The position numbers were made by a program, and so were the translations under genes. Of a stretch of DNA of 64,000 nucleotides, positions 1-64,000 are shown one piece after another. Location: NCBI GenBank assembly GCA_026418695.1, contig JAOAAU010000122.1, positions 1 through 64,000 of the forward strand, in the 5' to 3' direction. The notes under the pieces were generated by a model, which saw only the letters and a list, made by a program, of their open reading frames with translations, was not told where the DNA came from and did no database searches. Position 1 is the stretch's first letter; every line of letters begins with the position of its first letter. The DNA is from Clostridia bacterium. Its GTDB lineage: Bacteria > Bacillota > Clostridia > Acetivibrionales > JAFADI01.

Positions 1-106
1 CAAAACCAGTTAAGTCGTATTTGTTCTCTTTAAGCATTGATACCCCCCCTTAGGGGTATATTTTACTATACATTGCATTATTTTTCCCTTGGCAATTACA
101 TGAAAA

Positions 107-171
107 AGGCTGCTGACATATTTTCTTTGTCAACAGCCTGAGAGAAGGAGGATATCTGTATCCTCCTTCTC
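107..171 (-). terminator. Two consecutive hairpins downstream of the minus-strand ABC operon; the distal one (107-139) has a T-run on the minus strand
   Basis: 142-154 GAGAAGGAGGATA pairs with 159-171 TATCCTCCTTCTC. 107-118 AGGCTGCTGACA pairs with 128-139 TGTCAACAGCCT, with A-run at 103-107 on +. Confidence 0.8.
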
Positions 172-180
172 TGCTGCAGT

Positions 181-2205
181 TTACTTATCTAGTTGTTGGA
201 TATACTTTTTTAATCCGTCGGATACCGGCGTATCTCGATAGATCTGATCACTGAAATAGTTGCTCCCGATGCTGGTTTTAATATTAAAACCAACGTTGAT
301 GTACTCAGAATAGCCTGTGTTGTTGCGGTAATTTCCTGTAGAGCACAAGATCAGAAGCTCTTCAATAACTTTAGTGTCTTTGACTTCAATCCTTTTTGGC
401 TGAACTGGTTCTTTCTTATCTCTTCCGGCTCGTATTTCTGCCGGTGACAGGTTTCTCTCAAGAACCACGGATTCGATATCCTTAGGCATCAACACAACGT
501 TTTCATAATGCCCCTTTGCCTTCAACCATTGAAAGACCCTGGCATAGTTTGTACGCAACGAGTATTGAAGGACTTTCCCGTCGGTATCTGTGATGTTTGC
601 AAAGATATACTCTCTTGAATCCATCATCATGAGATTTTCAAAGGTTACCCCGGCAAGATCCAGCCTGAGCTGATCCGTAAATTCCTTGATTTCACTGCTG
701 CCGGATAGAATCAAAGGTTTTTTGGGATTCCGTGAATCACTGATTTCCACAAACTTAATTTTATTGATATCTTGTGTCAAAACAGGAAACCTGGATTCCT
801 TGTACTCCTTCGACTCGTAAATGGGTTTTAGATAGACGCTGTATCGTTTTTCGTCCACAGGATACTGACGAATCAAATGCTCCCCGTTTTTAAGCGTATA
901 GATGATGTATTTTAAGGAACCTTCCTTGACGGAGGGGGTTTTGGCAAGCTGTTGGTGCAGCAGCAAGATATTTTGGATATTTTCCTGGCTTTCAAAGAAA
1001 CCCGTGTTATCGAATTTCATTTCAATTTCTTTTACATCCGTTTTGTTTTCAATATGATTCCATAAAAACATATCCTGCCCGAAATAAACCCTCTGTACTT
1101 GATCTGCATCCGGGGCACGATGGACAAAACCTGTAACGTCCATAAAGAAACCCGACAGTACGAACGCCAAAATAGTCGAATACACCAAAAAACCCTTGTA
1201 AGCATTCCATACCAGGAAAGACTTCTGGATCAGCATTTCTGCGATGAAATAACTGAAAAATGAGCATAATACATAGCCTAACAGGATAATTGGAATAGAG
1301 CCTTTTGAAATCTCAGAGAAGTAGACGCCTCCCAAGATCATACCGCAAAAGGTGACACCGTATTTGAAAACCGGGCGGATGACCTCAAAGGAGATAATAT
1401 CACTTGCGGACTCGAGTTTCCGCTTCTCGTATACAAACATTGCAGCAGCGAAAAAGAATACTGTTAATAGTATGTATGTAATAATGTGAGCGATAGTAAA
1501 TCCTAGGGAATCAATCTTTAAATCGGTCAGAACAAAGATCGGAAGAGTATCCATAAAAAATGTATAGTTTCTGTCTCTTCCGAAGCCGTGAAGCAGGTAG
1601 GTCATGTTATAATCCAGCAATATGGATATTCCGGAAGGAAGTACGTGAAGGATATAGGTGAAGGCAATCTGTGCAATGGAGTTCCCTGTAAACATACCCA
1701 CAAAGATCGCAAAAGAAAAGAACAATGTATTGAAAAGCAGGGTAAGCCCAATCCAAATGAGAATATCCGCTGGTGTGAAAACCGTATTCAAATATGTAAC
1801 TGACTGCAGCAGAAAAAGTACGATTCCATTCAAAAGGACAGGGAGCGTTAGAAGAACGAGACCTATGGCACTATGACTGAAATAGAGCGTTTTCCTTTCA
1901 AAGGGGAGGCTGTGCATCATCGCCGCAGATTTGCTGACCTGCATATACCTGAAAAGAAGTACTGCCAGCAGCACGGGAACAATGCAGATCAAAATAATCT
2001 GAAGCTCACTTATGCCGGAAGAAAGACGGGTGCTTCTAAAAATGTCATCTCTTCTCCACTGATCCAATAGTTTGGGATCCTGCATCATCAGGTGAAAAGG
2101 ATACACAAAAAACAAGATGACGGTGTATAAGGCGCTGATCCACCAAAAACGCTTTACGTCGCTTTTTATTAATCCTGAACTAAATAAGGATGTTTTGAAC
2201 TTCAT
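181..2205 (-). CDS. ABC-2 type transporter permease, multi-spanning (YtrC/YtrD-like)
   Basis: Long ORF with hydrophobic segments, overlapping a GntR/ABC ATPase operon. ATG at 2205 preceded by a GGGGGGAA-type RBS. Confidence 0.8.
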   Translation of the reverse strand: MKFKTSLFSSGLIKSDVKRFWWISALYTVILFFVYPFHLMMQDPKLLDQWRRDDIFRSTRLSSGISELQIILICIVPVLLAVLLFRYMQVSKSAAMMHSLPFERKTLYFSHSAIGLVLLTLPVLLNGIVLFLLQSVTYLNTVFTPADILIWIGLTLLFNTLFFSFAIFVGMFTGNSIAQIAFTYILHVLPSGISILLDYNMTYLLHGFGRDRNYTFFMDTLPIFVLTDLKIDSLGFTIAHIITYILLTVFFFAAAMFVYEKRKLESASDIISFEVIRPVFKYGVTFCGMILGGVYFSEISKGSIPIILLGYVLCSFFSYFIAEMLIQKSFLVWNAYKGFLVYSTILAFVLSGFFMDVTGFVHRAPDADQVQRVYFGQDMFLWNHIENKTDVKEIEMKFDNTGFFESQENIQNILLLHQQLAKTPSVKEGSLKYIIYTLKNGEHLIRQYPVDEKRYSVYLKPIYESKEYKESRFPVLTQDINKIKFVEISDSRNPKKPLILSGSSEIKEFTDQLRLDLAGVTFENLMMMDSREYIFANITDTDGKVLQYSLRTNYARVFQWLKAKGHYENVVLMPKDIESVVLERNLSPAEIRAGRDKKEPVQPKRIEVKDTKVIEELLILCSTGNYRNNTGYSEYINVGFNIKTSIGSNYFSDQIYRDTPVSDGLKKYIQQLDK

Positions 2206-3079
2206 AACCCATTCCCCCCAATTCATAGATGAAAATTTCCTCCAGTGTCAGCGGCAGAATATCCAGGATCACAGGGTTTGACTTCTGCACCTTGGACACC
2301 AGGTGTTCTTTTGATCCTCTGGCTATCAGCAGGATAACACTTCCGTTTTGAGTACGATGCAGGATTTCCATATCCTGAGCAAAATTCTCCGGGATTTCCC
2401 GTGCAAAGGCGACCTGGAGCTTGTGAATATCCGACTTCATATTGTCCAGCTCCCGTTCAACAACGATCTTTCCATGGTGGAGGATTCCTACATGGTCGCA
2501 GACATCTTCAAGCTCTCGGAGGTTGTGGGAAGAAACCAGTACGGTTGTCTGCCGCTCAGCAACATCCTGGAGGATCAGGTTCCATACCTTCTTTCTCATA
2601 ACCGGATCCAAACCGTCTACAGGTTCATCCAGAATCATGATTTTGGGCATCATACAGATTCCCAGCCAGAAAGCTACCTGTTTCTGCATCCCTTTGGATA
2701 AGCGGGTAACTCTTCGCTTCGTTTCAATGGGGAATACCTGCTTTAGAAGCTCATATCTTTCCCAATTCCAGTTTGAATAAATGCTCGCATAGAACCTGGC
2801 CGTTTCATCAATACTGTACTGCGGGAAGAAATAAAGCTCATCCGGGATATAAACAATGGAAGATTTCAATTCTGAGTGATTATCTATGGGTTTTCCGGAG
2901 ATAAGCACTGTTCCTGCATCCTGACGGTATATTCCGACAAGATGCTTGATCAAAGTTGTCTTACCTGCGCCGTTTGGACCCAACAGACCGTAAACGGATG
3001 CTTCTTTCACATGGATATTCAGATTATCCAGGGCTTTGAATCTTCCAAAGCTTTTCCTCAAGTTTTTGACTTCAATCAT
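2180..3079 (-). CDS. ABC transporter ATP-binding protein (YtrB-like)
   Basis: Walker A GLLGPNGAGKTT, signature RLSKGMQKQ, Walker B MILDEPVDGLDP. Confidence 0.93.
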   Translation of the reverse strand: MIEVKNLRKSFGRFKALDNLNIHVKEASVYGLLGPNGAGKTTLIKHLVGIYRQDAGTVLISGKPIDNHSELKSSIVYIPDELYFFPQYSIDETARFYASIYSNWNWERYELLKQVFPIETKRRVTRLSKGMQKQVAFWLGICMMPKIMILDEPVDGLDPVMRKKVWNLILQDVAERQTTVLVSSHNLRELEDVCDHVGILHHGKIVVERELDNMKSDIHKLQVAFAREIPENFAQDMEILHRTQNGSVILLIARGSKEHLVSKVQKSNPVILDILPLTLEEIFIYELGGMGYEVQNILI

Positions 3080-3458
3080 CCGATTGGACCTCCTTTTTAC
3101 CGAAAATATTATCAATGCAGGATAAAAACTCCTCTCTGGAAACCTGCAAATACATCAGTTCTGCTATGTTTTTCTTCAACTCACGCATCAACTCGTCCTT
3201 TCTGGCCAGATTGACGGTGTTTTCCAGAGGTGTTACAAAGTTACCCTTGGCACGAATGGAATAAATAAAGCCTTCCAATTCCAGGTCTTTATAGGCCTTT
3301 TGAATGGTATTGGGGTTGATGGTCAGGGATTGGGCCAGCTCACGCACGGAAGGAATCCGTTCGTTTGCCTTCAGAACTCCGCTGATGATCAACGCTTTCA
3401 TTTTCTCCTTGATTTGCTCGTACAAAGGGCTTCGATCCATAAAATCAAGCTGGAACAT
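3072..3458 (-). CDS. GntR family transcriptional regulator (YtrA-like, short C-terminal domain)
   Basis: PLYEQIKEKMKALIISGVLKANERIPSVRELAQSLTINPNTIQKAYKDLE wHTH, 128 aa, overlaps the ABC ATPase gene. Confidence 0.93.
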   Translation of the reverse strand: MFQLDFMDRSPLYEQIKEKMKALIISGVLKANERIPSVRELAQSLTINPNTIQKAYKDLELEGFIYSIRAKGNFVTPLENTVNLARKDELMRELKKNIAELMYLQVSREEFLSCIDNIFGKKEVQSDD

Positions 3459-3715
3459 AAGAGCCTCCTATCTGTATTACAAATAATAATACAGTTAATA
3501 CAGTTTCATATTAATGGATGATTTAACCAATGTCAATAGGCTTTAAAAAATTAGTTTGATTTTATGGAGAAGGCTGACCGCTAGAAATTACTGAGACCAA
3601 GGAATAAAAAAATAATTCAATGCCGATGGGAGCGCAGGAAAGAATATAAAAATCAAAGGCTGGACAACATAAAAATTATTACGAACCATTTTGTTTGGAT
3701 TGGAGCGTTATAGCA

Positions 3716-5131
3716 ATGGCGAATATTTTCAGAACCAAATCCATCGATCAGTTAATTAGAGAATCCACCGGTGAGGGTGAGGGAAAAGCCTCGCTGAAAA
3801 AGGCCCTTGGTTCCTTTGAATTGACTATGCTGGGGGTAGGGGCCGTTATTGGAACAGGAATTTTTGTTCTCACAGGGGTGGCCGCAGCAAAATACTCCGG
3901 ACCGGCTCTTGTGATTTCCTTTATTATTTCAGGCCTCGCCTGTATTTTTGCAGGGCTTTGTTATGCGGAGTTTGCGGCAATGGTGCCGGTTGCAGGAAGC
4001 GCTTATACTTATGGGTATGCAGCCCTGGGAGAGATCTGGGCATGGATCATCGGCTGGGATCTGATTCTTGAATATACCGTTGCCAATGCTGCAGTCGCCA
4101 TAGGGTGGTCCGGCTATATTGTCAGTCTGCTGAATTCAGCAGGAATTCATCTGCCGGCCTTTTTAATCAATGCTCCCGGCGTGCAGGGAGGGATGATCAA
4201 TCTTCCCGCTATCCTCATTGTGTTTCTGATTTCCTGGCTGCTCATCCTTGGCGTTAAGGAAAGCGCGCGTCTGAACAATATCATCGTTGGAATTAAAATC
4301 GCAGTTGTTCTTTTGTTTATCCTTATCGGAGTCTTTCATATAAATCCTGCAAACTGGCAGCCTTTTATGCCTTATGGATGGAGTGGCGTATTTCAGGGCG
4401 CGGCGATCATTTTCTTTGCTTATATCGGATTTGATGCGGTATCTACTGCTGCGGAAGAGGTTAAAAATCCTCAGAAGGATCTTCCAAGAGGGATTATCGG
4501 GTCCCTGGTGATTTGTACGGCATTGTACATTATTGTTTCAGCAATATTGACAGGTATGGTTCCATACTTGAAGTTTATGGATACTTCTGCCCCGGTAGCT
4601 TATGCTCTGGCACAAGTAGGGATTAACTGGGGTTCTGCGCTGGTATCTGTAGGGGCAGTATCCGGTATCACCTCTGTGCTTCTTGTCATGTTGTTTGGGC
4701 AAACCCGAGTTTTCTTTGCGATGTCCAGGGACGGACTGCTGCCAAAAGTATTTGGAGAAGTTCATCCTGTGCGAGGTACGCCTGGCAAGAGTACCATTCT
4801 TGTTGGAATAGTTACGGCAATACTGGCCGGATTTACACCGATTTCAGCGGTTGCTGAATTGACCAATATCGGTACATTGGCAGCCTTTGTTATTGTGTCG
4901 GCGGCGGTAATCTTTCTTAGGGTCAAGAGACCGGAATTGAAGAGACCCTTTAAAGTTCCCGGAGTTCCGATCACTCCTTTGCTCTCGATTCTCTTTTGTT
5001 CATATCTGATTTTGGTACTACCAAGGGTTACGCATATCCGCTTTATTGTATGGCTGGCATTGGGTTTTGTAGTGTATTTTATCTATGGTTACTGGCACAG
5101 TACCATGAACCGGCCACAAAAGGCATCTTAA
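3716..5131 (+). CDS. APC family amino acid permease
   Basis: GVGAVIGTGIFVLTG motif, about 12 TM segments. Confidence 0.92.
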   Translation: MANIFRTKSIDQLIRESTGEGEGKASLKKALGSFELTMLGVGAVIGTGIFVLTGVAAAKYSGPALVISFIISGLACIFAGLCYAEFAAMVPVAGSAYTYGYAALGEIWAWIIGWDLILEYTVANAAVAIGWSGYIVSLLNSAGIHLPAFLINAPGVQGGMINLPAILIVFLISWLLILGVKESARLNNIIVGIKIAVVLLFILIGVFHINPANWQPFMPYGWSGVFQGAAIIFFAYIGFDAVSTAAEEVKNPQKDLPRGIIGSLVICTALYIIVSAILTGMVPYLKFMDTSAPVAYALAQVGINWGSALVSVGAVSGITSVLLVMLFGQTRVFFAMSRDGLLPKVFGEVHPVRGTPGKSTILVGIVTAILAGFTPISAVAELTNIGTLAAFVIVSAAVIFLRVKRPELKRPFKVPGVPITPLLSILFCSYLILVLPRVTHIRFIVWLALGFVVYFIYGYWHSTMNRPQKAS

Positions 5132-5192
5132 TGAATGGAAACTGCCTGATCGGAATTAAAAATAGAAAACATCTTCCTTGAAGGAAAGATGA

Positions 5193-5226
5193 AGGGAAAA
5201 GGCCCGTCAAGTACCTTTTCCCTTTT
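5193..5226 (+). terminator. Intrinsic terminator after the amino acid permease
   Basis: AGGGAAAAGG ... CCTTTTCCCTTTT. Confidence 0.8.
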
Positions 5227-5300
5227 ATAATTCCTATTGAAAAAGCCAGATTTCAATAGTATGATTAAACTGATAAAGTTTTTATGTAAAGGGGACCGCT

Positions 5301-5753
5301 ATGGATACATATAAAATGGGGAAACAAAAGCATATCGCTCTGGTTGCGCATGACAACCGGAAACAGGACCTGATTAAATGGACTGTAAAAAATGCGGATA
5401 TATTAAAGGGGCATTTTCTTTGTGGAACCGGGACTACGGCCAAACTGATTTCTGAAAACACAGGCCTTCCTGTCAAAGCATATAAAAGCGGGCCTTTGGG
5501 AGGAGATCAGCAGATCGGCGCACGAATATCCGATGGCGAGATTGACTTTATGATCTTTTTCTGGGATCCGCTGACGTCTCAACCCCACGATCCTGACGTC
5601 AAAGCCCTTCTGAGAATAGCTGTCATGTATGACATTCCTGTGGCGATGACCCAGGCTTCTGCGGATTTTATGCTGACATCAAAGCTGATGGAAGAGGAAT
5701 ATGACCGGAATATTATTGATTATTACAGCCGGATCAGGGAGAAAAATTTTTAA
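5301..5753 (+). CDS. mgsA: Methylglyoxal synthase
   Basis: KHIALVAHDNRKQDLIKW, GTGTTAKLI, KSGPLGGDQQIGARI, FFWDPLTSQPHDPDVKALLRIAVMYDIPVA. Confidence 0.97.
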   Translation: MDTYKMGKQKHIALVAHDNRKQDLIKWTVKNADILKGHFLCGTGTTAKLISENTGLPVKAYKSGPLGGDQQIGARISDGEIDFMIFFWDPLTSQPHDPDVKALLRIAVMYDIPVAMTQASADFMLTSKLMEEEYDRNIIDYYSRIREKNF

Positions 5754-5787
5754 CCGAATTAGAATAAAGATTCCATAGATGTTATCA

Positions 5788-5815
5788 AAGGGCTGAAAAC
5801 CAACTCAGCCCTTTT
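5788..5815 (+). terminator. Intrinsic terminator after mgsA
   Basis: AAGGGCTGA...TCAGCCCTTTT. Confidence 0.8.
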
Positions 5816-5848
5816 GATTTATCGTGCATTTAAGGGGAGTTCGAACAG

Positions 5849-7054
5849 ATGACTAGAAGGCTTTACTATGAGGATCCATATATCAAGGAATTTTATGGCA
5901 GTATCATCAGTGTCGAGGAAAAAGAGAATGGGGTTCATATCCAGCTGGATCAAACAGCATTTTATCCCGAAGGCGGAGGGCAGCCTTGCGACCTGGGAAT
6001 TATCGGAGACGCAGCTGTAAGCTTAACCTATGAAGAAAACGGGAAAGTTGTACATGTGACGGATAAAATCCCGAATTATACGGAGAAAGTTCCTTGCCGG
6101 ATCGATTGGAACCGGAGATTTGATCATATGCAGCAGCATCTTGGACAGCATATCTTATCAGCGGTTTGTGCGGAAATCTTTCATGCAGATACGGTTGGGT
6201 TCCATATCGGCAGTACCAATGTCACCATAGACATCAATAAGGTTCTGGAACTGAAAGATATTGAGAAGCTTGAAAGTCTGACTAACCAAAAGGTGTTTGA
6301 AAACAAACAGGTGGATGCATTTTATCCTTCTCAAGAGGAGTTCCAAACTCTAAGCTTGAGAAAGCTTCCTCAAGTAAAGACTGGAATAAGGATCGTTCGA
6401 ATTGAAGGAGTGGATGTCAATGCCTGCTGTGGAACTCATCCGGCCAGAACTGGCGAGGTGGGAATCATAAAAGTGATCCGTTGGGAAAAGTACAAAGGCG
6501 GCTTAAGAATTGAGTTTGCCTGCGGTGTGAGAGCACTTCGGGATTACTCATGGAAGAACGACGCAATCAACATTTTGGCGATATCTCTGGGATGTAAGGA
6601 TTTGGATGTTGTTCAAAAATTGAATGTTCTCAACGATAAACTCGCAAAAATTCATAAGGAAAACAGTGAATTGAAAGATAAGATACTGGATATAGAAGCG
6701 CGAGAGTTGTTTGCAGCGTCGGGGAAAGAAAATAATATAAGCATCATTCAGGCCATATTCTCGAATAGAGATCTTGAGGAAGTCAGGCTCCTGGCTTCCA
6801 AAATTACGGTGCTGGACAGTGCTGTGGTGCTTTTTGGCATCAAGAATCAAGAAAACGCTCAAATCCTATTCTGCCGTTCAAAAGAATTGAATCATATCAG
6901 TGCTCGGGAACTATTCAAAGAATCCGTTGCACTTTTGGACGGAAAGGGCGGAGGCACCGATTTGATGGCTCAGGGCGGAGGACCAAGCATTGAGAACCTT
7001 GAAACTGCATTGGAGCTGGCCTGCACCAAATTGAAAATAGCTTTTGGAGAATAG
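5849..7054 (+). CDS. Alanyl-tRNA editing protein, AlaX-L type (with DHHA1-like C-terminus)
   Basis: AFYPEGGGQPCDLG, HMQQHLGQHILSA, CCGTHPARTGEVG; C-terminal GKGGGTDLMAQGGG. Confidence 0.93.
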   Translation: MTRRLYYEDPYIKEFYGSIISVEEKENGVHIQLDQTAFYPEGGGQPCDLGIIGDAAVSLTYEENGKVVHVTDKIPNYTEKVPCRIDWNRRFDHMQQHLGQHILSAVCAEIFHADTVGFHIGSTNVTIDINKVLELKDIEKLESLTNQKVFENKQVDAFYPSQEEFQTLSLRKLPQVKTGIRIVRIEGVDVNACCGTHPARTGEVGIIKVIRWEKYKGGLRIEFACGVRALRDYSWKNDAINILAISLGCKDLDVVQKLNVLNDKLAKIHKENSELKDKILDIEARELFAASGKENNISIIQAIFSNRDLEEVRLLASKITVLDSAVVLFGIKNQENAQILFCRSKELNHISARELFKESVALLDGKGGGTDLMAQGGGPSIENLETALELACTKLKIAFGE

Positions 7055-7103
7055 AAAAATTGTTTTTAGATGCGATTGTTTGATAAATCAGGGGGTCAGT
7101 CAT

Positions 7104-8117
7104 TTGAAAAATGTTTTACTGCTTTCTACAGGAGGCACCATTGCCTCTATTCCTTGCAAGGACGGACTTGCACCGGGACTTTCCGCAAAGGACATCATTG
7201 ATTTTGTTCCTGAGCTGAAGGACCTTTGCTGCATCGATTGCAAGACCATATTTAACCTTGACAGCTCCAATATTCAACCGGAAGAATGGAAGGTATTGGC
7301 CAGGGCGGTTTTTGAAAACCTCAACCGGTATGATGGGATTGTCATTTCCCATGGTACGGATACGATGGCATACACGGCATCCATACTGTCCTTCATGCTT
7401 GTCAACCTGAACAAGCCTGTGATAATTACAGGCTCACAGCTCCCTATCATAGAACCGGGAACGGATGCCAAGGACAACCTTCTGCATGCATTTAAGACGG
7501 TGGTCAGTGATATCCATGGGGTTTTCATTGTCTTTGGAGGGAAGGTGATTCGCGGGGTAAGATCTGTCAAAGTAAGGACTACAAGCTTTAATGCCTTTGA
7601 AAGCATCAATGCCACCAGTACCGGGTATATAGAAGACGGAAAGGTATTCATCGACCATTCACAGGTGAAGAGTGTCAGTGGTCCCGCAGCATTGGATGAT
7701 CGGCTGGATTCCGATGTGTTTTTATTAAAGCTGATTCCGGGGACCCACCTGGAGTTTTTCGACCGTTTTTCTCAGATGGGATATAAAGGCCTTGTTATCG
7801 AGGGCTTCGGACTGGGGGGTGTCCACTATCTGAGAAGAAATCTGATAGAAAAGCTCAATCAATTAATGGCGGATGGGATTGCAGTTGTTCTTACTACCCA
7901 ATGCTTATATGAGATTTCCGATCTCACCGTATATGAGGTCGGGAGAAAGGCTGCAGAGGGCGGAATTATCCCGGGATATGATATGACCTCCGAAGCTGCA
8001 GTTACCAAGCTGATGTGGGTTTTAGGACATACCCGGGATTTGGCAGCGGTGAAGCGCATGATGCTGACGGATTACTGCGGGGAAATCAAAGTGCCCCTGA
8101 AGCTGGGTGTGGGATAG
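7104..8117 (+). CDS. L-asparaginase (type I-like)
   Basis: NVLLLSTGGTIAS and VISHGTDTMAYTASIL; likely TTG start at 7104 after a GGGGG RBS (the track start 7044 overlaps the previous gene). Confidence 0.93.
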   Translation: MKNVLLLSTGGTIASIPCKDGLAPGLSAKDIIDFVPELKDLCCIDCKTIFNLDSSNIQPEEWKVLARAVFENLNRYDGIVISHGTDTMAYTASILSFMLVNLNKPVIITGSQLPIIEPGTDAKDNLLHAFKTVVSDIHGVFIVFGGKVIRGVRSVKVRTTSFNAFESINATSTGYIEDGKVFIDHSQVKSVSGPAALDDRLDSDVFLLKLIPGTHLEFFDRFSQMGYKGLVIEGFGLGGVHYLRRNLIEKLNQLMADGIAVVLTTQCLYEISDLTVYEVGRKAAEGGIIPGYDMTSEAAVTKLMWVLGHTRDLAAVKRMMLTDYCGEIKVPLKLGVG

Positions 8118-9062
8118 CTATGACTCCGATTTTATCCGGAAACGGTTTGCTGTTTCCTGTAGTCGAAGGAAGATTTCCTTCAATCCGGAAAACTTCTTTT
8201 CAGAAACGGATACCCCCAGGATGATAAGAATTCCTCCGAAGATTGTGAGGGCGGTTACTTTTTCATGAAGAATCAGAACAGAAGTAATCATCGTGATCAA
8301 TGGTACCAGATAGATGTAATTGCTGGCCTTCACAGCTCCAAGAATTTTTACGGACGCATTCCAAAGGACAAAACACAGAGCAGAAGCTGCTAATCCTAAA
8401 AAGGCAATATTTATGACCAGTTTCAGCGAAACAGGGTGCGCTGAAACAAAATCTTCCCCGCGGAAATAAAGGATAGGAACAATGGTGAGCAGTCCGTAAA
8501 AGAAGCTCTTCCTAACAGTATAAACAGGCGGATAGCTGCTATCCACCTTCTTTAGCAGAACAGAATAAACAGCCCAGACAATAGAAGCCAGAAGTGCCAA
8601 TACATCCCCCACGGGGTTCAGCTTTAAAAGGAACTTTCCATTGAAAATGACGAGGAATATTCCCAGAAAGGATACAATAAATCCGATAACAAGATTCCGG
8701 CTGATTTTCTCATCCTTTGTAGCGATATGAGCCAGAAGGGCTGTTAGTATGGGAATGGTCGATACGATGAGTCCTACATTGGTAGCATAGGTAAACTCAA
8801 GGGCGATGTTTTCTATCAGAAAGTATAAGGTAATGCCGGTAAGCCCCAGGGAGAAAAAAAGAAACTCCTCGCTGAAGCTTTTAAAACCCTTGAATTTTGG
8901 GTAAATGAGCCAGAGGGCAAGATAGCCCAAGGCAAACCTGTAGAACAGGATCTCGACGGGGGAGAGATCCTGCAGAATCACTTTGGTAGAAACAAAGGTC
9001 GTGCCCCAGATAAAGATTGTAATGAGTGCAATGAGATGCCCGGTGAACGTATTGCTTTTCAT
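8118..9062 (-). CDS. EamA/DMT family transporter
   Basis: Two EamA repeats (GTTFVSTKVIL..., ALLASIVWAVYSVLLKK...). Confidence 0.9.
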   Translation of the reverse strand: MKSNTFTGHLIALITIFIWGTTFVSTKVILQDLSPVEILFYRFALGYLALWLIYPKFKGFKSFSEEFLFFSLGLTGITLYFLIENIALEFTYATNVGLIVSTIPILTALLAHIATKDEKISRNLVIGFIVSFLGIFLVIFNGKFLLKLNPVGDVLALLASIVWAVYSVLLKKVDSSYPPVYTVRKSFFYGLLTIVPILYFRGEDFVSAHPVSLKLVINIAFLGLAASALCFVLWNASVKILGAVKASNYIYLVPLITMITSVLILHEKVTALTIFGGILIILGVSVSEKKFSGLKEIFLRLQETANRFRIKSES

Positions 9063-9203
9063 AAAGATTCCTTCCTCAAAACTGGATTTTTGAATGATCA
9101 ATCAGAATATATTGAATTCATTCTAAGATACAGACTGAGGAGCAGAATAGTAAAAAATTGCTCTGGATGCTTTATCATCTGGAATCGATTATGTTTTCAA
9201 TGA

Positions 9204-10004
9204 TTAACCCCCTTTCAGATATTTGATGGGGGTTGTTCCCGAATACTGCCTGAATACCTTGACAAAATGGCTTTGATCATAAAAACCCGCTTCCATCGCA
9301 ACGTCTGTGATCTGCCTGTTTTTCCGGAGTTCCTTTTTGGCATGATTGATTCTAAGCATCGTAAGATACGCGTGCGGAGAGAGTCTGTAGCTGTTTTCAA
9401 AGGCCCGGATGAGATAATATTTGCTTAATCCAGAGATCCTGCATAAGTCGTCCAAGGTGATTTTCTCGAGGTAATTGTCGTTCAGGAAATTATTGATAAG
9501 CTTCATGGTTTGTTTGTCATCATGCAAACCGCGGGTGTTTTCATTCAAATAGGCATCCAGGTCTAAAAAGTAGTTCAGTTCGCTTAAAAGGAAGCTTTCC
9601 TTTTCTATCCCGGACAAGGATTCAAGTTGCATAAAACTACATAGGGCATTGATTCTGGAAAAATCTTTTGAGTTAAGGAACTTGGCAAAAGTCGGAAGCT
9701 TCTGGAGATCCGCCTCAAAGGAGGATTCAATCCAGTTTTTTTTCAGGTACATCATATGGAAGGACCAGTTTTTTGTATCATGGGGGCAACATTGATGAAC
9801 GACATCCGGAGGAATACAGATCATCATTCCCCGGCTTACAATAAAGCTCTCACGCTCGCATTCCACTATGCTGGTTCCTTTTAGGACGATGCCTATGGAT
9901 AGCTCGATGTGGGCGTGCTTTTTAGAGGAATGAACGGCATTATCACAGCTTTTCAGTTCAAAAAACGGGATGCTTTCATCCCTGAAATATTTAACCTTTG
10001 ACAT
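9204..10004 (-). CDS. AraC family transcriptional regulator with cupin-like sensor
   Basis: C-terminal HTH TLDDLCRISGLSKYYLIRAFENSYRLSPHAYLTMLRINHAKKEL. Confidence 0.93.
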   Translation of the reverse strand: MSKVKYFRDESIPFFELKSCDNAVHSSKKHAHIELSIGIVLKGTSIVECERESFIVSRGMMICIPPDVVHQCCPHDTKNWSFHMMYLKKNWIESSFEADLQKLPTFAKFLNSKDFSRINALCSFMQLESLSGIEKESFLLSELNYFLDLDAYLNENTRGLHDDKQTMKLINNFLNDNYLEKITLDDLCRISGLSKYYLIRAFENSYRLSPHAYLTMLRINHAKKELRKNRQITDVAMEAGFYDQSHFVKVFRQYSGTTPIKYLKGG

Positions 10005-10188
10005 TATAACCTCGCAGAATTCAATGAAGTATCCGATTTGTTTTTAGGAGTCAAAATTAAGTCTATATAAAAATTATATTGAATTGCTGCAGGAAGAGCA
10101 ATATTTTCGAAATTCATATTTTTCTATGATGGTTGTACCCTAAAGAAAAAATTACTTGCAATTCCAAAATATTCATGATATTATTTGA

Positions 10189-10200
10189 TTGAACGTTCAA
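10189..10200. promoter_or_regulatory. Candidate TetR operator TTGAACGTTCAA
   Basis: Perfect 12-bp palindrome just upstream of the tetR-like gene; repeated upstream of the flavodoxin gene. Confidence 0.6.
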
Positions 10201-10222
10201 ACAAAAAAAGAGGAAGGGTACC

Positions 10223-10795
10223 ATGGGAAGAGCAGAAAAGGATACGAAGGATAAAATAATAGAAGCAGCTTGCAGGGTTCTGGCAGAAAAGGGGTATGAT
10301 GCTGCGTCTACCAAAGAAATAGCGAAAGCAGCCGGGGTGGCTCAGGGGCTAATCAATTACTATTTTTCAAGTAAAGATGAACTTTTCATTGATGTTCTAA
10401 AAGCGGAAGGCAGGCGGTTTTGTGAAGCGATGCAGGAACTGCGCAGCAGCCTGAAGGCGGAGGACGTATACAAAAATGCGTTTGACAACATCAAGGATAA
10501 GATCAGTCACTACCCTCAATGGTATCGGCTGAGATATGAACTGTATGCATTGGGACTCCGGAATAACAGTATGCTTGAGGAGACACGGCTGCAAGTTGAA
10601 GACAGCAGGAGGAACATCAGCGAGGTATTGAGCATCCTATGCAATAAACCGGCTCCTGAACTTGGTTCTGTTGCTGCCATTGTATTTTCAGCATTGGAAG
10701 GCCTTGCGCTGCAAAAACTCATTGATGAACGGTTTGACTTTGATACAGCATTTAATGAGCTGTTTAAGATGATACATTTATATACCAATCAATAA
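10223..10795 (+). CDS. TetR/AcrR family transcriptional regulator
   Basis: KIIEAACRVLAEKGYDAASTKEIAKAAGVAQGLINYYFSSKDELF. Confidence 0.95.
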   Translation: MGRAEKDTKDKIIEAACRVLAEKGYDAASTKEIAKAAGVAQGLINYYFSSKDELFIDVLKAEGRRFCEAMQELRSSLKAEDVYKNAFDNIKDKISHYPQWYRLRYELYALGLRNNSMLEETRLQVEDSRRNISEVLSILCNKPAPELGSVAAIVFSALEGLALQKLIDERFDFDTAFNELFKMIHLYTNQ

Positions 10796-10814
10796 ATTTT
10801 TTTACAATATTATT

Positions 10815-10830
10815 GTTTGAATGTTCAAAC
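10815..10830. promoter_or_regulatory. Candidate TetR operator GTTTGAATGTTCAAAC
   Basis: 7-bp perfect arms GTTTGAA/TTCAAAC, matching the site upstream of tetR. Confidence 0.6.
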
Positions 10831-10848
10831 AGGATGGAGGAGTAAGAA

Positions 10849-11559
10849 ATGGTAGTGACAATCATTAACGGGAGCCCGCGAAAAAATGGTGCTACAGGGA
10901 AGATCCTTAAGGAAATGGCTAAATATCTGGAGTCTAAAGGAGACGTTGAACTTAATTATGTAGATCTGTCCGAGTATAACATGAGATTTTGTAAAGGATG
11001 TACCGCTTGCTTCAGAACAGGAGAATGCATCATCAAAGAGGATGGATTGGAAGCTTTGTCGCATTTGATCAGCAGATCCGACGGACTGGTGATTGGCTCT
11101 CCGACCTACGAAAGCAATGTCCACGGGCAAGTGAAGACCATGATGGACAGGGGGCATTTTGTTGTTGAACAGCTTTTAACAGGGAAGTATTGTTTTGCGG
11201 TGAGCACCTATGAAAATGCTCAGGGGAGAGGCGTATTAAAAGTGCTTAACAGACTTTTCTCATATTCCGGAGGAATCATTGCCGGAAACCTGCTGGCGAA
11301 GGTAATTTTCAATAAGGATCCGTTTTCCATAAAAGGGCTAAGACAGGAATTGGATGAGAAGATGAAAAAATACTACAATACGATGAAGATGAAGAAGCAG
11401 AAAAGTGTAGTAGGAAAAATCTTTTCTTGGATGATTTTGAATTTTGGCTTTAAGCCCATGGTAACAAAACACGTGGACAGGTACGAGGGCGTCATGAAGA
11501 AGTGGGCTGCCATGGGAATCGTTCGAGAAACCAAGCTTGTTAACAATCATTTAACCTGA
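10849..11559 (+). CDS. NADPH-dependent FMN reductase/flavodoxin family protein
   Basis: INGSPRKNGATGKIL, CKGCTACFRTGECIIKEDG, SDGLVIGSPTYESNVHGQVKTMMDR. Confidence 0.92.
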   Translation: MVVTIINGSPRKNGATGKILKEMAKYLESKGDVELNYVDLSEYNMRFCKGCTACFRTGECIIKEDGLEALSHLISRSDGLVIGSPTYESNVHGQVKTMMDRGHFVVEQLLTGKYCFAVSTYENAQGRGVLKVLNRLFSYSGGIIAGNLLAKVIFNKDPFSIKGLRQELDEKMKKYYNTMKMKKQKSVVGKIFSWMILNFGFKPMVTKHVDRYEGVMKKWAAMGIVRETKLVNNHLT

Positions 11560-11625
11560 TACTGATGTCCCTTTAACAATTTACAGGTAAAATAAACCTG
11601 TGAATACGGAAGGGGGGGACAAGAA

Positions 11626-11784
11626 ATGAATCCTTTATTTATCCCGGCTGCTTTGGATGAAAAAACTTTAGCCGAATACGATGTAAGCGCATTAAGAGCA
11701 TTGATTGCCGAGAATTCAAAGCAGATTGACCGATATATCGATCAGTTGGAGAGTTTAAAGCAAAAGTTGAGTGAAAATCCGTGA
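11626..11784 (+). CDS. Small hypothetical protein, 52 aa
   Basis: ATG with upstream AGGGGGGG RBS; MNPLFIPAALDEKTLAEYDVSALRALIAENSKQIDRYIDQLESLKQKLSENP; intrinsic terminator follows immediately. Not in ORF track (below length cutoff). Confidence 0.65.
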   Translation: MNPLFIPAALDEKTLAEYDVSALRALIAENSKQIDRYIDQLESLKQKLSENP

Positions 11785-11787
11785 GAT

Positions 11788-11816
11788 AAGACTATATCCT
11801 TCATATAGTCTTTTTT
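11788..11816 (+). terminator. Intrinsic terminator
   Basis: AAGACTATAT CCTT CATATAGTCTTTTTT. Confidence 0.9.
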
Positions 11817-11837
11817 CTTTGGTTCTCTGAACTGGCG

Positions 11838-12116
11838 CTATTGCTTTACAATCCAAATGATCAGTAATAGCTGCAGGAAAAATATGAAAGGGAACCCATA
11901 CATAAAATACCATTTTTGAATTTTATGCCTGAACAAAAGCAGGCCTGCATAGACACCAGGACATCCTCCGATAATTCCGATGACAAAAAACGTCCTTTCG
12001 GGAATCCTCCACATTCTATACCTTGCTTTGTATTTATCAACCCCGACGATAATAAAACCAATGATGTTGATGGCTGCTATCAGATATTCGGCAACTCTCA
12101 TCACACCTTCAAACAT
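11838..12116 (-). CDS. DUF1294 family small membrane protein
   Basis: NIIGFIIVGVDKYKARYRMWRIPERTFFVIGIIGGCPGVYAGLLLFRHKIQKWYF. Confidence 0.88.
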   Translation of the reverse strand: MFEGVMRVAEYLIAAINIIGFIIVGVDKYKARYRMWRIPERTFFVIGIIGGCPGVYAGLLLFRHKIQKWYFMYGFPFIFFLQLLLIIWIVKQ

Positions 12117-12406
12117 AAAAACGACACCCTTCTTATCAGAAATACACTTTCCTCTTTAGTTTATATTAAATATATCGATAAAAATCATCAATTGTTTAAA
12201 AGAATTTTCCAGTATACTGCAAAAAAATATTTTTTTGGAGTTTTCTTAAATGCTTTTTAACTAAAGCTCATTATTTGGTATGTCGGTAATTAATTAAGGA
12301 TTTAATTTCTAGCATACCCAGTATATAATGATATTGTAAATAAAATGAAGACAAAGTCTGTGTAAAGATAAAAACATAAAAGTGATGTTCATCAAGGGAG
12401 GCCAGT

Positions 12407-13483
12407 ATGAGAATTAGTGAAGCAAAACAGTGCATTAAGGAGTTGTATTTACATACGGAAAGCGTTTCTGCACTCATCAGTGAGAGAGGGGTAGGAAAAA
12501 CTTCGGCTTACAAACAGTGTGCAGAAGAACTGGAAATCGGATATATGGGGTTGTATGCAGCTGCTCTGGAAGGGCCTGATTTTATGGGATTGCCGGATAA
12601 GGACAGGGAAAAGGGAATCACGCGGTATCTTGCTCCTCAGTTTCTTCCAACAGTTGAAGCTGTTAGTGAGGGCTTATTTCCGTCAAAGGGAATTCTGGTT
12701 CTGGAAGAGATCAACCGCGTCCCAAGCGATACAACTTCAGTGCTTTATCCGCTGCTGCTGGAAAGAAAGGTAAACGGACACAGCCTTGCACCGGGATGGA
12801 AGATCGGAGTAACCATGAATCCCGATACTCTGAACTATACAGTCAATTCACTGGATGATGCGATGCTGGACAGATTTGTGAGCATAGAAGTTACGGTGGA
12901 TCTGGACGACTACATTGAGTATTCCGTTAGGAACAGTCCCAATGACGAGGTGCTTTCCTTCCTGCAGGCATGCCCGGACCTGCTGCTGATCGTAAAAAAG
13001 TCTGCAGATTCAACAGCATTGACCAAATCGCCGACTCCCAGGGGCTGGACCAAGGTCCAGGAACTGCTGAACAATTGTAAACTGGCAGACAGGCTGATGA
13101 TGGAGCTGGTGGCAGGAATTTTAGGACCGGAAACGGCATCTTCCTTTTATGGATATTTGAAAAACAGGGATTTTAAGATACCAGCTACCGACAAACTCAT
13201 CCATGATTATGAGTCTGTCAGAGCAGTCGTTCAGGAAATCATTGAAAAGAACAGGATTGATATTTTAAGTCTTGTGACTAAGAAAGTGATTCTTACTTTT
13301 GAAATGAAGGAGCAGCATTTGGCAAATCTGAATGCATTTGTATCCCATTTGCCGGAAGAGTTGAGCATACTGTTTTTCAAGCTGCTTGCGACGAAGCGTC
13401 CCGAGGATTTTCAGGAGGTCATCGGGCGTACTGAGGCTTTCGAGAAGGTGTCGGATAAGATCGTACAGATTTTAATGGATTAG
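12407..13483 (+). CDS. MoxR-like AAA+ ATPase
   Basis: Walker A-like SERGVGKTSAYKQ, GILVLEEINRVPSDTTSVLYPLLLERKV, TMNPDTLNYTVNSLDDAMLDRFV. Confidence 0.88.
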   Translation: MRISEAKQCIKELYLHTESVSALISERGVGKTSAYKQCAEELEIGYMGLYAAALEGPDFMGLPDKDREKGITRYLAPQFLPTVEAVSEGLFPSKGILVLEEINRVPSDTTSVLYPLLLERKVNGHSLAPGWKIGVTMNPDTLNYTVNSLDDAMLDRFVSIEVTVDLDDYIEYSVRNSPNDEVLSFLQACPDLLLIVKKSADSTALTKSPTPRGWTKVQELLNNCKLADRLMMELVAGILGPETASSFYGYLKNRDFKIPATDKLIHDYESVRAVVQEIIEKNRIDILSLVTKKVILTFEMKEQHLANLNAFVSHLPEELSILFFKLLATKRPEDFQEVIGRTEAFEKVSDKIVQILMD

Positions 13484-13500
13484 GAAAAGAGGCCGAATGA

Positions 13501-14631
13501 ATGAAGATTCAGGAAGTTATTATGCATTTGCTGCTAAAGCAGCCATTTTACGGATACATTGCCGCTTCGGTCACACCGGTAGAGAGCGACGAGATCCCAA
13601 CAGTTCGTATGACAATGACGCCGGCCGTCAAGCTGATCTATAATAGAGGATGGTATGAAAGCCTTCCGGAGGAACACGCCATTGGTACGATCATTCATGA
13701 ACTGCTTCATCTGGTGCTTCTCCATCCCTACCGGAAAGGCAGCAGAGAACGGCATTTATGGGTCATTGCCTGTGATTTGGCAGTGAATGAACATATCCAT
13801 CCTAGGATGCTGCCACCGGAAGCCATAACCGTAGATAAGATTTCCGAAGAGATCAAGGAAAACCTGCCAAGGCTGAAAAGTGCCGAGGCCTATTACGATA
13901 TTCTATCCAACAGCGAAAACCAGGTAAGCTTCAACGAGAATGATAAGGAAATCAAGGTGGTTTTACGAAGCGGTCAGGAACTGAAAGCCAACAACTCCAC
14001 CGAAGGAGACAGCTCGGAGATCAATAAAAGCGCTGTAAAATGTGTATTGTCGGAGTTAATTGACCAAGCCGAAGCGGAAGGAGAAATTCCAGGTGAAATC
14101 AACGGTTTTATCAACGAACTGTATAAAGTCAATGAGGTCAACTGGAGAAATGTTTTAAAAAGATTTTTATCCGGAAAGGGAAAAGTGGTCACGAGAAAAA
14201 CCTGCAAGAAGGTATCCAAACGTTTTGAAGATCTGCCGGGAAACAAACGGTCTGTTGGAGTTAATGCACTGCTGGCTGTGGACGAGAGTGGGTCCATCTC
14301 AGATAAACAGGTGATGAAATTCTATAATGAACTGCTGTCGGTCAAGAAAATTACCGGAGCCAATTTGAGTGTTACCCGGTTTGATACGGAATGCACCCAG
14401 CCTGTAGCTCTTGAAAAATATATCCGGGACAAACAACGGGTGAAAAATGGAGGGACTGATTTTCGTCCGGTTTTTGAGCTGGCGGATAGAATCAAAACCC
14501 ATCTTCTGATCATTTTTACAGATGGCGAAGGGTCTGCTCCCGAATATTCCAACCAGCAGGTTTTATGGGTGCTGACCAAGGGCGGGAAAAAGCCGGCTGA
14601 ATACGGACATAGCGTAATGTTTGAAGAATGA
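13501..14631 (+). CDS. VWA-like domain metallopeptidase (DUF2201-type)
   Basis: N-terminal zinc motif HELLHLVLLHP; C-terminal VWA-like ALLAVDESGSIS ... FTDGEG. Confidence 0.88.
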   Translation: MKIQEVIMHLLLKQPFYGYIAASVTPVESDEIPTVRMTMTPAVKLIYNRGWYESLPEEHAIGTIIHELLHLVLLHPYRKGSRERHLWVIACDLAVNEHIHPRMLPPEAITVDKISEEIKENLPRLKSAEAYYDILSNSENQVSFNENDKEIKVVLRSGQELKANNSTEGDSSEINKSAVKCVLSELIDQAEAEGEIPGEINGFINELYKVNEVNWRNVLKRFLSGKGKVVTRKTCKKVSKRFEDLPGNKRSVGVNALLAVDESGSISDKQVMKFYNELLSVKKITGANLSVTRFDTECTQPVALEKYIRDKQRVKNGGTDFRPVFELADRIKTHLLIIFTDGEGSAPEYSNQQVLWVLTKGGKKPAEYGHSVMFEE

Positions 14632-14649
14632 AAGAGATGAGGGTGGAGC

Positions 14650-15021
14650 ATGGTATTTGAATATTCCATTGTTGGAGGAATTCTTAAAATACATAAGAGC
14701 GTGTTTGTCCAGGAAATGCTGGTGAAAGACAGCAAGCTGCGTGTGCTGCTTAACTGGAAGACAATGAAGGACCTTGCCGGCAAACATCCTCTGATCGGGG
14801 GACAAAGCAATGAGGACATCATCACCGTGGATTTCAGTCATATGACGGTAGACACACAAGAATCCCCCAAAGACATTTTGAATGATTTAAAGATAAAATA
14901 CCGGGAAAAAATCAAGGGGAAAATCGCTTTCAGGACGGTTTACGGGATGTTCGGCGGCGTATTTTCCTATGAGGTGGACTTGAATTCGGAAGACGGTGAG
15001 ATCAAGTATATATCAGGATAA
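14650..15021 (+). CDS. Hypothetical protein, 123 aa, third gene of the MoxR/DUF2201 cluster
   Basis: ORF 18 nt downstream of the VWA gene, same strand, RBS-like GAGGGTGGAGC; no family recognised. Confidence 0.75.
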   Translation: MVFEYSIVGGILKIHKSVFVQEMLVKDSKLRVLLNWKTMKDLAGKHPLIGGQSNEDIITVDFSHMTVDTQESPKDILNDLKIKYREKIKGKIAFRTVYGMFGGVFSYEVDLNSEDGEIKYISG

Positions 15022-15046
15022 GACCCGGAGTCTTTTTTGTTTACAA

Positions 15047-15244
15047 TTAAATATGAATATCGATATTACTGCCTTTGTGAGGGTTGACAGCGTTTTCCAT
15101 AGTCTTTGCCTGAATCAACTTCATACCCTCAAAAAGGGAAGTCACTGTTTGCGAGTCTTGATGCATCGCTTTCTTAAGGGCAGTTAAGTTGATAGCTTGA
15201 CGGATGCTGTAGATAGAGGATCGGAGAATGTTGTTTACGTCCAT
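15047..15244 (-). CDS. YjfB-like small protein (putative motility protein family)
   Basis: 65 aa MDVNNILRSSIYSIRQAINLTALKKAMHQDSQTVTSLFEGMK resembles the YjfB pattern. Confidence 0.6.
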   Translation of the reverse strand: MDVNNILRSSIYSIRQAINLTALKKAMHQDSQTVTSLFEGMKLIQAKTMENAVNPHKGSNIDIHI

Positions 15245-15487
15245 GACAATACCTTCTTTTCTAAAGGATTACTTTCATCATACCATATTTTACAGTTAAA
15301 TACACATGTACCTTGAGGATAATATAAGCGGCGGCAAAAATAGAGTAAATGCAAATTATCTCCATTATGATGAAAAGTGTTTTACCGTAATGGAGGATAT
15401 GATATAATGAAAACATTCTTAAATTATTTCTGGATTTATTCAACCTCTAAGTTTTCCAATAAACAATATCAATAGACAGGTGGCTCT

Positions 15488-17878
15488 ATGGAAGGACGAA
15501 AGAAGGCTCGTCTTACCTTTGCACTCCTCATTGACTGGGTGATGGGGTGGGAAGACACAATTTATTATCAAAATAAGATTCTTTCCGGTGTCGAAAGCTT
15601 TGCCAGGGAAAATGACATTAATCTTCTCTGCTTTGTTTGCGGGCGCCTTGATCCCTATCTGGAATGGGAAAGAAAAAGAAATATTCTCATGTATCTCATC
15701 GATAAAAAATATATAGACGGACTAATCATACTGGCGGCTTCCATCGGCTTGGACCCTGAAAACAGTACCACAATGGAAATTCTGAAAAGATGTAAGGGAA
15801 TTCCGGTGGTTACTTTGAACAAGAAGCTGATGGATTTTCCCTGCGTAAGTGTTGATAATGTCATTGGAATGCGGCAGATCATGGATCATATGATCGAAGA
15901 GCATCAATGCCGTGAAATCGCTTTTATCAAAGGGCCGGAAAGCAACGTGGAAGCACGGGCACGGTTTGAAGCCTATGTTGAAGCACTAAAAAAACACAAT
16001 ATTCCGTATAATTCGGATTTGGTATATAACAATCAGAGCAACTTTGACTTCTCGGCAGGAGTGGATGCCATGAAGTTGTTCCTGGATGAAAAGAAGGTTC
16101 GTTTTGACGCTATTGTTGCAGCAAACGATAATATGGCTGTGGGTGCGCTGACAGAGCTGTACACGAGAACCGGAAAAGTGCCTGAAAACTTACCGGTTAC
16201 CGGTTTTGATGATTCAGAGCTTGGAAAAAGCTATTCCCTGACAACTGTCCGCCAGCCGTTTTATGAGATGTCCAAAGCGGTGGCGGGGGTTCTCCTGAAA
16301 TTAATCCAGGGTCATGAAGTGGATTCGAATCTGGTTATTCCAACAGAGATGGTAGTGAGGTCTTCTTGCGGGTGTATATTAAAGAGTATACTTGATGCTT
16401 CAATGGTCAGGTATGACTTATCCAAGAGAAATAGTAAAGAGATATTTCAGGATCATCGGGAACAATTATTATGCGAGCTTTCGAAGCTGAACCAGTGTGT
16501 TGATCCTCATGACAGCAGAGAGCTGTTCAATCATGAAAGGAAATTGATGGATGCGCTTGATGAGGTTGTGGATTCCGGTGATCAGAAGAAATTCTTTGCC
16601 GTTCTGAACAACCTGCTTTTCTGGATGATTACCAGAAAAATAGATTTGTTTATCCTTCAGGAAGTTCTCTCACTGCTAAGAAAAAATACACTGTCATGTT
16701 TATGTGACCTGAAGGCCATTGCGGATACCGAGGCGATGTTTCATGCAGCCCGGATTCAAATCGTTGAAGTGATACAGAGTGCGGGGGTTTCCCACAAAAT
16801 CATAGCCTACTTTCAGGCTGAAGGGGTTGGTATTCTTGGGGAAGAATTGGTATCCAATCTGGACTTTATGAGCCAGATGGATATTCTGGCCAGGGAACTT
16901 CCCCATTACGGCATTAAGGGATGTTATGTTTCGCTATATGAAGATCCTCTAAAACCGATGGAATACTCCAGACTGGTTTTAGGATTTAACGCAAACAAAC
17001 GAATTATGATTGATTCGGATGGCATCCGCTATCGTTCTCAAGATCTGCTGCCGGAAAATGCAATGAAAGAGCTGGAGGAAACCCGCTACAGTGCTATTGT
17101 GCAGGCGTTATACCAGGGCGATGACCAGCTGGGTTTTGCAGTTTTTGATTATGGTTCGGAAATCGGAAAGTCTTTTGAAACCATCCGATACCGCTTAAGC
17201 TTTGCGCTCAAAGGAACCCTGCTGATCGATAAGATCACAAAACAGGCACAGGATCTCGAAAGGCAGGTTGCAGAAAGAACAAAGGAGCTTTCGGATACAA
17301 ATCAAAAACTTGAGGATGAGATTCACTTCAGAAAAGATGTAGAAATACAGTTGAAAAAGGCATTAGAGGAATTGGAGGTCTATAACAGACAATTGCATTA
17401 CCAGTCCTATATGGATGAACTGACAGGGCTTTATAACCGACGGGGCTTTATGTCTTTGGGTTTGCAGCATTACCAATATGCAGTGAGTGCAAACAAGGGA
17501 TTTTGGGTGATTTTCGGAGATCTGGACGGTCTTAAGCAGATCAATGATCTTTATGGACATAAGGAAGGGGACTATGCAATCAAAAAAGCAGGGGAGATCC
17601 TTAAAAGCTCATTTAGAAACCTGGATATCGTTGCCCGGCTGGGGGGAGATGAATTTACAGTGATTGTCGTGGATTCTGCCTTTCAGGATGAAAAAGCTTT
17701 ATTAAACCGTATCAGGGGATGCTTTGAAGAATACAATGGCAGAGCGCATAAACCCTATCAGCTGTCCATGAGTATAGGCGCTTATTATTTCAAACCTGAA
17801 ACCGCCGTGACGTTTGAAGAACTTTTGAATAGAGCGGACAGTGAGCTTTATAAGCAAAAGCATCGCTCCCGGAAATAA
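15488..17878 (+). CDS. LacI/GalR-type substrate-binding domain fused to GGDEF diguanylate cyclase
   Basis: Periplasmic-binding-like N-terminus (YIDGLIILAASIGLD..., VSVDNVIGMRQIMDHMIEEH, AIVAANDNMAVGAL, VTGFDDSELGKSYSLTTVRQP); C-terminal DELTGLYNRRGF and ARLGGDEF. No N-terminal HTH or TM helix seen. Confidence 0.92.
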   Translation: MEGRKKARLTFALLIDWVMGWEDTIYYQNKILSGVESFARENDINLLCFVCGRLDPYLEWERKRNILMYLIDKKYIDGLIILAASIGLDPENSTTMEILKRCKGIPVVTLNKKLMDFPCVSVDNVIGMRQIMDHMIEEHQCREIAFIKGPESNVEARARFEAYVEALKKHNIPYNSDLVYNNQSNFDFSAGVDAMKLFLDEKKVRFDAIVAANDNMAVGALTELYTRTGKVPENLPVTGFDDSELGKSYSLTTVRQPFYEMSKAVAGVLLKLIQGHEVDSNLVIPTEMVVRSSCGCILKSILDASMVRYDLSKRNSKEIFQDHREQLLCELSKLNQCVDPHDSRELFNHERKLMDALDEVVDSGDQKKFFAVLNNLLFWMITRKIDLFILQEVLSLLRKNTLSCLCDLKAIADTEAMFHAARIQIVEVIQSAGVSHKIIAYFQAEGVGILGEELVSNLDFMSQMDILARELPHYGIKGCYVSLYEDPLKPMEYSRLVLGFNANKRIMIDSDGIRYRSQDLLPENAMKELEETRYSAIVQALYQGDDQLGFAVFDYGSEIGKSFETIRYRLSFALKGTLLIDKITKQAQDLERQVAERTKELSDTNQKLEDEIHFRKDVEIQLKKALEELEVYNRQLHYQSYMDELTGLYNRRGFMSLGLQHYQYAVSANKGFWVIFGDLDGLKQINDLYGHKEGDYAIKKAGEILKSSFRNLDIVARLGGDEFTVIVVDSAFQDEKALLNRIRGCFEEYNGRAHKPYQLSMSIGAYYFKPETAVTFEELLNRADSELYKQKHRSRK

Positions 17879-17924
17879 CTGATTAAACTAAGGCTATTAG
17901 CTAAACAAACAGTTTGAGAATTCG

Positions 17925-17955
17925 GAAGACCTATTGCAGGTCTTCTTTGTTTTTG
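17925..17955 (+). terminator. Intrinsic terminator
   Basis: GAAGACC TATTGCA GGTCTTC TTTGTTTTT. Confidence 0.75.
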
Positions 17956-18094
17956 AAATTAAATTGTTTATTGTGACGGGTTACGAAATTGAATTTTCAT
18001 ATTGTCGAAAGATTTATTCTAAGGTATAGTGGAATATAGTGTATAAACTTTACATAAATCAGTTGTTGATAATCCATCAAGAAGCGGTGATCCA

Positions 18095-19930
18095 ATGAAT
18101 TTTTTTAAGAACAAGATTTTGAAAGACTTTTTCATTTTTTATACTTTTGGAATTTTATTCCTTAAGTCCATGATGTTTGTAGGAGTACAAACCCATGTCA
18201 CACATACGCGGGTTATGCTGTTTACGGCTACCCGATATGTATTCAAATATGCGCATTACCGAGGTTTTTTCTATTTCGGTGTCATCCTCATCCTGGTTTC
18301 TTTTGCGTATTTGTTTAAAAACCGGAAAAAGCTGTGGTACTTACTCGCTTTGAATTTGGCTGTTTCCGCACTGCTGCTTTTTGATACCTGGTATCTGAGA
18401 AGCTACAATTCCTTGACTTCCGTACAGCTGATTGCACAGGCAACCAACCTGGACAATCTTTCTGACAGCATATTGTCTTTAATCAAACTACTGGATGTAG
18501 TTTTTGTATTCGATCTTCCTATCATTCTGGTTTTCTTCCTTTATCAAAAAAACCTTTATAAGGATATGCCCAGAAATCTCCTGCTTTTTGGAATCACCTT
18601 TGTTGTTTCAACCACCACGGTATTTTCCATTGTACCTGTCAGAGACTGGTGGAATAAACTGATCGGTGATTATGATAATGTGCAGGCAGCAGTTTTCCCG
18701 TATGATCCCAATGTAACGGCAAGCAACATATCGCCCATCGGATATCACTTTTTTGATATTTATACCTACTGGAAGGACTCGGAGAAAAAGCATCTTTCGG
18801 ATCATGACAGGCAGGAGATCCAAGCATGGTTTGACTATAAGAAGGAGAACCTGCCGGATAATCAATACAAAGGCATGCTGAAAGGAAAAAACCTGATCGT
18901 GATTCAGGTTGAATCACTGGAGAAGAGTGTGATCAACCAGAAAATTGAAGGTCAGGAGATCACTCCTGTACTCAACGGCCTACTAAAGAACAGTTTGTAT
19001 TTTACGAGTATCCATGAGCAGGTGAATAACGGGATGAGCTCGGATGCAGATTTGCTGATGAATACTTCCGTTTATCCCATTCGCAGCGGAAGTACTTTCT
19101 TCAGGTATCCCTTCACGAAGTATACTGGCTCTATGCCGCTCCTCCTGGAGGAAATGGGGTATTCAACCTTTGCATATCACCCGGATAAAGGGGCCTTCTG
19201 GAATTGGATGCCGGCATTGACTTCCATCGGCTTCCAAAAGTGTATTGATTCTTCAAACTATGATCAAACGGAGTGGATCGGTTTTGGGATCAGTGACGGT
19301 TCCTATTTCAAGCAGATTGAGCCAAGAATCGCCAAGGCAAAGCAGCCGTTTTACTCCTTCATTGTTACGTTGACCGGACATATGCCTTATAAGCTGCCGG
19401 ACCAATACAAGGAGCTCAAGCTGGAAAAATCCTTTGATGAGACTTATTTGGGAGGCTACTTCCAGTGTGCTGCCTATGAGGACAAGCAAATCGGTATGCT
19501 GCTGGACATGCTGAAAAAGGATGGACTGCTGGACAACTCCGTGATTGTTATTTATGGGGACCATGAGGGAGTTCACAGATACTACCCTGAAGAAGTAAAG
19601 AAGCTTTCACAGGGAGATGAATGGTGGAAGACGAATGAGAAAAAACTGCCGTTGATCATCTATTCTCCTGGACTCAAGAGTGCGGAAATCAGTACCGTTG
19701 GAGGACAGATTGACTTTCTCCCTACGATTGCCTATCTGATGGGAGTGGAGGAAAGCAAGGTGGAGAATACCGCGATGGGAAGGAACCTTCTGAAAACAAA
19801 CAAAAGCTTTGCGGTTTTCCCAAACAGAAAGGTAATTCACGAGAATCTGAGCAAAGAAGATGAAAAACATGCGATTCGCGGGTTGGATATTGCAGATTTA
19901 ATCATCAAGGGCAACTATTTTAAACAATAA
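18095..19930 (+). CDS. LTA synthase family sulfatase (membrane phosphoglycerol transferase-like)
   Basis: N-terminal TM helices; NLIVIQVESLEKSVI, EQVNNGMSSDADLLMNTSVYP, VIVIYGDHEGVHRYY, LPLIIYSPG. Confidence 0.93.
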   Translation: MNFFKNKILKDFFIFYTFGILFLKSMMFVGVQTHVTHTRVMLFTATRYVFKYAHYRGFFYFGVILILVSFAYLFKNRKKLWYLLALNLAVSALLLFDTWYLRSYNSLTSVQLIAQATNLDNLSDSILSLIKLLDVVFVFDLPIILVFFLYQKNLYKDMPRNLLLFGITFVVSTTTVFSIVPVRDWWNKLIGDYDNVQAAVFPYDPNVTASNISPIGYHFFDIYTYWKDSEKKHLSDHDRQEIQAWFDYKKENLPDNQYKGMLKGKNLIVIQVESLEKSVINQKIEGQEITPVLNGLLKNSLYFTSIHEQVNNGMSSDADLLMNTSVYPIRSGSTFFRYPFTKYTGSMPLLLEEMGYSTFAYHPDKGAFWNWMPALTSIGFQKCIDSSNYDQTEWIGFGISDGSYFKQIEPRIAKAKQPFYSFIVTLTGHMPYKLPDQYKELKLEKSFDETYLGGYFQCAAYEDKQIGMLLDMLKKDGLLDNSVIVIYGDHEGVHRYYPEEVKKLSQGDEWWKTNEKKLPLIIYSPGLKSAEISTVGGQIDFLPTIAYLMGVEESKVENTAMGRNLLKTNKSFAVFPNRKVIHENLSKEDEKHAIRGLDIADLIIKGNYFKQ

Positions 19931-19942
19931 GAAAAGATTTAT

Positions 19943-20000
19943 GGCCGGATCCGCCGGTACCTGTTCAAATATTGAAAGGGTACCGACAAATCCGGCCTTT
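19943..20000. terminator. Convergent bidirectional terminator
   Basis: GGCCGGAT (19943-19950)/ATCCGGCC (19990-19997) with inner CGGTACC/GGTACCG. Confidence 0.75.
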
Positions 20001-20012
20001 TACTGTTAAAGA

Positions 20013-21134
20013 TTATTTAACCCGGACCAACTCATAGTTCATAGATCCCAGGTTGAGGGTTTCTGCATGCTGCAGTGCCGAAATCCAATTTGTGTTGGGG
20101 TGTACATGCTTGAACTTGTCAAACTCATGACCGCTGCAAGTACATTCCGGTTTATCAACGGCGCTGCCTTTCATCACAGGAGCCTGGTTTACCAGGTCTA
20201 CGCTGGCTTTATCCAGGGCAACGGGGTCAAAGGAAGCAGCGATTCCGATATCCGGAACAACGGCAATATCGTTGTTGGGCCAGCAGTCACAATTGGGGGA
20301 GATGTTCATGATGAAGTTGATATGGAAGCTAGGTTTATCCTTGAGTACAGCATAGGTATATTCAGCGACCTTTTCATTCATGATATCCAGGTTCTCATTA
20401 AAATCTACTTGGGCTGCGTTATCCTGGCATACAGCCACACATTGGCCGCAGCCGATGCACTTGTTATAGTCGATTTGAGCTTTTTTACTGCTGTTAAAGG
20501 TAATGGCGCGCTGTGAGCAGTATTTGATACAGAGGGCACAGCTTACACAATTGCTTTGCTGGATTTCCGGTTTGGATGAAGAATGCATTTCCAGCTTGCC
20601 GCCTCTGGAACCGGAACCCATCCCGATGTTTTTGATAGCACCTCCAAAGCCAGTCATTTCATGTCCTTTGAAGTGATTCATGGAGATGATGACATCCGCA
20701 TCAGCGACGCCCGTTGCGATCTTGGCTGTCTTGCAGTGTTTGCGGTCAATGGGGATTTCCCTGTAATCCGTTCCCTTCAGACCATCGGCAATAATGACAT
20801 TACAGCCTGTAGATAAGGGATTGAAGCCATTTTCCATTGCGGCTTGTAGGTGATCTACGGCATTGGACCTTTTGCCCACGTATAAAGTGTTTGCGTCGGT
20901 AAGATAGACACTGCCCCCCAGCTGTTTAATCACATCTGCAACTTTCTTTACGTAGTTTGGCCGGATATAGGCCAGATTGCCCGGCTCTCCAAAATGAATC
21001 TTGATGGCTGTAAACTTTTTCTTGAAATCGATTTTCTCGATCCCGGCAGTTTTAATTAAGCTCTCCAGTTTTTGGAGAAGATTGTTGTTTGGAGCTGTCT
21101 TTAAATCCGTGAAGTATACTTTCGATTTTTCCAT
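20013..21134 (-). CDS. DUF362 domain-containing protein with 2x[4Fe-4S] ferredoxin
   Basis: NCVSCALCIKYCSQRAI and KCIGCGQCVAVCQDNAA; FKGHEMTGFGGAIKNIGMG. Confidence 0.95.
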   Translation of the reverse strand: MEKSKVYFTDLKTAPNNNLLQKLESLIKTAGIEKIDFKKKFTAIKIHFGEPGNLAYIRPNYVKKVADVIKQLGGSVYLTDANTLYVGKRSNAVDHLQAAMENGFNPLSTGCNVIIADGLKGTDYREIPIDRKHCKTAKIATGVADADVIISMNHFKGHEMTGFGGAIKNIGMGSGSRGGKLEMHSSSKPEIQQSNCVSCALCIKYCSQRAITFNSSKKAQIDYNKCIGCGQCVAVCQDNAAQVDFNENLDIMNEKVAEYTYAVLKDKPSFHINFIMNISPNCDCWPNNDIAVVPDIGIAASFDPVALDKASVDLVNQAPVMKGSAVDKPECTCSGHEFDKFKHVHPNTNWISALQHAETLNLGSMNYELVRVK

Positions 21135-21362
21135 TTGGATCCCTCACTCTGTTAAAATATTGAAAAGGATTGAATTTCATACACGATACACTCCTAAAAA
21201 AAAGGTGTTATGCCATCCAAAGCATTGCAGTTCAAGATGTATCCATGTATGTGAATACGTTAATATTATAGAATGTTTTGTACCCCAAGTCAATCATTAC
21301 CATGGATTGTTTTGGGATAACTATAAATAATAAGCTTACCAATAAGATTGGTGAAAGAAATA

Positions 21363-21668
21363 CTATTTCTTGTAAAAGATTTGTTCCAGCTGACTTGTTA
21401 GATTGTCAACAGCCTCCCGGTCGATCCAGTAATATACATCACGGCACATTTTCCTGTTTCTTACAAGGCCTGCGTTCCGCAGAACATTTAAATGATGAGA
21501 AACCGTAGGCTGCGGTATGCCCAGTTCTTCCGATAACTCCGTAACATTAAAGAGCGCTTCACAATCCTCGTCCGTGAGAGGCAGCAGTTTTAGAATTCTT
21601 AATCTGGCTTTGTCGCCGATAGCTTTGAGTTGTTGTTCCAATTTATCATTCCCCATCATTCGCAGCAT
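21363..21668 (-). CDS. ArsR family winged-helix regulator
   Basis: LKAIGDKARLRILKLL ... TELSEELGIPQPTVSHHLNVLRNAGLVRNRKMCRDVYYWID. Confidence 0.95.
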   Translation of the reverse strand: MLRMMGNDKLEQQLKAIGDKARLRILKLLPLTDEDCEALFNVTELSEELGIPQPTVSHHLNVLRNAGLVRNRKMCRDVYYWIDREAVDNLTSQLEQIFYKK

Positions 21669-21989
21669 CTTTCTTATATTTTCGCGATTTATATCTGTCT
21701 ACTGAATATTATATATTGTAAAACCAATATAATAAAGGCTTCTTTCGTAAATCCTATTTCTTGACTTAGAATGTTTACCGATTTGCGGAATCTGATCAGA
21801 CTACCAGGGGTGATCTGAAATCCTTTATTTTGATGTTGTTGGATTTGATGCTCCGATCCTGGCGTTGGTTTTAGGCTGGCTTTATTTACCGTGAAATGAC
21901 AACATAATTGACATTTTATAGTGATACAATATATGATTAGGTTTTAGAAGTCGATGCATGCATGGACTCAATACGGCATGGAGGTTGAA

Positions 21990-24251
21990 ATGATCACCGA
22001 CCAGAAGGAATGGAAATTCGAAGAAGAAAGATTAAAAAGAATTTATGATATTATTCAAAAAGAATTAACCAGGCGGCAGGAGGAGATCAAAACCTGCCGG
22101 GATGAGATGATTGCCTCCCGGAAGGAGATGTGGGAGAACGTATCCAGCGTACCTCAGCAGTTTGAAGAGATGATTGAAGCGCAGCAGCATATCGATGAAC
22201 TCAAGAGGGGATGGGAAAAGTACCAGTTTGCCCACAATCTGGTAGCCCGGATGGAAAAGATCGCACTTTCACCGTATTTTGCCCGGGTAGATTTTGAAGA
22301 GGACGGATGCAGCGGAGTGGAGGCGATCTACATAGGGGCCCTGTCTCTGATAGATGATAAAACAAGAGAAATTTATATCTATGACTGGCGTGCGCCCATC
22401 TCCAGCATCTTCTATGACTATGAAACGGGACCGGCAAAGTACAAATGCCTGGAAGGCGATATCCATGGAAATATTGTTTTGAAACGGCAGTTCAGAATTT
22501 TCCGGGATAAGATCGAATATATGTTTGACAGCAGTCTGAAAATCGATGATGAGATTCTTCAGCGGATTTTAAGTAAAAATGCGGACGACAAGATGCGGAA
22601 TATTGTTGCAACGATCCAGCGTGAACAGAACACGGTTATCCGAAATGAGGAGAACAAGGTGTTGATTGTCCAGGGAGCGGCAGGAAGCGGGAAAACCTCC
22701 ATCGCACTGCATCGAGCTGCATATCTTCTATATCGGTACCGAAACGAGAAAATTCATTCAAAGAACATTGTGATCTTTTCTCCCAATCAGATTTTCAATG
22801 ATTATATCTCGGATGTATTACCGGAACTGGGAGAGGAGAACATCAGCCAGACCACCTTTTTGGATTTTGCCAAGCCTCTGGTTGGATCAGGTTTCAGGTA
22901 TGAGGATTTAAGCGATCAGACGGAACTCCTTCTTGAAAAGGAGGGAAACAGGGCACGACTGGATTTGAAGCGTGAAAGTATCCGGCTCAAAGCCTCCGGC
23001 AGTTTTCTTGAAGTTTTGAACGAATACGTTGATCTCCTTATCCGGCGGTATTCGGAATTTGAGGATATTGTTTATAAAGGGAAAAAGATTGTATCCAGGG
23101 AAGAACTGATTCAGCTGTTCAATAATGAATACAAGAACCTCCCGCTAGCCAGGAGACTGGCAAAAATCAGGGACCGGATCTATTTCCTCCTGGCGCCCTT
23201 TGAAAAGCAGGAGATGAAAGAAACTCAGGGAGAACTCGAAAGCGAAGGAAATCATAAGGGGGAAGTGGAAACCTTCAGCCGGATTGTGACTTCCAAGAAA
23301 TTCAAGGGCATCCGGGATAAAATCGATGAGATGACGGCCTTGGATTCCTTTAGGTTATATTATGACCTGTATGCAAAGGAAGGACTGCTTCAGAAGGTAT
23401 TCAAAGAGTGCTGCGCTTATGTAAAAAGTGCGGAAATAAGGAATTATACCATGGAAAAGCTGGACCTGGGAATGGTTCCCTATGAAGATCTGGCTCCAAT
23501 TCTATACTTAAAGGGAGAATTGGAAGGCGTAGCTCCTTCAATGGAGGTCAGGCATGTGATCATTGATGAATCACAAGACTACAGTATCATCCAGCATGAA
23601 GTCTTCAAGCAGTATTTCAGACAATGCAGCCTCACCCTGCTTGGAGATATCAGCCAAAGCATATATCTCCATTCAACCGGCAGCTGTGATACCATTGCCG
23701 GTGTATTCAGGGAGATGAATCCTCAGGTAGTCTGCCTTACAAAAAGCTATCGTTCAACAAAGGAAATCATGGAATTTTCCAAAGACATCAAGAAAATGAG
23801 AGATGCCTTCGAGCCGATTAACAGAAGCGGAGACAAACCTTTCTTAATTCACTCGGAGAACGAAAAAGAGCTTTTTGAAAAGGTGGAAAGGGAGGCTGAA
23901 AAGCTGCAGGAGGAAGGGTTGAAATCCATCGCAATCCTCTGTAAATCCGCGAAGGAAAGTAAAAAAGTATACGGGGTCCTGAAACAGAAAATGGAACTGA
24001 ACCTTGTAACAAAAGATGATGATGAGTTTAAAAAGGGAATTGTAGTGATTCCGAGCTATTTGGCCAAGGGCCTGGAATTCGACGGGGTTTTGGTTTTCAA
24101 TGGCGGTAAGGAAAACTACTCCCGGGAATATGACCGGAATCTGTTCTATGTTGCTTGTACCCGGGCACTGCATAAATTGAACATCTATTACACCGGAGAA
24201 CCTTCTCCTTTTGTTTCTGAAATGGACCGGGAATTGTATGTCAGAGTATGA
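21990..24251 (+). CDS. helD: UvrD/Rep-like helicase, RNA polymerase recycling motor HelD-like
   Basis: IVQGAAGSGKTSIALHRAAYLLYR, IIDESQDYSIIQHEVFKQYF, LFYVACTRALHKLNIYY; ATG 21990 preceded by GGAGG. Confidence 0.9.
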   Translation: MITDQKEWKFEEERLKRIYDIIQKELTRRQEEIKTCRDEMIASRKEMWENVSSVPQQFEEMIEAQQHIDELKRGWEKYQFAHNLVARMEKIALSPYFARVDFEEDGCSGVEAIYIGALSLIDDKTREIYIYDWRAPISSIFYDYETGPAKYKCLEGDIHGNIVLKRQFRIFRDKIEYMFDSSLKIDDEILQRILSKNADDKMRNIVATIQREQNTVIRNEENKVLIVQGAAGSGKTSIALHRAAYLLYRYRNEKIHSKNIVIFSPNQIFNDYISDVLPELGEENISQTTFLDFAKPLVGSGFRYEDLSDQTELLLEKEGNRARLDLKRESIRLKASGSFLEVLNEYVDLLIRRYSEFEDIVYKGKKIVSREELIQLFNNEYKNLPLARRLAKIRDRIYFLLAPFEKQEMKETQGELESEGNHKGEVETFSRIVTSKKFKGIRDKIDEMTALDSFRLYYDLYAKEGLLQKVFKECCAYVKSAEIRNYTMEKLDLGMVPYEDLAPILYLKGELEGVAPSMEVRHVIIDESQDYSIIQHEVFKQYFRQCSLTLLGDISQSIYLHSTGSCDTIAGVFREMNPQVVCLTKSYRSTKEIMEFSKDIKKMRDAFEPINRSGDKPFLIHSENEKELFEKVEREAEKLQEEGLKSIAILCKSAKESKKVYGVLKQKMELNLVTKDDDEFKKGIVVIPSYLAKGLEFDGVLVFNGGKENYSREYDRNLFYVACTRALHKLNIYYTGEPSPFVSEMDRELYVRV

Positions 24252-24295
24252 GTGAATGTGGTTAATACCATCAGGAAGACAAAGCAAGGAATGCT

Positions 24296-25195
24296 TTAAA
24301 AATGTCTTTCCTGCTTGTTGGTGTTTTCGAGCTGAAGCAAGCTCTTATAGTAGTTTCTTGGGGATAAACCAAACATTTTCTTAAAAGCTCTCACAAAGCT
24401 GGAATAATCATTAAACCCGCATGCAGCACAAACTTCTGAAGCGGGTTTTCCTTTTTTGATTTGGAAATTCGCTTCGATCAGTCTTTTTTGAAGAATGTAA
24501 TTATGAATGGAATAGCCTGTTTGCTGCTTGAATTTGTGCATCAGGTAGTATTTGCTCAAATAATGCTTGGCGGCGATGGCATCTATGGACAGCTCCTCGG
24601 AAAGATTCTGATTGACATATTCCAAAATTTTATTGATCCTCTCATCGTATTCAATATCTTTCATTACTTTGTCCGTTTTAGCTTCAAGAACTCTTCTGTT
24701 GATAGAAACAATCAGCTGCATAAACAACGAGTTTTTTAATATCCTGCTTCCGAATTCACTGCCTTTGCAGGCTTCCTCCAACTGAGAAAGGACTGCTCTC
24801 AAACCTCGCAATATCTCCGGATCAAGGCGCAGAACGTTACAATTATTATCAGCAGCAAGAGTAAAACAGGCTGACAGGTTACAGTCTTCCGTGCTGTGCC
24901 GCTCAAGAAACGTGGGATTGACCCAGATTACCACACGTTCATAGGGAACCGTTGAATCAATAATGGGCCGGTGAATTTCCTTGCTGCTGACCAGCAGGAT
25001 ATCCCAGGGCTTCAGTTTATAGGCCTTGCCTTCGATAAGATAAGTCACCCGACCGGAGATGAAGACGATGATCTTACTGAAATCATGGTAATGATACTCA
25101 AACTCTGTATTTTTTCGATCCTTTAGGTGAAAAAGCTCAAAATCGCCTTTCAAATATCCTCTCTTGGATTCCAGAATGAATTCATTGCTTTTCAA
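24296..25195 (-). CDS. AraC family transcriptional regulator with cupin sensor
   Basis: SIDAIAAKHYLSKYYLMHKFKQQTGYSIHNYILQKRLIEANFQIKKG ... VCAACGFNDYSSFVRAFKKMFGLSPRNYYK. Confidence 0.95.
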   Translation of the reverse strand: MKSNEFILESKRGYLKGDFELFHLKDRKNTEFEYHYHDFSKIIVFISGRVTYLIEGKAYKLKPWDILLVSSKEIHRPIIDSTVPYERVVIWVNPTFLERHSTEDCNLSACFTLAADNNCNVLRLDPEILRGLRAVLSQLEEACKGSEFGSRILKNSLFMQLIVSINRRVLEAKTDKVMKDIEYDERINKILEYVNQNLSEELSIDAIAAKHYLSKYYLMHKFKQQTGYSIHNYILQKRLIEANFQIKKGKPASEVCAACGFNDYSSFVRAFKKMFGLSPRNYYKSLLQLENTNKQERHF

Positions 25196-25401
25196 ATCAG
25201 ATTCCCCCAGACGCTATCACCAGTATATCCGGCATGATCCATTGAAGTGGTTCGCTGCTTCCATTCTATAGCAGCTTTTGCCATGTTTCAAGCAGATTAA
25301 GCAATAAATATAGCAAAAAGTCAGAATATAATAACAGTGGAATGAAGAATGAAACGCAGAAGGCGATATATCTGTTCGCAAGCGCCGGGGGAGAGAAAAG
25401 C

Positions 25402-26355
25402 ATGAGTTTTATCAAAAAAAGCAATGCCGCTTATTTACTTTTATTGAATGCAGTTTTGTGGGGATCCTCCTATGTATGGTCAAAAATGCTTTTGGAGTAT
25501 TTGCCCAGATTTTCGATTCTGTTTTTATGCTCTCTGGGGGGCTTGGTTTCAACGCTGCTCATCTATTATCCCCAGCTCCGTACAATTAGTTTAAAAGCCA
25601 TCGGCAGGAGTGCAGGCATCAGCGTATTCTCCATCATCAGCAATACCTTCTTCATACTTGCGCTGCAGTTCACCAGCAGCTCCAATGCGGCCTTTATTGT
25701 ACAGATGTCCGTAGTCTTTACTCCCTTTTTGATGGCTGCCATAGAAAAGAAAAGGCCTGAAGGGAAAAGTGTTTTAAGTATCCTTGTGGCCATCCTTGGC
25801 CTGTTTCTCTTGACCTGCGATTTAAATAACTTCTGCCTGAAGCTTGGGGATTTATTCGCTCTGGGGAATGCATTGTTTTTCTCCGTCTTTCTGACATGCC
25901 AGAAGGTTCACTCTGAAAAACTCAATCCCGTTCACTTCTCGATGATTCATCATGCGATCAATACCGCAGGCTTTTTAACCTTAATGCTGATTGTAGAGTC
26001 AACATCTATCCGTAATTTGAAAAATATCAATTCTCAATTCCTATTACTGATCAGTATGAGTATATTGATTACAATCCTTACAATCCTGATTCAGAGCGCC
26101 GCAATCAAGTTTGTCCGCCCGGAAAAAGCAGCCCTGATTTATACGATTGAACCCGTTGCGGCCCTGGTTTTAGCCGGAATATTCATCGGGGAAAAGCTGG
26201 AGGGACCGAGCGCTGTGATCGGATGCGGATTGATTCTTTTGTCTGTCATCTACTCCTTATATACTCATGAAAGAAAAAAAGAAATCCATAAGGATTTGAA
26301 TAACGGTGCTGTTTTGAGGGGGGGAAAGGGGTTCGATGAATACGGTAAGATTTAG
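25402..26355 (+). CDS. EamA/DMT family transporter
   Basis: LLLNAVLWGSSYVWSKMLLE..., two EamA repeats; RBS GGGGGAGAG before ATG 25402. Confidence 0.9.
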   Translation: MSFIKKSNAAYLLLLNAVLWGSSYVWSKMLLEYLPRFSILFLCSLGGLVSTLLIYYPQLRTISLKAIGRSAGISVFSIISNTFFILALQFTSSSNAAFIVQMSVVFTPFLMAAIEKKRPEGKSVLSILVAILGLFLLTCDLNNFCLKLGDLFALGNALFFSVFLTCQKVHSEKLNPVHFSMIHHAINTAGFLTLMLIVESTSIRNLKNINSQFLLLISMSILITILTILIQSAAIKFVRPEKAALIYTIEPVAALVLAGIFIGEKLEGPSAVIGCGLILLSVIYSLYTHERKKEIHKDLNNGAVLRGGKGFDEYGKI

Positions 26356-26538
26356 CTATGGAGACTCTATTGAATTGGCATTCTGCAGCAGGATTCTTTT
26401 GGATATTCCTTCAAGTTCCTTGTATCCGGACTTGTTTGGACTGAAACCGCATAAAATGTAAGTATAAGAATCGTAAAAAGATTCCGCATGCATGGAGCTG
26501 ATTTTTACGACCTCAAGGTCCGGATAACTGAAATACAC
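26356..26538 (-). CDS. Possible small hypothetical protein, 60 aa
   Basis: Intergenic ORF with GTG start and GGATGAG upstream; no recognised family. Confidence 0.3.
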   Translation of the reverse strand: MYFSYPDLEVVKISSMHAESFYDSYTYILCGFSPNKSGYKELEGISKRILLQNANSIESP

Positions 26539-26639
26539 TAAAGCTCATCCGCGTTCAATTTAAAAATGGTCTGGAAAATGAGTCAGGTTCAAAAGAGAGG
26601 ATTCCTTGAAATATTATGGATGAAAGGTGAGAGAAAAGG

Positions 26640-27488
26640 ATGGAGCAAAAATACCAGGACTTAAAATTCAAAGCCTATTCCATTGCCAAAGAAATTGATC
26701 TGAATAAAATTGCTGAACAATGCAACCTGCGGAAAAAATACACCTGGGAGGAGCCTTTGATACTGAATGAACCCGAATTATCCGGAATTATCGGCTATGA
26801 TGCAGTCGAAGGCCGACAGGTGATGGTATTTTCCTTTGGGTGTGTTGTGTTTGTCAATACTACCAACTCCGAAGTTCAGAAGTTTTTCGACTATTTAATT
26901 TCATTGAACTTCGAATTGGACATATCCAACGCATACCTATATTCGGACGACTATGAAATGAAAATAGATCCAGCCAGCGAGATGGAATTTACGGATGAAT
27001 ATGTTGTGACGCCGGAGTACGAGGTCTTTATACCGGAATTGATTGCAACAGTGATTGCAAAATCGGTTGCGCTGGAAAAGGTTGAAGTGAAAATGGAAGG
27101 GATCACAGATGCGGTAGACGGAATGATTGCAAAAATTGAGAAGGGTAAAATGCGGCTGGACTATAAAAACCTGGTCCGGACTACGGCAAGAATTGCAAGA
27201 CACAGCTACAATACCATTGCCTATATTATGATCCTGGATAAGCCAGACGTTACTTGGGCCAACAGTCAGGCACAAAACTTTTATGACAGGATGGCCAATA
27301 CCTTTGAATTGAATGATCGCTTTGAAATATTGCAGCGAAAAAAAGATATCTTAAACGGAATTATGGACAATTTCTCTTCCGTCACCAACTCCGTCCGGGG
27401 GCTTTTTGTAGAATGGGTGATTGTTGCGCTGATTACTTTTGAAATTGTTCTGGCGGTATATGAGTTTATTAGAGATTATATTCGGTAA
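26640..27488 (+). CDS. RMD1/YagE (DUF155)-like protein with C-terminal TM helix
   Basis: VMVFSFGCVVFVNTTNSEVQKFFDYL, LAKSVALEKVE-like region, ILQRKKDILNGIMDNFSS..., C-terminal VEWVIVALITFEIVLAVYEFI. Confidence 0.8.
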   Translation: MEQKYQDLKFKAYSIAKEIDLNKIAEQCNLRKKYTWEEPLILNEPELSGIIGYDAVEGRQVMVFSFGCVVFVNTTNSEVQKFFDYLISLNFELDISNAYLYSDDYEMKIDPASEMEFTDEYVVTPEYEVFIPELIATVIAKSVALEKVEVKMEGITDAVDGMIAKIEKGKMRLDYKNLVRTTARIARHSYNTIAYIMILDKPDVTWANSQAQNFYDRMANTFELNDRFEILQRKKDILNGIMDNFSSVTNSVRGLFVEWVIVALITFEIVLAVYEFIRDYIR

Positions 27489-27738
27489 TTGCCGTCCTGG
27501 GAATGACGTTTTACTCCTCGTCAGTTCGTATGGTTTTTATATTGACTTTACTCCCTCAATATGTTAAAAATACATTGACTTGATATAAATGGATGAAATG
27601 TGGAATTTAAGCTTAATAGTAGTCGGAAGTATATAAAAAATATGATGTAAAGAAAACGCCTGATTTGCAGCCTCCTTAGATTAAGGTGATTTGTATTGCG
27701 ATACTCAGAGAGAAAAATGTATTTGTGAGGGAATTCAA

Positions 27739-28785
27739 ATGTCCGATGAAATTATCAGATTGGAAAACATATCCAAAGACTTTAATGGCGTTCAGGTATT
27801 GAAGGATATTAGCCTGTACATTCTTAGAAATGAGTTCTTAACGCTGCTTGGACCAAGCGGATGCGGAAAAACTACAACACTTCGAATTATCGGCGGTTTC
27901 GAATGTCCCTCTTCCGGAAATGTTCTTTTCGAAGGCAGCAGAATCAATGATCTTCCTGCATTTAAGAGAAAAGTAAATCCAGTTTTCCAAAAGTATGCGC
28001 TTTTTACCCATATGAATGTATACGAAAATATTGCTTTTGGCCTGAAAATAAAAAAGATAAGCAAAAAAGACATTGATAAAAAAGTGCAGGAAGTCTTGGA
28101 ACTGGTTAACCTTCCAGGCATCGAAAACCGCTCGGTGGATTCACTGAGCGGCGGTCAGCAGCAGCGCGTAGCCATTGCCCGGGCAATCGTAAACGAACCC
28201 GAGGTTCTTTTGCTGGACGAGCCATTAGGGGCATTGGATCTTAAGCTGAGAAAGGACATGCAGATCGAACTTAAGAATATTCAAAAAAGGCTGGGAATTA
28301 CTTTTATCTATGTTACCCATGACCAGGAAGAAGCGTTGACGATGTCCGATACCATTGTGGTCATGAACCATGGGTCCATTCAGCAGATCGGCACACCGCT
28401 GGACATCTACAATGAGCCTAAGAATGCATTTGTTGCAGATTTTATCGGTGAAAGCAATATTATCGACGGAACAATGATTGAGGATTGCCTCATTGAGTTT
28501 GCGGGGCATCGGTTTGAATGTGTGGACAAGGGGTTTGAAAGGAATGAAGAGGTGGATGTCGTGATCCGCCCGGAAGATGTCAAGTTGGGCAGGGTTGAAG
28601 AGGGAATGCTCGAGGGAACAGTGCAGTCTGTTGTCTTTAAGGGCGTACATTATGAAATGATCGTCCTTTCCAACCAGAAAAAATGGATCATTCACAGCAC
28701 AGCCATGGAACCGGTAAACTCAAAAGTAGGCATTAAAATCCTTCCTACGGATATTCACATAATGAAGAAGGTGAGAGTTCAGTGA
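27739..28785 (+). CDS. potA: Spermidine/putrescine ABC transporter ATP-binding protein
   Basis: [54 protein letters not shown]-like C-terminus. Confidence 0.94.
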
Positions 28786-29606
28786 AGAAAAACCCCATAA
28801 CCTATCCCTATATTCTTTGGATGGTGATTTTCACTGTGGTGCCTCTTGCTTTGATTCTGGTTTATAGTGTGTTTACGATGGACAGCAGTGGAATCGGATT
28901 TACTCTCCAGCATATCAAAAGGGTTTTCGAACCCTTATATCTTGTTGTACTCTTACGGTCTATTCGGCTTGCCGTCGTCAGTACGGTCATATGCCTTGTT
29001 CTGGGGTACCCCGTTGCAATGATTCTGGCAGAAAGGCACCTTTCAAAAAAGAGTATTCTGATTGTTCTTTTTGTCATCCCCATGTGGATGAATTTCCTTG
29101 CAAGAACCTATGCATGGATGACCCTGCTGGAAAAGAACGGTCTGATCAATACAGCATTGGGAGCTATCGGACTCCCGGCGATCAACATTCTGTATACCGA
29201 CAATGCGGTCATTCTTGGAATGGTATACAACTTCCTGCCTTTTATGGTGCTTCCTATTTATTCAGTGCTAAGAAAGATTGATTCTGCTGTGATTGAGGCA
29301 GCCGAAGATCTGGGAGCAACCCCGGTGACTACATTCAGACGCGTCATTTTTCCATTAAGTCTCCCCGGAGTCATGTCCGGTATTACGATGGTATTCATGC
29401 CGGCGGTGACTACCTTTGTTATTTCAAGACTGCTTGGCGGAGGGCAGTATACATTGATCGGCAACCTGATTGAGCAGCAGTTTCTGACAACTAGAGATTG
29501 GGGATTCGGTTCCTCGCTTTCCTTCATTCTGATGATTTTCATTTTGTTAACCATGGGCATTATGTCAAGGTATGAAAAGGATAATGAAGGGGGTGGGCTG
29601 TGGTGA
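28782..29606 (+). CDS. potB: Spermidine/putrescine ABC transporter permease
   Basis: [28 protein letters not shown] loop; overlaps potA by 4 nt. Confidence 0.93.
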
Positions 29607-30391
29607 TCAAGCTTTTGAAGAGAATGTACACTTTATTCATATTTTTCTTTCTCTATGCGCCGATCCTAATACTCGTCATATTTTCCTTCAATAACTCCAA
29701 ATCGAGAGCACATTGGGACGGCTTTACCTTTAAATGGTATGCGGAGCTTTTTCATGACCAGCAGATCATGACTTCCCTGTATTATACGCTGCTGATTGCG
29801 ATCATTGCTTCTGTAGTTGCAACTGTGATAGGAACGGCTGCTGCTATAGGAATTCATAATATGAGAGGGATACAGAAAACCTTTACAATGAACATTACCT
29901 ATCTTCCGGTCTTGAATCCGGATATCGTGACCGGAATTTCCCTGATGCTGCTGTTTATATTCTTAAATATTCCAACTGGCTTTATAACCATGCTGTTGGC
30001 GCATATTACATTTAATCTGCCGTTTGTAATTCTTTCGGTACTGCCAAAGCTGAAACAGTTGAATAATCAGATATTTGATGCTGCACTGGATTTGGGAGCA
30101 AGTCCCCTGACTGCTTATAAAAAAGTAATTTTACCCCAAATCATGCCTGGAGTGGTCACCGGTTTTCTACTGGCATTTACAATGTCCATTGACGACTTTG
30201 TCATCAGCTTTTTTACTACCGGCTCCGGTGTTTCCAACCTTGCGATCACGATTTACTCCATGGCAAGGAGGGGAATCAACCCAAAGATTAATGCTCTGCT
30301 GACCCTGATGTTCGTAAGCATATTATTACTATTAATATTAATTAACAATAGAATGTCCAGGGAGGATGAAAGAAAGGAGAAATTAACTTGA
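29600..30391 (+). CDS. potC: Spermidine/putrescine ABC transporter permease
   Basis: DAALDLGASPLTAYKKVILPQIMPG; FNNSKSRAHWDGFTFKWY. Confidence 0.93.
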   Translation: MVIKLLKRMYTLFIFFFLYAPILILVIFSFNNSKSRAHWDGFTFKWYAELFHDQQIMTSLYYTLLIAIIASVVATVIGTAAAIGIHNMRGIQKTFTMNITYLPVLNPDIVTGISLMLLFIFLNIPTGFITMLLAHITFNLPFVILSVLPKLKQLNNQIFDAALDLGASPLTAYKKVILPQIMPGVVTGFLLAFTMSIDDFVISFFTTGSGVSNLAITIYSMARRGINPKINALLTLMFVSILLLLILINNRMSREDERKEKLT

Positions 30392-31434
30392 AGAAAACTG
30401 CAAGAGGTGTTTTGTCGTGTGTTGCCTTGACAATCCTGGTATTGGCTTTGGCAGGATGCGGAGGACAAAAGAAATCAACGCTTAAGGTTTACAACTGGGG
30501 GGACTATATAGACAAGTCTGTCCTGGAGAGCTTTGAGAAACAAACCGGGATCAATGTTATTTATGACGAATTTGCTACCAATGAAGATATGTACGTCAAG
30601 CTGAAAGCAGGTGGAAGTGACTATGATGTAGCCATTCCTTCGGACTATATGATCCGGAGGATGATCAGCGAGAATATGCTTCAGCCAATCGATTTCAACA
30701 ATATACCCAATTATCAATACATCGATGAACGCTTCAAGAACCTGGCCTATGATGGAAAAAATCAGTATTCTGTGCCGTACATGTGGGGCACGGTCGGAAT
30801 TCTATATAATAAAAAAATGGTTTCCGAACCCGTAGACAGCTGGAGGATCCTTTGGGATGAAAAATACAAAAAGCAGATTCTGATGTTGGATAGCCAGCGG
30901 GATGCCATCGGAATCACATTGAAAATGTTGGGATACTCTCTGAATACCAAGAACCAAAAGGAATTGGATGAAGCAAAGGAAATGCTGATCAAGCAGAAGC
31001 CTTTGGTTTTGGCTTATGTGGGGGATGAGGTCAAGGATAAAATGATCGGGAACGAAGCAGCCTTGTCCGTAGTATGGTCCGGGGACGCTATTTTCATGAA
31101 AAAGGAGAATCCGGACCTTGAATATGTAATTCCCAAGGAAGGCAGCAATCTTTGGTTTGACGCCATGGTGATTCCGAAAAACGGGAAGAACAAAAAGGAA
31201 GCAGAACAGTTCATCAATTACATGTGCAGCACGGAGATTGCATATAAGAATGCGGATTTCATCGGTTATTCCACGCCTCATTCGGACGCCAGGAAAAAAC
31301 TTCCTCCAGAGCTGACTTCAGACCGGTCTGTCTACCCGGAAAAGGAGGATGTTAAGAACTCGGAGGTGTTTGAAGATCTTGCGGACTCATTGCCGCTCTA
31401 TGATAAGATTTGGACAGAGATTAAATCCAAATAA
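30388..31434 (+). CDS. potD: Spermidine/putrescine ABC transporter substrate-binding lipoprotein
   Basis: Lipobox LALAGCGG; TLKVYNWGDYIDKSVLESFEKQTGINVIYDEFATNEDMYVKLKAG. Confidence 0.95.
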   Translation: MKKTARGVLSCVALTILVLALAGCGGQKKSTLKVYNWGDYIDKSVLESFEKQTGINVIYDEFATNEDMYVKLKAGGSDYDVAIPSDYMIRRMISENMLQPIDFNNIPNYQYIDERFKNLAYDGKNQYSVPYMWGTVGILYNKKMVSEPVDSWRILWDEKYKKQILMLDSQRDAIGITLKMLGYSLNTKNQKELDEAKEMLIKQKPLVLAYVGDEVKDKMIGNEAALSVVWSGDAIFMKKENPDLEYVIPKEGSNLWFDAMVIPKNGKNKKEAEQFINYMCSTEIAYKNADFIGYSTPHSDARKKLPPELTSDRSVYPEKEDVKNSEVFEDLADSLPLYDKIWTEIKSK

Positions 31435-31460
31435 GAAAAACTTTAAAATGAATGTTAAAA

Positions 31461-31507
31461 AGACCATGAAAGCTGTAAACAATATGTTTGCAGCTTTTGT
31501 CTTTTAA
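31461..31507 (+). terminator. Intrinsic terminator after potD
   Basis: AAAGCTGTAAAC AATAT GTTTGCAGCTTTT GTCTTTT. Confidence 0.8.
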
Positions 31508-31594
31508 CTTGAGGCGGCAGTTTCATTGGCTGTAAAGTGTGGTTTTATTCCAAGGAAAAGTATATAATGAAAAGTACGACAGCATTGAGGAGAA

Positions 31595-32446
31595 GTGATT
31601 GAATTGGAACTATATGTCTCGGATCTTGATGGAACGCTTTTAAACTCCAGGCAGGAAATCTGCTTGGATTCCATAAAAATTATCAATGAGTTGATAGATG
31701 AAGGGTTGAATTTTACCATTGCAACTGCACGATCCTGGGAGTCAGTGAAGGATATTGTTGCGCCCTTGAATTTGAAACTGCCGTTTATTTTGGCCAATGG
31801 GGCGCTCATTTATGACCCGATCAAGGGAGAAAACATTGTCGCCAATCTCATTGAACCATCTATGTTTGATACCGTGATGGAGGCCTGCAATTCATTGAAT
31901 TTGCACCCCATGGTGTTCACAATAACCCCCGGAGGCGAGTACAAAGCGTATTATCGTGAAGTATCCAACTGCTGTATGGAGGGCTTTATCCGTGAAAGAG
32001 AGGAAAAGGGAGATAACCGCTTTACCCTGATCGACGCATATCATATTTGTACAAAGGATGCAATATACTCTTTTGCTTTCAGTGTAGAAAAAGATACGGT
32101 AGATGACTTGTGTGAGCGATTGAAGGGAAAAATGGATCTATTGGTGCATTACCACGAGGATGTCTATTATCCCGGATATTGCTGGCTTGAGATTGCGCAT
32201 AGAAACGCAAATAAGAAGTTTGCGGCGGAATACCTGAAGGAATATACCGGTGCAAACAAACTGATCTGCTTTGGAGACAATCTTAACGATTGCTCTATGT
32301 TTGAGGCGGCGGATTACAAATATGCGGTCCGTAATGCCAATGAAGCATTGAAAAAGTATGCTACAGGAATCATTGGAAGCAATGATGAAAGTGGGGTTGC
32401 CCGGTTTTTACAATCAGTCTTTCAAAAAGGAGAACGGTATGTTTGA
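31595..32446 (+). CDS. Cof-type HAD family hydrolase
   Basis: VSDLDGTLLNSRQEI, LICFGDNLNDCSMFEAADYKYAVRNANEALK; GTG start. Confidence 0.93.
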   Translation: MIELELYVSDLDGTLLNSRQEICLDSIKIINELIDEGLNFTIATARSWESVKDIVAPLNLKLPFILANGALIYDPIKGENIVANLIEPSMFDTVMEACNSLNLHPMVFTITPGGEYKAYYREVSNCCMEGFIREREEKGDNRFTLIDAYHICTKDAIYSFAFSVEKDTVDDLCERLKGKMDLLVHYHEDVYYPGYCWLEIAHRNANKKFAAEYLKEYTGANKLICFGDNLNDCSMFEAADYKYAVRNANEALKKYATGIIGSNDESGVARFLQSVFQKGERYV

Positions 32447-32897
32447 GATCCTTTCTTCCCTGCTGAAGTACATATTTATCACCATTATCTACATCTTCCT
32501 GTTCAGCATTATCCGGTTGATCTATTTGGATATCCGATCGGTGAATAAAAAGGCATCAGACCTGGCAGAAAAGGCGCCTTACCTAAAGCTGATCAACCGA
32601 AGGGATGAACTGTACTTCAAGGTGGAGGAAAGTTATATTCTTAGCAGGGACAAAAGTCTTGGACGGGCAGCAAAAGCAAACATTTCTATCGAAGACCCGT
32701 TCCTTTCCGGAGAACATGCCCGATTTATTCATAGAGATGGATCTATCCTGCTGAAGGATCTTGGCAGTAAAAACGGTACGCTGATAAATGGAGTCAGGCT
32801 AACCGATGAAGAAGTCCCTTTAAATAATGGGGATAAAATAGAAATGGGTCAGCTTGCATTCCTTTTTGTTGACAATGAGGCAGGTGAGGGTACATGA
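32439..32897 (+). CDS. Membrane-anchored FHA domain protein
   Basis: N-terminal TM; LGRAAKANISIEDPFLSGEHARFIHRDGSILLKDLGSKNGTLINGVRL. Confidence 0.93.
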   Translation: MFEILSSLLKYIFITIIYIFLFSIIRLIYLDIRSVNKKASDLAEKAPYLKLINRRDELYFKVEESYILSRDKSLGRAAKANISIEDPFLSGEHARFIHRDGSILLKDLGSKNGTLINGVRLTDEEVPLNNGDKIEMGQLAFLFVDNEAGEGT

Positions 32898-34135
32898 GAA
32901 GTATTTCCAAATCTTTTAAACCCATTTATGGAATTCTGCTTGTGAACTTGATTGGCTTTGTCCTTTTATATTTTTATAAAAAGCCTTTCGAAAAGATAAC
33001 GATTTATATCGGACTGACGACAATGGTTCTCACCAGTGCGATCTATTTGTTTATTCTGATCAAAAAGCTCGGAGATGAGTACCTGTTCCTGATTGTATCC
33101 ATGCTTGCAAGCATCGGAATCATTATGATTTACCGCCTGGACAGGGAGCTTGGAATCAAGCAGGTCATCTGGTTTACCGGGGGAACAGTACTTTTTCTGA
33201 TCAGTTATTTTGTTTTTAGCCGGTGGAATCTTTGGAGCAGGCTGATCTATCTGTATGCAGGTACTTCACTGGTTCTTTTCCTCTTAACGCTGATCTTCGG
33301 AAGCGACATCAAGGGAGCCAACAACTGGATCGTGGTTGCAGGTTTTAATTTTCAACCCTCGGAAATCATCAAAGTGCTGTATGTGATGTTTATTGCTTCT
33401 TATTTTACTACCCCGGAAAAGCTGAATATACCGGAAATAACCCTGCTCGAAAGAAAAATCTCGGTTCATAACAGGGGTGTCTTTATTGCCTGTGTATATA
33501 TGTTTATCGGATTTCTCATCCTGCAAAGAGAATGGGGATCGGCCCTGTTGTTCTTTATAGTATTTTATTTGTTCCTGTATATTTACGGCACCGGGCTGAA
33601 AACATTGTTGTTCAACGGGGCAATGGCGTTCATGGGAGGAAGCCTTGGTTATTTGTTCCTCTATCATATTAAAGTCAGAATAGATATCTGGTTAGACCCG
33701 TGGAAAGACGTAAGCAACAAGGGCTATCAGATTGCCCAATCCCTTTTTGCCATCGGGGCAGGCGGTTTTTTCGGAACCGGACTGGGACTGGGAAGGCCGG
33801 ACTTTATTCCTGAGGTTCACACCGATTTTATCTTCTCTGCCATCTGCGAAGAGATGGGGATATTTGGTGGTATAGCTGTTATCCTGCTTTACTTTCTCCT
33901 TATCTACAGGGGATTCAAGATTGCACTCAGCATCCGTGAGCCTTTTGGAAAGAGTGTAGCGCTGGGATTGACGCTGATGTTCGGCTTCCAGACCTTTATT
34001 ATTCTGGGCGGAGTAACAAAGCTCACCCCTTTAACCGGCATTACACTACCGTTTATCAGTTATGGCGGAAGTTCGCTTGTCTCAAGCTTTATTTCACTAG
34101 GTATCCTGCAGGCAGTTTCAAAGAAAGCATTATAA
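32894..34135 (+). CDS. FtsW/RodA/SpoVE (SEDS) family protein
   Basis: ANNWIVVAGFNFQPSEIIKVLYV, VHTDFIFSAICEEMGIFGG, LPFISYGGSSLVSSFISLGILQAV. Confidence 0.95.
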   Translation: MRSISKSFKPIYGILLVNLIGFVLLYFYKKPFEKITIYIGLTTMVLTSAIYLFILIKKLGDEYLFLIVSMLASIGIIMIYRLDRELGIKQVIWFTGGTVLFLISYFVFSRWNLWSRLIYLYAGTSLVLFLLTLIFGSDIKGANNWIVVAGFNFQPSEIIKVLYVMFIASYFTTPEKLNIPEITLLERKISVHNRGVFIACVYMFIGFLILQREWGSALLFFIVFYLFLYIYGTGLKTLLFNGAMAFMGGSLGYLFLYHIKVRIDIWLDPWKDVSNKGYQIAQSLFAIGAGGFFGTGLGLGRPDFIPEVHTDFIFSAICEEMGIFGGIAVILLYFLLIYRGFKIALSIREPFGKSVALGLTLMFGFQTFIILGGVTKLTPLTGITLPFISYGGSSLVSSFISLGILQAVSKKAL

Positions 34136-34153
34136 AGAGGAGGGGGAGAAGCG

Positions 34154-35569
34154 TTGAATATCAACCGGAAGATTGTTCATGCACTTATTGTCATCAGTAT
34201 ACTTTTTCTTTCCCTGATCATTTATCTTACCTACTTTGAACTGTTTACCAAGGATAAGGTGATTGCCAGTTCCTATAACCGGAGGCAGTTTGAAACAGAA
34301 GAAAAGACTTTAAGGGGCAGCATCCAGGATCGAAACGGTACGGTTCTTGCCAGCAGCGCACTGGAGAAGGAACAGCAGGTAAGAAAATATCCCTATGGCC
34401 CTTTATACAGCCACGTGATTGGCTATAACTCCAAAATATACGGAAAATCCCTTCTGGAAGCAAAGTATAATGACTTTTTATTAGGGCTGAACCAGATCAG
34501 CATGGTGTTCGGGCTGAGGGATAAACTTTCCGGAAACATGAAGACTGGGAACAATCTGCAGCTTACCCTGGATCACAAACTTCAGGACAAGGCCAGCAAG
34601 CTTTTGGCAGGAAGGAAAGGAGCCATTGTGGCTATCCAGCCGAAAACCGGTGAGATTTTGGCCATGGTAAGTGAACCGGATTTTGACCCTAATGATCAGA
34701 AGCTTGTAAAGAATTGGGGTAAGATGGTGGAGTCCAAAGATGCGCCTTTTCTCTCAAGAGCTGCTCAAGGGCTTTATAATCCGGGTTCAACCTTCAAGAT
34801 TCTGATTAGTGCTGCAGCTGTAGAGAAGGGTATGGCAGACAGGCTGTTCGAAGATAAAGGGATAACGGTGATTGACGGGAAAAAGTTTTCAAACTTCAAT
34901 GGAGAAGCTCATGGTAAGATCAATCTGAAAACCGCTCTGGCTTTTTCAAGCAATACGGTATTTTCTCAAGTAGGGGTAGAACTTGGTGAAGGTACATTGC
35001 GGGATATGGCTGGACGTGTTGGGATTGGAAAAGATATCGGGTTTGATATTCCTGTCAGCGAAAGTATTTTTCCTTACAGCAGCATGAGCAAGACGGATAT
35101 GGCATCTGTAGGAATCGGGCAGGGGAAGATGATGGTCACTCCCTTGCATATGGCGATGATTGCGGCAGGGGTCGCAAATGAGGGGCAAATGATGAAGCCC
35201 ATCCTTGTAAGCAAGATTACCACGAATGATGGTCGGACCATTAGAAATCAAAAACCTTCAGAGTTATATAATATGATGTCAAAGGAAACAGCAGCGGCTG
35301 TCAAGGAAATGATGCAGGAGGTTGTAGAAAAAGGAACCGGGCGAAATGCAGCCATCAAGGGAGTGAAGGTGGCTGGTAAAACCGGTACGGCAGAAAACGA
35401 ATTCACAGGCAGGGAAAAGAACAGGGAGCATGCCTGGTTTGTAGCATTTGCACCGGCAGACAAGCCGCAGATTGCAGTTGCTGTAGTTCTGGAATACAGC
35501 GGGTCAACAGGAGGGAGTATTGCGGCGCCCATTGCCCGAGATTTGATTGCTGCTTGGGTCAAGCAGTAA
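34154..35569 (+). CDS. Class B penicillin-binding protein (PbpA-like)
   Basis: LYNPGSTFKILIS (SxxK), AFSSNTVFSQVG (SxN), VAGKTGTAEN (KTG). Confidence 0.95.
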   Translation: MNINRKIVHALIVISILFLSLIIYLTYFELFTKDKVIASSYNRRQFETEEKTLRGSIQDRNGTVLASSALEKEQQVRKYPYGPLYSHVIGYNSKIYGKSLLEAKYNDFLLGLNQISMVFGLRDKLSGNMKTGNNLQLTLDHKLQDKASKLLAGRKGAIVAIQPKTGEILAMVSEPDFDPNDQKLVKNWGKMVESKDAPFLSRAAQGLYNPGSTFKILISAAAVEKGMADRLFEDKGITVIDGKKFSNFNGEAHGKINLKTALAFSSNTVFSQVGVELGEGTLRDMAGRVGIGKDIGFDIPVSESIFPYSSMSKTDMASVGIGQGKMMVTPLHMAMIAAGVANEGQMMKPILVSKITTNDGRTIRNQKPSELYNMMSKETAAAVKEMMQEVVEKGTGRNAAIKGVKVAGKTGTAENEFTGREKNREHAWFVAFAPADKPQIAVAVVLEYSGSTGGSIAAPIARDLIAAWVKQ

Positions 35570-35813
35570 GGTGTTTAATTTGTAAAAAAATATCAGATTC
35601 TTATTGAATATTCTTGAATTCGCGTGGTATAATTATATAGAATGGCGGAGGATTTAGTTTTCTCAGGACCTTGATTTTTCAATGATGAAGATCTGTTCAG
35701 ATCTTTTTTTCATGTTCTTCTACTGTCCAAGCCATCCAATTAAAAGATTTTCTTCCTATGTTTTCGGCTGCAATGCAATTAATATAAAAAAACGCACTGA
35801 ATGGAGTGGGGTT

Positions 35814-37190
35814 ATGAAAGTCAATATTACAGAAACTGTTCTACGAGACGCCAACCAATCACTGATTGCAACCAGAATGCCCTTTGAGGATTTTGAAGGG
35901 ATCCTGGAAAAGTTTGATGATGCTGGCTACTATTCTCTTGAATGTTGGGGTGGAGCTACGTTTGACTCCTGTCTACGATTCCTCAACGAAGATCCATGGG
36001 AAAGATTAAGAAAGATCAAATCCAAAGTCAAGAAAACCAAGCTTCAGATGCTCTTAAGAGGTCAAAACCTTTTAGGCTATAAGCATTATCCGGATGACGT
36101 CGTCCGAAAGTTTATTCAGCTTTCCGTGGACGCAGGAATGGATATCATCAGGGTATTTGATGCTTTAAATGACTATCGGAACATTAAAGCTTCCGTGGAT
36201 GAGATCATCAAACAAAAAGCCCACGCGCAAGGAGTCATCGCTTATACGTTAAGTCCGATCCACAACCTTGAGAATTATGCAAAACTGGGCAAGGAACTTG
36301 AAAACATGGGAGTAAGTTCCATCTGTGTCAAGGATATGGCCGGCATTATGGGGCCTAAGGAAGCTTATGATCTCATTAAGACATTGAAGGAAACGGTAAA
36401 ACTTCCGATCTTCCTGCATACGCATTCAACGACTGGACTCGGACCGATTACCTATCTTAAAGCAGTCGAAGCCGGCTGCGACGGAGTCGATACCGCAATT
36501 TCTTCTTTCTCCGGCGGTACTTCACAGCCTGCAACAGAAACACTGAACTATTCATTTAAACAAATGGGATTTGAAACCGGCCTCAATGAAAAAGCCTTGA
36601 AGGAAATCAATGATTTCTTTAAGCCGGTAAAAGATAAATATATCAACTCAGGACTTCTTGATTCATTCGTGCTTGGAACGGATACCGACGCGCTGGTATA
36701 TCAGGTTCCCGGTGGTATGCTGTCCAATCTGATTTCCCAGTTGAAACAGCAAAACGCGATGAACAGACTGGAGGAGGTTCTTGAAGAAACCCCAAGGGTT
36801 AGAAAAGACCTTGGCTATCCTCCGCTTGTAACACCGATGAGCCAGATGGTAGGAACCCAGGCTGCGGCGAATGTCCTTTCAGGCGGAAGATACAAAGTTG
36901 TCATGAAGGAAGTAAAAGCATACATCAAGGGTGAATACGGCAAGGCACCGGGTGAAGTGGATCAGGAGCTCATCAAACAAGTATTGGGAGATGAGAAGCC
37001 AATCACCTGCAGACCGGCGGATTTGCTGGAGCCTACCTTTGAAAAGACAAAGGCTGAAATCGCAGGAATCGCAAAAACGGATGAAGACATCATGTCCTAT
37101 ATTCTCTTCCCTCAGGTAGCAGAAAAGTTCTTTAAGGAAAGAGAAGAAAGAGCTGCAACCAAGGTCAGCTATACCATAGTGAAAGTGTAA
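35814..37190 (+). CDS. oadA: Oxaloacetate decarboxylase alpha-type / pyruvate carboxylase subunit B-type carboxyltransferase
   Basis: ITETVLRDANQSLIATRMPFEDF, ECWGGATFDSCLRFLNEDPWERLR, VKDMAGIMGPKEAYDLI; followed by OadG-like, biotin and beta genes. Confidence 0.93.
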   Translation: MKVNITETVLRDANQSLIATRMPFEDFEGILEKFDDAGYYSLECWGGATFDSCLRFLNEDPWERLRKIKSKVKKTKLQMLLRGQNLLGYKHYPDDVVRKFIQLSVDAGMDIIRVFDALNDYRNIKASVDEIIKQKAHAQGVIAYTLSPIHNLENYAKLGKELENMGVSSICVKDMAGIMGPKEAYDLIKTLKETVKLPIFLHTHSTTGLGPITYLKAVEAGCDGVDTAISSFSGGTSQPATETLNYSFKQMGFETGLNEKALKEINDFFKPVKDKYINSGLLDSFVLGTDTDALVYQVPGGMLSNLISQLKQQNAMNRLEEVLEETPRVRKDLGYPPLVTPMSQMVGTQAAANVLSGGRYKVVMKEVKAYIKGEYGKAPGEVDQELIKQVLGDEKPITCRPADLLEPTFEKTKAEIAGIAKTDEDIMSYILFPQVAEKFFKEREERAATKVSYTIVKV

Positions 37191-37202
37191 AGGGTGGTGT
37201 TT

Positions 37203-37526
37203 ATGTCTATAATTGACAGTTTATTGGTCTCTATATATGGGATGGCTGTGGTGTTTATTGTATTGATCATATTGAGTTTTCTCGTAAAACTGCAGTCTAT
37301 GATCTTTAGCTCCATGGCATCAAAACAGGAAAAGCAGGAAGTAGCGAAGGATAACAAAATCAGTAGTGAGCCAGCTGCTCAAACAGATGCAGGCTGGACT
37401 TCCGGGGAATTAAAGCTCATCGGTGTGGATGAAAAAACAGCGGCAATGATCATGGCGATCGTGAGCGATGAATCCAAGATTCCGTTATCGGAGCTGCAGT
37501 TCAAAACAATTAAGGTGATCGATTAG
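37203..37526 (+). CDS. OadG-like gamma subunit of sodium-pumping decarboxylase
   Basis: Short protein with one N-terminal TM, between the alpha and biotin subunit genes. Confidence 0.85.
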   Translation: MSIIDSLLVSIYGMAVVFIVLIILSFLVKLQSMIFSSMASKQEKQEVAKDNKISSEPAAQTDAGWTSGELKLIGVDEKTAAMIMAIVSDESKIPLSELQFKTIKVID

Positions 37527-37562
37527 TCATTGAGTAAAACCTGGATAGGGGGTAATAAAGAA

Positions 37563-37961
37563 ATGAAATATATTGTAACAATTAATGGAAAGAACTATGA
37601 AGTAGAAGTAGAAAAGGGACAGGCGAACATTGTTAAAACAACCGAAGCTTCTGCAGTTACAGCTCAGGTTGCAGCTGCTGCAGCACCTGCGGCACAACCT
37701 GCTCAACCAGCTGCGGCACCTCAACCGGCAGTACAGTCTGGGGTTACCGGTGAACCCGTAAATGCGCCAATGCCTGGCACAATTCTTGCTGTGAAAGTAA
37801 ATCCGGGGGCTTCTGTGAAAAAAGGTGATGTTCTATTTATACTGGAAGCCATGAAAATGGAGAATGAGATTACTGCACCCAGAGATGGTGTGGTGGCTCA
37901 AATCGCTGTCGCAAAGGGAGCGTCTGTTTCTACAGGTGATATCCTTGCTGCGCTTCAGTAG
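37563..37961 (+). CDS. Biotin carboxyl carrier subunit
   Basis: Ala/Pro-rich linker and biotinylation motif LFILEAMKMENEITAP. Confidence 0.95.
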   Translation: MKYIVTINGKNYEVEVEKGQANIVKTTEASAVTAQVAAAAAPAAQPAQPAAAPQPAVQSGVTGEPVNAPMPGTILAVKVNPGASVKKGDVLFILEAMKMENEITAPRDGVVAQIAVAKGASVSTGDILAALQ

Positions 37962-37979
37962 TGGGGGGGAAATAAGCCA

Positions 37980-39131
37980 ATGTCTCTTTCGTTTATCGAT
38001 ACACTTTTAAAGATATGGAATGACTCCGGTTTCTCCGCAATGACATGGCAGCAGTTGATCATGCTTGGCGTGGCTTGCGTTCTTGTATACCTGGCTATTG
38101 GAAAGAAATTTGAGCCGCTTTTGCTGCTTCCGATTGCTTTCGGGGTTCTTCTTGCAAACCTCCCTCTGGCTGGTTTGATGGCGCCTCCGCCAGAAAACCA
38201 TTCCGAACCGGGTGGATTGCTTTATTATTTATATCAGGGTGTCAAGATGGGAATCTACCCTTCTTTAATCTTCCTTGGTGTTGGAGCAATGACTGACTTC
38301 GGACCTCTGATTGCAAGGCCATCCAGTTTATTCTTGGGGGCTGCAGCACAGCTTGGAATTTATATTGCTTTTATTGTTGCCATTGCGCTAGGCTTTTCTC
38401 CACAAGAAGCATCCTCCATTGGTATCATCGGAGGAGCGGATGGCCCAACGGCGATTTATCTTACGACAAGGCTGGCTCCACATTTACTGCCGGCAATTGC
38501 GATTGCTGCTTACTCCTATATGGCACTCATTCCGCTCATTCAGCCGCCATTAATGAAGCTTCTCACGACTAAAAAGGAAAGAGAAATCAAGATGGAACAG
38601 ATGAGAGAAGTATCCAGATTGGAGAAGATTGCTTTCCCTGTAGTTGTAACCATTCTGGTAGTACTTTTGCTTCCATCCGTTGCGCCACTTGTTGGAATGC
38701 TGATGCTTGGAAATCTGTTTAGAGAATCCGGAGTTGTCGAAAGACTCTCCAATACAGCACAAAATGCATTGATTAATATTGTGACCATATTCCTTGGAAC
38801 AACAGTAGGCGCTACCGCTGTGGCAGAAAGATTTTTAAGACCGGAAACGCTAAAAATTATCGCTTTGGGACTTATGGCATTCATGTTTAGTACCATCGGA
38901 GGGCTGCTCCTAGGAAAACTGATGTGCTGGCTTTCCGGTGGGAAAATCAATCCGCTGATCGGTTCAGCGGGTGTTTCTGCAGTACCGATGGCAGCCAGGG
39001 TTTCCCAGGTAGAAGGCCAGAAGGCAAACCCTTCTAACTACCTGCTGATGCATGCGATGGGACCCAATGTAGCGGGCGTTATTGGATCCGCAGTAGCTGC
39101 AGGCTTCCTGTTGGCTATGTTTGGTCGCTAA
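37980..39131 (+). CDS. Sodium ion-translocating decarboxylase subunit beta
   Basis: [54 protein letters not shown]. Confidence 0.96.
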
Positions 39132-39174
39132 ATAGCTCTTTACCGTAACGTAAAAAGAATTAATAACCAACAAA

Positions 39175-39215
39175 AAGGCTGTTGTAGAGCAATGCTCTGT
39201 CAACAGCCTTTTTTG
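39175..39215. terminator. Intrinsic terminator of the decarboxylase operon
   Basis: AAGGCTGTTG ... CAACAGCCTTTTTTG with inner AGAGC/GCTCT. Confidence 0.9.
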
Positions 39216-39274
39216 TTCAAGGAAAGTTATCTAACGCTTATTGAATAAATATATTGGTATATATAGCTGATAAG

Positions 39275-40090
39275 CTATACGATGTATTTCCCCTGGTCCA
39301 TGGAGCGCAACTTGTTGATGAGGTCCCTTTGGTCCCTGGCCATGTCTTTGATTTTTGCCTTTGCTTTGGGATTGCATAAAACTCTGCTGAACCATTTCAG
39401 TGCTTCCGAGTCGCTGTCCAGTCGTCTGAATAATTCTCCAATCAGATATTCCATACTTTCTTCATCCAGGCCAACTACAGGAAATACTTCTTTTTCGAGA
39501 GTCAGAACGAACCCCTTTTGTGCCTGCAGCAGGAATTTGAATTCGTTGGCATCATCTTTTTTCAGCCTATACAGCCATGCGATTTTCAAGCAGGTATAGG
39601 CCTTTTCACTGTCTTTGCCCATCTTTACAACACAATTCAACAGTGCTAATTGATGCATTTCTATGGCTGTGTCGATATCATATACTGCAGGATATTTTTT
39701 TGAAGAAGTCCATTTCGAAGTAATGTTTTCTTTAATCAGCCGGATCTGCCTGTCCGAAATTACACTAAACTTGCTGGAAAGTGCAGCGTATCCGCAAAAA
39801 ATACATACCCATGCATCATACAGCATGGGATTGGGATCCTGGTAATAGGTCATAAAATCCGTATCTCTTGAGATGACGCGAACCCCGGAGCTTTTTACCG
39901 CTCGTACCGTGGTTTGCTTTCCGCAGCAAGGACACTCAATTTTTCGATCAAACAAAAAGTCTGCAGGAGAGGTTCTGGATACAGATTTGATTTCAGTTTG
40001 TTTTGTTTCAGCCTTATAGAGGTCAACCTCAGAGAGATTGTCAAATCCCAGGGATTTTAAATTGTTAAACAGGTCATTGCCGTTTGACAT
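39275..40090 (-). CDS. DUF2225 family protein
   Basis: FLFDRKIECPCCGKQTTVRAVKSSGVRVISRDTDFMTYYQDPNPMLYDAWVCIFCGYAA. Confidence 0.9.
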   Translation of the reverse strand: MSNGNDLFNNLKSLGFDNLSEVDLYKAETKQTEIKSVSRTSPADFLFDRKIECPCCGKQTTVRAVKSSGVRVISRDTDFMTYYQDPNPMLYDAWVCIFCGYAALSSKFSVISDRQIRLIKENITSKWTSSKKYPAVYDIDTAIEMHQLALLNCVVKMGKDSEKAYTCLKIAWLYRLKKDDANEFKFLLQAQKGFVLTLEKEVFPVVGLDEESMEYLIGELFRRLDSDSEALKWFSRVLCNPKAKAKIKDMARDQRDLINKLRSMDQGKYIV

Positions 40091-40278
40091 TCTTTAAAGC
40101 ATCTCCATTTCAAAGGTATATTTAAAAATGAATACTGTCTCTTGTTATTGAGAAAACAGAAGTTAAATCGTGTGGGCAAATAGTTCTACTACTATGTTAC
40201 CATATTTTATAATAGTGCTAAAGCCCTATCTTGAGTTATATTCAGTATTTTGGACTGATATTTCAAGCTCTCTTAGAG

Positions 40279-41208
40279 CTATACTTCCTGCTTTCCAAAA
40301 CTACTTAATTTTTCTGGCCCGGAGATAACTTTTCTCTCGAATTCCTGTTTCGATCCGGTGCCCTCACTGCGGCTCCATTGGACCAAAAGAATACTTCCAT
40401 CTTCAATTTCTATACCCGTAATTTTATTATTCTCTATGCAGCTGCCGGTATTGAAATAGGGCAGATTTCCCGGAGATGCAAAAGCTGCCTTATGGGTATG
40501 ACCGGTGATTACCAATTGTTGTTTGGTCTTAATCCAACGGCGGATTCTTCCTTCAACGATTTTTTTTCTTGAAAAGTTCTTTGCCGGGCTGAGGAAGTTT
40601 TTAATCCCCATCAACTCCAGATGACGCCAGACGTACTTAACCATAAACTTTGAAAAACGCCACAGATGGTCATTGAACAAGTCTCCCTGGTGACCGTGAA
40701 ACACCAGGATGCTTTCCGGACGGTCCCTGTGAGAAAGAAGTAGCCCTTCATGAACTTCAAGTTGATCAAACTGTGGCTGGCCCCTGCTATGTAAACTATC
40801 AGCCTTTCCATGCAAGTTTTTTCGCACATAACGCTTGCATTTTTTAAAGATGTCATGATTCCCAAAAACCATGTAAAAGCGGTTCTCGGAATGGAATTTT
40901 TTCAATAGGGAGAACACCTCTCGATGCGCTTTGGTTATTGAAGAAAACCACCGATTTTCCCAAAGATCGTCCCCATCACCCACTTCGATATAAGTAAAGC
41001 CTTGATGATAGTAATATTGCAGTGCGGCAATAAACAGAGGTTTATTCTTTGAGAAATCGTCCGCCCAACTGTTGTCTCCTCGATGGCAATCGCTAAGAAA
41101 AATAAATTTGGAGGTATCATCAAAATCAATCTTTTTTGAGGATCTGAAAACAAGATTTAGACAATCATAAGTAGTCATCATTCTTTCCGCCTTGTATAAC
41201 TGAATCAA
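40279..41208 (-). CDS. Metallophosphoesterase
   Basis: FLSDCHRGDNSWADDF, VGDGDDLWENRW, VFGNHDIFKK, VITGHTHKAAF. Confidence 0.93.
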   Translation of the reverse strand: MIQLYKAERMMTTYDCLNLVFRSSKKIDFDDTSKFIFLSDCHRGDNSWADDFSKNKPLFIAALQYYYHQGFTYIEVGDGDDLWENRWFSSITKAHREVFSLLKKFHSENRFYMVFGNHDIFKKCKRYVRKNLHGKADSLHSRGQPQFDQLEVHEGLLLSHRDRPESILVFHGHQGDLFNDHLWRFSKFMVKYVWRHLELMGIKNFLSPAKNFSRKKIVEGRIRRWIKTKQQLVITGHTHKAAFASPGNLPYFNTGSCIENNKITGIEIEDGSILLVQWSRSEGTGSKQEFERKVISGPEKLSSFGKQEV

Positions 41209-41270
41209 CGGTTATATATATACTATGGCGGTTGAATTGGTTTTGTGCCAGTGAGACAACGGAACGCGTG

Positions 41271-42092
41271 TTAGGATCTTTTATTTGTTGACAGGTACCA
41301 ATAAGCAGCACCGATACAGACAGCACCACCGAAGATATTCCCCAAGGTTACAGGAAGCAGGTTCATTATAAAACCTTTCCAGGAAACCAGGTTTGGATCA
41401 TGGGGGAGAAGGACACCCATGCCGAGCAGCGTCATATTGGCGATGCTGTGTTCAAACCCGGTACCGATAAAACCAAAAAGGCACCAAAAGATAAGGACTA
41501 ATCTCGCAATTTCTTCCCTGGCTCTGGAGGATGTCCAGATAGCCAGGCAAACCAGCATATTGCATAGGATCCCTCTGAAGAAAAGCTCACTAAAGGGAGC
41601 ATTCATTTTATCGGCAGAGGCAGAAAGGATAAATTCTTTTAAAGGAGACTTCAAAATCAAGCCGGTATAGATCATCGTCAACGCCAGGAGCAAAGATCCT
41701 ATGAGATTGCCTAGGAAACTCACTCCCCAAACCTTGAGTGTATCAAGCCAGGAAACCTTTTTGGACAGATTTCCAATGACCATGGTCATGTTATTTCCTG
41801 TGAAAAGCTCAGAACCTGTGAAGATTACCAGGGTCAATGCCAGCGCAAAGGAGGCCCCCATCAACGCTTTGAGTCCGGGTGCACCTGCTGCTTTTAGCGG
41901 AGCACCGATGGAGAAAATAAGGACAATCCCAAAACCTACATAGATACCGGAAAGCAGGGAAAGAAGAAAGAATCTGAAGGAGCTGGTGTTGACCAGACCC
42001 GCTTTGGCAATTGCGGCATCAATGAATTTTTCCAGATTCTCTTTATCCAATAGAATCAAACTCCTCAAAAAAAGTGAACACAGTATTATCAT
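41271..42092 (-). CDS. Formate/nitrite transporter family protein
   Basis: SLLSGIYVGFGIVLIFSIG, FTGSELFTGNNMTMVIG, VCLAIWTSSRAREEIAR, GTGFEHSIANM, LLPVTLGNIFGGAV. Confidence 0.94.
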   Translation of the reverse strand: MIILCSLFLRSLILLDKENLEKFIDAAIAKAGLVNTSSFRFFLLSLLSGIYVGFGIVLIFSIGAPLKAAGAPGLKALMGASFALALTLVIFTGSELFTGNNMTMVIGNLSKKVSWLDTLKVWGVSFLGNLIGSLLLALTMIYTGLILKSPLKEFILSASADKMNAPFSELFFRGILCNMLVCLAIWTSSRAREEIARLVLIFWCLFGFIGTGFEHSIANMTLLGMGVLLPHDPNLVSWKGFIMNLLPVTLGNIFGGAVCIGAAYWYLSTNKRS

Positions 42093-42175
42093 GCTACTTT
42101 TTAAGGAAAAGTTGCATTAATCATAAACTCTTTTTTAAGAGTTGCTTCTATTCAAAAGTAAAACAGGGTATAGGT

Positions 42176-42982
42176 TTATATTGTAATCTCTCGTGAGAAT
42201 TGGATCTGTTTTTTGTTGGACTGAAGCTCAACCTTGAAAATACATTTATCTCCACGTACAAAAGAGTTGGTGTATTCAAAAGGGATGCCGTTGGTCAGAC
42301 AGGCAATTCTTTTTAAATGAAAAGCGGGAACCGTGGTCCCGCACTGGAGAAGCTTGACCATCTCCCTGGACAGCCTGGAAACTTCATAGGTTTCGGAAGC
42401 ACTATCCATATTTAGGTTGAATTTTGTGCGCAGCACATAATAAAGAGAGGAGGTGGAAAAATCCTCGTTTTCTATCCCTGGGCACAAAACAGCAGGAATA
42501 AACGTACTTTCAAAAAGCAGAGGTTCTTGGTTGGCATACCGTACACGGGATAGTTTAAAAACTTTGGAACCGGCAGGAAGGTTTAATGCCTTTAGGACAT
42601 CTGCGGGAGCGTCAATGACAGCGCTTTCATGAATACTGGAATGAGGAACCAATCCCAGAGATTGCATATCTTCTGTAAAACTGTACATATGGTTCAGGCT
42701 GCGATTCAGCTTCGGATTAGCGATAAAGGAGCCCTTCCCCCGGCGTCTAATAATCAAGCCTTCTTCAACCAATTGATCCAGGGCTTGACGGACTGTTGTG
42801 CGGCTGAGCTTGAAAACCTTGCATATTTGAGTTTCAGGGGGGACTAGATCACCAGGTTTCAGGGCACCCGTATAGATCAGCTGCTTGATCAGAGAAAGCA
42901 GCTGAATATAAAGTGGCGTGCTGTTTTCTTCTGATATGGTTTTACCTACTTGAAACAAGCGATCCGCAGTAAATTCCGCCAT
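42176..42982 (-). CDS. GntR family regulator, HutC/UTRA type
   Basis: PLYIQLLSLIKQLIYTGALKPGDLVPPETQICKVFKLSRTTVRQALDQLVEEGLIIRRRGKGSF; UTRA-like C-terminus. Confidence 0.95.
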   Translation of the reverse strand: MAEFTADRLFQVGKTISEENSTPLYIQLLSLIKQLIYTGALKPGDLVPPETQICKVFKLSRTTVRQALDQLVEEGLIIRRRGKGSFIANPKLNRSLNHMYSFTEDMQSLGLVPHSSIHESAVIDAPADVLKALNLPAGSKVFKLSRVRYANQEPLLFESTFIPAVLCPGIENEDFSTSSLYYVLRTKFNLNMDSASETYEVSRLSREMVKLLQCGTTVPAFHLKRIACLTNGIPFEYTNSFVRGDKCIFKVELQSNKKQIQFSREITI

Positions 42983-43206
42983 TGATATATTCAACCTCTC
43001 AACCAATTAATAATAGATAAATAATTCCTTGAATTCAGTATTACCAAAACAAATAAAAAATCTGAAAGCAACTCGCGAATAATTGAATTATATCAATCCT
43101 GCGGGTAATTCGCAATGAATAATGGCTGAAGGACTCCAATACAAACCAAAATTTTTTTGAAATTAGGAAGGATTTTTTATAAAGGTGAAGAATATAATAA
43201 TGTATC

Positions 43207-43223
43207 AAATGTATGATACATTT
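43207..43223. promoter_or_regulatory. Candidate GntR operator AAATGTATGATACATTT
   Basis: Perfect 17-nt palindrome between a TATAAT-like box (about 43193) and the deoC start, in the divergent GntR-deoC intergenic region. Confidence 0.55.
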
Positions 43224-43245
43224 AAAATGATAAGGAGTGGTTGAT

Positions 43246-43971
43246 ATGTTAAAAACAAGAGATATTGCAAAAATGATAGATCATTCCCTGCTCAGGCCGG
43301 AGTTGACAGCCGAACAGGTTAGGGAAGGCTGCCGGCTGGCCAGACAGTATGATGTTGCAACGGTATGTGTTAAACCTTCGGATGTTGGAATCGCAAAAGA
43401 AGAACTGCTGGGAAGTGATGTCCTTGTAACAACTGTGGTAGGTTTTCCTCATGGAGCTAACAAGACGGAAATCAAAGTGTTTGAAGCGGAAGAGGCTATA
43501 AAAGACGGGGCTGTTGAACTGGATATGGTTCTAAATATCGGCCGCTTGCTTTCGAAGGATTTTGATTATGTTGAGAAGGATATTCGGGCAGTAGTGGAGG
43601 CAGCCCATCGTAAAAACGTGATTGTAAAGGTTATTTTGGAAAACTGTTATCTCACGGATGAATTGAAAGAAGCAGCCTGTCGGCTATGTGAAAAGGCAGG
43701 GGCTGATTTTGTAAAAACATCTACGGGATTTGGAACCGGCGGTGCAACAATAGAAGACCTGAAACTCATGAGAAAGACCTGCAGTTCAAAAGTGCGGGTC
43801 AAAGCCGCTGGGGGAGTTAGAACTCTGGATGGCGCCCTTGCAGTCAGAAGCGTTGGTACCGTGAGATTTGGTGCAACAGCGACCAAAGCTATTTTGGATG
43901 AAGCCATGGAAAGAGAAAGAGACGGAAAATTGGTGGAAGTCTCAGAAGGAAAACTTACCGGCGGATATTGA
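43246..43971 (+). CDS. deoC: Deoxyribose-phosphate aldolase
   Basis: IDHSLLRPELT, VCVKPSDV, VGFPHGANKTEIKVFEAEEAI, VKVILENCYLTDE, FVKTSTGFGTGGATIEDLKLM, VKAAGGVRT. Confidence 0.97.
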   Translation: MLKTRDIAKMIDHSLLRPELTAEQVREGCRLARQYDVATVCVKPSDVGIAKEELLGSDVLVTTVVGFPHGANKTEIKVFEAEEAIKDGAVELDMVLNIGRLLSKDFDYVEKDIRAVVEAAHRKNVIVKVILENCYLTDELKEAACRLCEKAGADFVKTSTGFGTGGATIEDLKLMRKTCSSKVRVKAAGGVRTLDGALAVRSVGTVRFGATATKAILDEAMERERDGKLVEVSEGKLTGGY

Positions 43972-44001
43972 ATTCATTAAATGCTCATAACATAAACCTT
44001 T

Positions 44002-44037
44002 GAACTGTCTGCTTTTTCTTTGGACAGTTCTTTTTTA
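44002..44037 (+). terminator. Intrinsic terminator after deoC
   Basis: GAACTGTC ... GGACAGTTCTTTTTT. Confidence 0.85.
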
Positions 44038-44087
44038 TTGTTTTTATAAGGATTAGGCAGAATGAAGCACAAAGATTATGGTATACA

Positions 44088-44105
44088 AATGTATTTAAAT
44101 ACATT
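44088..44105. promoter_or_regulatory. Palindrome AATGTATTTAAATACATT overlapping a TATAAT box
   Basis: Perfect 18-nt palindrome sharing AATGTAT/ATACATT half-sites with the deoC palindrome. Confidence 0.5.
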
Positions 44106-44186
44106 ATAATGAATAAATATACATGGGGTTTATGCTGAAAATTCTGCTTGGGCAGACAAAACCAATATTTCTAAGGAGGAAAATTT

Positions 44187-44615
44187 ATGTGGCTCTATAT
44201 AGTTTCAATAGCACTGGCGATCGTTGCAAATGTTTTTTATTACATATTTCAAAAATCAACACCGCATCAAGTGAATCCGCTGGCAGCACTCATGGTGACC
44301 TATTTTACGGCGATGGTGACCTGTATGGTGATTTTTCCGTTCTACCCGGATCGGGAGGGATTCCTGGTTTCCCTTAAAAAAGTAAATTGGGCCAGCATTT
44401 CATTAGGAGTTGCGGTTGTTGGGCTGGAAATGGGATTTTTACTGGCTTACCGGGCAGGGTGGAATATCAGCACTGCCGGAGTGTTTGCCAATGTTATCGT
44501 GGCTTTGATTCTGATTCCCGTCGGTATTTACTTGTTCAAGGAACATTTGAATTTGATGAATGCCGCTGGTATACTGCTATGTATTCTGGGATTGATGCTG
44601 ATCTCAAAAAAATAA
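44187..44615 (+). CDS. Single-domain (half-size) EamA/DMT-like transporter, 142 aa
   Basis: Four predicted TM segments; ends LNLMNAAGILLCILGLMLISKK; AGGAGG RBS. Confidence 0.82.
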   Translation: MWLYIVSIALAIVANVFYYIFQKSTPHQVNPLAALMVTYFTAMVTCMVIFPFYPDREGFLVSLKKVNWASISLGVAVVGLEMGFLLAYRAGWNISTAGVFANVIVALILIPVGIYLFKEHLNLMNAAGILLCILGLMLISKK

Positions 44616-44622
44616 TGAATCT

Positions 44623-44656
44623 AAAAAGGTTCAGGCATTCTGCTTGAACCTTTTTT
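44623..44656 (+). terminator. Intrinsic terminator
   Basis: AAAAAGGTTCAGGCATTCTGCTTGAACCTTTTTT. Confidence 0.9.
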
Positions 44657-44762
44657 GCTGCGGACGATCGAAGGGCAGGCACCCTGCAGATATTGAATAG
44701 AGTATCATTGGTTAAGCTTTCTCAATATAATGATTGTATATACATGTGAAAGGGGAATGGAA

Positions 44763-44885
44763 ATGACGGAAAAGAGTCAGCATGACTTGCTGTTTACGAT
44801 TACTGCGATTTTATTTATACTTTTTTCTACTGGTTTGGCAGTTCCCGGTGAGATCAATACGGGTGACACCATAGTGATTCCTTAA
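44763..44885 (+). CDS. Small membrane protein, 40 aa
   Basis: AAAGGGGAATGGAA RBS before ATG; MTEKSQHDLLFTITAILFILFSTGLAVPGEINTGDTIVIP, one hydrophobic helix. Not in ORF track. Confidence 0.55.
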   Translation: MTEKSQHDLLFTITAILFILFSTGLAVPGEINTGDTIVIP

Positions 44886-45007
44886 TTGCCAGAGTACATA
44901 TAAAAAGCTTGTTTATTGGTATGATATGTTTTAGGATCAATTGATTTATTCAACAAAATTGTTTTTATAATATTTGTTTTCAACTTATATTGAAGGGGTG
45001 ACCTTCC

Positions 45008-45394
45008 GTGTTCCCGTCTGATAGTTTTAACCCATTGTTAAAAGATCTGATGTCCCGGCTTGGGGCTGCGCCGAATAGTGAAGGGAATCCCAGCAACAAT
45101 TCAAAGAGCAAGAACGGAAAAAATAATGGAAATGGCAATGGTAACGGAAATGGAAATGGCAATGGTTCCAAAAACTCTAAAGCAACCATTGCCCCTTCTC
45201 AGGCTTTGATTATTGCAGGGCTTCTAGGAGGTGTTCTTGAAGTAGAGTCGGTATTGGTGGATCGCGATCAGATTGTTCAAATTGTTCTTTCAGGATCTTT
45301 GAAGGAAAAGTCACAGTTGGAGAAAGTAATGGATCAGATCGGGACCATGTCTTTTGACGATGTCATGAAAGCAGTGATTAACAGGCTTACCTAA
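45008..45394 (+). CDS. Hypothetical protein with Asn-Gly repeat linker, 128 aa
   Basis: GTG start with AAGGGGTG RBS; (NG)7 linker followed by a conserved-looking C-terminal domain TIAPSQALIIAGLLGGVLEVESVLVDRDQIVQIVLSGSL. Confidence 0.75.
   Translation: MFPSDSFNPLLKDLMSRLGAAPNSEGNPSNNSKSKNGKNNGNGNGNGNGNGNGSKNSKATIAPSQALIIAGLLGGVLEVESVLVDRDQIVQIVLSGSLKEKSQLEKVMDQIGTMSFDDVMKAVINRLT
45125..45166 (+). repeat. Hexanucleotide tandem repeat (AAYGGN)7 encoding (Asn-Gly)7
   Basis: AATGGAAATGGCAATGGTAACGGAAATGGAAATGGCAATGGT. Confidence 0.9.
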
Positions 45395-45561
45395 AGACCT
45401 TGAAGGCAATAGTACGTGGGAAGGCAGGGTTTGTTCCGCTTGTTGGATGACAAGGGAAACATCGTTTGACACACGGTTTTAATTTCTTAATATCATCAAT
45501 GAAAACACTTAAGCTTGTTTTATACTCGGATCGAATTTGAAGATCTCCAAGGGGGAAAACC

Positions 45562-45675
45562 ATGGGAACCGATAACGATTTGCTGTGCGGATTTCATAGA
45601 GTATCGGTATGGGCGGCAGTGCTTTTTATTGTGTTTTTTATAATACTTTTTTTTGTACTGGGAAGCTGTGACTAG
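45562..45675 (+). CDS. Small membrane protein, 37 aa (YjcZ-like in overall appearance)
   Basis: AAGGGGGAAAACC RBS before ATG; MGTDNDLLCGFHRVSVWAAVLFIVFFIILFFVLGSCD. Not in ORF track. Confidence 0.6.
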   Translation: MGTDNDLLCGFHRVSVWAAVLFIVFFIILFFVLGSCD

Positions 45676-45849
45676 ACCAATCTTTTAGCTGTTAAAAGAT
45701 TGAACGTAAAAAATTCTGCTGCCTCAATTTTATTATGCTACGAAACGCTTGATTTTTACCTTAATATGCATGCTTAAAATAAAATCATGAGCTTAATTTA
45801 TAAATGAAGCTGGCAAAGGACCTTTTCCTATCATAAATCACAGATTCAA

Positions 45850-46782
45850 TCATTTGTTTTTGGAACCGATCCACATGAGAATATCACTTATTACCTTTTC
45901 ACGGTTGATTTCATTGAGCATTTCATGTCTTCCGCCTTCATACAGTTTAAAAGTAATATCTTGAATCCCAGATCTTTGATAGATATTCACAAGTTTAGTC
46001 ACAACTTTTCCATACCGGCCAACCGGGTCCATTTCTCCGGAAAAGATCAGGATCGGAACTGATTTTGGCAATCTTTCAACGTTTAGTAAATTTTGAACAG
46101 CTAAAATGCCATTGAAAAAATCGTAATAAAAGCCCGCGGAACAAGTCTGCCCGCATAATGGGTCCCGGATATACTTGTTGACTTCGTCCTGGTCCCTGCT
46201 AAGCCAATCAAAGGGAGTACGCTTTTCCGGGCACTTTGCATTGAAGTTGTAAAAACTGAGCCCGCTGATCAATTCGCTAATTTTATTTCGTCCATGTCTT
46301 CGGATGATCTGTTTGCATAAAAACTTACCGAATATAAGCATGAACGTAGAACTGCCGCCGGTCCCGGAAAGGATGAAGCCCTTAATATTCCATAAATCAT
46401 TATTTTCGTACATTACCTGCCTTAAAGCAAAACTCCCCATACTGTGTCCGAAAATGAAGAGAGGAAGGTTAGGTTGTTGTTCTCTAATAATTTTTGTTAG
46501 CTCAATAATATCTTTTACAATCCAGTTCCAACCATCAACGCCGGCATGACCCAGCAAATCAGTTTTTGCCGCCGTTCTGCCATGCCCTCTGTGATCGTGG
46601 GCATATACAATATATCCTGCATCAGTCAAAACTTCGGCAAAATGCTCGTAGCGTCTGGCATGCTCGGAGATTCCATGAATGATTTGAACGATACCCTTTG
46701 CAGCAGATACGTCTGGTTCCCATTTATAGGTAAAAATTTCGACGCCTTCACTGTCTTTAAAAGTGAAATCACTGACTTTCAA
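45850..46782 (-). CDS. Alpha/beta hydrolase (monoacylglycerol lipase-like)
   Basis: VQIIHGISEHARRYEHFAEVLTDAGYIVYAHDHRGHGRT, FGHSMGSFALRQVMYE. Confidence 0.93.
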   Translation of the reverse strand: MKVSDFTFKDSEGVEIFTYKWEPDVSAAKGIVQIIHGISEHARRYEHFAEVLTDAGYIVYAHDHRGHGRTAAKTDLLGHAGVDGWNWIVKDIIELTKIIREQQPNLPLFIFGHSMGSFALRQVMYENNDLWNIKGFILSGTGGSSTFMLIFGKFLCKQIIRRHGRNKISELISGLSFYNFNAKCPEKRTPFDWLSRDQDEVNKYIRDPLCGQTCSAGFYYDFFNGILAVQNLLNVERLPKSVPILIFSGEMDPVGRYGKVVTKLVNIYQRSGIQDITFKLYEGGRHEMLNEINREKVISDILMWIGSKNK

Positions 46783-46807
46783 TCAACACCCCTCCTTGTC
46801 GACGGGT

Positions 46808-48301
46808 TTATTTTTCCCAATCTTTTGCTCTTTCAACAGCTCTTTTCCAGTTATAATATTTTTGTTCTTTCTGAAGTTCGGGCATTTGGGGAATGAAGGT
46901 CTTGTCAATTCGGCAGGCTTGTCTGATTTCTTCCTTGTTCCCCCAGATTCCTGAAGAGAGGCCGGCAAGATAGGCTGCCCCCAGCGCTGTCGTCTCGATA
47001 ATTATCGGTCGCTTTACCGGTATTCCAAGGATATCCGACTGGAACTGCATCAAGAAGGGACTAATACTTGCACCTCCGTCAACCCTGAGCTCTTTCATTT
47101 TGATTTCAGAATCTGCTTCCATGGCTTCAATGACATCCCGGCACTGATAGGCAATGGACTCCAGTGTTGCCCGGATAATATGCTGTCTATTGGTTCCGCG
47201 TGTCATTCCTACAATTGCTCCTCTGGCGTACATATCCCAATACGGAGCACCCAGTCCGGTAAAAGCAGGGACTACATAGACTCCGCCAGTATCAGGTACC
47301 TTTTCTGCCTCAATGTCACATTCCTGAGCGCTTGAAACAAGCTTTAACTCGTCACGAAGCCATTGAATGCTTGCACCGCCATTAAATACGCTTCCTTCAA
47401 GGGCATACTCGATATTGCCGTTGATTCCCCAGGAAATAGTGGTCAGCAGATTATTTCTTGAGCTTACAGGTTTCTCTCCGGTATTCATTAATATAAAACA
47501 TCCCGTACCATAGGTGCTTTTTACACTGCCTTTTTCAAAACAGGTCTGACCGAACAGGGCAGACTGCTGATCGCCTGCAATGCCGCAAATGGGGATGCTT
47601 GAACCCAAAATGCTTTCTTCCGTTTCTCCTAGATATCCGGAGGAATCAACCACTCTAGGGAGAATTCCGGCAGGTATCTGCAATTCATCCAGCAGGTCTG
47701 AATCCCATTCCAGTTTGCGAATATTGAAGAGCATGGTCCTTGATGCATTGGAATAGTCCGTTGCATGTATTCGGCCGCCGGTAAGGTTCCAGATGATCCA
47801 TGTATCGATGGTTCCCGCCAGGAGTTCTCCGTCATTCGCTTTCTTTCGGAGTCCGTCAACGTTGTCAAGAAGCCATTTTATCTTTGTTCCAGAAAAATAA
47901 GCATCTACGACAAGCCCCGTCCTCTCCTGGATGATTCTTGCAAGACCGTGTTTTTTCAGCTCATCACAGGTTCCTGAGGATCTTCTGCATTGCCAGACGA
48001 TGGCATTATAGACCGGCTTGCCTGTATACCTGTCCCAAAGGATGACGGTTTCTCTTTGATTGGTGATGCCGATGCTGCTGATTTCCGCAGGAAGAATTCC
48101 TGCCTTTTTGATTGCGCTTCTTGCTGCTTCCAGCTGTCCTTTCCAAATCTCAATGGGATCATGCTCTACCCATCCAGGTTTAGGGTATATCTGACGCAAA
48201 GGTATACTTTCCATGGCGATGATTTCCGAATGGGTGTTAAAAATGACGGCTTTTGAACTGGTTGTACCCTGATCTAACGATAGAATGAACCTTTTTTCCA
48301 T
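46808..48301 (-). CDS. glpK: Glycerol kinase
   Basis: [97 protein letters not shown]. Confidence 0.97.
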
Positions 48302-48581
48302 GACGGTCCCCCCGAATGATAGAACTGATTTCAGTCAGTTTATTTAAGATAGTGTTCCAACTGGATTCGTACAATGGCATTTTGATATAGATCCCAATGT
48401 GTTTAAGAGGTTGACATCTTTGATCACTGTTTCGTTTGATTTCCATAATGGGATAATAATCCTATTCTATCATAAAGTCAGCATTGGTTGTCGTAGTTGT
48501 TGGAAAAAATAAAATGCATTACTGGTATTTAAAAAGATTGACATTTTTTATTAACGCTGGTAAAATTCACTTAATATCTAA

Positions 48582-48826
48582 AAGTGATGATTGGAAACAG
48601 TAAAAATCTAGATCATTTTCAGAGAGCCGGTGGTTGGTGTGAATCGGTAGTTTTTTAGGTTTTGAACTCGTCCAGGAACTGCAGCCCGAAAATGTAGGGT
48701 ATGCCGGATTTCCACCGTTAAAGGGATAGATGGTGATGGCCATCGAAAAGAGTGGATTCAGACTGAATCAACTAGAGTGGTACCGCGAGTTAACCTCGTC
48801 TCTATAGCAGAGACGGGGTTTTTTTG
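48582..48826 (+). promoter_or_regulatory. T-box leader, predicted Leu specifier CUC (48667-48669), with intrinsic terminator (about 48791-48826)
   Basis: AGAGAGCCGGTGGTTGGTG stem I signature, GAACTCGTCC specifier region, AGAGTGGTACCGCG T-box motif, AACCTCGTCTC...GAGACGGGGTTTTTTT terminator; leuA downstream. Confidence 0.93.
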
Positions 48827-48960
48827 TCGCTGATGCACAAGACCCTGAACTCTGATGATTCAGGACTGCGCACCCTGAATCATTAAATCTTGTATCAGTG
48901 AATCTGGTTGCTTATAAAGTTTGAAAGAGCACAGATTGGAAAAGCGATATCACTTCAGAG

Positions 48961-48987
48961 CGTGGTTAAACTCCGGAGTTAACCACG
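48961..48987. repeat. Near-perfect palindrome between the T-box and leuA
   Basis: CGTGGTTAAACTCCGGAGTTAACCACG (one extra A on the left arm). Confidence 0.85.
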
Positions 48988-49035
48988 AATTCCAAAATGT
49001 TGTTTTAAAGAAAAATGATTTAGGAGGTTGATATT

Positions 49036-50616
49036 ATGAGTAGAAGAATACTGGTATTGGATACGACCTTAAGAGATGGAGAACAAGTACCGGGAGCAAA
49101 ACTGAATTTATATGAAAAAATTGAAATAGCCAATCAGTTGAAAGCACTGAACGTAGATATTATTGAAGCAGGTTTTCCGTCCTCTTCACAGGGAGACTTT
49201 CAAGCAGTAAAGGAAATTGCCAGGGCTGTAGGAAGGGGACCCATGATTACGGCGCTTGCAAGAGCGGTAAAAAGTGATATTGATGCGGTGTATGAAAGTG
49301 TCCGATATGCTGAAAGACCTTTGATTCATATTGTTTTGGGAACTTCCGAGGTCCATGTGGAGAAGAAATTCAGGCGATCGAGGGAAGAAGTTCTTGAGAT
49401 GGGAGTAAATGCGGTCAAATATGCAAAAACACTGCTTCCACAGGTACAATATTCAACGGAAGATGCATCAAGATCGGATTTTGAATACCTTTGGAGAACC
49501 ATTGAGGCTGTGGTAAAAGCAGGTGCCACCATGATTAATATTCCGGATACGGTTGGGTTTGCAGTTCCTGAAGAATTCGGTGAATTGGTCCGAAAAATTA
49601 ATGACCGGTTAAAAAACTTAAATGACAAGGTAATCCTCAGCGTTCACTGTCATAACGATACCGGACTGGCAACGGCGAATACACTGATTGCAGTAAAAAA
49701 CGGTGCAGATAAAGTAGAGTGTACCATCAATGGACTGGGAGAAAGAGCAGGAAATGCTGCACTGGAAGAGGTGGTGGTGGGAATCAAGCTTCGACCTGAA
49801 TACTACGGTGCAGTTACTGGTGTCGTCACAAAGGAAATCTATAGAACATCCAAATTGGTCAGCAGCTTGACAGGGCTGGATGTTCAGGTAAATAAAGCTT
49901 TGACGGGAGATAATGCGTTTGCACATTCCTCGGGGATCCATCAGGATGGCCTGCTGAAATCCAGGGATGTATACGAAATTATTCAGCCAGAAGATGTCGG
50001 GGTTGAGGACATGGAGATGATCCTGACTGCACGCTCGGGACGTCATGCTTTTAGAAATTCCGTTGAAAAAATCGGCTACAAATTTGAGGAGGAGCAGGAT
50101 TTTGAATGCATCTTTGAAAAATTCCTCGAACTGGCAGATATCAAGAAAGAGGTTTATTACTCAGATCTCTACTATTTGATGGAGAAATACAACGAAGGAA
50201 GGCAATCCGGAGAAAAGCAAATCAGCAGGTTATCCGGGTGTGATTTGTTTGAACTGGTGTCTTTCCAGGTCGTAACCAATGATATTCTTCCAACGGCAAC
50301 CATTCAAATCAAGAGAGGCAATGAGATGATCAAGCAAAGCGCGGTTGGAGACGGTCCGGTAGATGCCCTGTATACAGCAATTAAAAATGCAGTAGGGATG
50401 GATATTTCTCTTAAAGAGTATAAAATCAACAGCATGTCCCGTGGAAAAGAAGCTGTTGGAAGAGTCAATATCAAGATCGTCTTTGAGGATAAGACCTATA
50501 CCGCCAGAGCTTCCGATACGGACATCATCAAGGCCAGTGCGCTTGCCTTCATCAATGGAATCAACGCCATCACTATTGAAAAAATAAGTGAAAGTGCCCT
50601 GGAGCAAGAAGTTTAA
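49036..50616 (+). CDS. leuA: 2-isopropylmalate synthase
   Basis: LVLDTTLRDGEQVPGAKLN, EAGFPSSSQGDFQAVKEIA, INIPDTVGFAVPEEFGEL, LSVHCHNDTGLATANTLIAVKNGA, GLGERAGNAALEEVV; Leu T-box upstream. Confidence 0.93.
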   Translation: MSRRILVLDTTLRDGEQVPGAKLNLYEKIEIANQLKALNVDIIEAGFPSSSQGDFQAVKEIARAVGRGPMITALARAVKSDIDAVYESVRYAERPLIHIVLGTSEVHVEKKFRRSREEVLEMGVNAVKYAKTLLPQVQYSTEDASRSDFEYLWRTIEAVVKAGATMINIPDTVGFAVPEEFGELVRKINDRLKNLNDKVILSVHCHNDTGLATANTLIAVKNGADKVECTINGLGERAGNAALEEVVVGIKLRPEYYGAVTGVVTKEIYRTSKLVSSLTGLDVQVNKALTGDNAFAHSSGIHQDGLLKSRDVYEIIQPEDVGVEDMEMILTARSGRHAFRNSVEKIGYKFEEEQDFECIFEKFLELADIKKEVYYSDLYYLMEKYNEGRQSGEKQISRLSGCDLFELVSFQVVTNDILPTATIQIKRGNEMIKQSAVGDGPVDALYTAIKNAVGMDISLKEYKINSMSRGKEAVGRVNIKIVFEDKTYTARASDTDIIKASALAFINGINAITIEKISESALEQEV

Positions 50617-50728
50617 CATTAAGCGCAAATACTTTAAGATTCTGAATCCTTACGTTGACTGTAAAAGGGCTTGGTAAGGAAAAATTCAGTGGACGATATG
50701 GTTTGGACAATAGGATGTTAGGATCATC

Positions 50729-50760
50729 AAAAGAGGCTCGTTGTATCAACGAGCCTCTTT
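50729..50760. terminator. Convergent terminator between leuA and glyA
   Basis: AAAGAGGCTCGTTG TAT CAACGAGCCTCTTT. Confidence 0.9.
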
Positions 50761-50778
50761 GAGATCTACTCCAAGAAA

Positions 50779-52287
50779 TTAATCTACAAAATGTTTTTCG
50801 AGAAAGTTCAAGTCGAGCTGCGGGTACACCGGGAACCTGCCTAAAAGTGCCCGAACTCTCGTGATAGCTTCTTCTCTAATGTTTTCATCAATCACATACT
50901 TCGCCTTACTGACGGTACCACTTGAAGTAGTCGTTGGCTTTGTGCCTGAAAGTACCAATTTGATGATGGATGCGATTTCCGCCATCTCTGCCTGACCCAT
51001 TCCAAGGGTAGTGACTGCCGGGGTTCCGATTCTTAGTCCGCTTGTATACCACGGGCCATTAGGATCGTAAGGAAGAGGGCTTCTGCTGGTTGTAATCAGG
51101 CAATCACAAAGGGCGCTTTCTGCCTGCCGTCCGGTGATACCAAAAGGACTGACATTCAGAAGGAAAAGATGATTGTCGGTACCATTGGTGGATACCGGAA
51201 TTCCAAGCTGCATGCAGGCTTCGGCAAAGGCTTTGGCGTTATCAACAACTTTTGCTGCATATTCCTTAAACTCCGGTGAGCAGGCTTCTGTAAATGCTAC
51301 AGCTTTTGCAGCCATAACATGGGGGAGAGGGCCGCCGATGACAAGGGGGCATCCTTTATCCACATGTTCTGCAAATTCATCGGTACAAAGGATCATACCG
51401 CCTCTGGGACCACGGAGCGTCTTATGAGTTGTCGTTGTAACAATATGGGCATAGGGGACGGGGTTATATTCTCCTGTAAAAACACCGCCCGCCACAATTC
51501 CTGCAAAATGGGCCATATCCACCATAAATACCGCATTGACCTTGTCGGCAATCTCACGCATGCGGCGGAAATTGATTTTTCTAGGATAAGCGCTATAGCC
51601 GGTAAGAAGGATGAGTGGCTTGATTTTAACTGCCATCGCTTCGATTTGATCATAATTGATTAAGTGCGTTTTTTCATCCACTGCATAATTATAATGTTCA
51701 AACATTCTACCTGAGATGTTATGTCTGTAACCATGGGTCAAATGCCCGCCGGAAAACAGGTCCAGACCTAAAAGCTTTTGGTTGCCAAGCTTTTCGCGGA
51801 TACGGGACCAATCCTCATCAGTTACTTTTAAGGGGTCTGTGACTCCCAGTTTTTCCAGTTCTGGGACATGAACCCGTGCATTCAGGATTGCCCAAAAAGC
51901 AATGAGATTGGCATCTGCCCCGCTATGGGGCTGAACATAGGCATGATCGCAGCCAAATACTTTTTTTGCCAGATCACAGGCTAGATTTTCGATAAAGTCA
52001 ACTTGCTCACACCCTGCATAGTTGCGGTGTCCCGGATAACCTTCTGCGTATTTGTCGGTGAGCAGATTTCCCATGGCCAGCTGTGTGGCCAGAGAACAGT
52101 AGTTTTCACTGGCGATGAGTTTTAAATGACTCCTCTGGTTTCTGATTTCATTAACGATGGCTTTCGCAATGTCCGGAGAAACCCTGGAAATCTCGGAAAG
52201 GTTCGCGATATAGGCCAGAAAACCGGCATCCATGTTTTCCTTTCCCATACTTTGGATATAATCCATGACAGCATTCAAATGAGACAT
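50779..52287 (-). CDS. glyA: Serine hydroxymethyltransferase, long form (about 502 aa)
   Basis: LKLIASENYCSLATQLAMGNLLTDKYAEGYPGHRNYAGCEQVDFIE, HVVTTTTHKTLRGPRGG-type lysine motif (IVTTTTHKTLRGPRGGMI), internal insertion ARVHVPELEKLGVTDPLKVTDEDWSRIREKLGNQKLLGLDLFSGG. Confidence 0.96.
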   Translation of the reverse strand: MSHLNAVMDYIQSMGKENMDAGFLAYIANLSEISRVSPDIAKAIVNEIRNQRSHLKLIASENYCSLATQLAMGNLLTDKYAEGYPGHRNYAGCEQVDFIENLACDLAKKVFGCDHAYVQPHSGADANLIAFWAILNARVHVPELEKLGVTDPLKVTDEDWSRIREKLGNQKLLGLDLFSGGHLTHGYRHNISGRMFEHYNYAVDEKTHLINYDQIEAMAVKIKPLILLTGYSAYPRKINFRRMREIADKVNAVFMVDMAHFAGIVAGGVFTGEYNPVPYAHIVTTTTHKTLRGPRGGMILCTDEFAEHVDKGCPLVIGGPLPHVMAAKAVAFTEACSPEFKEYAAKVVDNAKAFAEACMQLGIPVSTNGTDNHLFLLNVSPFGITGRQAESALCDCLITTSRSPLPYDPNGPWYTSGLRIGTPAVTTLGMGQAEMAEIASIIKLVLSGTKPTTTSSGTVSKAKYVIDENIREEAITRVRALLGRFPVYPQLDLNFLEKHFVD

Positions 52288-52442
52288 AGTGACCTCCTGA
52301 ATAATATATTTTGTAAACTTTAAGTAATTCAATGCTAGAGATACCAACTTCAAACCTAGATATATTCTTACAGTTCATTATCTGTAAGACCTATTGGAAA
52401 CCTTCATCAAAGGACGAAGGAAATTTCCTGGTATGAAAAATA

Positions 52443-52483
52443 AAAAAGAGGTCAAACTAAAAAGTTTAACCTCTGAATTTCGA
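52443..52483 (-). terminator. Intrinsic terminator downstream of the glycine riboswitch
   Basis: Minus strand GAGGTTAAACTTTTTAGTTTGACCTCTTTTTTATTTTT. Confidence 0.85.
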
Positions 52484-52534
52484 AAATCGCGACAAAACGA
52501 AAACATACAAAATGTACGCTTATGCAGCTGCGAT

Positions 52535-52700
52535 ACTCTGTCCTTTTGCCTGAGAGATTATTCTCTTAAAAGAGAAATGCCCCTTCGGCGCCAATCAATG
52601 GTCTCTCCAGAGGTTCATCCGGTTGATGTCCGTTTACCTGAGAGTTTAGCTCCTTCGGTGAACTGTGCTTATTGCACAGTCGCTCTCCATCAACCATCAT
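52535..52700 (-). promoter_or_regulatory. Tandem glycine riboswitch (two aptamers)
   Basis: Minus strand GGAGAGCGACTG...CACCGAAGGAGCTAAACTCTCAGGTAAACGGACA...CTCTGGAGAGACC...GCGCCGAAGGGGCA...CTCTCAGGCAAAAGGACAGAG: two copies of the aptamer core. Confidence 0.95.
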
Positions 52701-52998
52701 CTGAAAATATTTACCTGTAAAAGTTTACAAATTCATTATAATGATTCACAGCTATTCCTGTCAAGTACTGCCAAGCAGTCTGCGGATGTGAAAGAGGACG
52801 ACGAAATTACGAGCAAAGATTGATCATTGAAGGCATTTAAAAGCCAGTCACGGACTCACTGCGAAATAATGGGAGTTAATATGCTGTATACTTATGGTTA
52901 TCGATATAAGAAGTATGTCTTGCTTAATTTAACACCAAGATGAATAAAAAAGCATACTATAAAATGAAATTAATTGATTTAAGCAAGGTGAGGTTCCC

Positions 52999-53646
52999 AT
53001 GGATCAAAATATTATTAGAATCGGAATGAAAGCGCCGGATTTTTCGGCAACAACTACCTTTGGACCGCTCAATATGAGTGATTTGCAGGGAAAATGGGTG
53101 GTGATGTTCAGCCATCCTGGAGACTTTACACCGGTCTGCACAACAGAATTCATAGCCTTTTCCCAAATGGCTCCCTGTTTTGCCCAAAGAAATGCTCAGC
53201 TGCTCGGCTTAAGCATCGATAGCAATCCATCCCATCTGGCTTGGGTATATAATATCTATCTGAATACAGGAATTCAGATCCCTTTCCCGATTATTGCAGA
53301 TAGAGACGGATCTATTGCCAGGCTTTATGGAATGATCGCACCGGATGTGAGTTCAACGGAGACCATTAGAAGCGTGTTCATCATCGATGACAAGCAGGTG
53401 ATCCGGGCAATTCTATCCTACCCGCAAACCAATGGACGAAACATACCGGAAATCTTACGTTTAGTCATCGCGTTACAGACTTCAGCCAGGGAAAAAGTAG
53501 CAACTCCGGCAAATTGGATACCGGGTCAGCCAGTGGTAGTTCCAGTGGCTAAGACATACAACGAACTGATTGAAAGGGTGCAGAACCCGCAAGCGCAAGG
53601 TTTGACCAAGTGTATGGACTGGTATTTATGCTTCAAGCAGATTTGA
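52999..53646 (+). CDS. Peroxiredoxin (Prx6/AhpC-TSA family)
   Basis: FSHPGDFTPVCTTEFIAF active site; C-terminal KCMDWYLCFKQ. Confidence 0.95.
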   Translation: MDQNIIRIGMKAPDFSATTTFGPLNMSDLQGKWVVMFSHPGDFTPVCTTEFIAFSQMAPCFAQRNAQLLGLSIDSNPSHLAWVYNIYLNTGIQIPFPIIADRDGSIARLYGMIAPDVSSTETIRSVFIIDDKQVIRAILSYPQTNGRNIPEILRLVIALQTSAREKVATPANWIPGQPVVVPVAKTYNELIERVQNPQAQGLTKCMDWYLCFKQI

Positions 53647-53765
53647 GATGAATTGGACTTGTGCAGTTAAAATGAATAACTCTTTTGTAATCATTATCTT
53701 AATTCAAACAGTAATTTTTATCGCAGGTCTCCACAAGTCCAATAATTTTTTAAACAGATTTTCTT

Positions 53766-54671
53766 TTACGTTTCAGTGAGGACTACCTGATTGCGGCCAT
53801 CTGACTTTGCCTTATAAAGGTTTTTATCTGCCAGATCGATGAATTCTTCAGCAGTTACATTCCAGGATTTGCATAGGAGGCAAACTCCAAAGCTGGAGGT
53901 TATTCGGATGCTTTTTCCTGCAGCATTGAATACATGGTATTCAATTTGTTTTCTCAGTGTTTCTGTGAAATCCTTCAATGAAGCTGCACTCTCGCCTTTT
54001 AAGCAGACAAGAAACTCTTCACCCCCATACCTCGCTGCCCAGCCATTCTTACCATCAACACCGGCTTGCAGTATCTCGGCAAAACCTTTCAGCACATGAT
54101 CCCCTGCTATATGACCAAAGGTGTCGTTTACCGTCTTGAATTTATCAATGTCTGCAAAAATCACCGCGAAGGAGGTTGCAGTCATTTGACTGTGCAGAAG
54201 ATCAGGGGGAAGCCTTTCATCAATAAACCTCCTATTGAACAGCCCTGTCAGGCTGTCATGAATCTGCTGCTGTCCAATTTCGCAAAGGGTAGATAAAAGG
54301 GGATGATTGAGGTTTGCAGGAGGGGCTAAGGCCATACTGCGGGTTATATCCTTTATGAGTTCCAGTATGAAGGTTTCTGCTGAGTCCTGTACCGGCACGG
54401 CAAGAATCATAAAGATTCTGTCATTCATCCCTTCCAACTTGAAAAAGGTGTCTTTCTCGTTATAGGCACGCATCGAGATGCAATTACTGCAGATTTTTCC
54501 GTTCCTCCAGAGGTCATGGCATTTGTGAGGTGTTTCAATCAAGAGATCGGTATCAAGATCGTAAACTTGTTTTTCAATTGGCTTGATAATTCGAACAAAA
54601 TCATAAATTTTCTTCAGTAAATCAATAGAGTTCTTTAGTTCTTCGAGTTTTAATATTTTTTCAATGGACAT
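53766..54671 (-). CDS. GGDEF domain diguanylate cyclase
   Basis: DSLTGLFNRRFIDERL, FADIDKFKTVNDTFGHIAGDHVL, ARYGGEEFLV. Confidence 0.95.
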   Translation of the reverse strand: MSIEKILKLEELKNSIDLLKKIYDFVRIIKPIEKQVYDLDTDLLIETPHKCHDLWRNGKICSNCISMRAYNEKDTFFKLEGMNDRIFMILAVPVQDSAETFILELIKDITRSMALAPPANLNHPLLSTLCEIGQQQIHDSLTGLFNRRFIDERLPPDLLHSQMTATSFAVIFADIDKFKTVNDTFGHIAGDHVLKGFAEILQAGVDGKNGWAARYGGEEFLVCLKGESAASLKDFTETLRKQIEYHVFNAAGKSIRITSSFGVCLLCKSWNVTAEEFIDLADKNLYKAKSDGRNQVVLTET

Positions 54672-55018
54672 ACATTTCCCCCCTTTTTATCCTATGTATC
54701 ATGGTAGGGGACATAAAATACAACCTCCTGCTATATCTTATGTTAACTTATGTAGGGTTGTGAATCTTTTGAACATGAATTGTACATATAATTTATCATG
54801 AGGGATTGGCATTGAAAGCAAATGCAAAAAATCTGCATTGATTCCTGGGATTTAATAAATTTAGGTTTCTATTCGTATTAACCTGATAGAAATTTATGAA
54901 AAGGACAGCTGTTTTTCCTCCGCTGCCATTTTTAGCCCAGGGCAGGATATTGGGAACTTGTGGTTTTATGACAAATAAGATAAAATTTATTTAATATGTA
55001 GGTCATAGAGGTGACGTA

Positions 55019-57418
55019 ATGATTCCGGACAAAACGAATCGGAAAGTGCATCAGAAGGAGACAGGCGCCCATTCAGCAAATGAGGGGGAAAGCCAGGGGA
55101 TCAGGGAAGAAAGAACAGAAATGCTTGTGCAGCTGAATGAGGAATTGAAAAGAGAGGTTGCTGAAAGAAGAAAGGCAGAGCAGGAACTGGAACAAAGAAC
55201 GCATCTACTGTCTACACTTCTGGATGTCTCGAATCTTGTATCTTCAACGCTTGAACTGAAGCCGCTCCTGGAATCTATTTTGGATCGACTGAAAAAAATC
55301 ATCCCCTATAAAGGGGCTAAAATTGTTGTGATAGAAGGTTACTCCATTCGGGTCATTGCGCACAGGGGGCCTCTGAAAGAAGAAGTCATCCAGGTGAACC
55401 CGCTTCACGTAATGACTGCTGCAATTATCAGAGAAATTATTCATCAAAAAAAGCCGGTGGTCATTCCGGATATTTTGAGCGATGATCCCAATGCAGTAGT
55501 TTTCAGGCAAATTATCGGGGAGCATTTGAATACCACTTTTAAGAATTCAAGGTCATGGCTGGGAATCCCATTGATCATGAAAGACCGGGTTCTGGGTGCG
55601 CTGACTGTGGACTACGATGAACCGGATTTTTATCATCCTCATCATATTGAACTAGGGATGGCTTTTGCGAACCAGGTAGCCATCGAATTCGAAAATGCAA
55701 GACTTTATAATGAAACCATCAAGAGAGCGGATGAATTAAAAACCATGTTTTCGGTGCAGCAAGCGATTACCAGCCGCTTGGACCGGGATTATGTTCTGCA
55801 GCTGATCGCGGATGAATCCAGAAGACTGACCAACTGTGCAAGGACGGCGGTATTCCTGGTAGATGGTGAAGAATTGGTATTATGCGTATTTTCAGGTATG
55901 GACAGCAGGAGCTTTCTGGGGTACCGGATGCGTATCGACAGCTCTATGATGGGAAAAGCGATGCGGCAAGGACAATCTTTGATCGTCAATGATGCGCAGG
56001 AAAACAAGGAAGCCTACGAAGGGCTGGTAGAGAAAGCAAATGTCAAATCCTTTTTAAGTGTTCCTTTGGTTGTTGGAGTAAATCCTATCGGTACAGTTGC
56101 CGTTGTAGATAAAATCAGTGGGGAATTTAGAGCAGAGGATGAAAGAATCCTCAGCATGTTGGCATCAGTAGCGGTCATCGGTCTGGAAAACTCCAGGATG
56201 TATCAGGAGGAGCAAAGACGACATCTGGAGGATGAGCGGCGCAGGCATGTTGCAGAGGGTTTGCGGGATGTGCTGACGGTTTTGAATTCAAATAAGCCTC
56301 TTCCGGAGATACTGGATTTCATCATCATTCAAGCACTTAAATTGCTGGGTACGGATACAGGAGCCTTATATCGGCTGCAAAGCGACAAGGGAGTGCTGAG
56401 AATTGAAGCGGCCAGAGGCTTGCCGGAGGAATACATCGCCGAAATGATGATCCCTGTAGGAGCAGGGCTTGTCGGACAGTCTGTGGCACTGCGAAAGCCC
56501 ATTGCAGTAGCCAATATAAAAGAGTCCATTCCCCGTGAAATGCTGAACAGTCCTTCGAAAATTCAAGAGCACTTACGCTGGGTGACGGAGAATTTTCATG
56601 CATCTCTGGCAGTGCCGCTGATTTGTAAGGATGAAATCTATGGAGGAATTGTTTTATATTATCAGGAAGCCAAAGATTTTTCCCAGGAGGAAATTGAACT
56701 GGCGATGACCTTTGCGGATCAGACTGCGCTGGCAATAGATAATGCGAGGCTTCGAGCCCAGGCGGAAGAAGTGGCGGTTGCTGCTGAAAGAAGCCGTTTG
56801 GCGAGGGATTTACATGATGCCGTGACCCAAACACTGTTTTCATCAAGCCTGATTGCTGAGGTTTTGCCAAAGATATGGGAGAAAAACCCGATAGAAGGCA
56901 AGAAAAGATTGGATGAACTTCGACAGCTGACACGAGGCGCCCTGGCGGAGATGAGAACTCTTCTTCTGGAGTTGAGGCCGTCAGCATTGACGGAATCGGG
57001 GCTGAAAGAGCTGCTTACCCAGTTGACACAGGCGGTCATGGGAAGAAGCCGTATCCCGATCCAGTTGACCGTGGAGGGGCAGCCGAATTTGCCTCCGGAT
57101 GTTAAAATCGCGTTTTATAGAATTGCGCAAGAGGCACTGAATAACATTACCAAACACTCCCGCGCAAGTCAGGTCCGTATCAATCTTTTATGTACCGATA
57201 AGAAAGGGGAGCAATTTGGTGATGGTGAATTGAGAATTGAAGACAATGGATGTGGATTTGAGATAGAGAAGGTGACACCGGAACACCTGGGACTTGGGAT
57301 TATGAGGGAACGTGCAGAAGCTGTGGGGGCTGATTTTCAGGTGGAAAGCCGTAGCGGAGAAGGTACCGTAATTCTGGTGAGCTGGGGAAAAGGCAGGGAG
57401 GAATCTGAGAATGATTGA
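55019..57418 (+). CDS. Multi-GAF sensor histidine kinase, NarL/HisKA_3 type
   Basis: Repeated GAF-like segments (e.g. LGIPLIMKDRVLGALTVDYDE, SVPLVVGVNPIGTVAVVD, AVPLICKDEIYGGIVLYY); H-box SRLARDLHDAVTQTLFSSSLIAEVL; HATPase ALNNITKHSRASQV, LGLGIMRERAEAVGADF. Confidence 0.95.
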   Translation: MIPDKTNRKVHQKETGAHSANEGESQGIREERTEMLVQLNEELKREVAERRKAEQELEQRTHLLSTLLDVSNLVSSTLELKPLLESILDRLKKIIPYKGAKIVVIEGYSIRVIAHRGPLKEEVIQVNPLHVMTAAIIREIIHQKKPVVIPDILSDDPNAVVFRQIIGEHLNTTFKNSRSWLGIPLIMKDRVLGALTVDYDEPDFYHPHHIELGMAFANQVAIEFENARLYNETIKRADELKTMFSVQQAITSRLDRDYVLQLIADESRRLTNCARTAVFLVDGEELVLCVFSGMDSRSFLGYRMRIDSSMMGKAMRQGQSLIVNDAQENKEAYEGLVEKANVKSFLSVPLVVGVNPIGTVAVVDKISGEFRAEDERILSMLASVAVIGLENSRMYQEEQRRHLEDERRRHVAEGLRDVLTVLNSNKPLPEILDFIIIQALKLLGTDTGALYRLQSDKGVLRIEAARGLPEEYIAEMMIPVGAGLVGQSVALRKPIAVANIKESIPREMLNSPSKIQEHLRWVTENFHASLAVPLICKDEIYGGIVLYYQEAKDFSQEEIELAMTFADQTALAIDNARLRAQAEEVAVAAERSRLARDLHDAVTQTLFSSSLIAEVLPKIWEKNPIEGKKRLDELRQLTRGALAEMRTLLLELRPSALTESGLKELLTQLTQAVMGRSRIPIQLTVEGQPNLPPDVKIAFYRIAQEALNNITKHSRASQVRINLLCTDKKGEQFGDGELRIEDNGCGFEIEKVTPEHLGLGIMRERAEAVGADFQVESRSGEGTVILVSWGKGREESEND

Positions 57419-58052
57419 AAAAGGGGCTATCAAAGTAATGATTGTGGATGACCATGCGGTGGTTCGCAGCGGTTTATCCGCTTTCCTGATGACATGTGAC
57501 GAACTGGAGCTTGTCGGAGAGGCGTCCAACGGAAAAGAGGCTGTAGCGCTTTGTGCTGAAATTCAGCCGGATGTTGTACTGATGGACTTGATCATGCCGG
57601 AAATGGACGGTGCCGCAGCCACTCGTGAAATTAAAAAAAGTTTTCCGAACATCCAGGTAATTATCTTGACCAGCTTTAAGGAACAGAATCTGGTGGAAGA
57701 TGCGCTTCAAGCAGGTGCAATCGGATATCTTCTGAAAGATGTAACTGTAGATGAACTGGCAGCTGCCATACGCTCAGCGAAGATGGGAAAACCTACACTT
57801 GCACCGGAAGCAACTCAAGCATTGATCAGTGCCGCCAAGCACAGTAATGAAGCAGACAATGAGCTGACAATGCGGGAAAAGGAAATCCTGAATTTGATGG
57901 TCGTCGGACTCAGTAATCCAGAGATCGCCAGCAGGCTGGTGGTCAGCCGCTCAACCGTAAAGTTTCATGTCAGCAGTATTCTTGCCAAGCTGGGTGTTTC
58001 TACACGGACGGAAGCAGTAGCAATGGCATTACAACACAAACTTCTGGGGTAG
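57411..58052 (+). CDS. NarL/LuxR family response regulator
   Basis: KVMIVDDHAVVRSGLSAFL, VVLMDLIMPEMDG; LuxR HTH LTMREKEILNLMVVGLSNPEIASRLVVSRSTVKFHVSSILAKLGVSTRTEAVAMAL. Confidence 0.97.
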   Translation: MIEKGAIKVMIVDDHAVVRSGLSAFLMTCDELELVGEASNGKEAVALCAEIQPDVVLMDLIMPEMDGAAATREIKKSFPNIQVIILTSFKEQNLVEDALQAGAIGYLLKDVTVDELAAAIRSAKMGKPTLAPEATQALISAAKHSNEADNELTMREKEILNLMVVGLSNPEIASRLVVSRSTVKFHVSSILAKLGVSTRTEAVAMALQHKLLG

Positions 58053-58160
58053 CTGATTGAATTCCCAATGGTTTTGTAACTGGAATACTTATGGGCTAAA
58101 CTTAAATACGCTGTTGAATACTTGAATGCTTAACAATTTTATATTTGATATGCACGATCG

Positions 58161-58186
58161 TTTACCTGGCCATCCGGCCAGGTAAA
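58161..58186. other. Strong hairpin after the response regulator
   Basis: TTTACCTGGCC ATCC GGCCAGGTAAA. Confidence 0.8.
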
Positions 58187-58209
58187 ATACTAACCTGTTG
58201 TCTATTAAA

Positions 58210-58249
58210 AATCTCTCCGGGTGGCTGATGTACCCGGGGAGATTTTTTT
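58210..58249 (+). terminator. Intrinsic terminator
   Basis: AATCTCTCCGGGT GGCTGATGT ACCCGGGGAGATTTTTTT. Confidence 0.9.
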
Positions 58250-58340
58250 ATACAATAAGATCATTGAAAGATTGATAAATTTGAAACAATCTGATTGCGG
58301 AAGGTGTAGTTAATATTATGAAATTTAGAGGTGCGTTTTA

Positions 58341-58718
58341 ATGCGGATATTTCTGGCAGACGACCAGCGGGATGTTCGACTGGGGCTTCGGGTTCTTCTG
58401 GAACAAGAACCGGAACTTGAAATCGTTGGTGAGGCAGCGACGGTCAATGAGCTGCTGAAGGAAGTTGAAAAGCTTCAGCCCGATTTACTCCTATTGGACT
58501 GGGAATTACCAGAGAAGAATATTGTGTATACGGTTAACAATTTACATTCGATTTGTCCGGACCTGAAAATTATTGCTTTAAGCGGCAGGCCCGAAACTAA
58601 TAAAATTGCTTTGATGATGGGCGCGGATGCATTTGTAAGCAAGTGTGATCAACCGGAAAAGTTGATTGAAGCGATCTCAGAAGTAAGAAAAAAGGTGGGT
58701 AAAAAGATATGCAATTAA
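58341..58718 (+). CDS. Stand-alone receiver domain protein (response regulator, no output domain)
   Basis: MRIFLADDQRDVRLGLRVLLEQEPELEIVGEA ... LLLLDWELPEK ... IIALSGRPE ... GADAFVSKCDQPEKL; 125 aa. Confidence 0.94.
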   Translation: MRIFLADDQRDVRLGLRVLLEQEPELEIVGEAATVNELLKEVEKLQPDLLLLDWELPEKNIVYTVNNLHSICPDLKIIALSGRPETNKIALMMGADAFVSKCDQPEKLIEAISEVRKKVGKKICN

Positions 58719-59251
58719 CAGATATTGAAATCATTGAAAGGTGTCTCAATGGAGATCAGGATTCCTTTGCTGAACTGGTTTCCAGGTATAAGAAACTCAT
58801 ATACAACACTGTATACTACTATATAAAAGACAGTGAAGAAATGAATGACATTTGTCAGGAAGTATTCTTAAGGATTTACAAATCATTAAGAAGTTACAAC
58901 CAGCAATATAAATTTTCAACCTGGGCAGTAAAGATTGCATCCAACTTATGCCTGGATATCTTAAGAAAGAAAAAGCTGGCTTCGACTCCGATTGAAGAAA
59001 TTGAAAATGTTTCTAGAGAGGAAGATACTCCTGAAAGAAAAGTCATCAGCAAAGAAAAAACCATAGCAATCCGGAGAGCCATTGAAAATCTTCCGGAAAA
59101 GTATAGAACTCCGATCATTCTGTATCACCAGAATGGAGTGAGCTATAAGGAAATTGCACAGATGCTGAATCAGCCCATGTCCATCATCAAGAACAGGTTA
59201 TACAGAGCCCGTATGGCCCTCAGAGAAAGTCTTGCAGGGATCGAGTGCTAG
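58709..59251 (+). CDS. RNA polymerase sigma factor, sigma-70 ECF-type
   Basis: LVSRYKKLIYNTVYYYIKDSEEMNDICQEVFLRIYKSL, FSTWAVKIASNLCLDILRKKK, LPEKYRTPIILYHQNGVSYKEIAQMLNQPMSIIKNRLYRARMALRE. Confidence 0.95.
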   Translation: MQLTDIEIIERCLNGDQDSFAELVSRYKKLIYNTVYYYIKDSEEMNDICQEVFLRIYKSLRSYNQQYKFSTWAVKIASNLCLDILRKKKLASTPIEEIENVSREEDTPERKVISKEKTIAIRRAIENLPEKYRTPIILYHQNGVSYKEIAQMLNQPMSIIKNRLYRARMALRESLAGIEC

Positions 59252-59571
59252 TGACCGACTTGATCGAACGTTAAACGAATTGAAAAAATGAGAAAGCACA
59301 CACCCAGGCCGAAAGGTCTTTTTTTTTGCTGTTAAAACCAAACTCCAAGGATCTTTCCACGATCTATCGGTGTAAAGCTTTTCTGAAACAGTTTGAGGCT
59401 GTCTTATGTAATCTAAAAAAACCAAGGGAACAATCTGCCCTGAGCCTTAGAAAAAAGTGGATTCGACAGATGTTGAATAAAGTTGTTATAATTGTTATGA
59501 ATAAAAACTAGAGCATAAACCCGGTTCAATTTGGAAAGAATCCTTTGCCGGGTTTTATCATTAAACTGAAT

Positions 59572-59742
59572 AAATGGATAGAGGTGGATCTGACAGCAGT
59601 AAATATGAGGAGGGTTAAGGGTACCCTGTGACGCATGTTGAAAGGGGACGATCCCGAAAGCCGTTTTTCCCTTAAGAACAGGCTTGGTTACGTGGTGAAT
59701 AATCATGGGACTGTCACTGAAGCAGTGAAGCGCTATCGATTT
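59572..59742 (+). promoter_or_regulatory. Lysine riboswitch (L-box)
   Basis: GGATAGAGGTG ... AGTA ... TTGAAAGGGGACGATCCCGAAAGCC ... GGCTTGGTTACGTGGTGAATAATCATGGGACTGTCACTG ... GCGCTATC; P1 GATAG/CTATC closes the motif; candidate terminator downstream. Confidence 0.88.
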
Positions 59743-59773
59743 GGTTGAATATTGTTGAATATTTACGAATGCG

Positions 59774-59809
59774 GGCGTTTGGGGTTTACCCAACCGCCTT
59801 TAAATTTTT
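59774..59809 (+). terminator. Candidate riboswitch expression-platform terminator
   Basis: GGCGTTTGGG GTTTA CCCAACCGCC TTTAAATTTTT; a GGTTG at 59743-59747 just 3' of P1 could pair with CAACC 59791-59795 as antiterminator. Confidence 0.65.
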
Positions 59810-59826
59810 ATCGAGGAGATGTTTGG

Positions 59827-61101
59827 ATGTCGAGAGTTGTAATCATTGGTGGAGGATGGTCGGGATGTGCGGCTGCCATCAGTGCACGCAAGGCGGGAGC
59901 AGAAGTAATATTGATTGAAAGGACGGATATGCTGCTGGGAACCGGTATGGTAGGGGGGATCATGCGGAACAACGGAAGGTTTACTGCAGCAGAGGAAATG
60001 GCTGCAATGGGCGGGGGCGAGCTGTTTGAAATATGCGACAGAAACTCAAGGCATAAGAATATTGAGTTCCCGGGACATAAACACGCAGCCCTTTATGATA
60101 TCGGTACAATCCACGGAGCGGTCTCGGATTATTTAAAAGCAATCGGAGTGCAGTTCCATTACAAGAACAGGATCAGCAAGATTGAAGTTTCCAATGGAAA
60201 TATCTCTTGTGTTCAGGAGCAGGAAGGACGGATTTTTGAAGGAGATGTCTTTATAGATGCTACAGGTACAGCGGGGCCAACTGCTAATTGTATTAAGTAT
60301 GGAAACGGCTGTGCCATGTGCATTCTCCGGTGTCCAAGCTTTGGCGGAAGGGTCAGCATCACAGGGCTCGCGGGGATTGTTGAGTACGTAGGGAAAAAAC
60401 AAGATGGCAGTTATGGCGCCATGAGTGGTTCCTGCAAGCTGTATAAGGAATCGCTGGCAAAGGAAATCAGGGATGAACTGGATTTAAAAGGGGTGGTCGT
60501 AATTCCTATTCCAAGGAATCTGGTGGAAGATCATCTTAGCGTGAAAGCATGTCAGCAATATGCACTGAAAGAATTCAAAGATAATATCATTCTTCTGGAT
60601 ACCGGGCATGCCAAGTTGATGACTCCTTTTTACAACCTTGAAATGCTCCGAAGGATTCCGGGGTTTGAAAATGCTAGGTATGAAGATCCCTATGCCGGAG
60701 GAATCGGAAATTCCATGAGGTATTTTGCCATGGCACCAAGAGAGAACAGCATGAAGGTGGAAGGGGTTCAGAACCTGTTTTGCTGCGGAGAAAAGGCAGG
60801 CCTTCTTGTAGGGCATACCGAAGCTATTGTAACAGGAACTCTAGCGGGTCACAACAGTGCGAGGTTGGTTTCCAAAAAGCCTTTACTGGAATTACCGAGA
60901 GGATTGGCAACGGGAGATGCTGTTGCGTATGTACGCGAAGAAATGAAAACAGAAAAGGGTCTCACCAAGAAATATACATTTTCCGGTTCCGTTTATTTCG
61001 AACGCATGCTTAAGTTAGGACTTTACTCAACGGATACCGGTGAGATCGCCAAACGAGTGGAGCAAAACGGGGTTAAAGGCGTATTCTCCAAATTGAATTG
61101 A
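59827..61101 (+). CDS. FAD-dependent oxidoreductase (PF12831-like)
   Basis: VVIIGGGWSGCAAAISARKAGAEVILIER dinucleotide fold; GDVFIDATGTAGPTANC; VQNLFCCGEKAGLLVGHTEAIVTGTLAGHNSARL. ATG 59827 with GAGGAGA RBS; track start 59752 lies inside the leader hairpin. Confidence 0.9.
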   Translation: MSRVVIIGGGWSGCAAAISARKAGAEVILIERTDMLLGTGMVGGIMRNNGRFTAAEEMAAMGGGELFEICDRNSRHKNIEFPGHKHAALYDIGTIHGAVSDYLKAIGVQFHYKNRISKIEVSNGNISCVQEQEGRIFEGDVFIDATGTAGPTANCIKYGNGCAMCILRCPSFGGRVSITGLAGIVEYVGKKQDGSYGAMSGSCKLYKESLAKEIRDELDLKGVVVIPIPRNLVEDHLSVKACQQYALKEFKDNIILLDTGHAKLMTPFYNLEMLRRIPGFENARYEDPYAGGIGNSMRYFAMAPRENSMKVEGVQNLFCCGEKAGLLVGHTEAIVTGTLAGHNSARLVSKKPLLELPRGLATGDAVAYVREEMKTEKGLTKKYTFSGSVYFERMLKLGLYSTDTGEIAKRVEQNGVKGVFSKLN

Positions 61102-61145
61102 ACTTTGGGCAAGGTATAGATAGACAAAAAATAGGGGGATGAGGA

Positions 61146-62519
61146 ATGGTTCAGTTAGGATTGCTTCACTATATCTACATTGCAATGGTAATTACAATAC
61201 TAGTGATTATGGCTTTGAAAAAAGATATTGTACTTCCTTGCATTGCAGGCTTGTTTATTATGGGGGTTGCATCCTCGGGGAGTGTTTTAAAAGGGGTTCA
61301 GGTAATATATAATTCTTTAATCGCAGCAGGTACTGAGTTCTGGGGAATTATCGTAATTATTTCACTGGTTGTTGCGATGTCGAAGGCATTAAAAGATATC
61401 GGTGCAGATGAGTTGGTAATGATGCCGATCAAATATATGATGGTCAACCAAAGTATTGCCTTTTGGGGTTTGGGAATTGTCATGACTGCAATTTCATGGG
61501 CTATTTGGCCGTCTCCGGCGGTAGCCCTGGTGGGAGCGATCATGCTTCCGGCCGCTATCAAAGCAGGTCTTCCTGCGATATGGGCAGCAGTCGCCATGAA
61601 CCTGTTTGGGCATGGCATAGCGCTTTCCAGTGACTTTTTTATCCAGGGAGCTCCGGCCATTACTGCCAAGGCTGCGGGTGTTGATAGTTCCCTGAATATC
61701 ATGGCAGCAAGCTTTCCTTTATGGTTGACGATGAGCATCGTAACCACCGTTACGGCATTCATCATGATGAAAAGAGATATGAAGAAAGTAGAGATAACAT
61801 TTGTTCCTGAAAGTAAAGAACAAAACAGCCTGAACACGAAACGTTCACTCGGGACGTATATTGTTGCCATTGCTACCCCTGTTGTTTTTATCGTAGATAT
61901 GGTTCTGATGTATAAATACGAGCTGAAAGGGGGAGACGCTACAGCCCTTGTTGGCGGCACAGCGGTTCTGCTTATGTCTGTGGTAGCTATTATTCAGCAT
62001 AGGTTCATGGGGTCACTCGATAAAGTCACGGAGTATGTGAAGGAGGGCTTTCTATTTGGGATTAAGGTATTTGCACCTGTTGTTGTTATCGGAGCGTTTT
62101 TCTTTCTTGGTGGAGAGACTACAGCGAAACAGATTCTGGGGCCCAATGCCAGCGGGTTCCTAATGGATATCGGTGCTTTCCTTTCGAACAATGTATCCCT
62201 TTCGAAAATTCCGGTAGTATTGGTGCAAGCTTTGATTGGAGCAATTACCGGACTTGATGGATCAGGCTTCTCGGGTTTGCCGCTGGTAGGATCCCTGGCA
62301 CAGACTTTTTCAACGGCTACCGGAATTGGAACTGCAAATTTGGCTGCTTTGGGACAAATTACTGCTGTATGGGTTGGCGGGGGAACCATTATTCCATGGG
62401 CTGTGATTCCTGTTGCGGCAATTTGTAATGTAAATCCGGGAGAGCTTGCCAGAAAAAATTTGATTCCAGTACTGGTTGGTTTTGCTGCAACGGTTATCAT
62501 AGCAATAATAACAATATAA
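61146..62519 (+). CDS. Polytopic membrane transporter, possibly ion-transporter superfamily (gluconate/citrate permease-like appearance)
   Basis: About 11-12 hydrophobic segments; ISWAIWPSPAVALVGAIMLPAAIKAGLPAIWAAVAMNLFGHGIALSSDFFIQGAP; 44 nt downstream of the FAD enzyme gene, same operon. Confidence 0.8.
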   Translation: MVQLGLLHYIYIAMVITILVIMALKKDIVLPCIAGLFIMGVASSGSVLKGVQVIYNSLIAAGTEFWGIIVIISLVVAMSKALKDIGADELVMMPIKYMMVNQSIAFWGLGIVMTAISWAIWPSPAVALVGAIMLPAAIKAGLPAIWAAVAMNLFGHGIALSSDFFIQGAPAITAKAAGVDSSLNIMAASFPLWLTMSIVTTVTAFIMMKRDMKKVEITFVPESKEQNSLNTKRSLGTYIVAIATPVVFIVDMVLMYKYELKGGDATALVGGTAVLLMSVVAIIQHRFMGSLDKVTEYVKEGFLFGIKVFAPVVVIGAFFFLGGETTAKQILGPNASGFLMDIGAFLSNNVSLSKIPVVLVQALIGAITGLDGSGFSGLPLVGSLAQTFSTATGIGTANLAALGQITAVWVGGGTIIPWAVIPVAAICNVNPGELARKNLIPVLVGFAATVIIAIITI

Positions 62520-62550
62520 GTATTCAATGAAAATATTTAATGAAAAATAG

Positions 62551-62594
62551 AGGCACTGGAGTATTTTATGTTATGAATACTCTCAGTGCCTTTT
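62551..62594 (+). terminator. Intrinsic terminator after the transporter
   Basis: AGGCACTG GAGTATT ... AATACTC T CAGTGCCTTTT. Confidence 0.9.
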
Positions 62595-62844
62595 ATTCCG
62601 TATAGACAACGAATCTCTACTGATCAGTTCTATTGAATTATCATTATTTGAATCAATTGAGACAATTTAACGTTGACTTCATGATCAAGCACAACTATAA
62701 TATAGATTTTGTGTGAGAAAAACTTCGTCGAAGTATAGTATAAAATACACTGAACTGGTCATGAATAAAAATTGAGTGGAAATTTGTGGCCATGCACATT
62801 ATAATAGAATCGTTGGTGAACATAAAGCGAGGGGGTAGTTACCA

Positions 62845-64000
62845 TTGAAATACGATGTTATCATAGTTGGAGCTGGAGCAAGCGGAATATTTACAGCCTA
62901 TGAACTGACCCAAATGAATCCTGAAATCAAGGTTTTAATGATAGAGAAAGGACATGCTCTCAATAAGAGAAGGTGCCCGATCGACGGAAAGAAAATCAAA
63001 GCCTGCATCGAATGCAGCACATGCAATATTGTCAACGGCTTTGGCGGAAGCGGAAGCATGTCCGACGGCAAATACAATATTACAAATAATTTCGGCGGCG
63101 ATCTCTTCAAATACGTAGGATACAATGAAGCGTTGGACCTGATGCGTTATGTGGACGAGGTCAACTGTAAAATGGGCGGTGAAGGAGCAAAGCTTTATTC
63201 CACAGCCAATTCACAGTTGAAAACCCAGGCCTTAAGGAATGACCTGCATTTGCTGGATGCCCAGGTCAGACACTTTGGAACGGACAGAAACCTTGTGATT
63301 CTGTCGAATATCTATGAATTCTTAAAAGATAAGGTAGAGATCCTTTTTGATACCGAGGTGCTGGATATAGAATCTAAGGAGGATGGCTTTGCAATCAGCA
63401 CTTCAAAAGCGGAATTTGAAGGCAAATACCTGGTATTGGCTACAGGCCGGTCTGGTTCCAAATGGATTTCAAAAATCTGCTCAAAGCTGGGGATCAAAAC
63501 CCAGAGCAACAGGGTGGATATCGGTGTTCGAGTTGAGCTTCCTGCAGCAGTTTTTGCTCATATTACGGATGACGTATATGAAAGCAAGATCGTTTACAGG
63601 ACTAAGAAATATTCGGATGTTGTGAGAACCTTCTGCATGAATCCCTATGGTGAGGTTGTAACCGAGAATACCAACGGGATCATGACTGTGAACGGGCACA
63701 GCTATTCGGATCCTAAACTGCATACGGAGAATACCAATTTTGCTTTGCTGGTTTCCAACAACTTTACGGAACCTTTCAAGGACAGCAATGAATACGGTGA
63801 ATCCATTGCCAGGTTGAGCAACATGCTGGGCGGAGGTGTTCTGGTACAAAGGTTTGGAGACCTCGTAAAAGGCAACAGAACCAATGAGCACAGACTGGCA
63901 CAGAGCTTTACTAGGCCTACACTCAACGCAACACCTGGGGATCTAAGCCTTGTAATCCCGAAAAGACAGTTGGATGATATCATTGAAATGATTTATGCCT
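62845..64000 (+). CDS. NAD(P)/FAD-dependent oxidoreductase, C-terminally truncated by window edge
   Basis: TTG start with GAGGGGG RBS; MKYDVIIVGAGASGIFTAYELTQMNPEIKVLMIEKG, CPIDGKKIKACIECSTCNIVNGFGGSGSMSDGKYN, YLVLATGRSGSKW. Missing from ORF track (open to window end). Confidence 0.9.
   Translation, partial: MKYDVIIVGAGASGIFTAYELTQMNPEIKVLMIEKGHALNKRRCPIDGKKIKACIECSTCNIVNGFGGSGSMSDGKYNITNNFGGDLFKYVGYNEALDLMRYVDEVNCKMGGEGAKLYSTANSQLKTQALRNDLHLLDAQVRHFGTDRNLVILSNIYEFLKDKVEILFDTEVLDIESKEDGFAISTSKAEFEGKYLVLATGRSGSKWISKICSKLGIKTQSNRVDIGVRVELPAAVFAHITDDVYESKIVYRTKKYSDVVRTFCMNPYGEVVTENTNGIMTVNGHSYSDPKLHTENTNFALLVSNNFTEPFKDSNEYGESIARLSNMLGGGVLVQRFGDLVKGNRTNEHRLAQSFTRPTLNATPGDLSLVIPKRQLDDIIEMIYA

Follow-up and report, generated by a model that had tools for sequence, protein, structure and literature searches.

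The transporters LysW and LysXY were reportedly nominated in earlier work from conserved, regulator-based hints. Lysine transporters are classic targets of the lysine riboswitch, or L-box (Rfam RF00168), and the genes listed behind this element in a published survey are lysC, the dap genes, lysA and the transporter genes lysP/gabP, lysW, yvsH and lysXY, with no mention of an FAD-dependent oxidoreductase (PMC5584792). In C. difficile a lysine riboswitch controls CD3100-3099, which encodes a YfcC transporter and an M20D amidohydrolase (PMC11477304).

Here we describe a locus in a stretch of 64,000 nucleotides from a Clostridia bacterium (contig JAOAAU010000122.1; the whole stretch is referred to as the window) in which a lysine riboswitch precedes the genes for an FAD-dependent flavoprotein and a polytopic transporter. 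The aptamer resembles other L-boxes in being full-length, in having all the core motifs and in having a terminator-type expression platform, but the gene pair that follows it is not among the surveyed targets (PMC5584792), and a literature search of papers other than the 2003 L-box survey found no pairing of a lysine riboswitch with an FAD-dependent oxidoreductase. The novelty lies in the gene content, and the RNA itself is ordinary. Like CD3100-3099, the locus combines a lysine riboswitch with one transporter and one enzyme of unassigned substrate; the enzyme is a hydrolase in C. difficile and a flavoprotein in the window, and the likeness drawn here is one of gene layout. The LysW/NhaC-type transporters share both the regulator and the ion-transporter superfamily fold with the window transporter, which differs from them in having no Pfam Na+/H+ antiporter match and in being partnered by an FAD gene.

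The lysine riboswitch and its expression platform

The whole window was searched against Rfam with cmscan, and RF00168 was matched over its full model (1-182) with a score of 94.2 bits and an E-value of 1.2e-23. As the gathering score of the family is 30 bits, this match is far from chance. All of the core motifs that the first-pass annotation had named as evidence for an L-box are present (AGAGGTG, TTGAAAGG..CCGAAA, GGGACTGTCAC and the closing GCTATC), and the covariance model confirms the leader as a lysine riboswitch, for which L-lysine is the predicted ligand. The placement of the riboswitch upstream of the FAD and transporter genes, also proposed in that annotation, is well supported: the order is aptamer, terminator, Shine-Dalgarno sequence (GAGGAG at 59813, upstream of the FAD gene), FAD gene, transporter gene and closing terminator. 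The features of the locus are collected in Table 1.

Table 1. Features of the riboswitch-controlled locus, with positions in the window
Feature	Position	Strand	Description
Promoter-like site	59463..59492	+	TCGACA-18-TG-TATAAT; 11/12 consensus matches, extended -10; consensus match only
Lysine riboswitch aptamer (L-box, RF00168)	59571..59743	+	cmscan, full-length model match
Candidate antiterminator	59725..59786	+	J5/1 and P1 3' strand (GAAGCGCTA) with terminator 5' arm (GGGCGTTTG); duplex -9.1 kcal/mol
Intrinsic terminator of the expression platform	59773..59809	+	stem 59773-59799, tract TTAAATTTTT; hairpin -15.9 kcal/mol
FAD-dependent oxidoreductase, GidA/MnmG-like fold	59827..61101	+	424 aa; ATG at 59827, stop ends at 61101
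Polytopic transporter, unnamed family, ion-transporter superfamily fold	61146..62519	+	457 aa; AlphaFold/Foldseek
Intrinsic terminator closing the two-gene operon	62549..62596	+	long hairpin followed by CTTTTATT; -25.5 kcal/mol for 62535-62605

Transcription would be expected to start at about 59499 from the strongest promoter-like site, which is a consensus match only, and a weaker promoter-like site lies nearer to the aptamer at 59532-59561. A terminator-like hairpin at 59517-59556 (CCCGG...CCGGGTTTTATC; -15.6 kcal/mol for 59500-59565), downstream of the strongest promoter-like site and upstream of the aptamer, may be the end of an upstream transcript.

The terminator that had been proposed downstream of the aptamer is present in the interval that separates it from the FAD start codon, and an intrinsic terminator occupies this position in all 14 of the leaders examined (the window and 13 others). 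The competing antiterminator proposed with it is weaker than that annotation suggested. In the window the duplex between the P1 3' strand and the terminator arm is equalled in energy by 21% of shuffled arms and so does not clearly exceed chance, but the pairing is clearer in six relatives (L004, L007, L152, L040, L050 and L151, which represent only two lineages), where the P1 3' strand and the bases that follow it form 8-10 contiguous pairs with the terminator 5' arm and the pairing beats that of 93-99% of shuffled arms. A terminator outside of P1 with a competitor inside of P1 points to an OFF arrangement.

The FAD-dependent flavoprotein

The FAD protein matches the Pfam families PF01134 (115.8 bits, gathering score 22.1) and PF12831 (65.1 bits), and the best Foldseek match to its AlphaFold model (pLDDT 87) is GidA (3cp8, TM 0.69). 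By PF01134 and the GidA-like fold it is a member of the GidA-like flavoprotein superfamily. The protein has this fold and PF01134 in common with MnmG (GidA) and TrmFO, but both of these assignments were rejected as it falls far below the NCBIfam equivalog cut-offs (34.7 bits against 524.85 for MnmG, TIGR00136; 32 bits against 428.65 for TrmFO, TIGR00137). It differs from both in having its own invariant CxMCxxRC motif and is shorter than MnmG.

The family is strongly conserved, with 76 of the 424 positions invariant across 51 homologues. Four of the invariant residues are cysteines (155, 162, 165 and 169) that could be ligands of an iron-sulfur cluster; the AlphaFold model is least certain around them, at residues 149-152 and 161-172. 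The FAD gene is also found with neither the riboswitch nor the transporter, so the reaction of the enzyme need not be specific to lysine. In several families (L052-L073 and similar loci) a transporter-less FAD gene lies downstream of a gene for a PRK05802-type FAD/NAD reductase, which is likely an electron-transfer partner of the FAD enzyme, and these gene pairs are often near dacF, ytfJ and scpAB. The presence of dacF and ytfJ as neighbors in some families raised the question of a dipicolinate-type sporulation enzyme, a role that was set aside on argument, since an enzyme of this kind induced at low lysine would deplete the lysine branch.

The transporter

No Pfam, NCBIfam or PDB sequence match was found for the transporter, whether it was queried alone or as a 57-member profile. 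Its AlphaFold model is all-helical and confident (pLDDT 87), and the best Foldseek match is a model of MleN, an NhaC-type antiporter (9a59, TM 0.63, probability 1.00), followed by INDY, Pho90, TRAP and ArsB. The modeled fold is that of the ion-transporter superfamily and is common to many other families. As the superfamily also has many anion transporters (INDY, TRAP, Pho90), a cationic substrate does not follow from the fold. The Pfam Na+/H+ antiporter families gave no match for the window transporter, nor do they occur among the matches shown for the 57 homologues. The gluconate/citrate-permease label (GntP, CitMHS) of the first-pass annotation is not retained as the window protein matches no Pfam family, and it holds only in the sense of a shared superfamily fold; the Pfam matches among the 57 homologues are all weak (CitMHS in 1, DcuC in 3 and DctM in 13).

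A second transporter of the same family, 47% identical, is encoded in the genome of the window (L109, G000:C84:43486-44880). It is solitary and has no lysine riboswitch, similar solitary copies are found in many Clostridia, and no informative conserved neighbors were seen for this second clade.

Conservation of the riboswitch with the gene pair

The transporter's own clade comprises the window and 13 relatives from at least seven families. An intact aptamer is present in 12 of these 14 loci; in one further locus (L148) the aptamer is decayed (47.2 bits) and seems to be without P5 and the 3' parts of P1, and in the last (L042) the contig breaks off with 154 bases left in front of the FAD gene. 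A separate contig of the L042 genome carries at its end an RF00168 match that is followed by no gene, and the gap therefore resembles an assembly break. The sequence after the terminator in L213 (end of G163:C20) and that before the FAD gene in L042 (end of G163:C26) look like the two termini of a group II intron, and on our own reading such an intron would explain the break; Rfam gave no intron match above threshold for these short end pieces.

A transporter scan of sequenced genomes recovered the order riboswitch, FAD gene, transporter gene in Petroclostridium X23, Clostridium pascui, Clostridium BSD9I1 and a Clostridia MAG, and additional searches of genomes brought in relatives from other families, with RF00168 in all of the last six loci added. 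Orthologous operons without an L-box, which the first-pass annotation had named as grounds for abandoning its reading, are thus not what the transporter's own clade presents, as its members carry RF00168. On the transporter tree the riboswitch-bearing loci form one group with L042 as the sole exception, and the riboswitch label requires 2 changes compared to 11.2 with shuffled labels; on the FAD tree it requires 4. No lysine riboswitch was found near transporters outside of this clade, nor in this sample with FAD homologues that have no transporter (L041, L044, L045, L048 and L049), and motif inspection of eight upstream regions from homologues with no Rfam match revealed no hidden or degenerate L-boxes. 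The riboswitch thus accompanies the gene pair, and above all the transporter.

The genome of the window has one further lysine riboswitch (130.9 bits), upstream of asd, and the other lysine riboswitch in the genomes of the clade normally has asd, dapA or lysA as its first downstream gene, as is expected of a regulon of biosynthesis plus uptake. One genome (G430) carries a third lysine riboswitch. Another (G432) yielded no such transporter and has one lysine riboswitch upstream of an ABC-type transporter.

A B12-linked cluster in other classes

The FAD and transporter genes also occur without a riboswitch in other classes of the phylum, where they are part of a conserved cluster (L173-L175, L181 and L183-L186, and in part at others in the range L173-L187) that encodes a PLP enzyme, a RidA-like protein, DUF6917, an FCD-type regulator, a B12-binding protein and a KamB-like reactivase in addition to the FAD enzyme and the transporter. 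The reactivase matches the NCBIfam model for the lysine 5,6-aminomutase reactivase with 253.7 and 229.4 bits in two loci (cut-off 210), and with 209.2 and 207.1 bits, just under this cut-off, in two others. The B12 domain is nearest to that of the D-lysine 5,6-aminomutase beta subunit, and the rest of the protein, which is the catalytic part, has no sequence match to anything known, aminomutases included. The resemblance to the lysine 5,6-aminomutase system (KamDE and KamB) is that homologues of both window genes adjoin genes for a B12-binding protein and a reactivase like KamB; the difference is that two cluster genes, encoding the B12 protein and PLP enzyme, were looked for and neither is present in the genome of the window or in the other riboswitch genomes tested.

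Judged from gene content, the cluster is an independent link of the gene pair to the metabolism of basic amino acids, and a lysine-sensing RNA in one lineage with a lysine-aminomutase-like cluster in another points to a single class of substrate. The cluster could instead be devoted to ornithine or some other amino acid, and is possibly a new B12-dependent amino-acid pathway. Two families lacking an assigned function are in this way tied to a B12-dependent cluster that likewise awaits one.

Proposed function and alternatives

From the observed aptamer, terminators, two-gene order and conservation of the riboswitch with the FAD and transporter genes, we infer a transcriptional OFF switch that acts on an importer of lysine or a close relative of lysine, with a flavoenzyme that acts on the imported compound; we regard this reading as probable, with room for doubt. 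At high intracellular lysine the bound aptamer would keep P1 closed, its 3' strand would be unavailable to the 5' arm of the terminator, the terminator would form and both downstream genes would be silent. At low lysine the FAD and transporter genes would be expressed. The transporter would be a secondary importer, and the flavoenzyme would work on the compound brought in or in the metabolism immediately around it, for instance by oxidizing a lysine derivative to lysine. The company of an enzyme hints that a lysine derivative is salvaged, and we draw a parallel here to the C. difficile pair. The idea of an uncharacterized lysine importer had been put forward in the first-pass annotation; it is strengthened by the conservation of the riboswitch and by the KamB-like cluster, and the transporter is a good candidate for a previously unrecognized importer of lysine or a lysine relative. 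Here an ordinary riboswitch suggests a probable class of substrate for a transporter family without a name and a flavoenzyme without an assignment, and yields a short, testable list of substrates for the pair.

The best structural match of the transporter, MleN, would also fit an antiporter of ions or metabolites (e.g. Na+/H+) that serves pH or ion balance under lysine scarcity rather than the import of lysine, and this alternative has already been published for the NhaC-like genes behind L-boxes, including LysW (PMC11477304). The pairing with the FAD gene in the riboswitch clade and the aminomutase-like cluster elsewhere favor a metabolite over an ion, and we consider an antiporter of this kind rather unlikely. 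A different division of roles would make the FAD enzyme the part that is linked to lysine, for instance in converting a derivative to lysine, with the transporter supplying merely a cofactor or a counter-ion. The very strong conservation of the FAD family would agree with this, but the transporter-less FAD homologues in the sample have no riboswitch and the riboswitch label fits the transporter tree better than it fits that of the FAD proteins, so that we give this arrangement little credence.

The direction of the switch could also be reversed, with lysine inducing the transporter and the flavoenzyme as a catabolic pair for its degradation. The homologues in other classes do lie in a degradative-looking set (KamB-like reactivase, B12 protein, RidA-like protein and FCD-type regulator), but the riboswitch-bearing genomes tested lack two proteins of the cluster (B12 protein and PLP enzyme), and each aptamer is followed by a terminator, the 5' arm of which pairs in the clearer leaders with the P1 3' strand, as in an OFF arrangement; an ON switch therefore seems quite improbable. 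A broader proposal can be made in which the pair is a lysine-salvage module not described before, composed of a new family of importers for lysine-related compounds and a flavoenzyme (possibly with an iron-sulfur cluster on the four invariant cysteines) that makes lysine from an imported derivative, placed under L-box control in one lineage and, in others, in a new B12-dependent pathway for amino acids that has a KamB-like reactivase. This proposal is tentative, and we lean somewhat against it in its full form.

Other RNA elements in the window

The Rfam scan also matched a T-box leader (RF00230) at 48578-48806 on the forward strand with 146.8 bits, and a tandem glycine riboswitch at 52536-52700 on the reverse strand that is made up of two RF00504 aptamers with 58 and 53.3 bits.
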